Assembly (NCBI GenBank): GCA_037039685.1
Contig: JAWNGF010000003.1
Span: forward strand, 186,001 to 250,000
Direction of reading: 5' to 3'
DNA length: 64,000 bases
From: Ceratobasidium sp. AG-K
Taxonomy: Eukaryota > Basidiomycota > Agaricomycetes > Cantharellales > Ceratobasidiaceae
Shown: in pieces, positions 1-64,000 of the stretch
Layout of the letters: every line of letters starts with the position of its first letter
Numbering within the stretch: the stretch's first letter is position 1
The notes under the pieces: model-generated
Seen by the model: the letters and a program-made list of their open reading frames with translations, nothing else
Told to the model about the DNA's origin: nothing
The model's database searches: none
Position numbers and translations under genes: made by a program

Positions 1-1586
1 CAGAGCCAGTAAGCCGACAAGAATCTGATGCCGAGCCGACGAGCAATTCCCCCATCGAGCCAGAGCCGCCAGCGAAACAGCCTGAGCCTCCACGTCGATC
101 AGGTCGAGCTACTAGACCGCCACTACGATACGGAGCTGAAGTGGGCGCGCAGAACGAGACTGCCACGCGAACCGATAAGCCGACGACCGAGAGCGCCCTA
201 AATGCGCTAATTGAACATCCCCCCGACACCTATGCCGAAGCTATGGCACGACCAGACGCCAATCTATGGCTCGAAGCTATGATCGAAGAAATCAAATCGA
301 TTACCGAGCATAAAGTTTGGAAACCGGCTGATAGACCGACTCACAAAAGGGTCATCAAATGTCGCTGGGTGTACGCATATAAGCGCGACGTCGATGGCGA
401 AATCCTCAAATACAAAGCCCGACTCGTCGCCAAGGGTTTCCTTCAAGCTCCAGGTGTCGATTATGTTGAGATCTCGTCGCCAGTGGCCGCATCGGACGCA
501 TATAGGGTGCTTTTCAGCATCGTCGCGAGCGAAGACCTCGAGCTCCTTCAGCTCGACATCAAAACGGCGTTCCTACACGGCGTCGTCGAGGAAGAGCTCT
601 ACATGGAGCAACCCGAGGGATTTGCCGAAGGCGATCACGTCTGGCAACTCGTTAAAGCGTTATACGGTCTGAAACAAGCCGCTCGAGCATTCTACCTTCG
701 ACTTAAGGAGGTTCTCGAAGCGATCGGATTCACGAGAACCGAAAGCGACCACGCCGTATTCATTCAGCGGGATGGCGATAATTTAGCGATAATTTTAGCT
801 CATGTGGACGACATGCTCCTAGCCGGCAAACCTCTCTCGTTTCTAGAGGAAATCAAGTCGAAAATGCGCGAATCGTTCGACATTGTCGATCTAGGCGAGG
901 CACGCATGTTCGTCGGAGTTGAAATCGAGCGCAATCGCGCTGCTGGCACGCTCAAAATTTGTCAAAAACGGTACATTAGCGACATATTAGCTCGATTCAG
1001 CATGACCGAGTCCAAGCCATGGGATACACCAATGGCAGAGTCACCAAATCTACCCAAACTCGACGCTCCTACTGTCGATCGGACGCTCTATCAACGTGGA
1101 GTCGGATCGCTCATGTATGCGATGATTTCAACTCGTCCCGACATCGCTTTCGCGACCGGATTGCTTGCCCAACACGCCGCTAATCCTGGCGACGAGCATT
1201 GGTCAGCATTCAAACGAGTTCTACGGTACCTACAAGGCACAAAAGCACTCGGGATCGTATTCGAACGATCGAAATCGTCAAAGCCGATCGGATATGTCGA
1301 CTCAGACTACGCTGGCGATCCTAATACGAGTCGATCGACTACCGGTTGGATCTTCCAACGAGCCGGAGGAAGCGTCGCTTGGTCATCCCGAAAACAACCA
1401 ACGATTTCATTGTCAAGTACCGAGGCTGAATATGTCGCCGCTGCGAGTGCCACCCGCCAATTGATTTGGCTTCGTCAATTTCTTGAAGAACTCGGATTTT
1501 TGTCGAAAGTGGCTCCTCATCGCCGACGCCAATGGGTGTTCTGTATGGCGAGTTGCGGTCTTTGCGAACGGCACAGCTATCCCTAA
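1..1586 (+). mobile_element. Ty1/copia retrotransposon pol, 3' part (reverse transcriptase and partial RNase H)
   Basis: The frame is open from base 3, so the element begins outside the window. A linker rich in Pro and Glu (about bases 3-240) leads into a copia-type reverse transcriptase. Seen directly: a KARLVAKGF block near 415-440, the catalytic LDIKTAF near 555-575, the second catalytic motif as HVDDML near 800-817, and YGLKQAARAF near 662-690. An RNase H-like region follows with YVDSDYAGD near 1290 and SSTEAEY near 1415. The expected last RNase H block (a DNQGA-like motif) is absent; after LEELGF the frame runs into unrelated residues and stops at 1586. No 3' LTR or polypurine tract was recognised. 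It is therefore a truncated or decayed copy, although the reverse transcriptase part has no internal stop. Confidence 0.9.
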
Positions 1587-2040
1587 CACGTTCCCTCCAA
1601 AGCTCTGATCCGCGCGTTGAATAGTGCAGAGCAACCCGTATAGTAGCCGTATCACGATGTATGGCCTTCGTCTACTACCATACATAGGCTTCGTTGAATC
1701 TCATTGGCTGAGGCGCGTGTACAGCCGCTGAAATGTATCCTTTTAGTGATTGAATCAGAATGTGAGCATAAATTAGACCCGTAAGCTATCAAAAATCGGA
1801 GAGCATTGAAGGTACTTGCAAATTGGGTCTGCGATCAAGCGACTCGACGTCCCAGAGGCCATTAGTTTAATTCATGAACTTTTTTACTCAAATGTCAGCC
1901 GAAGGCACCGGCAGCTCGTGCTTGCTTTACGTGACTCATGCAGCCGTTCTGTGTTCGGTGATTGTTACCGTAACAGCTATGCAACCACGGTAGATATCTG
2001 CTGAGGGCAGAGTATAATGTATGTAATACAACTTAAGAAT
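1587..2040. other. Gene-free stretch after the copia fragment
   Basis: No ORF with family features, no LTR ends and no RNA gene were recognised here. It may include decayed sequence of the retroelement. Confidence 0.5.
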
Positions 2041-5000
2041 TGCGGAACCCCCGTAGGCTTTTGTATAGAGGTATGAGTGTATGTTACAATCTCATGGGGG
2101 ACAATGAAACAACAACAGCATATCGAGATTTGCCTGAGAGCTGGAGCCTCCGGGGAAGGGTGTTTTGCACCTAATCCATCCCGGTATATCTGCAGTATCC
2201 TGTAGAAGGGAGAACCACTGCAATATTCTGTGACTCGCAAGTCCTCGAGGCTTCTTTTCGTACCTCTAGCCACTTGGATGAGAGCGAGTTTAGCATCCTC
2301 CACCAGGTTGAGGCCGGTTTGAATAATAACAATAAAAAGTCGAGCTACGGCGGCTTCCACTACAGCAATGGGAATGGTACCCGGGCTGGGTTGTGAGCCG
2401 ATGGCTATCTAAAGCAGGGTTACAATTGCAATATATCTAGGTACTTAAGAAAGGTCTGATACTCAAACAGCAATAACCCCTTGGTGAGGTATCCGATCTA
2501 AGCGTACAGTGACTGGTTCATTGTTTCATATCGTAGTTACATGAGGCTACCACACAACAGCGCGAAAACCGGAGAATAGAGTAGTCCGCCCGAGAAAGTC
2601 ATAGACAAGAGATAATAGAAATAGTGCATGTCCATGTCCTCGGGCTTTGTCGCCCGAGAGTCAGCGTCCTTTGATGTAAGAGTCAAATATATGCGCATCA
2701 TCTACTCCTCAAGCAATGGCGTATCGATCACATGAATCACACCGTTGTTGGTTGTCACATCCGAACGGATGACCCGTGACTTGACACACCCGTAAACAAC
2801 ATATAGCTCGTCGCCTTCCCTCTTAAACCTGAGCGTCTTGTTTGAAACAGCCACCGTGGCATCTAGGTCCTTGATCTCAGTGCTATAAAGTACCTGGTTC
2901 GAGAGCACGTGGTTTTCGACACCCTCTCGCTCCACCCTCTCAGCAGGAAACGTAATCGGCGCAAACACCTGTTGCGACCACAAAGAGGTCAGTTTCATTG
3001 GAGAAAATAGACTGAGCAATGGACTGACCGTCATGCTCCCATTGTTTGTCAGGTCGTCCAATAGCCCGGCGGCTAGCGTTGCGCCACTGAAGCCGTGAAA
3101 TCCTTCAGGTGCAACGTCTGGAAGGCCGTCGCAGAGTACGTCCTTGACAGTCGAAGGCGGAGTGATCTTGGTGTCAATTTCCTGTATGTTGATATTCCTG
3201 AAATTCCCGATGGTCTTTGCGGTGGAGTTTCCTGCCGTGCCACGGATGGCACGACCACCATCAGCGGAAATATCAACGACCTATAGGAAGGTCAATACCA
3301 AGTTAGTAAAACCAAGGAAGCAACGAACCTGGACTTGAGGTTTTCCTCCGAGTTTGACAAACTCGGGGTCGTCCCAGAGAGTTGGCACGACCATGCGCAG
3401 TGGCTCGACGTTGCTACGCCTTGCAGGGCTGCTGCCATCGTCGGTCGCCGAAAACGCTACTGGTTGTGCGCTGCCAGCCTGTCGGCGCCTACCATGTAGC
3501 AATGCCTAAATGAATGTTATTAGAACGGACGTACAACACGAAACGCGAAAACGTACCTCGTTGGAAGCAGCATAAATGGTCTTGCGTCGGGGATCTGCCA
3601 ACTTCTTGACGAATTCTTGGCCCTTGTCGGTTGCGCTCCAGCTCTCTAGTTCACCAGCATAGCTGGTAAGATTCTTCTTGCATAGAAAATCTAGCAAGCC
3701 GCGCAAGAAGTCATCTGTGCGGGGCGCAACGGGCGACGCATTCACCGCGACGGATGAGGCCAGCAGGAGCCCAACGAAGAATTTGGCGAACATGACAGTA
3801 GCTAGACGAAGGCGGGCAGGTGCTAAATCGTAGAGCAGACAGAAGATTCGATGCAAGTCGCAGACTGTAAGGAGTAAGTGCGTTCTACCAGTCGGTTTTA
3901 TACTCCAAAGGCAGCACGACGACGTCGACCCCCTGGCCAAGAGTACACGTAGGAATTGCTTCGGGTGCGGGGAGAAGTGAGGTATTAGCGCCAAGAGAGA
4001 TACACGAGGCCGATACGCCTGGGGATGTTGTGTCTAGCCCTGGTGCATGAGCTGTAAGTGAAGAGGATTATCGTAAGAATGTCATACTTGTGTGGGGTAG
4101 CTCCGAGAAACGACATTGTTTTCGCAATGCCACGAGTACGAATTAGGTTAGCAAGGTTAGGCGCTATCTTAGGTTTGGCGGATCACGATGCGTGGGGAAA
4201 TTGTACCGGTCATTGAGCACTAAAAGCCGCGTGCACACTCATCCCTCAAGCCCTCCTTGGTTAACTTCATAAACGGTGCAATTTCAAGTGACAGAAATAG
4301 AGAACCGGTTCTGCTTTTGGTGATAAACAACCCCGTTCCCCGATCATTCACATCCTTCCGTTGTCATGAACGGCCGAACATGAGTATCGGCCCCACTATA
4401 ATAGCCCTGGAATATCTCTTAGTTCAAATCTACTCATCCGATAGATTGACTTGTCGAGCCGAACAGCGCTTGCGACCCAGTTTTGATGGGCGCCTATCTT
4501 AGGTAATCACTTTTGAATCGTGGCGCCTAACGCGAGTTCCACAAATGGCGAGGAGGCTGAGTGTATCCGTCGTGCCTCTTAGGACTATCTGTTGCGTTGG
4601 TTCATACGGTACAAGTATTCACACTGTATTAGATGTCAATCTCCCGTTACGAACCGCCCTCACGGCAAAACCAACCTTTATTTATTTCGCGACTCCAGTC
4701 GAGTGCGTGCTTGACACGAGACCGCCCAATAACTCTGGGACGCTGATAATTACACTGCTGCAAACCAATCACTGAGTCCGGATTGATAAGAACTGCCGAC
4801 GCTCCTGAACGCTTCGGCACTAGAGCCCTAGGCTCGCGATTGCGCTGTTCGGCGGCCCGTGGAATACTTAGCTGGAACGAAGTTTGTGCATTTTGGTCAC
4901 GAGAACGCCGTCCTAGTGGAGTGCTGCGGGGCCTTGCAAGCACTCCAAGTCACGGGATCCTTAAGGGCCTGAGGTTATCTCTTGATGATAGACCCTACTC

Positions 5001-5150
5001 AGACACCGATCAACACTCAAAGTATCAATTAGGCTCACAATGCTTGGAAGTTGGAACTTCGATGCCAATCAAATGAGGGTCGAGGCTGAGTACATGGACG
5101 TAAGACAGCCGTCATTGATCGAGATTTCCAATCGCTTACTTCGCGGTTCG
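2041..5150. repeat. Segmental duplication, copy A (carries the intact fasciclin gene)
   Basis: Three stretches match copy B (6130-8945) in the same orientation: 3' flank of the gene (about 2060-2700 against 6140-6780), the gene itself, and the 5' flank (about 3990-5140 against 7790-8940). The offset is about 4,070 bp on the 3' side and about 3,780 bp on the 5' side; most of the difference is a deletion inside the copy-B gene. Flanks are visibly diverged with many small indels, so the event is not recent. Confidence 0.85.
2702..3793 (-). CDS. Secreted fasciclin (FAS1) domain protein
   Basis: Four exons join in phase: 3793-3557, 3505-3329, 3280-3029 and 2968-2702, giving 310 residues. The start is the Met heading a signal peptide (MFAKFFVGLLLASS, cleavage probably near ASPVAP). 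The last exon holds a FAS1 signature: LSNQVLYS, then RVIRSDVTTNNGVIHVIDTPLL at the C-terminus, the H2-like box of fasciclin domains. FAS1 proteins are extracellular or wall-associated and act in adhesion; here that role is inferred from the family. All introns have GT-AG ends and are 48-60 nt long. The gene lies in copy A of a segmental duplication and has a broken sister at 6778-7574. No GPI-anchor signal is evident after the FAS1 box. Confidence 0.85.
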
Positions 5151-6129
5151 TATCCAAAACAGCTGCTTCTATCCCCAGAACACAGACAACGGGCGGATAT
5201 TTCCGCCCCATCCGAGTTCACACCGCGGCTTGGCAAACGTCGAAACAAAACACTAGCCGGCCAGGTCGTCTTCCCGCGGAGTGGATGTAGCGTTTAGTAG
5301 AAGAGTGTGCGAGACGAGTATAAAGTAGATGATAAGCTCTGGCCCCAGTAGGTCCGCCTAGCTCCGAGGTCGGGGAGCTGTCTAATCTGATGTCAGAAAG
5401 AGCCGAGATACCGGCCGATGTCTTCAGGTAGGTGGTTGATTCGTGATCTGACGATTCAAGATTGGGTACACACCCTTGCAAATATTGTCCCGTTACTCAC
5501 TCTAGGGAGGATTAGCAGTTTTTGCCGGAGGAAACCCCGTGTAAATTACAGATAGTGTCATCAATTTCATAGGATTACTCAGCAGTGAAAGCGTGCGGAA
5601 AACGTCCAAGATTCTGTACGAGCTTCGCCTCGTGTCAGAACCCCCTGCAAACTATTATGACTTCGCCGGATGTTGGCCACGTTTTCGTTCCATTCTGGGA
5701 AGTGAGAAACTCGTGTGAAGATCCGGGGAAGCGTTCACACTTCCCCGAGCTTTCGGTCCCGCGAAACCTCAAGATTTTCTCCCGGGGGGATCGAAGCCGA
5801 ATGAGCGACAAATGTTGACGTTTTGTTTCCTTTTTCAGCGCATTTCGCTTTAATTTCGCCACACTTTCGCACCGGTAAAATGCGGTGGAACTGTCGAGCG
5901 ACTCCACAATATCTCAGCCGCTGCAAATCCCGAGGAAACGAGGTGCGCTTACCTTTCACGTCAACTAGGTTTCCCCTCGGCTAAATCAACACGCGTTTTT
6001 CCCGTTTTCCCCCGGGTGAGTTTCGCTCACAATATCCAAACTTCGTACATCATTTTTCTATGTATAGAAACGGGTATAATTTCACTTGAGTCAAAAAAAA
6101 TAGAACATTTTCTCGCCGTTCTGGCGCCC
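5151..6129. other. Unduplicated spacer between duplication copies
   Basis: Several short overlapping ORFs on both strands show no family features and no consistent splice structure. Nothing recognised. Confidence 0.5.
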
Positions 6130-8945
6130 TGTGAGAAACACCTAGGCTTTGTGTAGAGGTATAACTGTATGCTATGATCTGGTAAGGGACAATGAAACGG
6201 CGAAAACACCACGAGCTCGAGATTCGCTTGGGACCTGGAGACCCTGGTGAAGGGTACTTCGCACCTAAGGCGTCTGAGTACATCAGGAGTACCCGGGTGA
6301 AGGGAGGGCCACGGCAAAATACTGTGGCTCAGAAACCACCCTCTTTGTACCTCTAGCCACCTGGAGGAAAGCAAGATTAGCTTATTCTATAGGACTAGGG
6401 CCGGGGTTTTAAATAACAGCCAGGCCGCAGTGGGTTCCATCGCCGCAACGGCACTGGTACTTGGGCAGGGTTACGAGCCGATGGCTATGTAATACATGTT
6501 ACAATTGCGCTATGACCCCAAGAAGGTCTAATACTCAAACCGGCAATGGCTTCTTGATCAGGTGCCCAATCTAAGTATACAGAGTCCAATTCATTGTTTC
6601 ATATTGTATTTACAGAAGGACACCACAGTAGCGCGAACATCAGAGGATAAAAGTAGTCCGATCGAGAAAGTCAAAGACAAGAGATAATAGAATTAGTACC
6701 TGTCCACTCCCTTGGGCTTTGTCGCCCGAGAGTCAGCGTCCTTGGGTGCAAGAGTCAAATATATGCGCAACATACATCTACTCAAGCAACGGCGTATTGA
6801 TCACATGAATCACACCGTTGTTGGTTGTCACATCCGAACGGATGACCCGTGACTTGACACACCCGTAAACAACATATAGCTCGTCGCCTTCCCTCTTAAA
6901 CCTGAGAGTATGTCCTTGACAGTCGAAGCCGGAGTGATCTTGGTGTCAATTTCCTATATGTTGATATTCCTGAAATTCCCGATGGTCTTTGCGGTGGAGT
7001 TCCCTGCCGTGCCGCGGGTGGCTCGACGACTGTCAGAGGAGATATAAATGACCTATCTCAGGAAGGTCAATAATAGGTAGATAACTAAACCAACGAGGCA
7101 AATTACCTGGACTTGAGGGCGTCCTCCAAGTTTGACAAACTCGGGGTCGTCCCAGAGAGTTGGCAAGACCAAGCGCTGCGGCTCGATGTTGCTGCGCCTT
7201 GCAGAGCTGCTGCCATAGTCAGTGGCAGAAAACGCCACTGGTTGTGCGCTGCCGGCCTGTTGGGCCCGCTTGCCATGTAGCAATGCCTGGGTAAATATCA
7301 TTAGAATGGTTGTACACCACAAAACGCGAAAGCGTACCTCGTTGGAAGCAGCATAAATGGTCTTTCGTTGTGGGTACGCTAGCTTCTTGACAAATTCTTG
7401 GCCCTTGTCGGTCGCGCTCCAGCTCTCTAGTTCGCCGGCATAATCGGTAAGGTTATTTTTACACATATACTCTAGCAATCCGGACAGGAAGTCATTGGCA
7501 CGGGGTTCGAAAGGCGACGCTTGCACCGCGACGGATGAAGCCAGCAGGAGCCCAACGACGAACTTGGCAAACATGCCAGTAGCTAGACAAAGGGGCAAGG
7601 GCTGAGTCGCAGAGCAAGCGGATGACTCGATGCAAGTCGTAAACCGTGAGGAGGAACTGCGTCCTCCCGGTAGATCTCATACTCCAAAGGCAGCATGACA
7701 ATGTCGGTCTCCAACGCAGAGTACATGCTGGAATTGCTTCGGGCGCGGGGAGAAGTGAGGTGTTAGTGTCAAGGGAGATACACGAGGCAGAACACCTAGG
7801 GATGTCATGCCCGGCCCTGGATGCACGAGCTACAAGTGAATATAATTATCGTAATAATGTCACACTTGTGTGGGGTAGCTCCAAGGAGCGATAAGATTTG
7901 CACAATACCACGAGTACGAGGTGACCTTAGCAAGGCTAGGCGCCATCCAACGGTCGGCGGATCACAATGCATGGGGGAATTATGCCGGTCCTTCAACACC
8001 AAAAGACATGTGCACGCTCATCCTTTGATTCCCTCGTTGTTAACTCGGCAAACGATGCGATTTCAAGTGGCAAAAATAGACGCCCGGCTGTGCTTTTCGT
8101 GATAAGCAACTCCGTTCCCCCGGCCGTTGACATGTTTCCACTATCACACGGAACCAAGCTCGGCCACCCACCATCCGAACCACGTTGTAATATCCCCCCC
8201 ATTGTAGCTAATTCACGCACATTAATCTGATAGATTGTCTTTCGAAGCCGAATAGAGCCCGCCACCCAGTTTTTGTTGGGGCGCTTCATCATCTTTGAAT
8301 TTTGGCGCCTCATACGAGGTCTACGCGCGGTGGGAAAGCTGAGCATATCTGTCGTGCACCTCGGAATCACTTGTTGCCCGCTTCGAATTCCTGGCTCCTG
8401 TATATCTTATGGGTTATGGGCCAACCTCACGCCGGTGCCGGCCGTCATTTGCTTGGCTATTAGAGAGCTTCGGCAGTCGAGTCCGTGCTTGGGCACGAGG
8501 TACTCTACTGTGCCGACAATCGGGCTCATGTATACTTGATGGATGAATCCGGATCGATAAGAACGCCATCGCTCCCGAACACCCAGAATTGTGATTCCGC
8601 TGTTCGGCAGCCTGTGCAATACTCAACTCAGAAGGGTCGATCCGGGAAAGGCTGAAATTTTGGCATTTCAGTTCTGAGAGCACCGCTTCTGTGGAGTAAT
8701 CCACAGGTCTTGCGAGTACTCGTGTCGCAGGGTTCACTTCGAGCAACTCGTAGGACTCCTAGGCCTTCCGGAGCACTTGGAACCTGGAATTGTTTCCCGA
8801 TGATGAGTCCCAATTAGACATTGGTTAGCGTCCAAAGTACCAATTAGGCTCGCAATGCTCGGAGCCTAACGCCAATCAAATGAGGGTCGAGGCTTGGTTT
8901 ATGAACGTAAGGGAGACGTCATGAATCCATATTTCCAATACTTCT
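6130..8945. repeat. Segmental duplication, copy B (carries the fasciclin pseudogene)
   Basis: Direct-orientation partner of 2041-5150. Landmarks shared by both copies include GTACCTCTAGCCAC (2259 and 6348), TTCATTGTTTCATA (2517 and 6590) and CAAATGAGGGTCGAGGCT (5070 and 8877). The shorter length is explained mainly by a deletion of about 300 bp in the gene. Confidence 0.85.
6778..7574 (-). pseudogene. Fasciclin protein pseudogene (paralogue of 2702-3793)
   Basis: Exon 1 (7574-7338, signal peptide MFAKFVVGLLLASS) and exon 2 line up exactly with the intact copy and remain open. Exon 3 carries an in-frame TAG directly after FRNINI, near 6956. It is then joined to the middle of the old exon 4 by a deletion that removes the end of exon 3, intron 3 and the start of exon 4. 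The breakpoint is near 6908, where CCTGAG meets AGTATG, with a GAG/AG microhomology at both edges in copy A. The C-terminal box (GVIHVINTPLLE) is still readable. Both lesions prevent a full FAS1 domain. A truncated secreted product could still be made. Confidence 0.85.
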
Positions 8946-10627
8946 AGCGTTACGCACCGGGAAGCGATCCAGATCTGATGGTCAGATTGGGATCCACTGT
9001 TCGAACAGAGGGATCACCTCGGCACTTGTGATAAGCGAAGCAGAGGATGGCCGTAGCTACTAGATACAAGTTGGAGATATTATGAGCTCGAAAAGCGGTG
9101 GCAATTCACCGAAACCCAGGCAGGCGGCCGGTGTGATTCGCTATGGCTGCTCGTGCCATGCCCCCTCCAACGCCTACGAAGCAGCGTGGGGCATCTTCTA
9201 CGAGCCCGGGGTTGCAGGCCTTAGTGTATAGGCTCATAGCCAACCAGAGTGAGGATACGCGTTTGGATGCGTCGGAGTGAGGCGCTTCGGTTGGTGTATA
9301 GGAAAAATGATATTAGATGACAACTTCAAAACTCCAGTGTGAGACCGTCAAGCAGGGCAACTCAACCACCTGGTGACTCGCGTTCGTAAGAAATATGAAC
9401 GGGATAAGCAAATGCCGAGCGCTCACGACACATAAATTACAAAAGCTAGAGACGAACGAGCAGTCAAGACGAACAAGTACGAAAAAGGATAAAAAGAAAT
9501 CAATCTGAAATATAATCTAAGCTTGGGCTTAGTGAGCAAACCAGTCCATACTGAGAAGACCCCGAGCCAGAGTATATGCGCGGAGTGACTGGTTTGGGTA
9601 TCACCTCGGCTCGGACCGACCCACTCGACAACCCTTACTCAACTTTGCCCACCAACTCCCGCCGCGCTGGGGCCGGTAGCGCGGTTTGGCCCGGGCAAGG
9701 TGAGCGTTGTTGAGTAAGGGTTACACTCACGAAACTAGGATCACTCGCGTAATAGCTCCTTACACTCGCCTCCAACATCTCTCACCGCCCCTCCCAACCA
9801 TCCTGCAGATTGGCATTTCCAACGAACTTCAACACTCCCTCTGACGCATCCTTCCCGCGAGTCACGCCCCCTCCCCTCCCTCTAAGCACATCCGTCTTCC
9901 CCGCGACCCCGCGTCCATCACCACCATCACCCCCTTCCCATCTCCCATCTCGTCCTCCTGTCGTCACCATACTTCTGGTCCAGTCTCGGCTTCTGACTCG
10001 ACTCTCTAGTCCACGCTCCCAGTCGGACTGCGGGAGTGCAGATGTTAGCTCTGTGTTGACAATATCAAAATAAATTATACTCACAACCAATGCCTAGCTT
10101 GAACTCCCGGCGCCATGGGCGGCGCCCATCTGGCTTGGCCTCGGTCGTTCTTCTCGTAGCCTGAGGTTATCGCTGAACTTCCAATTGATCCATCTGTAAG
10201 AAAGTTGGTGAGTAACGCAAGAAAATGTTGCATTCATACGAGCTACTCGCCTCAACCACGACTTCCATAAGCGGAGCGCTCAGCCCCCCAATGGAGTGTG
10301 GCTAGCGCTGTGGAAGCAGGATCGGGGTGCCGGGTATAGTGCTGATGGAATTTTTGTTCGGGGCGGGCTGGGAGTTGGGAGAAATATCTACTAATTAGCG
10401 GGAGAAGGGCGTCAATATTACCAAAATACTCACCTCAACATTGCCATGGAGTTGGCTCGAGTACTTGCGAACGAGGTTTCGACGAAGCTGGCAGGTGGGG
10501 ATAGATGAGCAAGGCGCGAGGATGCAGGGCCTGAATCTAGGATCAATTAGCACGGTGTTCAAGTAGCCTAATGAGGTCACTTGCTAGTAGCGCCACTACG
10601 CCATCTCTCAATACCAAGTAACCTTGA
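8946..10627. other. Gene-free stretch
   Basis: No coding structure was found. Around 9780-10080 a CT-rich strand gives Pro/Ser-rich ORFs that look like simple composition. The inverted repeat at 9630-9722 lies inside. Confidence 0.5.
9630..9722. repeat. Short inverted repeat, possible MITE or hairpin
   Basis: Arms 9630-9643 (AACCCTTACTCAAC) and 9709-9722 (GTTGAGTAAGGGTT) are perfect 14-bp reverse complements. A second inner pair, TTGCCC with GGGCAA, lies inside. The ~65-bp centre is GC-rich. CACTC occurs just outside each end (about 9622 and 9724) and could be a target-site duplication, but it is offset from the arms. Confidence 0.5.
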
Positions 10628-11868
10628 TTACTCGGTGTTATCGATGTCCACACGTGGCCTGGACACCAAAGGCGGACGTTCCAACCTAACACAGAAGCTA
10701 TACTCAACTAAAGAGCCCGTTATCAGCCAAGGAGAAAATACAAACAGTATCAGGGCCCTCACCGTGGTGTCTCCCGTTGAGTGAGTTTGGCCTCCCAAAC
10801 TCGTCCCTTTCGACGACAAAATGCGCCGTGGTCACCTTGACGCATACATCCACCGTCGCTCCGAGTTCGCGGGCCTCGGGGAACCAATCGAGGTAGGCCG
10901 TGGAGAACCGAATCTCACGTAGGGCCTGGTACATCGCCTGGTCCAACCTACGGACCACATTCAACTCGAGTCGGTGGTCGAATGTTGAATCCGACCGGTA
11001 GAAGAGCGGTCGCTGTGGCTGTCCGGGAACGGTCACGTATGTTGCCGTCTGGGTCTGGACCGATACCAGGTTCCTCATGATACGAATGTGTCGACGGCCG
11101 GCAAGCTGCAGAGCAGCCTCTGCAATCGGAGCCCATTCGAGAGTGGTCAAGGGGGTGGGAGCGGCGGGGTTGGATAGGACCCGAATTCTTGATATCGCCG
11201 CTAGTAGCGAGATGCCAGCGGTGAGTATCCAGCATCCCAGCGCACGTCCGTTGCGGGAGATGCAGTCGAATGGGTTGCCGCGGCGCCAACCATGACCTGG
11301 GCGCGGGACCACCGGTGTCAACAAATCGTTTGCACGGGTAGGTGGGACGTAGCGGGAGGTCGGAAGGGTAGGAGGAGGGTAAGGCGGAAGGGGATCGAGC
11401 CAGACACAGGGCGGAGCTGATATCTTGTTTCCGGCCCTCGTGCTCATCAGCCCGACCAGTAGTTCTGCGGATGGGCTAACGAGTCTATCGACCGCTCGTC
11501 GGGTACTGTGCTCGACGTAGACGATAAACCTTCGGGCGGCATGGACGATGAGGTGCCGAGAGGCAGCTAAAGAACTCGCGTAAGCCGGTAGCTTCGATAC
11601 CCATGCGCGACGTACCTTTCATAAGTTTAATCGCAGGCATACCCACATTTGTGGTATGTTCCTGCTTGGTTATTTTCGATGGTTTAGCCCTCGGGCCGTA
11701 GGAGGGGAGAGGGGGAGGATATGATGTCGGATTATGGGATGAGGCGGTCGGATCATGCGCCGTCGGTGTGAGTGTGCCTCTGGTGTACATAACCCCGACA
11801 TCGTCACGGGTCGGGGTGGGACGATTGCATTGGCAGAGGCTATAACTTGTCAAACTCAACACATCCAA
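10628..11868 (-). CDS. Hypothetical protein with one transmembrane helix
   Basis: Exons 11868-11616, 11566-10763 and 10707-10628 join in phase to 378 residues; both introns have GT-AG ends and branch-like CTTAC or CTGATAAC. The N-terminal third is Pro/Ser/Thr-rich. A middle basic segment (RRFIVYVEHSTRR) precedes another Pro-rich stretch. One hydrophobic helix (GCWILTAGISLLAAISRI) follows around residue 200. The C-terminal ~150 residues look globular, with no motif I recognise. The first Met at 11868 is the earliest in frame but not proven. Function unknown; membrane location is inferred. Confidence 0.6.
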
Positions 11869-14298
11869 GCAGCTTAGTCACGCCACTTACACCCTCAGGT
11901 CCCCTGCGTATGCGGGTTTCAGCATGTAGTATACCGCCAGCAGGCAAAGCCAGCTACGCGATGATACACTGCTGAACATCGTGGTGGTAAGAGCTTAGAA
12001 TATAGTTGTAAAGAAATATAGCAATATACGAGTAGTAACGGTGAGGGACTTGCCTCGCATTTGACGGCTTATGTACCCGTACCCGCCTCCTGTCTTCTCT
12101 CGGCCGGCGGGCACCACCGAAGCCATTTGACCTTAGCTACTAAACTAGGAAACGCCAGGCGGGAGGTGGAAACAGGAGAGCGGCCTCGGCAGGAAGGTCT
12201 GGGCTCGGCGGGCGGAGTCGGTCAGGGGTTGAGAATGAACAGGAGGATCGCTTGAATATTTCTCTTCATCCATTCGGGAGATGTAGGTTGTCCACTAGGA
12301 AGGAGGTTTTATATATAGACTAGGATTTTGTTCTTGAATGCCGCGTTGAAATCGAACGAGTATTGGTGCTTGCGCCTGGGTACACAAGTCCCGCTGATGG
12401 CCGACGTGACGCGATCACGGACAGGTGACTGGTGATACACTCGAATGTGTAGTATAGTTGTGCTAATAGAGACATGAGTATAAGCTGCCACAGATCTGTA
12501 GTCATTGGAGCGTCTTGAATCCGCAATGATCCAGACCTGCGAAGTGCCAGGTTTGGTTTTGGGCCGTTCCTGTCCCTCTCATGAACACACTGGATTTACT
12601 ACGCTACCTCCATTCGAATACTATTCCATATCTGAGATTAAGGTATCTTTGGCTTCATTTATGACGTTGATAGACACCTTTGCTTTCGGTTAATTAGTGG
12701 TGTGCGTCTTGTGGCGATGGACGGATGGATGTACTCGGAGGACGCGCTTCAAGTCACATGGCCACCTTTTTTCATACGTCATTGACTGGCTGCATGAACA
12801 TATGGTCAAACCGCTAGCGGCCGAAGCCGAGAAAACACGACACAAAGACAAGGAGGTAACAGCTAGTAGGACAGGGATGAAAAGGTGTACGGTAAGCAGA
12901 CGAACCAATGCCGGTGGGGTCACGAGAACCATAATAGTCATTGCTGTTAAAATATTAACCATCCTCCCTCTCAATTCACGTGGTAAGTCTTTTTTTTTAA
13001 AAATAAATAAACAATTTATACTGGTTACAAGAACCCTAGGCCCAACCACCGAGAGACAGAAGCCGAAGCAGCTACACGAAGGTAACAGATAGTAGCACTA
13101 AGCCCAGGGCCTGGGCGGCTCAACGGTCACAACGTTAAAAAAGCCTAAGCTGACTCAACATGTCCTGCTGGTACGTGCAGCGGACGGTAAGCGTACCCAG
13201 GAGATCCACCATAATGACCCAACTTCGAACCGACGATAAGCACGAGTGACTAAAAGGCTATATCTCACAAAAGGTTGCACACGCAGTGGTGATGAATCTC
13301 GCTTGTTCATGTATTCAAGCGAACTAGGGTGGCGTCATGACCGTTAGTTCAGTTGTCCAAATAGATGCATATATTCAACTCGTTTCTTGATCTATTCCAT
13401 CCCCGTAATCATTACATATCAAAATATGGTAGTATCCAAGGGTGTTTCAGCCCCCAAAGATAGAGCAATAAATCTCACTCAGGAATTTTTGAGACCTGAA
13501 ATACCTCTTTTTCGTACCCCTATCATCCAATCCTTTTGCATTTTTCCCCATGAAGGTATCCCTCTCTATTTCTTGATATAGCGTAGGCTTTCTATAGGCG
13601 ATTATATATGCCAGTATAGCTAGAGCTGAATCGCTTTGTTGTCGGAATGATAGAGCATACAATGTAGTCGGAATGGACAGCCACAATACAATACAAATCG
13701 GTCACCACTTTGCGCACTGTTGGGGTCGAGGAACTAAATCTTAGTGACATGTACGCTGGACCGAAAATGGCTGCATTCAGTGACGTATTGCCTTGGGCTT
13801 CAGGCATCTTACACATGGTTTGAGTTAATTCTTACCAAACGCAGCAAGTTTGAAATGGTTATGGAGCCAATTTCCCCCCGGTCAGCCCTGGAGATAAGGT
13901 TTAGTGAAAATATAGCTGAAAGCGGTCACGGTCAGCGCTTTGGACTATGAGTTCTTGATGTTTAGATCACAAGATTTCAGCCCGTCTAGCCCACACAGTG
14001 TGCGATTGCCGTATCTCAATCAGTTTGTGATCTTACAGCTTACATTTACACGCGGTTAATAGCTTGTATGCTGCGCTATTTCTATATGAATAATGCCGAA
14101 TTTTTCGAATCGAACAAGAGCCTGTGTGGCTCGATGATTGCAATGACATAATCGATTTAAATGGTTGTGATTAACTGTATATAAAACCTTAATAGCCGGA
14201 ACGAGATATGGATAACCTTTCACCCTACAAACCGACACCAATCGCATCATCGTTCCACCACACCATCAGTAGGTTGACCTCCTCGATCCTTATTCTAT
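11869..14298. other. Gene-free stretch
   Basis: Short ORFs on both strands (for example 12697-13092 + and its antisense) lack family features and could not be extended by splicing. AT-rich in 13380-14250. Nothing recognised. Confidence 0.5.
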
Positions 14299-17200
14299 TT
14301 AGCTTACGGCACTCTTAAAGTGATGACGAAAACACTCACTATTGGTCCCTTGAGACCGTCCCTCATACTTCCAGCCGTTCAACTTTGAGGCTTCCTTGGT
14401 CTTCCGAGAAAATGGATGAGGTTTCTCGTATATATATCCTTCTCCCCCATCTAGAGTAATCGCTGATTCTAGCTGCAGACGTGACTCGGCGGCTGACTTA
14501 GTAAACGGCGCCTCTTTCTGTGTCTCTTGAAGGTAAACTCTAGCCGACTCTCGAACATCCCTCCGGACATCAAACCCTTTGGAGAGAAATTCGAGTGTGA
14601 GTTTCTTCTCACTGGTGCTGCTGTGCATTTTCATGTAGCGATTGATTTCGAAGGCGATGGTTCTAATACTCGCGTGGCTGAGTAGAAGTCGTGAGTAATG
14701 AGCCAAGGTTCTGGATAACCCCAGCAAGAAGAGGGCGGCCATGTCGCTTTTCCGGGGTTTCACGCGGCTATATCTCTTCCAGTACTCCTGTCGCGCCGAG
14801 TGTGTCCAAAAGTCCCACTCGTCATCGTCCTTTTCGCATGACAGCCCCCAAAACGTCAGAGCGACAGCCAGAGCCGGTCGTACATGGGTTTCTGAATCGG
14901 GTGGGAACCGAGATAACAGTTCAAGGATTAGGCGGATGTTGTCCGTCGATATCTTGAGAACCGACTCGGCGGAAGCTGCAATTATTACTGTCGTATCAAT
15001 GAGAGCCTCCACGGCCTCCGGTCGTAACCCATTGGTGGGGTACCCAGCAACTAAGCTCCAAACTACGTCAAGTCGTTTAGGTGGTACTTGAGCCGAATAA
15101 TCGCCTTGGTTCAAGGAACAGGCATGGAGATTCCATACGGCTAACCCGGCAATGCCGAAGGCGTAGATATGGGCATCCTTTTGTTGGTCTGCCAATCTAT
15201 CATAATGAAAATAATTCAGCATTAATCATTCTTGAGTATAACGTGGAAGGGTTGCAGAGCACTAACCGTGTAAGAATCTTCCATACCACGCCCAATCTCG
15301 AGAGCCAAACGTCTTTATCTTCACCATTGGTTAGATCTTTCAGCCTTCGAGTAAGGTTGTCGGGGTCCGGGCAGTGCATGATCATCGAAGTAAGAATTCG
15401 TGCGTAACCCGACATGGAGAACATTTGTGTACGCTGTTCTTCTTCGTCATCTGATTCTTTGCTTTCCTCGTCATCTACGTCCTCTGCGCCTGGCTTTCCA
15501 GGAATTTCCTGTTGAAATTGATTCGTCGACCCTGATTGCGAAGGGGATCCCCTTTCCGCAAACCACACAATAGCCTGAACTACTAGGCTAACCTCGCAAT
15601 TGCTCGAATGGTGAATAACTGCCCGGACAGCGGTCTCAATGCACTGTGTGTCTGTTGATTGCGACATAAGAAGCGCAAGCGTAGAGCTAGCGAATCTCTC
15701 GTCCGTGGGTAGTGGCCCAGGAGCAATAGCGTTATCTTGTGAGCCAGTTTCAGATGTATTGGCATTAACCTGCTCCAGGGTAGAGGGGCCCGGGGGCGGG
15801 AACGGCGTTTCGGTATTTAGAATTGACGTGTCTAGCGATTTCAGCTTTTTAACCTCACGAAGGAGTAAGTCGGTAGCGGCAGAGAATGCCTCTGGGTATA
15901 GTCTGACTTCATCATGCAGGTGGTCATGGATCAATTGACAGATCCCATGGAGGATAGACTAAGAGTAACCGAAAGTTCCTTAGTATGGTATGTGTATGTA
16001 TGTGTAATGAACTCACTGGGAATGTTTGATCTGTCCAGTTGGTGCCGTAAATCGCCGCCCATAGAAGTTGTTGAGCTGGGGTGCGACTACTGTACGCAGG
16101 AAGTTGATGGAGGAGAGATTCACGGAATAGTGTGGTTGGGATCATAGTTTCAACTAACATATTATGCATGTGTTGTCGGAATGACTCTGAGCTCACAATT
16201 CGGGAGATGAGACCTGAAGGGTGCAGGGGGGATGAATAATGCGGGCCAAAGAAGGAGGTTTCATAAACCGCATTGGCGGCGATGTGGGTAGATTCGCTAT
16301 CCAGACCGAGCTCATTGCTTGGATATAAGAACCCGAGTAGCGAGAATACTATGAGAGGTGCATAATTGGCGTTTTCAAGTGGAATTTTCCCGGTACGGTG
16401 ATCCGTGACCAGTCGTTCAGCTACAGATTCAAAGTTCTTCCGGTCAAAAGGATAATAGAGCCTCGCCTTTAACGCGAAAACAGCAAGGTTCACTCCTATT
16501 GAGGATCGCAGCTGCGAGCCGTCGACGTGAGAAACCTTCCAGAGGGTTCGTAAGAGTGGGGGAATGGCCAGGCTGCTTGCTTGTTCTCGAGCCCTGCTGT
16601 CACCAGTCCCTATGTTGAGGTTGAGGTACACAGCTGTTAGACCATCAATAATAGTTGATATGACCTGTTCGCTGAAATATATTTGATCTTGATCATAGCA
16701 GCTGATGAATGCAGTCAACCACATGGCAATCTGCTCATATCATATAGACATTAGATTTTAGTTTGATTTAATCAAGCGATCAAGTAGGGCTCGTACGTTT
16801 GCGCTGTCGTTAGCTGATAAAGATTTGACTTCACCTAAACTAAAGGGTGCATGACTTAATTAGAATTTCGCAGGTCACGTCTATGAAGGACGTACCTTGC
16901 ATAGGCGAGTCCTAAATGAGTCACTAGGTTGATTCCGAGAGTATTTCGAAGCTCTAAAACTTGCTTCATGATGCCGTCAAACTTCAAGCCCGCAAAGTAG
17001 GTCATCCAGCGACTATAATCCAAGGCCGAAGATAGATGCGTTTTATGGTCCAACAAGTAAACCTTCACGCCGTATTCTTTGTGCGACTTGAAGCAATCCG
17101 AGAAATGTTTTACAAGGTGAGAGTCGATACGCTTTGATAGCTCATCCTTGGTTATGGGTTCAGAACTTGTCATTGAATAAACTTTCCCTATTGCCAGTGC

Positions 17201-18904
17201 CCCGATTGCGATATCAATAGAGTCGGAGTCTTGTGAGTGCGTGATTAACCACGAAAGGGAGTCCTTTACGAAAGGATCAGGCTGAGTATCTTCTCCATCC
17301 TCTTCGGACGCTGAAGTGTCCGAATTCAGAGGTGCCGCCGCCGCGCTAGTAGGGATGTATGCTTGGTGTGAACCACAGAGGAAATCCACGACACGAGTCA
17401 GCAATCTAGCCTGTGTGGGTCTATTGTCCAAGTTGTTGGGGTCATGCTGCGGTTTTGGGAAAGACGCTGTGATTTTTGACTTAACACCACGAAGCCTAGT
17501 GATTATCTTCGCCTCGTAGATCCGTGTGCCCCATTCGGAGGCAATCCCACGGGAATAATTGACGATTGACGACTGGGGGATGTGTTCTCTGCATTTCTTG
17601 GTTAAACTGCGCACAGTGGTAAAAATATCGTCAATGTATTCGGCTTGGGGGGTCTTGAACGGACAGTATTCCACCCAAACTGGTAGGAGTGTTGTTCCAA
17701 CATAGAAGCAGGTAGTAACCATTACAACCGCGGTGACTGTCGTAGCGACCGCAACGTTGATATCCCACAAGAACAAAACCAGGCCAATTGAAAATATAGC
17801 TAAAACGAAAGCATTGCTTCGGTCAGATAAACCGTCGTCTGTACTTTGAGAGACGCAAGGCACTACTCACCGAGAGATAAATGCATTAGCATAGGTAGCA
17901 TCTCAAGGATTCCACGCATCCTCCACCTTTCAATTCCATTGAAACGTTCCTGTCGTTCTTTCGCTCGGGTAATTGGATCGCCTGTTCGACCAGATAAGAA
18001 ATAGTAGCACCATTGTTTCGCCAACATAGCGGCCAAGGATACAGCGACGCTAAGACTAAGCGAAAAGAACCATAGAGCGTTGACCCATACAGCATTCATT
18101 TTAGGACGAAACTCCACATCGCTGGAGGGATTCGGCTGTTCTACGTTCGATGACTGTCCATTTGCCAACCCTCGGAGAACCCGTGTAATGTCCGCGAGAG
18201 CTTCCACAGTTTGTTCGGAAGGGTCTGGCTGCAGTGACTTCACGCTTTCGAGTACAAACCTTCGAGAAACATAGGTTTGTGCGAGTACTAGAACTGGAAG
18301 GCGTATTGACTTACGCTGCGAGGATGGCAGAAAACAAGGCGGCCTTTTACATCGCAAGTGAGCTTAGTCAGACAATGAAATGGGTTTACTTACGAAGACT
18401 ATATGTCAACAGAGTCAAGCGGTTGGTTGGTTATGGTCAGTAAACCTATAGCTGGCACCAGCACGCGTCCCACCGACACCGACGCACCCAAAGTAACATC
18501 AAGGCTCCTTTTAATACAGCGTAAGGTTTAGTTCATACTCTCGAAAGGCCATCAGAGGGAAACATATATGCATACCGGTTCCACCCATCTACCTGGTCCT
18601 CATCATAGTCTGTGCTCTCCTTCACATAAGTGGTCCAGACTTGAGCACCCCGACGGATACCTCTTAAGAGCTCAGTGTCGTCTGTAGGAGCACCTTCCGA
18701 GTCTACTGGCTATGCTTCCAGTAAGTGCTTGCCCATGTCTGTTCCAAACTCAAGTCAGCCAACCTTCGTGGGAAGTGCAGGCTTTGGATCCGGGCCCGCC
18801 ACGCGCTTCGCCGGCCCCTCAATATTACCGGCAGTACCGCTCTGATCAGCAGCTCCAGCCGTGACATTCTGGGGGGGACGTGATTCCGTCAGCACTACCA
18901 TCAT
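14299..18904 (-). CDS. Large DUF6535-type membrane protein with microexons
   Basis: Eleven exons stay in phase: start-18764, 18709-18576, 18507-18488, 18398-18394, 18343-18315, 18259-17871, 17799-16896, 16839-16797, 16730-16017, 15958-15267, 15196-14299. With the Met at 18904 the product is ~1,322 residues; a Met at 18997 would add 31. The N-terminal quarter resembles the basidiomycete DUF6535 module: VWTTYVKE, then DVTLVFAALFSAILAAF (first helix), LESVKSLQPD, WFFSLSLSVAVSLAAMLAKQW (second helix), MLPMLMHLSLAIFSIGLVLF (third) and a fourth near VATTVTAVVMVTTCFYV. The ~900-residue remainder is helical with no recognised motif. Members of this family are numerous in Agaricomycetes and of unknown function. 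The 5-nt fourth exon is needed to read LVFAALF. Confidence 0.8.
18394..18398 (-). other. 5-nt microexon in the DUF6535-type gene
   Basis: On the minus strand the context is ATATAG|TCTTC|GTAAGT. Joined to the preceding G and the following GCC it restores codons GTC TTC, giving the hydrophobic stretch LVFAALF that matches the family helix. Without it the frame is lost. Flanking introns are 18487-18399 (89 nt) and 18393-18344 (50 nt). Confidence 0.7.
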
Positions 18905-18997
18905 ATCAACGAAGCAGCAGGACACACAGGAGCTGTGACTGCCGGCTCTTGCATGGTATTCGGTACCATGCCTCGGGTGGTCTTGAAAAAAGACCAC

Positions 18998-20527
18998 ATT
19001 AGTTTATTCGGTCTCAATCCGAGGAGCATATTTGTACCTCTGTAACAATTGGCAGAATCTCGGCAGGGGGGTATAACAGCGGGTCCGAGTTGTATGAAAT
19101 GTCTGGATACCGGCTTTGATTCCTTGTAGCTCTAATACGCCGTTTTGCGGCGGGTAGCATGGAAAGATCTCGGGGTGCGAAGGAGAGGGCAAGCAACTGA
19201 GCGTACGAGAGCCGCTGCAAGACTATACGCCGCGTTATCAAGTCTTCGATGCAGCTGCATTGCGTGAGGCGTCTATCGATACCACATGCATCAGCTGTCA
19301 AAACGCCCTTGCTTCGGGCACGTGCATTGTAGCTGGCCAAATCTCCTTTCATGGCATCCAAGCGAATTTAGCTTCTGCCCGGCCCGGATGAAGCAACATT
19401 TCTAGCATGTATGCCGAGCACTGGTCCACATACATGCCATCCGCTCGCTACAGAACGACCGAGTAGCTCGCATAATATCCAAGTAGCAAGCCTCGTTAAG
19501 CGACCCGAGGACCAATAATTGTACAATGAAATCCCTCACACCGAATGATCCGGACATTGCTGAGCAAGACGCAGAGATCGGCACACGGACCCGCAACCCG
19601 TCTTTATGAGACCGTGACTCGTATTGGTGCCCCATGATAACTCTACTAAAATCGGAGGAAGCGACACGGCAGCTTTTTGATTATCCTACCCAGCTCGGGG
19701 GTTTCGTCCCCGACGAGAACCGCCATTTGCGGTACATCGTTTAAGGTTCTAAATCAAAGCCGAATACGACCAGGCCTGCAGGCGTGAGATAAGGGAACGA
19801 AACTCGCCTTCCTTGCGTTTGCCAAGTCTTCCCCCGCATCGAGATAGACGCGCATATGACCTACCCTTCGAGGTGAGGTCTGACCTTGAGTAGTCAAACT
19901 CCAAGTCGGTCCACGCGGACACAGTGCACAACCCAAAAAATCCCAACGAGTACGATTTTACGAGCCCTGCTGAATGCTCGTACGCACAAGATATTCAAAC
20001 GTACCTTGATATGAACTGCACAATTCGATGAGAGCCGCATAAAAACGTGTTCCAGCACTGCAGCGATAAGGTAGCCTCTCGAATACCTGGTTCAGATTCA
20101 CGCTCGCCTTGCCGGTTACAAACGCACGCTTCCGGCATGAGATTGCCGAGCACGCTGGATAACTTTAATATTTTTTGTAATTGCATACTGATCCACATAC
20201 AGCATGGCAGACTCGACATTTTTGCCTTGGAGATATACGCCTAAGAGTGCTTTGAAGGCTCTGTGAATTCAGGTGTGGGTGGCGGAACTAGCAAGGAATA
20301 TCAGAATTCACGTGATGCACTAAGCGAATCTGTTAGTATCGTTGTGCACCGGGCCTTGGAGACTCCCGGTCACGGCGCATACATTCCAACCGCCTGCCAA
20401 CTTGGTTCATCGTTCGCGGATACTTGACCCACTTGAAAACATACATAGATTCGGATTAAAATAGCAACAGATCAGGAAAGCAGTATTATACAGTTAATTC
20501 CCAGAAAATACAGATATCCTAAGCGCC
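18998..20527. other. Gene-free stretch with fragmentary ORFs
   Basis: Minus-strand ORFs at 19014-19361, 19402-19635 and 19995-20219 are short. Two of these areas contain a similar MYVDQ-like peptide (near 19435 and 20205), which hints at decayed copies of one gene. I could not assemble an exon series. Confidence 0.4.
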
Positions 20528-21485
20528 CTACGAGTCGATGTCCATCGCATCGTCGTCGTCCTGCGACGCGTCCATCGGTTTGACCTCCTCAATCACAGGC
20601 GCGTCCTCGACCGTAGGAGAATCTGCGTCGCGACCGGCTGCCCACGTTACAGGCCTGAACAACACCACCGCCTTGGCCGGATCTTCTTCCCGGGGGAGGG
20701 ACACGGCGCTCGGGGGAGGGATATGCGAAAGCAGCGTCGAGTTGATAATAAACTCTGGCACAGGCGCGTCCGTCTGACTCCGAGGTCGAGAAGTTGTCTG
20801 ACCCGACGAAGACGAAAGCGAAAACGCCGACCGACGTCGACGGGGTGAACGAGTGACGGATTCGTCCTCTGACGAGTCGAGGTCGAGTACGACGATTCCT
20901 ACCACACGTCAGTCTCCCAACTGGATGCCGGAATTGCGACTCACGATCTTTCTCGGGCTCGTACCACGTACGTTTTTTCGTGTCCTTGAGTTCAGGTTCG
21001 TAGAACGTATAGTCTGGTACGCCCTGCCCCTCGACGAACACGCCCTCGCCCATACGTTTTTGGTCCTCCTCCATGGGCGCTTCGTCTTCGTCGCTCGTAT
21101 TAACCTCGGATACGACGCCCTGCAGCGGTAGGGACATCACACTGCTCGCACCCGTATGCGGCGACGCCCACTCGTAGATACTCGCAAGATACGGCTCTGC
21201 ATCTCCATCCAACGGCGCATCGTGGATCTGATTCGGTTTCTCCTCCTCGATTTGGATTTCCTGCGCAGGTGTGGGGGCGAGATAGGCCGGATCGGTGTGC
21301 AGCGTGAGGCCCGCCAATCCGCCCTCGAGCGCTTTAAGCCGTTTAGCCGGGCGGGGTGCGAGGTCAGGACCGGAAAGCGCCCGGTACGCGCTCGGCCATT
21401 CGGATTCGGGGTCGAGTTCGCGCTCGTGTTTGCGTTTGGGGATGGTGGGCGAGAACCACGGGTGTCGGATGGAGTGGGCGTTCAT
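20528..21485 (-). CDS. Acidic hypothetical protein, probably nuclear
   Basis: Two exons, 21485-20945 and 20898-20528, separated by a 46-nt GT-AG intron (branch CTGAC), give 303 residues. Visible features are a basic cluster near the N-terminus (PKRKHERE), a second one (RPAKRLK), several acidic stretches (NTSDEDEAPMEED), a Ser/Arg patch (TRSPRRRRSAFS) and a very acidic C-terminus ending DDDDAMDIDS. Basic nuclear-localisation-like clusters plus acidic tracts suggest a nuclear protein, by inference. No domain recognised. Its 5' end faces the 3' end of the HAP2 gene 500 bp away, with both on the minus strand. Confidence 0.65.
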
Positions 21486-22007
21486 TCCAGTAATACGAGA
21501 AAATAAGTTAAGTGAGAGAAATGGAGCGAGACGCGGGGAGTTTAAGTTGTCGAGGTGGGAATAAACAGGAACTGTACAGCGCAGAGAATTCCCGTCTGAT
21601 CTCGCATTTTCGAATTGGAAATTAGGGTTGATGGTGGCGGCTGTGGCTGCGTCGACGGCGGTGGTTGCTAGTGAGGGTGACGACAGAGGTGACGACCATC
21701 CGGATTTAATGGAGAGTTTGTATAGGGGTCTAGCTCGTATCGACGGACACGCGGAGGTGGGGAAATGGGGAGGAACAGAACAGTCGCCCGTTTTGGGGAA
21801 CAACCTAGATACATTTTCATTTGGATAAACACACGTTCATCACCCCGTGCACCGCGTCGGGCAGTGTTTGGCACCCTCTCCGGGGTCCATGGGACTGCGC
21901 AGCCACCTCGGTTGGCGCCCACATTTCATCGTACAATGGTTCAGAAGCGTTTATACGTTCTACGGGTATTCTACATGCACAATACATAGATAGTCCAGTC
22001 GATACAG

Positions 22008-22698
22008 TTAGGAACTGCGAGATGTGAGCAGATGTCGGGAGAGACGGAGAGAAACACACCTTGGTTCCGGGTTTGTGCCCGGCTGAGCGCCACCCTTGGC
22101 CTCGAGGGCAGCGATTTCGTCGGCGGTGAGGAAGCGTCCGCCTGGACCACGGGGACGGCGCATGGCATGCTTGTGCCGCGACTCGTGCAGGTACGGCTGC
22201 GGGAATTAGCCAGCGAAATCAAGTAAACAAACCACCCACCTTGCGCTCCTTGGACAGACGGTGGACTTCTTCCAGCCTGGCCCGCGCAGACCGCCGCTTG
22301 AGAATACGGTGATACTGCTTGGCATTGACATAGAGCGGCTCCTCGTCGAGGGTCTCCTCGGGGTCGGCAGCCGGCTCGGCAGCGCTGGACGCAATCGACT
22401 CGGCCGCAGGGGGGATAAACTCTGGCTGGAACTCTGGCTGGAACTCGAGCTCGCTCACCGCCACCGCCTCGGGGTACGCATCCGACGGGCGACGCTTGGG
22501 GGAAGGCTTGTAGTACGGCGTCGCAAGCGGGATCAGCGCCGGGTCGAGCTGCAGGTGGGAATGCGCGAGGGGATACTCTTGGCCATACCCAAAGCTGAAA
22601 TACTCGGGCGGCGCTTGTGCGGGTGCGGTGGACGAGGTTTGCGCTCCGTCGCCATGATTGGCTCCGTCCTGGGTCGCCATTCCATTGGCTGGCTCCAT
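22008..22698 (-). CDS. HAP2: CCAAT-binding factor subunit HAP2 / NF-YA
   Basis: Exon 1 (22698-22240) ends in the subunit-interaction block [17 protein letters not shown] followed by RLSKERK. Exon 2 (22196-22060) begins [20 protein letters not shown], the DNA-binding block, completing the NF-YA/HAP2 core. A last 7-nt exon (22014-22008) gives S-stop, 200 residues in all; retention of that 45-nt intron would stay in frame and add 15 residues. NF-YA joins the NF-YB/NF-YC (HAP3/HAP5) dimer and contacts the CCAAT box, regulating respiratory and nitrogen genes in fungi (family knowledge). The start is the Met of [12 protein letters not shown]; the second Met (22680) is an alternative. Its start faces the VPS53 start across 39 bp. 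Confidence 0.92.
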
Positions 22699-22737
22699 CG
22701 ACTTGTTGCGCTGCAACCACCACAACGGCACGTGACC
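22699..22737. promoter_or_regulatory. 39-bp divergent intergenic region between HAP2 and VPS53
   Basis: Start codons point away from each other at 22698 (-) and 22738 (+). The gap holds CACGTG (22729-22734). ATTGG (reverse CCAAT) occurs at 22684-22688 and 22656-22660, inside the first codons of HAP2. Promoter elements of each gene must overlap the other transcript. Confidence 0.6.
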
Positions 22738-25700
22738 ATGTCTTCCCTGCTCCTCCACATCCAGAATATCCTCGGTGAGTTTAGCGACCAGAGCTGAATT
22801 TGTATTGATTGAGCAGACCTTGCGCCTACAAACTCGGCCGATGCTCTCACTGGCTTCGACCCGGTCGCCAGTCTCAATGAGCTCTTTCCAGACGGTGCGT
22901 CTCTCCATATCATTAACTGTCTACTCACGTGTCGCAGAGGCATCCCTCGCCCAAGCCGAAGCCATCCAAGCACAGCTCCACGCCCAAATCACCGAAATCC
23001 AGGCCGAGATAGACTCTCTGCGCGCCGAACTCAGGCGGGACCAGGAACCCGCGCGGATGCAGCTCATCCAAGAGTTAATCGCAGTAAGCCCCCACGTCTC
23101 TGCTATAATTAATCTGACTCTGGCAGGAACTCTTGGCCCAAATGAGCCGCATTCGTGAAAAGGCCACCGAGAGCGAGGCCATCGTGCGTGACATTACAAA
23201 GGATATCCAGGTCCTCGACTTGGCGAAACGTAACCTCGCGTTGAGCGTGACGGCATTGAAGAGGTTCCAGATGCTAGGTGTGCCTCATCGCTACCTACTT
23301 TCGCAACTAATTCTCGGCAGTCAACGCGCTCGGCCAACTCGAATCCCTCGTCGCGGCCAAGAAGTACGCGGATATTGCCCAAACGCTCGGGGTACGTCCA
23401 TCCTCATCTCCCTTACACATTCTTACCGGAATACAGGCAGTAAAAGAAATCGCCGTATTCTTCAAACCCTACTCGGCCATTGAACGCATCTCGATTGCCA
23501 CGCGAAGGCTGCAAGAACTCCAGGGGACCGTACGGACGAGCGTCGAGCGAGATTTCGATGATTTGTATGTTTCCTGTTTCTATTTTTGCAATTGGATTGA
23601 CAGGCGGCTAGTTTCCTGCAGGATCCTGCACATCCTGTCAAACCGGCTGTGATCACCGAGGCGTGCATGGTCGTCGACGTCCTAGGTGAAGACGTCCGGT
23701 ACGCCCCCACCTATCTCCCCAGCACAATCTAACTCTCCCCAGAAACACAATCCTAGACCGATACAGCGCCCTCGAACTCAAAGAATACCGGCGAATCTTT
23801 CGAAACACCGATGAAGTAAGTTCCACATCTCCTGCCCTAATCAAACTCACCCGCACCAGGCCGGTCAATTGGACAACATCTCCCGCCGCTTTGCCTACTT
23901 TCGTCGCGTCCTCACCGCCCACGACACTGAACGCGCACGGGCCTTTCCACCTGCCTGGCGCGTGGGCGAACACCTCGCCGCGTGTTTTGCGAGTGCGACG
24001 AGGGCGGATGTCGTCGTTGGGTTGGACAACGCTGCGGAAAAGGCGGGAAGCCTTGGTACGTATTGGCATGTAGTGGAGGGTTGGGGATTGATGTTGGGTG
24101 GTAGGCTCGACGCTGAAGAAACTTGGCAAGGAGGAAAAGGCGGGTGTGCCGGTGTTGACCGTGTCCTTGTTTGTCGAGGCGCTTGCCCAGACGAGGGAAT
24201 TTGAGTCTGCCATGGCGAAAAAGTTTGGTATTTCGGTGAGGTTTTTTGCTAGTCATTTGGAGGGGCTATTGAATGGTGGGCAGTTCAAGGAACTCGTCCA
24301 GCGTGTGCCCGTGCCGGGTCATCAAGGTCCTGGCCAGACCATCTCGTCGGCATTTGCGAAACACATGGGCGTGTTCGTCGACGCTCAAGAACGGTACGTA
24401 GATCAGATTCTCAATCGATCCTATTCAATATCTAAATCCCGACCTAACCCACTCCTCATATAGACTCATCTCCGACCAACTCGCATCCCACCGAGGCTCC
24501 AACGCCCGCTCCTCCCTTGAAGCCACATCCACACCCGCTCAAACCGACGAGGGAGGCGCGACGACCAACGTCCTCCCGTCCAGTACCGAACTGTTCTACT
24601 CGATCGGGCGGGGGATGGACGAGTGTTTGATGTTGGTCGGGAACGAGCCGGGCGAGGGTGGGGTCATGTTGAGCATGTGTGGGATGTATAAAAAGTGGTT
24701 GAGGATTTATGCTGGTGAGTTGGTCGGTTTGGTGTGTGTGGAGGTGCTAATGTGTTGGCGTAGAGGATGTATTGATTGCTGGGACCAAACGGTATAGCTA
24801 ATCTTATTTGGTTGGAACTGGAGCTGATTCGACGACCCAGACCGGAAACCCAGCGAAGGTCATTCGAGGGGCGATTCAACCCTGCGGAAATTCAGAAATT
24901 ATGTTTGACCCTCAATACGGCTGACTATTGTCAAACCACTGCTGGACAGGTACGGCTATGCTTTCTACCCGTTGAAATCACACGCAGAACTGACGAGTGC
25001 ATGTTTAGTTGGAAGAAAACATCCGGGACAAAATCTCACCCGAGGAAGGCGAAGAGTTCTCGCTCCAAGAGGAACAAGATTTGTTCGTCAGGTGCGTCCC
25101 TCGCCTACACCTTCACCCGCCCCTAACTCTTTCCTAATAGCGTCATATCAACTTGTATCACCCAACTTCTTCGCGAACTCGACTCGGCCACCGATCCCTC
25201 ATTCAATACCCTCCTCAAGTCCAACTGGGTAGCGATTGATACCGTGACTGGTCCGTCGGCATGGGTCGACGAGTTGAGCAGCGCGACTATGGGTGTGGTC
25301 GATGTGGTTCATGAGCGGGTCGAGCCGAAGAAGTATGTGAGGAACTTTTGCGATCGGGCCTCCAAGTAAGTGTTTCGGCTTGCTCTCTTTTTTGGTTTAG
25401 GAGGTTGGGTGATGGGCGAGACCACGGTATCCCACGTCGCACCGCTTTCGCGGCCTGTACTGGACTAAACCCGGGCTCACGACCACTCTGAATTTGGGCA
25501 AAACTAACTATCGCACCCCATTTTTTTGAATAAATAAAATACACCCAAACTAAATACCATCTAGCGCGTTGATCACAAGGTTTACAAACGCTCTCGTCAA
25601 GAGTCGACCTATCAAGGGGCTAGGCGGCGAGCAGGTATGTGGTCCGAGTCGTAACTGGAGATTAGATCTGATTGTTGCCCTGCCTTGTCATTGATATTTG

Positions 25701-26450
25701 TCCCTAATCATCGGCGACGCGTATTGCTATTCCCGTCGACTCCGACATTGCGCCTTGCCATATGACCTCATTTCGACCATATTGATCCCGACAATCAGCT
25801 TCTGCTCGACCTCCAATCATTCAAATCTAGCCTTCTCAGGCTTCCAGGATCGAGCGCGTCAGCGGAGTCGATGTGAGTTTGCAACCAACGTGGCGCGCAT
25901 AAATGCTAAGCCGAAACTCTCCCCAGGTACGCGCGTAATGTATCGCGAAACATCTCCCGACTCGAAACTCTACTCAAGGTTATTATCACCCCTGTCGTAT
26001 GTGCATCTATTCTTCTAATTAGGAAACTGCTGATATCCTCGAACAGGATCCACCCGATGCGTTTGTGCTAAACTATATCCTGCTTATCGGAGACTCGTCT
26101 TTTTCAAATTTTCAAAAGGTGCGTTTCACCAAGTTCTGTGGAGCGAGGCCTAACTGGGCCCAATACAGGTCCTTGATCTCAAGGGCACACCCAAGGCCGA
26201 ACAAAACACGTTGCTCGACACGTTGCTCACGATTACGAGCACTCGCACAGAGCTCGCGTCGGAATCATTCCTCACGACGCTCGATATGGATCCGTCAACG
26301 ACAACCGGTCCCGGTGGATCCACCGCCGCTTTGACAGGGGCTGATTCTCCTCGAACGACAGAGACCCGCCGCGAGGTGTTTAGTGATCTCAGGAAACTCG
26401 TGAGCTTTACGATGCGTAGGGATTCCCGTCCACTGGGACGTGATGTTTAA
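22738..26450 (+). CDS. VPS53: VPS53, GARP tethering complex subunit
   Basis: Twenty-one exons join in phase to 823 residues, close to the usual length (about 820-830). Exons: 22738-22774, 22817-22894, 22938-23083, 23127-23277, 23321-23391, 23437-23564, 23612-23698, 23743-23815, 23860-24055, 24105-24235, 24284-24393, 24464-24714, 24764-24791, 24841-24949, 25009-25091, 25141-25365, 25565-25634, 25799-25872, 25927-25996, 26047-26118, 26169-26450. Family landmarks in order: GFDPVASLNELFPDEASL near the N-terminus, the coiled coil ending EAIVRDITKDIQVLDLAKRN, LDNISRRFAYFRRVL, then FVLNYILLIGDSSFSNFQKV near the C-terminus. VPS53 works with VPS51, VPS52 and VPS54 to tether endosome-derived vesicles at the trans-Golgi. 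The 199-nt intron 25366-25564 and the 164-nt one before exon 18 are long for this gene. Confidence 0.93.
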
Positions 26451-26680
26451 TCGATTGGTAGTGTGTGTACATTGGGATCTAGAGTGGTACATGAAGAAAA
26501 GTAAACGGGTGTAGGGAGCCGTAACCATGATACAGTGTGCTCGTTTCAGTTCAGACATAACGACACCAAGAGGAGGCTGAGAACCAGCTAGTGATATAAT
26601 CCAAGAAAATCAGTCTATAAATCGAAATGAAATAACCAAAAGAACGAGAGAAGGAATCGATACCGTCGTGTCAACCATGG

Positions 26681-28351
26681 CTACTGTGTTGTCGCGTTGG
26701 AGGGGTTGGGACGTGCTGGCAGCCCGCCCTCGGACCGTGTGCGCCGAACCTCTCTCCGCTCGCGCTCACTTCTCCCCGGTTTGTCCCCATCCCCGCCTGC
26801 AGACTCAGGTCCAGATTCCTCGGGTAGCCGACCTAGCAACCGCAGAATCCGTTCTCGCGTCTCGAGGCTGGGTTCTATCACCTCACCCCGACCCATACCA
26901 CCGAATGCGCTGCGGGTTCTTTCGAGCACGCCGAGGTCCGAGAGCTGGCTTGCAGGCGTGCGGGGTCCGCGTGGAGTTCCACGGGATGTGGCCGTGGGCA
27001 ATGGCTGTGGAGGAGATGCGGGGGTTGCTATTTCAAGTTCGAGCTCGGCCACGGGCCGAATAGGTGCCCCCAATCGCGGCGGGACGATAATGCTCAGCTG
27101 ATGTCGCTCATGGTTTTGTGGAAGGGATGATATAGGAGTAGAGAGCGAAGCCGACTGGTGATGTGAATATATGCGCTGCGATTCAGACTGAGAGCCAAGG
27201 GGTGATGAAAGTCGAGGAATGGTCTCTCCAGGAGCCCTGGATCGTATTGCGCGCAGTCGAGGAGACAGCTGTAGTGATGGCAAACTGTAGGTTGATATCG
27301 GCGCCGGTTGTGATTGGGAGCGTAAATGCGCCCGTGCCGGTCGGGTCGGCCCAATCCCCAAGAGCTTGAGCGCCTTGCTGGAGCCTGAACGACCGTGCCC
27401 TCTGGATGCATGCGTTTCAGACGAGGCTGGGGTGTCGTCCCTCGAGACAGATCCTAGTCCTTCTCGGCTTTTGTATGGCCAAGACCCATCCAACTCTCGG
27501 CTCCGTCGGTATTCATCTACCTCCCTACTCCTCCGCCCAAGTCCATGGCCTCCATCCCCGTCACGAGTAGACTCACTCAATCGCCCCGTACTCGGTCCTG
27601 CGTCGGTTCCACCACAGCGGCTTGGCTGAGGATGGGCAAACACAACTGTCGAAACATTCGTACTAGCCATACTCGCCCGATCGACGTATATACTTGTTCG
27701 TTGACCAGGTTGGGAGCCATTGGTGGGGTGGGCGGCGTAGCGCGTTGCGAGGACTAGTGCTGGTGGTGAGAGATCCTCCACCTTGGCAAGGGTTTGCGCA
27801 TTATTAGCGTGTCCTGAGTCTGAAGATATGTGTGACTTGATACTCGCAGTATCGGGCTTAGAGTGGCCCCCATTTCGACCAAACATAAGATCATGCAGGC
27901 TTAGGTTGAATGGCGAGACGGAGCGGTGGGGGAGAACGGCAAAGGAGGAATTGGAAGGCCGTTGGATCGTGCCCATCGGCAAGTCATGCATCCCCCCGCT
28001 CTCATTATCGTCCTTGCCTTTTGGGGCTCTTCGAGTTCGAAGGAGGTAGATGATGGTGATAACCAGAGCGATAATAATGGCTGGGAGGACAGTTGAAAGT
28101 GCAATGACGGTTCCCGCTGAGAAGGTAGCCGAGCTATGGGTCGGCTCTTGAACCAGCGTCGTGTTCTGAAGAGTAGGTGTGGTAATGGGAGAACTTGAAG
28201 AATTTAACTGAGGTAGTCGAGAAGAACTGGTATATAGGGGCGTTGGAGTAGACGTGGTTAAAGAGGTCGTAGATACGGGTGTTGGAGATACAGTCCAGGA
28301 TAGAGTCGTAGCGGTCATAGGTATAGGCTTTGGAGGTGAACTACAGAGCAT
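26681..28351 (-). CDS. Ser/Thr/Pro-rich single-pass membrane protein
   Basis: One long open frame of up to 556 residues; Met at 28318 (MTATTLSW) is an alternative start. The first ~75 residues are Ser/Thr/Pro-rich, as in O-glycosylated ectodomains. One strong helix follows (VIALSTVLPAIIIALVITII) with basic RTRRAPKGK after it, so the ~430-residue low-complexity tail would be cytoplasmic. The tail is rich in Ser, Arg and Pro, with a shorter helical piece near ETRERILRLLGRL. Layout resembles fungal wall-stress sensors of the Mid2/Wsc kind, but I see neither a WSC domain nor a clear N-terminal signal peptide. A missing first exon is possible, because the upstream gene ends only 3 bp before the first Met. 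Confidence 0.65.
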   Translation of the reverse strand: MLCSSPPKPIPMTATTLSWTVSPTPVSTTSLTTSTPTPLYTSSSRLPQLNSSSSPITTPTLQNTTLVQEPTHSSATFSAGTVIALSTVLPAIIIALVITIIYLLRTRRAPKGKDDNESGGMHDLPMGTIQRPSNSSFAVLPHRSVSPFNLSLHDLMFGRNGGHSKPDTASIKSHISSDSGHANNAQTLAKVEDLSPPALVLATRYAAHPTNGSQPGQRTSIYVDRASMASTNVSTVVFAHPQPSRCGGTDAGPSTGRLSESTRDGDGGHGLGRRSREVDEYRRSRELDGSWPYKSREGLGSVSRDDTPASSETHASRGHGRSGSSKALKLLGIGPTRPARAHLRSQSQPAPISTYSLPSLQLSPRLRAIRSRAPGETIPRLSSPLGSQSESQRIYSHHQSASLSTPISSLPQNHERHQLSIIVPPRLGAPIRPVAELELEIATPASPPQPLPTATSRGTPRGPRTPASQLSDLGVLERTRSAFGGMGRGEVIEPSLETRERILRLLGRLPEESGPESAGGDGDKPGRSERERREVRRTRSEGGLPARPNPSNATTQ

Positions 28352-28354
28352 TTT

Positions 28355-29305
28355 TCAGTCACAAGGCCCACCAAAATGAAAACCCAAGCTATTCACGAAC
28401 GGCAGTATTGGACTGGGCAGCGCTCGAGCCATCTTCGTCATTCCCCTGCCCCTACTCGGTCTATCGTCACCAGTCGGCAATATCTGAGTGTCATCCGATG
28501 ATAAACTGAAACGCTTGCTCTTAGCTTGACGTCGATCACCACGCGGCTGCTTTGTTCCCCTCATTCGTGATATGAGCGCTACAATTAAGGTGGGACGTTA
28601 GTGAGATGCGAACATAAGTGGGGGACAAAAGGTCGTCAAGAGCATCAAAGGAGTGGTTGAGGTCATTATCTAAATGAGATCTCAGATAGTATCACCTAGC
28701 CGAGGCGGTGTAGCGCGCATGCCAGAACGAGCGGGGTGCGCTGCTTCATCCCCAACTCTCCCATGAATGAAATAGGAGTCCGAGAACCCCGAAATCAATG
28801 GCTAGACTCACGAATATTGTTGACGTTCTCTTTTCCCGACTCGCTCCCGTTTCCGTCTCGCTCGCGGCTATACTTATGACTCGAATGGGCTTCATCTCTT
28901 GGGCGACTACAAATAGTTTTAGATTAGTCTATCAGTTGGACCGGTGTTCGAAATCGAGTTGAAACTCGGAGGGTCGGGTGACTGACCTGGTTGCCAGGCG
29001 TACTTCGAATTGGTTGCTGGCGTTGTACGACGTCCCCGATCTGGCCCTGGATGAACGATGAAATAGGGGTTAAAAGTGAGGATTTGGGGCTGCTTACGGG
29101 GCAATTTCGTGTAGAATCCTGGCTCTCTGCGTGAAGAGGGGGACAATAAGTTAATTTTAAGAAACGATACTGTCACGGTAGCGGGGCAGTGAATATTTAC
29201 CTCATCTTTTGAAGAGGTAGCGCCGAGTTGATTTTGAAGATTGTCCTGATTGGAGATGAGGGAGTAGATATTACTCGCGGCCCGCCGCACTGCAAGCGTC
29301 GGCAT
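28355..29305 (-). CDS. Hypothetical protein, multi-exon
   Basis: Exon 1 (29305-29201, MPTLAVRRAASNIYSL) ends at a GT donor; small exons then follow around 29153-29090, 29040-28990, 28920-28815 and 28760-28690. A last exon near 28570-28355 reads RMRGTKQPRGDRRQAKSKRF and ends FGGPCD-stop. The first two junctions hold phase; those after 28990 are ambiguous, with two frames open. The product is basic, low in complexity and has no recognised domain. The stop codon lies 3 bp before the Met of the next gene, so either spacing is extremely tight or one of the two models has a wrong boundary. Confidence 0.4.
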
Positions 29306-29774
29306 TCAGAGGTCAACTCTCGCCGTGAGGAAAAACCGAGAGAAATCAAGGGAGGAACAAGGTAGGATCGGTCATGGGCTGCTGTATATATCGTGTTCCG
29401 CAAGGTCGCGCTCGCCCATGTACAACACGCTTCCCCAAATTTCAACACTCGTTGCACGCCTGCCATGCGAGCGCCACGCGAGCGTGGCGGTGTTTATCAG
29501 GGTTCTAAGCGCCTGGCTATGTTTGGCCACAGGGAATTATTTTAAAGAAGGATTATTTTGCCTTGTCTCAACAATAACAGACTGCGATTTAGCCCGAACG
29601 TTCACTCGAAACATGATCCGAGGGCACGCATAACGTGGAATGCTTCACATATTGCCCCAGTGTCTATTTCAAATCTGGTTGCACCAATACAATCAATACC
29701 TAGCGTCGTAACGAATGCAAACGTGTACGGTAAATGATGAGCGGGTATCATATGGCGAAGTGTGTTCATATCGA

Positions 29775-31538
<1,764 letters not shown>

Positions 31539-33171
31539 TTTTGTTGTCTAGGGAGGCGGGATGAAGTTGGGGGAGTTGAGGATGGCGATGGGGTTGGCGC
31601 GTGATGTGATCGGCAAAAAATACTGACCTGTCCAAATGCAGATCTGCAAAAGTCACGTGGTTGAGTCTCACGGTGTCATCAGCACATAGACAAGTTTGGT
31701 TAGTATGACCAACACTTCTTGTCCTGTACGAATCATCAAACCGAAGTTGACGGCTTCAAGTGGGCGACGGTGACGGCGACGACGATGGCGCAGAAACTCA
31801 GAGTGTAGGTCGACGTTATTCTTCCAATATTGGAAGTCTCAGATCCTCAAGCTATAAGAACATGTCCACTTGTAGGCTCGACGGTCTCTCTAAGTTGTCT
31901 CAGACTTGAACTTCAAGTGCCCGGACTATTTTCATAAGCTTTCCTCGTTTCCGGTTTATCATCGCAAACTTGCAACGGCTTCAATACATACCGGCTCTCG
32001 AATCCCTGGAATGTACTTTGCCTGTTGTGTCACGCTTGGAGCTGTCAGCTCACCAGCAAACCGGGTACTGCAACTCACAGCGCATAATCGTAATTAATCT
32101 TGTTCAAAAACCTGCAATCCCACTGAAAACTCTATCGATTTCATTTGGGTACGCTCAGAAGTGCCATACGAATTCGACGGTGAGGTATGTGGGTGAGGTA
32201 TGTGCTTATCCGCTTTGCACCTACGATGCTCAAACGGCCGAGTCTCGCACTGTTGGCATGCGTTTTTTCTGGCTTTCCTCGTGCAACTTGCTTGAAATAA
32301 AAGAATGAGCTATTCCTAACTTTAGAGTGCCTGCTTGGTCTTTTGCCATAAACATAAAGCAAGATCTGCTCATCCTCACCGAGTGCCTAAGAATAATCGA
32401 TAAGGATACTATGGCTGGGTCACACGGGCAACGCGGGATCGGATGGTTGGCTCAGCAATTCGAGGAAGGACGCGACAATGTTATTTTGCTAGATTCCAAC
32501 CGAAATTAATAGACTGAAATTCGCCCGCGGTCAATCAGGACAGGAAGGAATGGTCAGTGTGTGCTTGCCTGGGTAGGAGTGTATCGGTTATCCTTGGAGG
32601 GCCTTATCTTGTGGGAGCGAGAGCGGCTCTGCGTGGGAAGAATATATCCAAACCGAATTTGGAGTGTATTGAGACGCGGATACCGCCATGCCAAATTTAA
32701 TCGGGGATGAGTATGGTAAAAGAGAAAAGTCATTATTATAATCATAAGTCGAAGGAGGAGTCGACCCCAGGTTGACCTCCAGTTGCTTTTCAACGGGTGC
32801 GAGCTCGTTAATTACGTCCCATAGGCAAAACTAGCTGACCTTCCTCTACCCATTAGTTCGAAGGGATCTTTCGCGACTGTTCTAAAGGTACCAAAAAGCT
32901 GATTTCCATAGGGCGACCAATCTAACTATCCTTGTTATCAACGAGTTAAAGATTACACATAACATTCTGAACTATGTCCAACGGGTACATGTGCACAAGT
33001 GAACATACTTGGTCAAGATCGGGGAGCAAAGCGACACAGAAAAAGCGCGAGTTTGTTTGTGAAAATGTTTATGAGGTGTTTTGTAATAAACCTGTTCGTA
33101 GGGGGAATAAGACTGAATAGTCAATACCATGTAGTAGTTACGTGACTACCCACCAGACACACAAAGTCAAG
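31539..33171. other. Gene-free stretch
   Basis: Only short ORFs without features. CACGTG at 31654-31659 lies about 115 bp upstream of the PRMT1 start and may be part of its promoter. Confidence 0.5.
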
Positions 33172-35397
33172 CTATGGTACCCAACCACCATAGGGAGGCC
33201 GAGTGCGAGGCTCATACTCATCATCTATTCGCCGAGGGGTTTCGCGATAGTAATCACCTCCAAGCGGCCTGGCATCCAGATCGTAGCGCGCACGGTCCGA
33301 ACCTGGGCCGCCGCGGGGGGGATACCCGTCGTCAGGCCTCGAACGCTTCATAGGACGGATCCCTTCGATCTCACTTGGCCGACTAAACCCAGCGCGCAGT
33401 CCGTCTGAGTATCGTGGCGGACTTGGCTCTCGTCGATACCGTGACGTATAGTCATCGTTTGGGCGGGGTGCAAAGTCATCTCGGAGCGGACGAGGTGCAA
33501 AGTCATCCCGTGGCCGAGAGTCAACCATGTCACGAGACCATGTCGAATCCGCTGTGAGTCGATCTTGAAGCTTGGGCTTGGAGTCGGGGAGACGATTAGG
33601 GGCAGTCCAATCGCGAGACGATGGCCACGCAGGCTCAAGTCCTGACGCGGGGTCGTATGTATCGTATCGAGAACTAGACGGGTCAGGTAAACCGCGAGGT
33701 CGATAGCCAGCAGCAGGATTGGGAGGTAGACTCGACGATCCAAATGGTGTTCGGTCGCGACTTGAATCGCGGGACGGTGGGCTGTTTCGAGACGGTGGCG
33801 GAGCAGGTCTGCCACGTGCCGATCCAGCCCAGTTATCATTATCCATATTGTAAGATCCAGCCCGGGGCCGATCGGCGAAAACTGGAGATGCAGGTGGCGG
33901 TCTAGAGTCAAAGCTGCGAGATTCATTCCGAGGAAATGAGCTAGGGTAGTTGTCTAGCGACCGCCGATGAGGGGCGGCTCGCGGGACCGGAGGCTCGCGA
34001 GGAGGGGATCCACGAGGAGGGGAAGAGACAACGGGACGAGGCCGCGATGATCTTGGGTCGTCATACGGAAGATACTGGGAACGATAATCACGAGGTGGAC
34101 TATAGTCTCGTGGTGGCGGTCGAGAATATTTTCCTAGGGGAGGAGAAACAGCTCGTGTGAATGATGGTGCCTGTGGTCGTCCGCGAGGACTTGTCTGAAA
34201 ACTCTTAGGCGGGCGTTCGTTGGCCGCGGTTGGTGGAGGAGTGCGTCGGGAATTATTAGAGCCTGCCCCCTGAACGTTCGCATCAGCCGCACGGGAGGTT
34301 GGTTGTGTGTGTGTCCGCGACGGATGGTCGCGTCCACGCACGGGAGAAACATTTCGAGCATCACTATGGCCCTCTCCATTCTCGGATGGCCGAACCGGGC
34401 TTTGCTCGGTTGAGTGTTCCTCTGGGCGATTTGCTGAGCGTCGGTTCTTCTCCTCAATGGAGTCGAGCATCCTAGTTCGAACCTTTTGGCGTCGTAGAAA
34501 TTCGGTCTTATCGCCATATTTAGGGTCATATCCAGAACCATCCGCGTCAACGTTGTGAGCAACGTCCGACTTAACCCCATCCTCCGACGTCAACGTAGTC
34601 GACGCACTGGAGACAAAAGAGGCAATTGATGAAGAAGATGGGTCTACGCCTTGCAATTGGGATCCAAGAAACTGATATGGAGACGATTCGCGTTTGATCT
34701 CTATTTCTAGTTCGCCTTTCTTGTCGCTAGCGTCAAGTAAGGTTGGCGTATCCGATATCTTCCGCTTATGCCCCGAATCTAGTAGAGTATTTAATTTCAG
34801 GTGAGTTATAAAAATGAGAGGAGCGTACGCTTAGTCGGAGTCGATTCAATGGGGCTGTGTAGAGTATAGCGCCCAAGGGTATGGGATGGGCCACGTTGGT
34901 TGTTGGGGTCCAGATCTCGGGACAAACCAGCATGAGCATTACCCTCGACCACTTTCGAATCAACAGGAGTCTCAGTCTGGTCCATGTTGACGTCCTCCGC
35001 GGGTGCCTGAGTTGCGTTACGCTGAGGAACAGTGCCAACTCGTAGGTCCGAGGCGCCATTCCCCTGTTGATTTTGAGAGTCCAAGGTTGAGGTGGCTGTG
35101 GATCTCGAACTGTTAGCGTATGTTGAGGGTAAATTGTGAGCAGTTTGTTGCGTGGCAGTCAAGTTGAGTGTTCCAGGCGAGCCGATTTGTTGGCCAGTCG
35201 CGAGTGGTATGGTAGAGCGCGAACCAGAGGTTAACACGAGGTCTTGCAGGTTGGATAAATCTATGTTGGCTTTGAAATACGGATGTTGGCCTTCCAAAAT
35301 GGCGTGCTTTAATCTTCTCAAAATAGTGATGTCTTTTGATTCGGTCAAGTGGTGTCCAGCTTTGTCGTCGTGAAGGAGTCCAAGCGGTGGGGGCCAG
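33172..35397 (-). CDS. Pro/Arg/Ser-rich low-complexity protein
   Basis: Two exons are secure: 35397-34829 and 34778-33172, joined in phase over a 50-nt intron, giving about 724 residues without the true N-terminus. The upstream part reads WPPPLGLLHDDKAGHHL then ESKDITILRRLKHAILEGQ, a helical segment that looks conserved. A KYGDKTEFLRRQKVRTRML stretch follows the intron. The last ~400 residues are disordered: repeated PPRDYSPPRDY-like and RPRDDFAPRP-like units, rich in Pro, Arg, Asp and Ser. Such tails occur in RNA-binding and nuclear-speckle proteins, but no RRM or other domain was seen. The 5' exon lies upstream, possibly beginning at the Met near 35513, but I could not connect it in phase. 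Confidence 0.6.
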
Positions 35398-36304
35398 CTT
35401 GCCGAGAAGGGTCATTCCCCGAGTACGTTATGCTAGTTGTTGATTCTGAGCTGGAGTGCTGAGGGTTATTTTGATGCCCTTGGCTTGCATCATTCGAGGT
35501 CGATAAGGAAACCATATCTGCAATCGAAGATTATGCACGTTAGGTGAAACCAATGCCCAATACAACAGAATGACGCTATTGAACCTGAAAGGAGGTTAAT
35601 GATAGTTATCCTATGAGGGGTTTGCTTACAAGTTAATGTCGAAGTTGCAGGTTACTAAATCCGAGCTAGTAGACGTAATATGCTCGCGCTTAGTACTGAC
35701 TGTCAATAATCCTCGTAACCTATATCTAGATTTGACTTACCGCAAGAAGTTAAGTGATCTAGAAGTAACTTAGGCCAAATGAGGTTCGATGACTTGGTGG
35801 TTGTATCAATGGTCGCTGGTCGAACCCCTGCAACAACGCTGTTCGCACGTGTTGGTGACTCAGCCTCGAGTCTGCTCAGAACAAGATATCCAAAGGGAAC
35901 ACCCAGAGACTGTTTGTGTTCAAGCGGCACAATGGCAAAATATGCCAAACAACCTGCAAAGATCCAGTCGATCGAGCAGGATGGGTGAGGGAGGTTAGAA
36001 ACGGGCGTTTGATTTAAATTTGTCATATAACTTGAGATAACGTAGTTCTTCAGGGCCGGCCATGAAATGTTGACCTCCAGGGGTCAAACACCCCCCGTTA
36101 CCGCAATTGGGAAGCTTCGAATCCACTTCACAAGCCTCGAAGGTTTCAATATTTACACATAAGTATGATTTTCTGAGGAAAGACACTATCCATAGGGATG
36201 CTTTGAAACTGGTTTCACCACGTGATTGATTGCAATACCGTATAGCCTAAGTAGCAAAAAAAAGAGCGGGGTTCTGTAATCAAAGGTATATTTTTCAACT
36301 GCCT
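35398..36304. other. Mostly non-coding; probable 5' exon of the preceding gene
   Basis: A frame from the Met near 35513 (MVSLSTSNDASQG) may belong to the 33172-35397 gene. The minus ORF at 35703-36026 has a hydrophobic stretch (WIFAGCLAYFAIVPL) but no family match or splice partner. Confidence 0.35.
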
Positions 36305-38105
36305 TCACGAAGTAGAAACACGGAATGAACCGTAACCACTTGTAACATTGATACGATAGGCGGTCCCCTCGATTCCGGCCCAAACCACACCTCCTGGCAG
36401 AGTCATATTTCTGTCGATTATGATTTCAGCTCCATTCACTTTCACCGTTTTTTCCACAACTTGTGGTATCACAATCTTCCCATTGGTGCCAGCTGGGGCT
36501 GTGACATGCATATCAAACTCGGAACCAATTTGCTTCCAGGATGCAGTGATGGTTCCCCATGGTGTGGGTACGCGACCGTTTGCGAAAGTTAGATTAACTG
36601 GGCGAGGGGCAAATGAACACGTTGAATAGTCAGGGGAAACAGGGGAAATTCCGAGAACATAGCATGGTAGTTGCCATGTTGGCCCGCTGCCCCACCCGCG
36701 CACTTGGGACGAGTATAGGGCTCACCCGTAGTTCCATCTGGGGATGGCATTTAGTTGTGCGTTGCTCCAGGAAGAGGACGATATACGTACTGATGAGCTC
36801 CCAGGTCATGCCCTTATACCAGGGGTTGTTCACGTCAGTTTGGTTTTCCAAACGGTACGCATAAGGTCGATTGCTTTACCATTCATCCCGTCCTCAAATG
36901 CTGCCCATGTGTGAAATGCCGATGCATATGGTAAGATTATGGGAAGTTCTCGAGTTGTGTTTGAGGAGGAGAATAGTCCAAATAGCGTGTTCAGGATTCG
37001 CATTGATTCAACGACTGATTGCGGCGACGACAGAGCGTCGCTCGCGCCTGCGATTCCTGACAAGATAGCACACTAGGATCAGCAGGATTAGCTCTGTCAA
37101 GGCGTGCATGTATGATTGCATTACGTACCGCGTTACCGTCTTGGCTGACTCCGACGCTGCTGTTGCCCTCGGTGAGGATGTATGCGTCCGAACTGTTATT
37201 GAACAAATGCCGATTCACTGCGCTTTCGATGGCCCCGCAGCCTCCCGGTACCCGGGTCTCACGGAATCGCCCAGATTTTCAGCTATCAGGGCTGCGTTAC
37301 GGAGAGCCAAGACCAGAATTGCATTGGCACTGATATGTGTACCTGGCATGGGCCCGCCGTGGCAATCAAAATTCAAAGCTGACTCGGAGTAAAGCGTAAT
37401 GAGACCAGTAGTATCGTCGAGGAAAAAAGGCCGCAATCAATATTGCGCTTGATTGCCGGCCACCACTTGGAGAAAAACCCCGTGTCGCCGGTATACTGAA
37501 ACCATTCATACCATGCATTCGCCGAGGAGATGGCGTAACCAGGTAAAATAAATCAGATCAGCGCATCATGATGACGGGATAGCTTACATGAAGGAATAGG
37601 AATTATTTGAGTTCCAGCTGTCCGTCGGCACCTCTGATGGGTTAACACTCGCCAAAACGGCGCTAGAAATTTGACCCCTGGTATCTTGTACTCCAGTGAA
37701 ATATACGAGACTCCCAGTCACGGAATCGAGATCTGCCGTTGAATAAAACTTCATACGCTTTAGATTTGGCAACTATCTTCTAGAATTTAAAACCACAATC
37801 ACTATTGTAGGTCCAAAAATCAAGAAGTCTCCGGACCAAATAACTCGATCCCTCTGTGTTCCATCTAAGGTAGTGTCAATTGTCTATATAATTTATGTAC
37901 ATTTACTATGCACTTACCAAAGCATGTCCCATAACGGTTCGTCCCAGTCGCAAAGCCACCCAGCGCGCTCATGCTAGTTAGACTATTATGGTAGATTGTA
38001 TCACCCTCTGCATTCTGTACGTGGAGGTCCTTGATTATAATTACCGTGTCGTTACCAGCCAAAAATCCCAGCGGCCAATCGGATGAGACATTATCTACCC
38101 AAGCG
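36305..38105 (-). pseudogene. Broken GH78 alpha-L-rhamnosidase-like gene
   Basis: Fragments appear in the order expected for glycoside hydrolase 78: RDRVIWSGDF (about 37840), PGYAISSANAWYEWFQYTGD (37530-37480), FHTWAAFEDGMNGKAIDLMR (about 36880) and, in the C-terminal beta domain, RGWGSGPTWQLPCYVLGI then VPTPWGTITASW (36700-36540). Frames break at three places: after WWPAIKRNI near 37440, after GYREAAG near 37235 (a run of G one base short), and after TTGEPYT near 36712. Before PGYAISS (near 37545) no AG acceptor is present, so a splice site also seems lost. Intact relatives release rhamnose from plant polysaccharides or glycosides. Multiple independent lesions argue for a real pseudogene and not a sequencing slip. 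Confidence 0.75.
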
Positions 38106-38916
38106 AGCTTCTTGGATGAGGGCGGCGTCTAGATCCCTACATTGCGAGCCCTAAGTGGTGAATCAGCTAGCAAAAAAAATCAATCCCTCAACTCTAATCT
38201 TCACTAATTGTAACTATAGCGCACTCGAGACGGAGATTTGCCATACTCAGAGGTTTTCGGTCCGACGATGCCAGTATTCATAAGCCTTGAATATAACTGT
38301 AAATATTGTAATGGGCGGAGTACGACAAGATGAGTGTTTCGATCAGTGGGATTTTCCAAGCAAAAGAGATGTATCCCAGGTTGTGCTACGGAGCAATAGA
38401 GAATTCAGGTTGAAATGACATGGTACGACAGCCTTGATAAACCAACGGGAACAGATTCCGGTCACATGACTATATGCATAACCGAGTAGACTGAAATTCC
38501 AACGGTGAGGATGTCATTGAAATTCTATTAGGGCCTCTCGGGACCTAACTGCATCGGGGCAATTTCCAGCTTTCCCCGTGAAATCATCCGAGATCTTGCG
38601 CATAAAATCACTCCTACCAGTAATCAATTGACCTCACGACAGTCGTAGCAGGAAATAATACGCGCACACGCTCCTTCCCCGCTTATGATAGCTTAGAAGC
38701 GCGGGTATTTAAATAAACAATATCGCATTCCACGTCCTAAAGATACAAACGCCACTCTTCCAAACGATACAATCGGCTAGGGTTGGGGCACAGCATACTC
38801 GGCGCTCTCTCTACAGATCCAAGTCTACGGTATATGTCTTGGGCGTTGCACTTGCTTGATTCCGGATTCATCGCTCTCCTGCCTTTTTTACGCAACTAAA
38901 GCCCATTCCTTCGAAT
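38106..38916. other. Gene-free stretch
   Basis: No ORF of note. It may contain the decayed 5' end of the rhamnosidase-like gene. Confidence 0.4.
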
Positions 38917-39448
38917 TCAGATTGTATACACTTCCAGAATAACTTTTCCCATCTCGCCTGTACCATCCTTTCCGCACTCAAGCTCAAACACGGCGAACTA
39001 TAGTAAGAAATAGCTGAGCAGCTTGACAAAACGACACGTACCTGTTGTAACACTACTGGAGTTTTAATTAAGATTAGCTGTCAACCGATCAAACCCAATC
39101 TCCGCGACCCACAGCGCTCATTTTCAACCATAGCCTCCGAAGAGATTACCGTATCAGGGTCTCATACATACTGCCCATATTTCGACACCTTGGTACATGT
39201 CTGTGCTTCGGGAAAGGCGCCCACTCCAAGTGAACCTCCGAAAGGTATCGCCTGGACGATGTAGACATCGGACGTGCCTTCCTGTCTTGACTTTGCCCAT
39301 TCGACCCGCCTCTGGTCGAAATCGAGTAGCAGTACTGCTCAAGTCGTACCATCCTAACCGAAGTGTAGCGTACTGCTTGAATCGGGGAACCCTGCGACTC
39401 GTTGACCATGCACGTAATCTGCACCAAGCTCTCTGAGTCTACCTCCAT
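38917..39448 (-). CDS. Small hypothetical protein (113 residues)
   Basis: Four short exons join in phase: 39448-39391, 39334-39168, 39077-39042 and 38997-38917. All have GT-AG introns. No single long ORF reveals it, but the assembled product is well behaved: an N-terminal acidic start (MEVDSESLVQ), alternating hydrophobic strands (SDVYIVQAIPFGG, GQYLILIKTPVVLQQF) and a C-terminus ending GKVILEVYTI. The pattern suggests a small all-beta fold. There is no signal peptide and no motif I recognise. The intron 39167-39078 (90 nt) is longer than its neighbours. The model rests only on phase and plausibility, without a homologue. Confidence 0.5.
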
Positions 39449-39801
39449 ATTTTAGCGTCAGTGGGTGTCCAAATGAGTCTTCCCATCTTGTTGTTTATGC
39501 ATATTCGTTATTTATATACCCAGCCTGAGTGGAAGGAAGTGCGCGGTGGTGATATGATAGAACAGCAATACAAGTCCCATTGTCTCCACGTGATCACAGA
39601 TTGGATTGGATTTCTTTGGATAATTTATGTTTATTGAATGTGATCACGGGCGGGTTCACAGGCGGGTTCGCGTTACGCGCGTCTCGAGCACCATTACATC
39701 CACTATGGTGGCAGCACGATTGGCAAGTTCAAACACTTTTTATAGTGACATCATGCATATACTTGCATTAATTTCAACCCCATAGACCCGACTCTCTACA
39801 C

Positions 39802-40442
39802 ATGCCGGCTTACGGACTTGTGCGTACTGCCAAACTTCTCTCAATGCTCAACCCCCCGAGCTTTTCATGGGCAGATACGACTCATCCTCGGTCTTTCCCC
39901 ATATCACCGCCATCACCGGTCCCGATAATATCTCACAAAGATCTAGATGACCATCTAGAAGTACTTCAATCCCACGGTTGGCATTTCCATCAAGCCAGCC
40001 GGAGGTTTGACGCGTTGAGATGCACGGCCGAATGGTGGGAGCTTTGTCACCGCGCCCAGTTTCCATCGTTCAAGTCTGCAATGGGCTATGTGAATGATGT
40101 GGCCGATTTAGCCAAAACCGAGAAGGTACGGACCCGGCTTCGTAGCGGTCACACATCAACTAAGTGCAACTATAGCATCACCCTACCATCCTAATATTCG
40201 ATCGGGTTCACGTAGTGATCTCTCTAGACACGCACGATACGGTCGAGCGACCAGCGACATTTTCGGATAGTTCGGATACTCCACTTGTCTCTCGTTGGCC
40301 GGGAGTGACGCTACGGGATGTTCGCATGGCATTGCTAATCAACCCACTGCTCAGCCGCCATAGAGTTGTCGAAAGTATGCCTCCTATGGGAAAATCTCCC
40401 TCTAGTTACGACGATGTAATCAGCGTTCACTTGAAGAATTAA
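39802..40442 (+). CDS. Pterin-4a-carbinolamine dehydratase family protein
   Basis: Exons 39802-40125 and 40176-40442 join in phase to 196 residues. The junction creates EKHHPTI, the active-site motif of the family, preceded by FPSFKSAMGYVNDVADLAKT, which matches the helix and loop that normally come before it, and followed by a VVISLDTHD strand. The family dehydrates 4a-hydroxytetrahydropterin during aromatic amino acid hydroxylation and can bind transcription factors in animals. The N-terminal ~45 residues are extra; their basic and hydroxylated make-up could be a mitochondrial leader, by inference. The ~50-residue C-terminal extension (PMGKSPSSYDD) is also unusual. It ends 40 bp from the convergent aldo-keto reductase gene. 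Confidence 0.8.
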
Positions 40443-40481
40443 TTGTATATGGAGCATAGTAGACTACTTTTTAGTACACTA

Positions 40482-41571
40482 TCATTGTCCAACCAACGCC
40501 CTCAAGTCATTCAGATGCTCGCCTAGTTCTACTTTTTCAGTCTCTAATCCATCCTTCATATGTTTTTCATTTGTGCTCCCTGCCAAAGGGATGATTCCAA
40601 GGGACTGGGCAAGCCGGTAGACGACTTGTGCGTTCGTTACCTTTTGCGCCTTGGCAATATTGTTTACCAAAGGATGTCGGTACAAGGACGGACTCCCTGT
40701 GAGCGTCCAAAACGATCTGGTCACGTAATCGGTTGATCGTAAAATCAGTTGGTATCAATACAGGGTGCTTACTCGTACGCTATCCCTTGCTCCTTACAAT
40801 ACTTGTAGACCTCAAGGTCCCATGCATTTCCCTCATACCAGCGATTTTGAACGACATCGACCCTCCCATCCGCTTGCAACAGCTGTAAAGTCTGTGCATC
40901 GTACGTGTTCGACACTCCGATGCGACGGACTAGACCTTCGTTGCGTAATTCGCACAGCGTTGCCCATGCTTCCTTGGTGCGGGTCGAAGTGTCTAGCGGC
41001 GAGTGCAAAAGATAGCTATCAAGCCAAGTGGTGCGGAGATTTTTGAGGGAACGCTCAAATGAGCTTCGGATCTGAGTGGGGATAGGCGTCGATGGGTCAT
41101 AAGGGAGAGGTTGGGATTTGTCTTGACCTCCGATTGGGGTGTATCTACAAAGATGAATATATTTTGTATGCTATCGAAGCAACTTAGGGTCACATACTTG
41201 GTTTGAATGAATAGGTCATCCCGTGAAACCCCATGCTTCTCTTGTACCTCGGCCAAGGCTTCGCCAACTAGGTCTTCACTATACAAAAGCATTAGCCACT
41301 GTCGCATCAGCCGCTGAAAAGAACGCAGACCGATAATGTTTGGGCTGGCAGGCGGTATCAATCGCTCTGAACCCCTATGCATGCCGGCCTGTAAGCAACA
41401 CACCACGAATCTAAATATAGCACTTGCTTGTAGCACTGCCTGGATCACAAGCGCCTTGGTTTGCTCTTTTTTCCTAACCGGGGAGCGGAGGTGAGGCCCC
41501 ATCTACTCTACTCGGGATCGCAATTACCAAGCTGTTCCATAGATAATTTTGGGCATTTTAGGAAGCGACAT
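40482..41571 (-). CDS. Aldo-keto reductase
   Basis: Six exons join in phase to 273 residues: 41571-41528, 41473-41428, 41374-41331, 41278-41198, 41144-40773, 40716-40482. The catalytic tetrad is visible: Asp in FRAIDTA, Tyr in PKHYRED, Lys in LFIQTKY and His in YLLHSPLD. Later blocks GLVRRIGVSN, VVQNRWY and GIIPLAGS fit the NADPH-binding barrel. The substrate cannot be told; relatives reduce aldehydes and ketones. Intron 2 needs a GC donor (CAA|GCAAGT) to keep frame, so that junction is less sure. Start chosen at MSLPKMPKIIYGTAW, the normal first strand of the family. The 5' flank to 42283 is free of genes. Confidence 0.85.
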
Positions 41572-42283
41572 GTTGCCAATCACTAGACGGCGGGGTTTGT
41601 TGTGGTCGCAGAGTTGGCGAGGTCATGGTCATCATTTTGATGACACTGTAATGACGGCAAGCTGAGATAAGCCACTTCCGGAAATCTAAATCGAGGACGC
41701 CGCGTCAGGGATCAGGAAGCAAGGGCATCTGAGCGCGGGGTGCCAATAACTTCCGATGTCGGTTGCTAGGCGGCGGGAACTGTTTGCTCCGAGCACCTGA
41801 GCATCCCATCTGTGCCGTTCAAGCCTTTAAAATAACTCCACTATCGACTTATAAGCACCTCTGATCGGCTGGGAACGTGTTGTATGAGTCGTCGTTGTCA
41901 AAGCCGAGGCCACCGAATGCTCTGCTGACCGTGCGCCCATAACGCGACTGGGGCGGGGTTTGTTTGTCTACCCGTAGCACATGGCATGTGTCGTTCTATC
42001 AGTCTATATCGGTTCATCGATGAGCAACACGCTGATTGGGCGTGCCGGATCGCGGGCCTTGACGACAGCAATCTAGACACGGTCACGTGAGACTCCGGAG
42101 CCGAGTTGTAGGTGCACTCACCTGGCCTCCACCGTCCTCAACATCGCCGCGACTCTGACTCTGTAAATAATCAACGCGGACACGAGCGTATAAAAACCAC
42201 GCTGGAAAACACACACTCTTCACTCAATCACCTCCAGTTTTCTGCCAGACTCGCGCGACTGCAGCCACCGATTGCATTTTACC
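41572..42283. promoter_or_regulatory. Divergent intergenic region
   Basis: It lies between the start of the aldo-keto reductase (-) and the acidic protein (+) and presumably holds both promoters. TATAAAAA at 42190-42197 lies about 90 bp before the + start. No other element identified. Confidence 0.4.
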
Positions 42284-42911
42284 ATGTCCACCGCGTCCTC
42301 CAGTGAAAAACCAGTTTGGGCCACTGGCTCTGAGCAAGTCGAGGTCGAGGTTGTCATCACTGGTGAAAACTACAATGTCGACTTGGACATTGCCAAACGC
42401 ATGAAGTTGGTTCAGGGTACGCATATACATTCGACCGTGATTGACGCGTTCTTACCTCCCTTGCAGAAGGGATCCAACACGAGACTCCTATCCTACTTAC
42501 CGGATGTAGCGCGCGCGATTTTGAACGCGTGAGTCTTTCACTTTTCACAAAATTAATATTAATCCTTTCCAGGCGCTTACATTCTGCGCCAACGACCGCG
42601 AAGAGAAAGAGTCTCCCTCTCCAGAACTTGTCCAAATAATCAAAGAAATGGGTCCGCCTGAAGATTCCACATCCCGCATCACGCGAGGACTCGCAAATCT
42701 AATCGTCGATGACAATGATGATGATGATGATGACGACGAAGAAGAGGATGAGACGTACGAACCGAGTAGCGACTCGGAGGCCAGCGACAGCGGGGAAGAG
42801 TACTCGGACACGGACTTGGCGGATGCCGGAACGGAAGCCATTCGGGCCGAGCGGGCCGAGTTCCGGGAAAAGGAGAAGGAAAAGGAGAAACAAGAGTCGG
42901 GTGCAGAGTGA
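42284..42911 (+). CDS. Acidic hypothetical protein
   Basis: Exons 42284-42416, 42467-42528 and 42573-42911 join in phase to 177 residues. The N-terminal half is globular (VEVVITGENYNVDLDIAKRM, then ETPILLTGCSARDFERAL and ELVQIIKEMGPPE). The second half is a run of Asp/Glu starting at a GATGAT repeat (42703-42740) and ends in a charged KEKEKEKQE stretch. It might be a small nuclear or chaperone-like acidic protein; no family recognised. The trinucleotide tract may vary in length between strains. Confidence 0.65.
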
Positions 42912-43812
42912 ACGTCCTGGCCCAGAGCCGTTGGAGGGACAGGGTAGACTCGAGTTGGTCCTAGGAGTGACGCGAGTCCACGTTATCCCACTGTCGATTC
43001 TCAGAGCCTCGAATCACGACCCCCAACTGAGCTCAGAGTATATCCCTAAACCTTGTACGCTGAACAACATGTAAATACCGATAATTCTCACCGGACATTT
43101 ATCACGATAGCCACCCGACAACAAGCGCTGCTCCACAGAGCGAAAATCGCGCACGCACCACCCCGGCCAAAAAGGAATCTCTCATTTCGGTCACCTGGAC
43201 TTGCTCTCATTGGCCACTAGGTCTCGTTCTCGTCGACGTAGCCCGGTCACCATGGCTTGTTCACCGAAGTCTAGACCGGGGGCGGGCCCGGGGCGGACGC
43301 GCCTCACCTCAGATGCGCCGATTCCCAAACCCGGCCGCGTTTTACATTATCCTGAGCGTGCAGCGAATTGAGACCGGTCGTCGACGGCGTTGGTTGATTT
43401 ACCGGTTCAGTTCAGAAGTCAGCTATTCACGTCGAAGCTTGGTGCACTTTTACAAAGCCGGCGCCACTTTGCTCGAAGTTGGGGCCAAGAACGTCCAAAT
43501 CGAAGATGGGGTCGTTCTCGAACAACCGGGCGCTCATTTACCGAAAGCCAGCGAGGTCACTCGCAGCCAGGAAACCCATTCACACCGCACTCGAAACAAG
43601 GGTTCACATCATAACATAGTACCATTCCGTAAAACAAAAACAAAACAAAAATCACAACAACAATCATGGTGGATACATCTACACATGCGTGTACAAGAAA
43701 ATGCTAAAGGAAAAAACATACGGGATGCGTGCCGTTCGAATCGAGCGCGTCTTTCCACTCGGGGTGCGTGCTCAGCATCGAGGTGCGTTTCCCGTCAGAC
43801 ATCAAAAAGTCC
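42912..43812. other. Intergenic stretch
   Basis: It holds the 3' flanks of two convergent genes. A + ORF at 43313-43816 has no family features and overlaps the end of the minus-strand gene. Nothing else recognised. Confidence 0.4.
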
Positions 43813-46873
<3,061 letters not shown>

Positions 46874-47979
46874 CGACCAGGGAGGGGTGAGGTAACCTCC
46901 CGTAAGGCCTCTTTAACCCCTGCAGCTCGTCACGTGACCGGAATCGGGCGTTTACCACGCATGAGATATATTCGCCACGGAAGCCGACGATGCGAGCTAG
47001 GGTTGCTCTGTAGCGCTTGTTTGGGTTGCTCAGATGTTGGGGTTGCGCAGACCGAGGGTGTTCGAGCCAAGGTTCAGCGGAAACTACCGGCATCGACGTT
47101 TGCCAGCGTTGATGCGAGATGACCACGAGATGGCCCGATTAACTGCGATATCAATTGCACATCCCCAAACGTTCCCATCAGACCAAGACCCGACTATGGG
47201 CGGAACACTTGTTAGCTATCAGGATCCGCATGTGCTTGCACTTGGCGTACGTAGGACAACTCGATCGTCGACCAGCGCACAAAATTCATCGACCGTGATC
47301 GAAAAGGGCAAACAACGAGTGCCTAGACGCCACAGATCTGGATCGCACGACCGCCAGATTGTCTCACCTCGTGGATAACAGCAGTACGTACGTCTGGGGA
47401 GACATGATAAATATAGGAAATGGTGGCCGAGGCAAGGAGCTATGGGGCATCACGGTGAGGATCCTGGTCCGCATCTAAATGCCAAGATGGAAATTCTCGA
47501 ACCCCAGGCGACAAAAACGCCAACCCGTCCACACATGTTGTCCTTGTTCGTAAATTGTCATAATGTACCTGAGAAATAGGGAAAATGAATTAACAAACTG
47601 CCAACCACTGTCAGCCGACGACGTGGGGGAAACAAGGTTTCATCCGGATCCGAGTCGTCAAGTTGGGAGGCACGCGACCCTCCCCGCGCCAGCGCCAACC
47701 TCAATTGGACTCGTACACATATTTTTAACCACTTCTCGTCGACAACATAGGTCGCGCCGCCGCCAAACAAATATAACCGCCTAAATATTACCTGAAACCA
47801 CGGCTCCGGGGCTCACTCGCGGCGGTGGCGGCGGGACCGTTTCGCCTCGAGATATTGGAAATACGAGGGTCCAGTGCATTCAGTTGACCTTCCTGCCAAG
47901 CACAACGACCTGCGGGTCTCACGTTTGCTGCCGCCGGTAACTTATGTCTAAAACTTTGAATTATACAATGGTGTACAAA
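46874..47979. other. Mostly gene-free; one weak ORF
   Basis: A + ORF from the Met at about 47118 to 47378 (MRDDHEMARLTAIS, Ser/Arg-rich) could be a small gene, but has no support beyond being open. Otherwise nothing. Confidence 0.3.
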
Positions 47980-50033
47980 TTACATATCAGGGCTTGAAGA
48001 CTCGTTCTCGAGGGGAACGCCAGCGCCCTCCTCATCGCTTAACCTGATTGCTCCGCGACGGTTGCGCACAAGGCCATACGCGCTCTTGGCCATGCCCAGC
48101 ACCGATATTATCACGGCCGCCAGCGCTGCCCAGTGCACAAACTCGCTCGAGCGCTGGCGTACGAAAATCGCAAACAGCGACCATGTGATTACCATATTGG
48201 CCACGAGGTCACCGTCGTCTGAGGACGCATACACCTCGGACGCTCCAACCAAAAACAATCTACAGGGTATTAGCACGAGTTTGGGTGGCAAAAGGTGTAC
48301 GCACAATCCTAGACAGACGGACAATTTGGTGAATATACCGGCCGGGTGATCTTCGGCGGATACACCTAGTGCCTCGAACCCTGCCACGACGACAAGGACG
48401 GTCGTCCATGCGTGCCATAGCGAAATCGGAATATGAATCCAGACTGGGAAGTTGTCAGCGGATATAACCGGGAACCGATCAACTTACGTCGATCATGGAT
48501 GTTCTCTGCGGCGTGGTGCTTCTTCAAAATATAGTAAATCTGGGAAATGAGGGCCCAGTTCAAGGGCACAACGATTAGTGCAGCGACAAAATGTCCCTAT
48601 AGTCAAAATAAGTCTAGTAAAGCCTGGAGAACTATTCAGCTACTTACCGCAAGGCTGACGTAGAGGTAAACATAATTTAACACGATGAGGACCGGGAGCC
48701 GCCACCCAATCCCCTCAGTAATCGTCTTTCTACCGCTTTCTGTGAACTGGTACACCATCGATCCCAGCGGAAGAAAACAGATGAGCACCCAGACGCTAAA
48801 TGCGTACGACGCAGGCGTAAAGTATGTTTGCCTGACTGAGGGGTACGATTTTCCCTACAACGATAGATCAGTCAGGTTCAATGTAGTGGTGTACTAGCTT
48901 ACAACAATAGTGATCAAGATACTCGCCCCACCCAATGCAAATTTCGGGCACAGCACCACGTTTGCAACCTATCCTCATCAGCCACATAGTCGACAACGTC
49001 CATCAACTCACCTGCACTGCTCTCCCCCAATAAGGACCAAGTATAAGCGCACGTAGACTCTTGAACACTCCAAAAAGCGACAAGACCGCAAACACCAGCG
49101 CGGGCCAGCGTACGAAACCGCTCCACCATTGTCGTAGTAAAATGGCAATCAACGAAAACGTAATTGTCATGGTTGCCGCGACGTCGCCCCCATCCGACTG
49201 GAATGCATACGCTTCTGAAGCTGCTTCCAAGAACAACCTGTCGGAGAATTGAGCCTTGAGCTATAGGAGTTGAAGGATTCGTACAGTCCGAGAAAGACAA
49301 ACACCTTGGTCCACACGCCCGCCGGGGTGTAGTCGCTTGCACCAAACGCTTCGAACGCTGCTACGACAATAAGTACTGTCGTCGAGCTATGATATAGCGA
49401 GAACGGGACGCGAATCCACACTAGCCATTCTGTTAGACCTGACTAACCGGGAGCAAACAACTCACATTGATCATGAATACTCCGTCCGACTTGATGTGAT
49501 TTCAACATGTAATAGATGCGGGAAACAACGCCCCAGGTTAGGAGGGCCAAGATAAATGCTATGGCATATTTTTCTGTTAACTAAACGATATTCGTCTAAC
49601 CGTACCATACATTCTAGTGTGTTACTCACCCAAACTATGAGATAAGCCGCATTCAGAGTTGCAAGCAGTGGCCACCACCAGCCAATCCCGTTGATAATCG
49701 ACCTCTTGCCGTTGTCCGTGAACTGATATATACTCAATCCCAACGTGAGCGGACCGATAAGCCACCGGAGGATTAACCAATACGGTGCAGGGGTAAAGTA
49801 GGTTTGTCTACCAGTGCTACGCCATTCGTTGTTCCAGACATAAGGCTGTGTTCTGAGCTTTAGCTGCAGAGAAGGGGGTAACTGTGGGTGAACTTGCATT
49901 GATAGAGGACATAACGATTGAAGTGAGAAGCCATATCAGTATATTTATAATCTACTTTCGTAAGCCACCATAATGCAATCTCAAATGAATGCTGACATAC
50001 CTTTAACCAGAAACCATCAGTCCAGTCGCTCAT
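47980..50033 (-). CDS. Multi-pass membrane protein A, two tandem repeats
   Basis: The first repeat begins [11 protein letters not shown] (exon 50033-50001; an upstream Met at 50108 is possible). It continues with helix [14 protein letters not shown] (49951-49898), the marker TYFTPAPYW, then [33 protein letters not shown]-type, [38 protein letters not shown] and SLIAILLRQ segments. Instead of ending, it is spliced into a second repeat that starts near 48995 with [19 protein letters not shown] and shows the same markers ([32 protein letters not shown]). It ends with an acidic tail ([13 protein letters not shown]) at 47980. Each repeat has about seven helices, so the protein has about fourteen. 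Family and function not recognised. One short intron (49897-49864) uses a GC donor. Confidence 0.65.
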
Positions 50034-50108
50034 TGTGTCAGTAATACAACTCGAGGTCGTGGTCGTTGCTCTTGTGAACCAGCTGAGGTCGCGCAGAGGG
50101 TTTGTCAT

Positions 50109-51276
50109 CTTCGAGGCGTGGAATTATCAGGGTCCGGCGACACAGCATTGAGCGGCGGCTTGGCTTGCACCTATTGACCGGGCTCGCAGGCTGATTTCGG
50201 TTGTATTGTAATTATTGGTAGTTGAGATTGCTCCGATGCGAGCGAACGTCCACATACAGGCGACGTCCAACCAGAATGGGAGTTGGAAATATCATCGGTG
50301 TCCAGTAATGTCTTTCTGGGGGCTCGATCGACTCGAGCCTACTCAGACTTTAGCATACAACACAAGTATGCAAACTAGAATCCAGAGCGACAGAGTTCGA
50401 CCTCCATATTGTGGGATAGGTTTATAGGCATTCTTGTGTCAGATTTATACGTACCCAAGAGCTATATGCTCTGGACTGGTTTGGTTCAATTTCTCACCTC
50501 AATCTCCTGGGAGTATAAAAGCGTATTTCCATGTATTTTGTATTAATTATTATTAGAGTCTGCTGTGGGGGGAACGTGGTACTTGTCATCCATCCCTCAT
50601 CCCGTGAACCCGAACCTTCGACGTCCCCCCGACTCTAGTGAGGTACGAGAACACCTCGCAGCAGGATCAAGACGCCGTTAACCATATGACCATTCAGCCC
50701 AGTGAGTCTAGATGAAGAGCTGGCCGCTACATAGGAGGAACTGGCGAGGGGATCGCAGACAGGCCTGCTATGGGGTGGCCTGAAACCGCAGTTCGCTCAG
50801 GTAAATTTCAAGTTTACAGTGTCATAAACTCTTGAAAATATCGGGGACCGTGACCTTAACGTTCGAATGAAATTCGAATATGAGGCTGGCCAAGTGCCAA
50901 GAGGTATGTTCACGTCAATATTCTGTTGCAACATCACTGCGGCTGGGAGTTTTTTAGGACCCTGGATTGATTGAGACCTCTCCGTCTAAATGTGTACATA
51001 CATGGTAATTGCAAGTTCTCCATCGTCTCAAACCTTCACAATAACCCGAGGTTCAAGCCATTCTGTATCGAGTTCAAGGCTGGTTAGTGTCCCCAAGTCG
51101 GATGGGTTTGTATGGAACTGATATATGTAATACGTCTCCCAAATTCAGGAATCAGGCTAACAGGATTACTGCCTACGATTTTTCCGATCCACCTCGGGGA
51201 GGCTGGGAATCAAACCTGTCCGGGATTGAAAATATATGAACGAGCTAACGTAGACTACATTACATTCCCTTACGAC
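50109..51276. other. Gene-free stretch between membrane-protein genes A and B
   Basis: No exon of the family and no other coding structure was found. Confidence 0.5.
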
Positions 51277-53355
51277 TCAAGGCGCACTCACAAGTGGTAC
51301 GCTCTCACTCTCTTCATCGGGTAGCCTAATCACTCCACGACGAGCGGGCACAACGTCATACACACTCTTGATTACACCCAGGCCCGACACGACTGCAGCC
51401 GCAAGTGACGCCCAGTACACAAACTTGCTTGAGCGCTGGTGTACGAAAATAGCAAAAAGGGACCACGTAATTGCTACGTTGGCCGCAATATCGCCCTTAT
51501 CTGGAAACGCATACACTTCTGATGCTGCATCCAAAAACAGCCTTTGAATTGTTAGTCTGGTTTGTATGAATAACTGCGATACTCACAGTCCGAGAAAGAC
51601 AGACGCCTTTGTAAATCCGTTCTCTGGTTGGTGGTGAGACTGTGCGTCTGCACCAAATGCCTCGAACGATCTAACGACAAGGAGGACAGTTGACCAGCCG
51701 TGAAAAAACGAGAACGGGACATGAACGCATACTAGTTGCCTAGTCAGACAGGAGGGAACCCGGAGCCTATCAACTCACATTGATCACGGATGTCCTCTGC
51801 GACGGGGTGTTTCTTCAAAATGTAGTAAATATAGGAAATGACGCCCCAAGCTGAGAGTGCAAGGAAAAACCTGGCGATATGATGACCCTGTGGGTACAGT
51901 ACCATTAGTTAAGCCTCGGAGAGCTATCACGGTACTCGCATAGTAAAGTAAGAGGGGGACAAAGTTCAATACAATAAGAAGTGGGAACCACCACCCAATC
52001 CTATCGACAACCGTCTTTTGACCATTGTCTGCAAACTGGTACGCGACTGGCCCAAAAAGGAGCAGAAGGATCAGCGGCCAGGCAATAAACACGTATGGTG
52101 CAGGGGTAAGGTAGGTTTCCTTTCCTACTTCGTACGGATGGCGTTCGCTGTAGGGATATTGCTACAACAATACATTAAATCAGCTTGGAACAGGGTTGTG
52201 GTGGGAAAGGCGTACGATGCCGAGGAGCACAAAATGTAATAAAGCCAGGGCAACCCATGCCACCGCATTTGTAATCTACTTTCATCAGTTGTACCACTCG
52301 GCAACATGCGTCAACCCACCTGTAACACCTTTGTCCTATTAGTACCAAGTGCAAATCCCCAAAGGTTCTTGAACAAGCCAAGCAACGACATGGTTGCAAA
52401 TACCAGTGTTGACCAGTACATAAAGTTGCCCGACTTGTGCTGTTGTACAAAAATGGCGAATAACGACCATGTAACCGCCAGGTTTGCTGCGACGTCGCCC
52501 CCATCCGGTTGGAAGGCATATGCTTCTGACGCCACTTCCAAGAGAAACCTGTAGAAGCATATATAGTCCTATTCCATGCGAATAATGGTGCGTGATCTTA
52601 CAATCCAAGGAAGATGAACAACTTGGTGAACACACCCGCTGTATCGATCTGGGTGTTTACACCAAATGCCTCGAATGCTTCAACGACGAGAAGCACTGTT
52701 GTGGAGCCATGGTACAGTGAGAATGGGATGTAGATCCACACTGGGCATTTTTGTTAGACACAGCTAAGGGGGGGAGGATTCAAATTCACATTGATCGTAA
52801 ATGCTCCGCTTGACGACGTAACGCATCTTCAATAGGTAGTAGACTCGGGAGACAACACCCCAGGTAGAGAGTGTCAAGATAAAAGCCATGAAATAGAGTT
52901 CTCTGGTCTATAATAACATCAGTATGGCATACAGAGATATGTAGCACTCACCCAAACTTGGAGATAGACAATGTTTAAAGCGCCAAGTAGCGGGCACCAC
53001 CAACCAATCCCATCAATAATTGTCCGCTTTCCGTTGTCTTTGAATTGGTATATCATTGTTCCACAGGAGCAAAGAACGATGAGCCACCTGAGGACCGACC
53101 AATATGGTGCAGGGGTAAAGTAGGTTTCTACACCACTAAACTTGAAGGGCCCTTCACCATCCTTAGGCTATGGCTCAAAACGTTAGCTGCGGACGATGAG
53201 ACAAGGATAGAAGAATTGCCTTCATTTTGGACGTAAGAACCCAATTGAGGTACCCGATTACTACATTCACGATCTACTTGCGTTGGTCACTGCAACTAAA
53301 TCTCAGATGAATGTCGATCTACCTTTAACCAGATGCCGTCCCTCCAGTCACTCAT
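51277..53355 (-). CDS. Multi-pass membrane protein B, two tandem repeats
   Basis: Paralogue of gene A with the same double layout. Repeat 1 begins [11 protein letters not shown] (53355) and carries [10 protein letters not shown] (about 53120), [16 protein letters not shown], and [21 protein letters not shown] (about 52490). It is followed across an intron by [17 protein letters not shown] (52270-52220), which opens repeat 2: [52 protein letters not shown] and the acidic tail [13 protein letters not shown]. The frame upstream of the first Met meets a TAG near 53407, so the Met before SDW is the start, as in genes A and C. About fourteen helices. Some intron borders (for example after the first helix) have two possible donors. 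Confidence 0.6.
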
Positions 53356-53692
53356 TCCGGCACTGGCACAACTCAAAGTTGCAGCTGTTGTTAAACGATG
53401 CTGAAGCTTTTCGAAACTCTATCGAGAATAAGTTGTGGTAGTGGGCAGGGTGATCTTTGAGACAGCCATCAGGGTCTGGCAACACAGCCTCGAACAGCGG
53501 TAGCTATGAACTTAATCTTTTGACTCGCAGATCCGGTCCGGCAACGCCGCAATCGTTAGTGGTCAGGGTTACCCCTATGTAAGAAAACGTCGCCTTTTAC
53601 CACATTTATCTACGGAAGATAGCTCCGCTGCTACAAGCCAGTCCATTATAATTGACTATGAAATACTACAACTCCAGTAAAATAACCAACAT

Positions 53693-54780
53693 CTAAGCGC
53701 CGGCCATAAGCGGGACAGTCTCCTCATCCTGAGCCCTTGTCCCCCGGATACTAAAATTATATCCATGCACATACAGACACTTGATCACGCTAAGCAGCGA
53801 CATGACTGCGAATGTAAGTGCTGACCAATGTATGAACCCACTTGAGCGTTGATTCTCGAAAACGGCAAACAGGGACCATGTAACCGCAAGCGCCGCAGTG
53901 AGATCGCCCTCGTTTGACTGGAACGCATACATCTCTGATACTGCTTCTAGAAATAATCTACCCTGAAATTAGTCTTGCGTCACGCGGGTAATGGTAGGTG
54001 CACGTACAGTCCCAGAAATACAAACATCTTGGTAAAACCACCGACCGGTGTTTGCACGTTTATGCCAAAGGCTTCAAATAGTGTCACAACGAGGAGGACT
54101 ATTGTCCAGGCATGATACAGTGAAAACAGGTGATGGACCCAAACTGGCCGTGGTATTGTCAAACTGATCACAAATGGGACCGAACCACTCACCCCGGTCA
54201 TTAAGACTTCTTCTGACACTAGGTTTGTTCAGAATGTAATAAATATGGGAGGTAATGCTTGACACCCAGAGAGCAAACACAGATGCTATGATATAGTGTC
54301 CTTCTATCTTTAAGAGTGTCAGTCTTGTCCTGCAAGGTGATGTAGTGTTTACCCAAGCCGTGTTATAAAATATACCTAAAAACGCAAGCAGCGGGAATCG
54401 CCAACCAATCGTATCGATGACTATTCTCTTGCCCTCATCCGTAAATTGATATATGTTGTACCCAAGCAGGAGCGCATGGACAAGCACTGAGATACCAGAA
54501 GCATGCGGCGCGGGGGTAAAGTAGGTCGGTCTACCCAGCTGGTGCCAGCGGACGGCACCAGTCTCGGGCTACATCTTTGGACATAAGTTGCGAATGAAAA
54601 GAAATAGCCGAAGACTCACATCAAATACGGTCAAAGTACTCGAGCCGAGGAGCGAAGAGAACATGACCACGTTCACAATCTAATCTCATGAGCCACCGCA
54701 GCAGAATCACATGAAGGTCGTCAACCTACTCTGAGCCAAAAACCGTCTGTCCAGTCACTGTACGTCCAGTTACTCATCAT
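53693..54780 (-). CDS. Multi-pass membrane protein C, single repeat
   Basis: It starts [17 protein letters not shown] and runs through [92 protein letters not shown] and [17 protein letters not shown] helices. It ends with an acidic tail [11 protein letters not shown]. Exons join in phase over seven introns. It has the N-terminus of a first repeat and the C-terminal tail of a second repeat, so it is a one-module version (about seven helices) of genes A and B. It could be the ancestral form, or a fusion gene shortened by deletion. Confidence 0.65.
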
Positions 54781-56046
54781 CCCAGTGGAAGTAAACAAGT
54801 TTGTGGTCGTCACCAAATCAGAAGGACCAAAAGGCGGCCGGTTGCCGGGCTATGTCTTTGAAGCTTCTCGGTTCACTCTAGATCTCCATCAAGGCCGAGT
54901 GGATTGCCCTCGTGTCATTGGAGATATCAGGGTCTCACGACCAAACAACTCACGACCTGCCACTGGCCGCTCTCGAGCTGGTTTAGCCACTTGTTGAGTC
55001 GTAAGATAACGCACCACCTTTTGGGTGTCCATTTAGGTTGGACTCAACCTAATTGAGAATAGGGTCTTAAACTTTTGTTAGAATAGGGTGAGTTGTTGGA
55101 AATATATTCATCGATGAGGATGTTACATCGTCCCTATGCCATCGGTGGGTACCTAGGACTCTTCTATGATGGCGCGTACTCCTTGTCATCCAACACGCTC
55201 GTCCTACCAAGAAGAAACGGGTGAATGAACCACTAGATGATAAAACCATACCATGTAGAGTTATACCAGGTTACAGCAAAGAAAGCAAGCGGACCATTTT
55301 AATGTCAGTTTGTGCCTAATAGAACTAGTTGGGGCAACACAACGAGAGCGGATGGCCTACATTTACGATAGCCAAAAATTTCGAGAGGAGCGGGGGTAGG
55401 CTCCCACGCTCACAAGCTACTCTTGCCAGCTACCGCAGCCAAAAGCTCCTATAGAATATTAACCAATCTTGAGACAAAACATACCTGCCCAGTCACCTCT
55501 GTCCAGTCACCCATCCCGCCGATCATAGAGCGTGAGATCGTGCTCATCGTGAGGCGGCAAGAGCCGAGGATAGCTTGCTTGAAACAAGGGCTTCTGGGCG
55601 TCACTTGTGAATACGAACACTTACCGGGGCTCGGCGGCCGGAGACCAGCTGCTCTCGGTCCACTCCCTCATCGAGTCAATAGCATAATGCAGGGGCGTGG
55701 TCGCTGCCGGACAGCAAGGGCCAAGGGTAGCCACTTCTCTGGAACCAAGGCCTCTGGCGGGACGATGGCCCTCCAGAAAGATTGCATTTACCCACATGCT
55801 GAGAGCACAACCATGCACTTGGTCGCTCTATATCAATTACCGTGGGAGAGTCGTGGCTCGTAGGAAGCGTGGCTATGCTTCTAAAACGGATCCGCAGTGA
55901 TCTGTGCTCCAATCCTGCAACGTGCGTTGTGATTCGTCGACTCATCGACCCATCAATATCCCATATTCGTCCTCGTGTACAGCGATAACAAACACAGGAA
56001 CGACTTGACCCTGACAACCACCGGACCATCCGTGTTGTTAAACACG
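54781..56046. other. Gene-free stretch with a family relic
   Basis: ORFs such as 55423-55863 (+) have no family features. An exon-1-like relic of the membrane-protein family is at 55485-55514 (-). A stretch of possible + strand exon sequence ends at 56046, where the intron array begins. Confidence 0.4.
55485..55514 (-). pseudogene. Relic first exon of the tandem membrane-protein family
   Basis: It reads MGDWTEVTGQ and is followed by a GTATG donor, matching the length, start and splice phase of the [11 protein letters not shown] exons of genes A, B and C. No downstream family exons were found before gene C, so this looks like the remains of a fourth gene. Confidence 0.4.
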
Positions 56047-57599
56047 GTGAGCGACTTCGTTGCTGGCCTGTGAATATGTTCCTAGTGGACCAATAACACC
56101 CTAGTTTGATCGAGACGATTGTAATTCCGCGAGTCAGAATGGTAAGCCAGATATAGTTTATTCGAGTTAGGTTAATGCTCGTTTATGCCAATGGTTTATC
56201 CGGGTACAGGCAGTGAGTCGAGTGTGGTCCGTTTGATCCAAGTGTCGACTTACTTCCCATTTCGCGGTTCCAATGATATAGTTGGTAGGTAAAAAAAACG
56301 CTACCAATGAATCCAAGCTGACAGCCGACGCTTCTGCTATTCAGGTGGTAAGTGAGATAGGAAAGCCGCCACTGGCACTAGGCTAATAATTACTCGGGCT
56401 ATATCATGGGATTAGATGGTTAGTAGAGTGCTTTCGCTCGACCTAAACTGACCAGCTTGTGACCCCGACGGTTTAGATGGTACGTAGGCTACGGTATGAC
56501 CCGGTCTGAGTTGACCCGCCCTGCTTACAACGTCACGAGGATAGATGGTGAGTGGCGAACACTAGATCGAACTAGCCTGACTTCTTTTTATCGCGATTTT
56601 TCGGGAACAGAGGGTGAGTTGAACGGAGAGCCTGTGGAACGTCGGTATTTGACCTCGGCCCCATGTTCATTGATGTATACAGGCGGTAGGTGGTGTCTAT
56701 ACTGGTATCATTCGAGCTAAGCTGAGTGGACTCGCAATGACATCCCCAACGTAGATGGCAAGTCGAACAACGTGGCGCCCAAGCTATACTAATATGTTCC
56801 CGGTATTATCTTGGGACGATAGACGGTGGGTCAGGGAAACGCCCCTCGAGCTAGGCTGATCTCCTTCCAACTCAAATGCCCTCTACACAGACGGTGAGGC
56901 CACTAAAGTGTTACGTGATTCTGGCTAATCTTCTTTCTTTTTCTAACGGCACGTCGTGGACATAGCTGGTAAGTAAGAGAGGTGATATATCGACACTCGG
57001 ACCAGAATGACCCACTTTATCACTGTATTTTTATCGCAGATCGTAAGTCAGGTATAATACTGCTAGACGCAAGCTGACCACCCTATTTATAATTTTCGAG
57101 CGTAGGATGTGAGTATGAAGCCGTACTGCTGAGCCGATGCTGATCGACCATGATAAAGCGGATATGGTCCGGACGAGTGAGTCGGATATGTCACGATGTG
57201 ATTATTCTAACTTCAACTTCTGATAATGACCCCATTTCAGGCGGTGAGTCGGGTGGAGCGTTGATCGAGCTAGTCTAATTCGTATTTCACTCGACGCGTG
57301 AGTTTAGCCGGTTAAATTCTAATTTTAATTATATTGATCGGTTCAAGCTGACTTACCTTGGCTCTGGCGATTCAGATACGGATTGTAAGTTGGACTGTGA
57401 CGTTCGTAATACAGGCTAAGATAGGGGTTTTTGCTTGCGGCCAACGTAGGGGAGGCGAGTAGGGCTCGGCCACGCACGAATCAAGCTGACCCAGTATTAT
57501 CATGACGTTGCAAATATAGGATGTGAGTTGGGTGCTGTTTTCCTTGGGTTGAAGTTAGGCTTAACACGGTACCCTACCACCATGGTCGTGGCATTCTAG
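56047..57599 (+). repeat. Tandem array of ~21 intron-like units separated by trinucleotide exons
   Basis: From 56142 the sequence can be read as consecutive introns with almost nothing between them. Intron intervals: 56142-56209, 56213-56281, 56285-56344, 56348-56415, 56419-56476, 56480-56544, 56548-56610, 56614-56682, 56686-56754, 56758-56822, 56826-56890, 56894-56965, 56969-57039, 57043-57105, 57109-57158, 57177-57240, 57244-57375 (two fused units), 57385-57449, 57459-57519, 57523-57599. Donors are GTRAGT-like (one GCAAGT at 56758); acceptors are TAG or CAG. A block like TCGAGCTAGGCTGAC with the branch site lies 20-40 nt before most acceptors. Most gaps are 3 nt, the others 18, 9, 9 and 0 nt. 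A further unit may occupy 56047-56104. No known gene type matches. Confidence 0.75.
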
Positions 57600-57636
57600 G
57601 TGAGTCGACGATAGAAAAAATCAGTTTCGTGTGGTC

Positions 57637-60600
57637 TTGAAATCCAGAGTGGCTGCTAATGCGTATCGCCACAAAATACGACAAATAATGTTCTTGACTT
57701 TTCATTAGATATTGGGTAGAAGTAATGCGGATTGTGTATTGGACTTGTAATCGGAATAAGTGAGAACTTGTAATGGCTGATAAGTCTGGACTTGTAATCA
57801 GCTATTTGTTTCTGGGCATAATCTGGATTAGTTCTGACTTGTAATGAGCATTAATCTGGACTTGTAATCTGGATTAGTGCTGTTGCTTTGCAAAATTGCC
57901 AAAAAATGTTTTGAGAATTCATTTATCCTGAGTTGTAATCGGCATTAGTCTTGACTTGTGATTTGCGAGTTGCTGATGTTTAATGGGTTCCGAGTTTTGG
58001 GGGCGGCTGCCACCCGCAAGCGGGTCCCGTCAGCCTTATTATACACGTTAAAAACCACTAGTGGGTGGGTTTAGTTGGTGCGCTGGGTGCATAACCTAAC
58101 AACCTAACTTAACAACATAACCTAACTGCGTGTTTTGCTGATTCAGAGCTGTGTCGGAAGTTGATTAACACAAACTTTGTAATCAGCGTTAGTCCCAAAT
58201 TGTAATGGCCATTAGTATTTGGGAGTAATGGCTGAGTATTTATCCCTTGTAATTGTCATTTATACTTGGTTGGAATCTCAATTAGTCCCGACTTGTAATG
58301 CGGGATTAGTGTCAACTTGTAATCAGAAGTATTAGTCCTGACTTGGAATTGCTCATTAGTGTCAGGGGTGTTGCGTTGCAAAGTTGGCAAAAATGTTTGG
58401 AAGTCGGGATTAGTCTTGTGTTGTATTCTGGAGTAGACCTCATTAGTCCTGACTTGTAATTGGGATAAGTCGGAACTTGCAATATCCATTGGTCTTGACT
58501 TGTAATCAGCCATTAGCACTGGATTGTAATCTGGATTAGTCCTGACTTGTAGTCTGGATTGGTGCTGTTGCTTTGCAAAATTGCCAAAAATGTTTTGACT
58601 TTTGCATTAGTCTTGCATTAGTCTGAGTTGTAATCACCATTAGTGATTGGTTCCAATGGCCCTCACTTCTATTTTCTAATGATCTATTGCTCTGGAATTG
58701 TAATCTGGATTAGTGCTGACTTGTAATGCCTGATTAGTCCAAAGTTGTAATAAGCAACTACTTCTGACTTGTAATCAGCATTATTGATGGACTTGTAATC
58801 CAGAGTGGTGCTATTGCGTTGCAAAATTGACAAAAATGTCTTGACTTTTCATTAGTATTGGGTAGAAGTAATGCGGATTGGTATTGGACTTGTAATCGGA
58901 ATAAGTGAGAACTTGTAATGGCTGATTAGTCTGGACTTGTAATCAGCTATTTGTTTCTGGGCATAATCTGGATTAGTTCTGACTTGTAATGAGCATTAAT
59001 CTGGACTTGTAATCTGGATTAGTGCTGTTGCTTTGCAAAATTGCCAAAAATGTTTTGAGAATTCATTTATCCTGAGTTGTAATCGGCATTAGTCTTGACT
59101 TGTGATTTGCGAGTTGCTGATGTTTAATGGGTTCCGAGTTTTGGGGGCGGCTGCCACCCGCAAGCGGGTCCCGTCAGCCTTATTATACACGTTAACACCC
59201 TCTAGTGGGTGGGTTTAGTTGGTGCGCTGGGTGCATAACCTAACAACCTAACTTAACAACATAACCTAACTGCGTGTTTTGCTGATTCAGAGCTGTGTCG
59301 GAAGTTGATTAACACAAACTTTGTAATCAGCGTTAGTCCCAAATTGTAATGGCCATTAGTATTTGGGAGTAATGGCTGAGTATTTATCCCTTGTAATTGT
59401 CATTTATACTTGGTTGGAATCTCAATTAGTCCCGACTTGTAATGCGGGATTAGTGTCAACTTGTAATCAGAAGTATTAGTCCTGACTTGGAATTGCTCAT
59501 TAGTGTCAGGGGTGTTGCGTTGCAAAGTTGGCAAAAATGTTTGGAAGTCGGGATTAGTCTTGTGTTGTATTCTGGAGTAGACCTCATTAGTCCTGACTTG
59601 TAATTGGGATAAGTCGGAACTTGCAAATATCCATTGGTCTTGACTTGTAATCAGCCATTAGCACTGGATTGTAATCTGGATTAGTCCTGACTTGTAGTCT
59701 GGATTGGTGCTGTTGCTTTGCAAAATTGCCAAAAATGTTTTGACTTTTGCATTAGTCTTGCATTAGTCTGAGTTGTAATCACCATTAGTGATTGGTTCCA
59801 ATGGCCCTCACTTCTATTTTCTAATGATCTATTGCTCTGGAATTGTAATCTGGATTAGTGCTGACTTGTAATGCCTGATTAGTCCAAAGTTGTAATAAGC
59901 AACTACTTCTGACTTGTAATCAGCATTATTGATGGACTTGTAATCCAGAGTGGTGCTATTGCGTTGCAAAATTGACAAAAATGTCTTGACTTTTCATTAG
60001 TATTGGGTAGAAGTAATGCGGATTGGTATTGGACTTGTAATCGGAATAAGTGAGAACTTGTAATGGCTGATTAGTCTGGACTTGTAATCAGCTATTTGTT
60101 TCTGGGCATAATCTGGATTAGTTCTGACTTGTAATGAGCATTAATCTGGACTTGTAATCTGGATTAGTGCTGTTGCTTTGCAAAATTGCCAAAAATGTTT
60201 TGAGAATTCATTTATCCTGAGTTGTAATCGGCATTAGTCTTGACTTGTGATTTGCGAGTTGCTGATGTTTAATGGGTTCCGAGTTTTGGGGGCGGCTGCC
60301 ACCCGCAAGCGGGTCCCGTCAGCCTTATTATACACGTTAACACCCTCTAGTGGGTGGGTTTAGTTGGTGCGCTGGGTGCATAACCTAACAACCTAACTTA
60401 ACAACATAACCTAACTGCGTGTTTTGCTGATTCAGAGCTGTGTCGGAAGTTGATTAACACAAACTTTGTAATCAGCGTTAGTCCCAAATTGTAATGGCCA
60501 TTAGTATTTGGGAGTAATGGCTGAGTATTTATCCCTTGTAATTGTCATTTATACTTGGTTGGAATCTCAATTAGTCCCGACTTGTAATGCGGGATTAGTG

Positions 60601-63600
60601 TCAACTTGTAATCAGAAGTATTAGTCCTGACTTGGAATTGCTCATTAGTGTCAGGGGTGTTGCGTTGCAAAGTTGGCAAAAATGTTTGGAAGTCGGGATT
60701 AGTCTTGTGTTGTATTCTGGAGTAGACCTCATTAGTCCTGACTTGTAATTGGGATAAGTCGGAACTTGCAAATATCCATTGGTCTTGACTTGTAATCAGC
60801 CATTAGCACTGGATTGTAATCTGGATTAGTCCTGACTTGTAGTCTGGATTGGTGCTGTTGCTTTGCAAAATTGCCAAAAATGTTTTGACTTTTGCATTAG
60901 TCTTGCATTAGTCTGAGTTGTAATCACCATTAGTGATTGGTTCCAATGGCCCTCACTTCTATTTTCTAATGATCTATTGCTCTGGAATTGTAATCTGGAT
61001 TAGTGCTGACTTGTAATGCCTGATTAGTCCAAAGTTGTAATAAGCAACTACTTCTGACTTGTAATCAGCATTATTGATGGACTTGTAATCCAGAGTGGTG
61101 CTATTGCGTTGCAAAATTGACAAAAATGTCTTGACTTTTCATTAGTATTGGGTAGAAGTAATGCGGATTGGTATTGGACTTGTAATCGGAATAAGTGAGA
61201 ACTTGTAATGGCTGATTAGTCTGGACTTGTAATCAGCTATTTGTTTCTGGGCATAATCTGGATTAGTTCTGACTTGTAATGAGCATTAATCTGGACTTGT
61301 AATCTGGATTAGTGCTGTTGCTTTGCAAAATTGCCAAAAATGTTTTGAGAATTCATTTATCCTGAGTTGTAATCGGCATTAGTCTTGACTTGTGATTTGC
61401 GAGTTGCTGATGTTTAATGGGTTCCGAGTTTTGGGGGCGGCTGCCACCCGCAAGCGGGTCCCGTCAGCCTTATTATACACGTTAACACCCTCTAGTGGGT
61501 GGGTTTAGTTGGTGCGCTGGGTGCATAACCTAACAACCTAACTTAACAACATAACCTAACTGCGTGTTTTGCTGATTCAGAGCTGTGTCGGAAGTTGATT
61601 AACACAAACTTTGTAATCAGCGTTAGTCCCAAATTGTAATGGCCATTAGTATTTGGGAGTAATGGCTGAGTATTTATCCCTTGTAATTGTCATTTATACT
61701 TGGTTGGAATCTCAATTAGTCCCGACTTGTAATGCGGGATTAGTGTCAACTTGTAATCAGAAGTATTAGTCCTGACTTGGAATTGCTCATTAGTGTCAGG
61801 GGTGTTGCGTTGCAAAGTTGGCAAAAATGTTTGGAAGTCGGGATTAGTCTTGTGTTGTATTCTGGAGTAGACCTCATTAGTCCTGACTTGTAATTGGGAT
61901 AAGTCGGAACTTGCAAATATCCATTGGTCTTGACTTGTAATCAGCCATTAGCACTGGATTGTAATCTGGATTAGTCCTGACTTGTAGTCTGGATTGGTGC
62001 TGTTGCTTTGCAAAATTGCCAAAAATGTTTTGACTTTTGCATTAGTCTTGCATTAGTCTGAGTTGTAATCACCATTAGTGATTGGTTCCAATGGCCCTCA
62101 CTTCTATTTTCTAATGATCTATTGCTCTGGAATTGTAATCTGGATTAGTGCTGACTTGTAATGCCTGATTAGTCCAAAGTTGTAATAAGCAACTACTTCT
62201 GACTTGTAATCAGCATTATTGATGGACTTGTAATCCAGAGTGGTGCTATTGCGTTGCAAAATTGACAAAAATGTCTTGACTTTTCATTAGTATTGGGTAG
62301 AAGTAATGCGGATTGGTATTGGACTTGTAATCGGAATAAGTGAGAACTTGTAATGGCTGATTAGTCTGGACTTGTAATCAGCTATTTGTTTCTGGGCATA
62401 ATCTGGATTAGTTCTGACTTGTAATGAGCATTAATCTGGACTTGTAATCTGGATTAGTGCTGTTGCTTTGCAAAATTGCCAAAAATGTTTTGAGAATTCA
62501 TTTATCCTGAGTTGTAATCGGCATTAGTCTTGACTTGTGATTTGCGAGTTGCTGATGTTTAATGGGTTCCGAGTTTTGGGGGCGGCTGCCACCCGCAAGC
62601 GGGTCCCGTCAGCCTTATTATACACGTTAACACCCTCTAGTGGGTGGGTTTAGTTGGTGCGCTGGGTGCATAACCTAACAACCTAACTTAACAACATAAC
62701 CTAACTGCGTGTTTTGCTGATTCAGAGCTGTGTCGGAAGTTGATTAACACAAACTTTGTAATCAGCGTTAGTCCCAAATTGTAATGGCCATTAGTATTTG
62801 GGAGTAATGGCTGAGTATTTATCCCTTGTAATTGTCATTTATACTTGGTTGGAATCTCAATTAGTCCCGACTTGTAATGCGGGATTAGTGTCAACTTGTA
62901 ATCAGAAGTATTAGTCCTGACTTGGAATTGCTCATTAGTGTCAGGGGTGTTGCGTTGCAAAGTTGGCAAAAATGTTTGGAAGTCGGGATTAGTCTTGTGT
63001 TGTATTCTGGAGTAGACCTCATTAGTCCTGACTTGTAATTGGGATAAGTCGGAACTTGCAAATATCCATTGGTCTTGACTTGTAATCAGCCATTAGCACT
63101 GGATTGTAATCTGGATTAGTCCTGACTTGTAGTCTGGATTGGTGCTGTTGCTTTGCAAAATTGCCAAAAATGTTTTGACTTTTGCATTAGTCTTGCATTA
63201 GTCTGAGTTGTAATCACCATTAGTGATTGGTTCCAATGGCCCTCACTTCTATTTTCTAATGATCTATTGCTCTGGAATTGTAATCTGGATTAGTGCTGAC
63301 TTGTAATGCCTGATTAGTCCAAAGTTGTAATAAGCAACTACTTCTGACTTGTAATCAGCATTATTGATGGACTTGTAATCCAGAGTGGTGCTATTGCGTT
63401 GCAAAATTGACAAAAATGTCTTGACTTTTCATTAGTATTGGGTAGAAGTAATGCGGATTGGTATTGGACTTGTAATCGGAATAAGTGAGAACTTGTAATG
63501 GCTGATTAGTCTGGACTTGTAATCAGCTATTTGTTTCTGGGCATAATCTGGATTAGTTCTGACTTGTAATGAGCATTAATCTGGACTTGTAATCTGGATT

Positions 63601-64000
63601 AGTGCTGTTGCTTTGCAAAATTGCCAAAAATGTTTTGAGAATTCATTTATCCTGAGTTGTAATCGGCATTAGTCTTGACTTGTGATTTGCGAGTTGCTGA
63701 TGTTTAATGGGTTCCGAGTTTTGGGGGCGGCTGCCACCCGCAAGCGGGTCCCGTCAGCCTTATTATACACGTTAACACCCTCTAGTGGGTGGGTTTAGTT
63801 GGTGCGCTGGGTGCATAACCTAACAACCTAACTTAACAACATAACCTAACTGCGTGTTTTGCTGATTCAGAGCTGTGTCGGAAGTTGATTAACACAAACT
63901 TTGTAATCAGCGTTAGTCCCAAATTGTAATGGCCATTAGTATTTGGGAGTAATGGCTGAGTATTTATCCCTTGTAATTGTCATTTATACTTGGTTGGAAT
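57637..64000. repeat. Satellite with 1,145-bp higher-order period
   Basis: The marker GGCGGCTGCCACCCGCAAG recurs at 58002, 59146, 60291, 61436, 62581 and 63726, giving steps of 1,144 and then 1,145 bp four times. Copies are nearly identical except the first, whose left edge (57637-57720) is diverged. Each long unit is built from degenerate ~22-bp subunits of the form GACTTGTAATCNGNATTAGT. The array runs out of the window, so its full size is unknown. The ORFs inside are by-products of repetition. Confidence 0.95.
58005..58035. repeat. Hairpin module inside each satell unit
   Basis: ACCCGC AA GCGGGT (58012-58025) is a perfect 6-bp stem, enclosed by GGCTG (58005-58009) and CAGCC (58031-58035). 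From the second copy on, CACCC TCTAG TGGGTG follows as another short stem. The module breaks the 22-bp pattern and recurs once per 1,145-bp unit. Confidence 0.7.

Follow-up and report, generated by a model that had tools for sequence, protein, structure and literature searches.

Among the systems described so far, as they appear in parts of the cited papers, the leucine-rich repeat (LRR) genes of Tetrahymena contain arrays of LRR exons of exactly 90 bp, in phase 2, for which unequal crossing over and exon shuffling have been invoked (PMC6564038). As for fungi, the Cryptococcus gene CNN00420 gained introns via the expansion of a repeat of ~107 nt that holds a whole intron (PMC2395259), and the stwintrons of the Hypoxylaceae are complex introns that occur in families of sequence-similar copies (PMC9024468, PMC12403724). 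The Schistosoma micro-exon genes (MEGs) encode secreted products and combine long introns with 10 to 20 small exons per gene, most of them 15 bp long within a range given as 6–81 bp (3–81 bp in the abstract) (PMC10526429); the bicycle genes of aphids are a divergent family known by its gene structure and not by its sequence, and encode putative gall effectors (PMC9168663). Finally, tiny exons of 1 nt and 3 nt have been reported to be spliced in Arabidopsis APC11 (PMC4674806) and Drosophila homothorax (PMC7392893).

The locus discussed here lies in the window, the whole 64,000-nt stretch of Ceratobasidium sp. AG-K DNA that was analysed, and most likely represents an extreme tandem exon-intron array with one codon per exon. 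The comparisons that follow extend to the same parts of those papers. Like the Tetrahymena arrays, it is made of tandem exon-intron units of one exon size and one phase, here 3 nt and phase 0; the difference is that each exon is one codon and not a 90-bp LRR exon in phase 2, and that the intron is the long conserved part. CNN00420 is likewise a fungal gene with intron gain by an intron-containing repeat, but there the gained introns number two and the exon parts are longer, whereas here there are up to 49 introns, with one codon each, in many genes. The 90-bp arrays and the Cryptococcus repeat are precedents for the principle, not for the form. The Schistosoma MEGs also form a gene family with many successive, symmetric and tiny exons that are hard to annotate, although their exons are larger, their introns long and their products secreted, in contrast to the 3-nt exons, short introns and kinase found here. 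The bicycle genes, which reportedly have many small exons that are not single codons, are comparable in that they are recognised via gene structure, with gall effectors there and kinases here. APC11 and homothorax have similarly tiny exons, but one per gene and not dozens in a row. The stwintrons share with this locus the grouping of complex fungal introns in sequence-similar families, but in a stwintron the splice signal of an external intron is interrupted by an internal one, whereas at this locus every intron is a separate unit with its own donor and acceptor, and a codon separates neighbours. To our knowledge, 49 successive 3-nt exons are without proven precedent, and neither a run of single-codon exons nor such a layout in Rhizoctonia or Ceratobasidium was found to be described in the open-licence text of PubMed Central; in the part of the R. 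solani AG8 genome paper that was covered, the lone mention of "microexon" is an aligner setting (PMC4014442).

Regarding its layout, 21 intron-like units follow an ATG on the + strand of the window (56142–57614), with boundaries taken from an intact copy and positions rechecked in the window. The whole array (56047–57632, +), delimited by the splice-site detector, direct reading and intact copies, probably covers the 5′ region of a kinase gene that is made up of single-codon exons and, in this copy, truncated at its 3′ end. A possible 5′ UTR intron, GTGAGC...CAG (56047–56137, the choice of the detector), precedes a tiny exon, AATG (56138–56141), with the proposed start codon at 56139–56141. 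Introns 1–14 (56142–57105) form, in the detector output, an unbroken run in which the thirteen internal exons are all exactly 3 nt; these start at 56210, 56282, 56345, 56416, 56477, 56545, 56611, 56683, 56755, 56823, 56891, 56966 and 57040, and their codons are, in order, GCA TTG GTG ATG ATG ATG AGG GCG ATG ACG ACG CTG ATC. Downstream of this chain, the exons of the window copy measure 3, 18, 3, 3, 9, 5 and 3 nt, and the features, drawn from the intact copy and checked in the window, are the single-codon exon GAT (57106–57108), intron 15 with a weaker acceptor, AAG (57109–57158), an in-frame exon of 18 nt (57159–57176), introns 16 and 17 (57177–57307) with the single-codon exon GCG between them (57241–57243), the single-codon exon CCG (57308–57310), intron 18 (57311–57375), an in-frame exon of 9 nt (57376–57384) and intron 19 (57385–57449). 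The next exon (57450–57454) has 5 nt in the window copy and 3 nt in both other copies, and the window copy is out of frame onward; then come intron 20, which is GC-AG (57455–57519), a second single-codon exon GAT (57520–57522), intron 21 (57523–57614, also by direct reading) and the start of the exon leading into the kinase (57615–57631), with homology to the intact copies stopping at ~57631.

The original prediction of about 21 consecutive introns with 3-nt exons was right in the total and holds strictly for the chain of 14, but three internal exons have 18, 9 and 5 nt; moreover, its array ended at 57599, while the last acceptor is better read at 57614. Within intron 21, an AG (57598–57599) abuts GTGAGT 15 nt before the intron end, and this is the one candidate in the window for the zero-length-exon type of site used in recursive splicing (AG then GT, 57598–57601), all other steps having at least 3 nt from acceptor to donor. 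The kinship with stwintrons that had been suggested does not apply, because the introns are adjacent, each has its own donor, and none is nested in the splice site of another. On sequence grounds, the signals are those of U2-type spliceosomal introns, namely a GT or GC donor, a branch-like A and an AG acceptor, suitably spaced; the intact copies have one GC donor. The window units have in common a block around the branch site (repeat family D4), which by eye resembles the same part of the 65-nt unit of the young arrays described below, and little else beyond the splice signals. A scan of the 64-kb window with Rfam gave nothing at gathering thresholds.

The array of introns joined by 3-nt exons is confirmed, at the level of predicted splice sites, as a real observation far above chance. 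The detector weights for donor, branch and acceptor came from general knowledge and were not trained on the array. In 100 dinucleotide shuffles of the array, the longest chain with 3-nt exons never exceeded 2, against 14 observed, and the window outside 56000–57650 had no chain of 3 or more on either strand. Control loci of non-kinase genes were drawn from two families only, 35 loci in total: the longest chain was 1–2 in 20 of 20 P450 loci (68.9 kb) and in 15 of 15 NACHT loci (53.2 kb). When the exon length was left free (0–36 nt), 13 of 14 internal exons of the window array were exactly 3 nt, compared to none of 29 in positions 1–55000 of the window and 7 of 108 in the 35 control loci (both strands); across seven array loci, picked for holding arrays, the count was 64 of 76 against the same 7 of 108. 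A pattern search, of which the first places were listed, counted 159 matches, versus 34 for the reversed control.

Copies of the array occur on C3, the contig of the window, at 242040, 484890 (C3:485k) and 593495 (C3:594k), and in the latter two the array is followed by the ordinary exons of a protein kinase gene. With the predicted introns removed, C3:485k would read MALVMMMRAMTTLIDRIWSGRAPIRIEDKISFVLIDTDGRIVMTTVRDEPYEP..., followed by the joined kinase exons, stop-free; this kinase has 624 database relatives, of which the matches listed (the best 120) are kinases, come from Rhizoctonia or Ceratobasidium where their source is named, and reach a best identity of 63%. Between C3:485k and C3:594k, 32 of 1140 intron-body sites differ, and none of 231 donor, acceptor and exon sites (Fisher P 0.004). 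The window copy ceases to match the other copies at ~57,631, just 5′ of satellite repeats of 1,145 bp, and has no kinase domain; it is a truncated duplicate that has probably lost its function. An attempt to read the window gene as a D-rich product, entered via an upstream exon, runs into a stop, as judged by eye.

As for the surroundings, the satellite occupies ~57700–64000 of the window, starting at the point where the kinase is cut; it is tandem, with a period of 1,145 bp and nested repeats of ~23 bp (GACTTGTAATC...), and its unit was also found at C9:1735.9–1742.5k, C13:1424.7k and, in part, C7:2675k (best 3 of 6 candidates scored), the window itself not being among the matches listed. Upstream of the array, on the minus strand (~48000–54570), there are apparently tandem, diverged genes for a protein with multiple membrane spans and many short introns. 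Blocks of C3 are repeated ~243 kb apart, as for the P450 matches at 145336/387999 and 142690/385347 and the array at 242040/484890, with the duplicated block including at least the window from 53046 onward; many matches elsewhere in the genome are also identical pairs, which may reflect two nuclear haplotypes or large duplications in the assembly. At the C3:485k locus (L004), both tandem kinase genes carry, before an early kinase exon, an AG followed by a 15-nt stretch, GTRAGT..GAC..TAG (4446–4460 and ~7807–7821, by eye), that looks like a miniature intron, and a 9-nt exon (ACAATACTT / ACAATACTC) apparently sits within the kinase domain of both C1:210k and C3:485k, again by eye.

The layout recurs in the kinase family. 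Searching the genome with the kinase part gave at least 181 matches (best 150 of 338 candidates scored), and the 30 loci obtained from them correspond to 24 distinct genes. Arrays, defined as chains of at least 4 introns with 3-nt exons, were present in 14 of the 24, each on the kinase strand, or in 10 of 19 after merging five sets of near-identical pairs, compared with 0 of 35 control loci; in the other 10 of the 24 genes, the ~1.5 kb of upstream sequence examined was free of arrays. In most of the other arrays, judged by eye, the units have little in common past the splice signals, as in the window, so that the window array and most others look old. Three further pairs are too close to add much: C6:289k and C6:660k differ at 0 of 36 exon, 2 of 126 donor and acceptor, and 17 of 764 intron-body sites; C3:2622k and C3:5603k at 0 of 33 exon and 3 of 774 intron-body sites; and C12:665k and C12:936k show no difference. 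When C3:2622k is compared with C7:1075k, the exons differ at 5 of 18 sites and the introns at 43 of 370 (Fisher P 0.06), an exon divergence not below that of the introns, which fits diversification as well as neglect.

The clearest view of the triplets as codons comes from C1:210k, whose gene model has an ATG, exons of 23 and 7 nt, 47 single-codon exons and seven kinase exons, with 49 introns in all; the lengths of the first two exons were set by eye to preserve the frame, and the paralogue C1:190k shares both. Its introns span 58–76 nt, apart from the first two, and those at other loci 48–125 nt, a range fixed by the limits of the detector. Once spliced as predicted, one frame (MIPYRKRGKYLNRDTLERENELEAAREAARERELRERELSQYLVELRRSHEQAEAELPPSHSPDVPSTSTRVSNTVVTSHLSLPEIISLL...) runs from the start codon through the array to the kinase; the protein matches PF00069 (E 1.6e-31), and its array part, LERENELEAAREAARERELRERELSQYLVELRRSHEQAEAEL, is charged and helix-prone. 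In this model of 295 residues the only Met 5′ of the VAIK lysine is the start, and an in-frame TAG stands immediately 5′ of the first exon after the array; consequently, a working kinase would need a start upstream of the array. By eye, a divergent gene on the opposite strand upstream of the C1 arrays (L036, L037) seemingly starts at the CATG of the kinase gene, in which case the two seem to have a very short common promoter.

The codon behaviour holds beyond this gene. Stops were 1 in 234 among single-codon exons in the kinase frame, and 15 and 17 in 204 in the other two, as counted in chains of at least 3 introns at twelve loci picked for holding arrays, where some short chains are possibly due to chance and the detector disagrees with the hand-checked C1:210k model over a few codons; with these stops, the two non-kinase frames were discarded as coding. 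The sole in-frame stop is a TAG codon-exon in the young array of C1:190k (C1:190300–194000, minus strand), where the kinase exons downstream look open, and this gene may be damaged or may have the exon skipped. Helix-forming residues make up 0.598 of the array codons, against 0.466 expected from composition, a value equalled in 0 of 5000 permutations; in old arrays alone they make up 0.549 against 0.434 (P 0.0016). An unspliced read-through of the repeats was also considered and set aside, because neither unit length, 68 or 112 nt, is divisible by three and the repeats could not hold one frame. The array peptide, searched against the protein database, had no match at E up to 10 among 757 candidates, and it was absent by eye from 20 sequences among the best 120 of the 624 kinase relatives.

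Young arrays, where the units are still alike, give an insight into how the layout may arise. At C1:190k and C1:210k the unit is an intron of ~65 nt plus one codon, repeated 18 and 46 times, respectively; at C3:2618k and C3:5603k an unrelated 109-nt intron is tandemly repeated, also with one codon each, and the presence of both introns in arrays implies that amplification occurred at least twice. That the window units descend from duplicated introns, as the original prediction had it, is now probable in light of these young arrays of the same layout in the same genome. The 65-nt intron has at least 63 matches, confined to two loci among the matches scored, both within arrays, while the 109-nt intron has at least 128 and forms tandem runs on C5 (five places), C3 and C7 (two places each). 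At six of these nine places (C3:2618k, C3:5605k, C7:1070k, C7:2379k, C5:2119k and C5:2276k) a kinase match lies within ~2 kb downstream; at C5:2126k, C5:2155k and C5:2292k there was no downstream kinase among the matches listed. The pairwise difference is 0.175 for introns versus 0.535 for exons at C1:210k (40 of 46 units, those with an intron of exactly 65 nt) and 0.123 versus 0.623 at C1:190k (18 units), and near-identical introns (0–2 differences) share their codon in 8 of 10 pairs at the former and 1 of 6 at the latter. Turnover is also visible between near-identical genes: beyond the young array, C3:2618k and C3:5603k differ by 3 substitutions in 2,899 aligned bases and by 2 gap columns, and yet they hold 17 (with borders, KYGEYYRVRRGEYRYRYRT) and 24 (KYGELYRVRLYREYVYVEEYRYRYRT) cassettes, in different order. 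In the 109-nt arrays, intron variants within ~15 nt of the codon are strongly linked to it (0.61–0.93 bits), whereas those farther away reach at most 0.40 bits, with 9 of 22 still at P <0.05 (uncorrected); the 65-nt array has no such decay of linkage with distance. The codon-linked variants near the exons of the 109-nt arrays may be the trace of exchange within the repeated introns.

Taking these data together, it is highly probable that the array makes up the 5′ portion of a kinase gene whose coding sequence is split into single-codon exons that would be spliced to a helix-prone N-terminal peptide, and that it grows by duplication of a unit of one intron and one codon. A different origin would see the introns as copies of a mobile, introner-like element, inserted at the codon boundaries of an older, continuous coding sequence for a helical stretch, with the codons never copied along. 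The much greater likeness of introns than of codons in both C1 arrays agrees with this idea, as do the near-identical introns of C1:190k, which rarely have a codon in common; since such pairs mostly share the codon at C1:210k, as unit duplication predicts, but not at C1:190k, an introner-like origin is retained as a rival, albeit an unlikely one. It requires insertion at every codon boundary, in phase 0, dozens in succession, and the same behaviour from two unrelated introns, and the places where these introns were found speak against it, the 65-nt one lying within arrays at two loci and the 109-nt one in tandem runs; near-identical introns scattered over many genes were not seen among the best-scored candidates, where rarer copies may be missed. 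Alternatively, the arrays may be coding but serve mainly to generate splicing variants, so that frame-keeping skipping would give many peptide versions per gene and this variety would be selected. All 3-nt exons are symmetric, so skipping leaves the frame intact, and the stop codon of C1:190k lies in an exon that could be skipped; nevertheless, near-identical gene copies already differ in their DNA, a change that can supply variety alone, and this function is rather improbable as the main one.

The remaining explanations deny the array a role in the protein. One of them holds that the array is non-coding, that it acts as a splicing-factor decoy, a regulatory 5′ leader or an intron-only transcript, and that translation of the kinase begins further downstream. 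This is very unlikely: the window copy alone, with its 5-nt microexon and no kinase after it, could suggest it, as could a Met located 3′ of the array in C3:485k (IVMTTVR), but the depletion of stops is confined to one frame, the helix bias extends to old arrays, and C1:210k has no Met from the array to the catalytic lysine. Of the functions first imagined for this DNA, a transcript made almost entirely of introns finds no support, since the triplets act as kinase codons in one frame from the start codon to the kinase domain, and a splicing-factor decoy fits poorly with stops being nearly absent in the kinase frame only and with arrays that lead into the kinase in full copies; a ratchet for stepwise splicing is likewise unsupported in its non-coding form, given the same codon behaviour, while stepwise removal of the introns is itself likely. 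The last option, chance or decay, in which an intron-derived minisatellite or pseudogene would look splice-like while having no gene function, is hardly credible; it suits the window copy, a truncated duplicate adjoining a satellite, but it clashes with the recurrence of arrays, which 14 of 24 kinase genes carry on their own strand, and with the splice sites and exons left unchanged between C3:485k and C3:594k as the intron bodies came to differ.

In the preferred reading, that of a coding array grown by unit duplication, splicing would take out ~20 short introns in the gene of the window, and 49 in the paralogue C1:210k, joining the codons in one frame into an N-terminal peptide, expected to be helix-prone, ahead of the kinase domain. 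Acceptor and donor can hardly be bound together across a 3-nt exon, so neighbouring introns would be removed in turn, and the upstream exon would gain one codon per splice; because joining any donor to any later acceptor stays in frame, splicing errors would cost residues and not the frame. The array would grow by tandem duplication of one intron with one codon, and recombination in the repeated introns would then add, drop or reorder single codons, with the intron as the substrate and the codon as the payload; since the long part of the unit is spliced out, such recombination would alter codons without a frameshift. With age, arrays would pass from a young state, with alike introns and differing codons, to an old one, as in the window, where mainly the splice signals and the exon length are left.

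If this is true, dozens of consecutive one-codon exons would set a new extreme for the spliceosome, introns would be gained by tandem duplication together with a codon, with young and old arrays in one genome, and proteins would have a route to lengthen or change by single residues at no risk of frameshift; the finding touches on the minimum size of an exon, on intron gain and on how proteins gain residues, and gene annotations likely overlook such exons. A bolder view, held tentatively and with less than even confidence, is that these fungi rewrite the kinase protein at the DNA level by single residues, cassettes being gained, lost and shuffled in frame far faster than the rest of the gene changes, perhaps with skipping of codon-exons in addition. 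In fungal recognition genes, hypervariable repeats are thought to serve recognition; the rewriting system, if it is under selection, could help these fungi to choose partners or to tell self from non-self.
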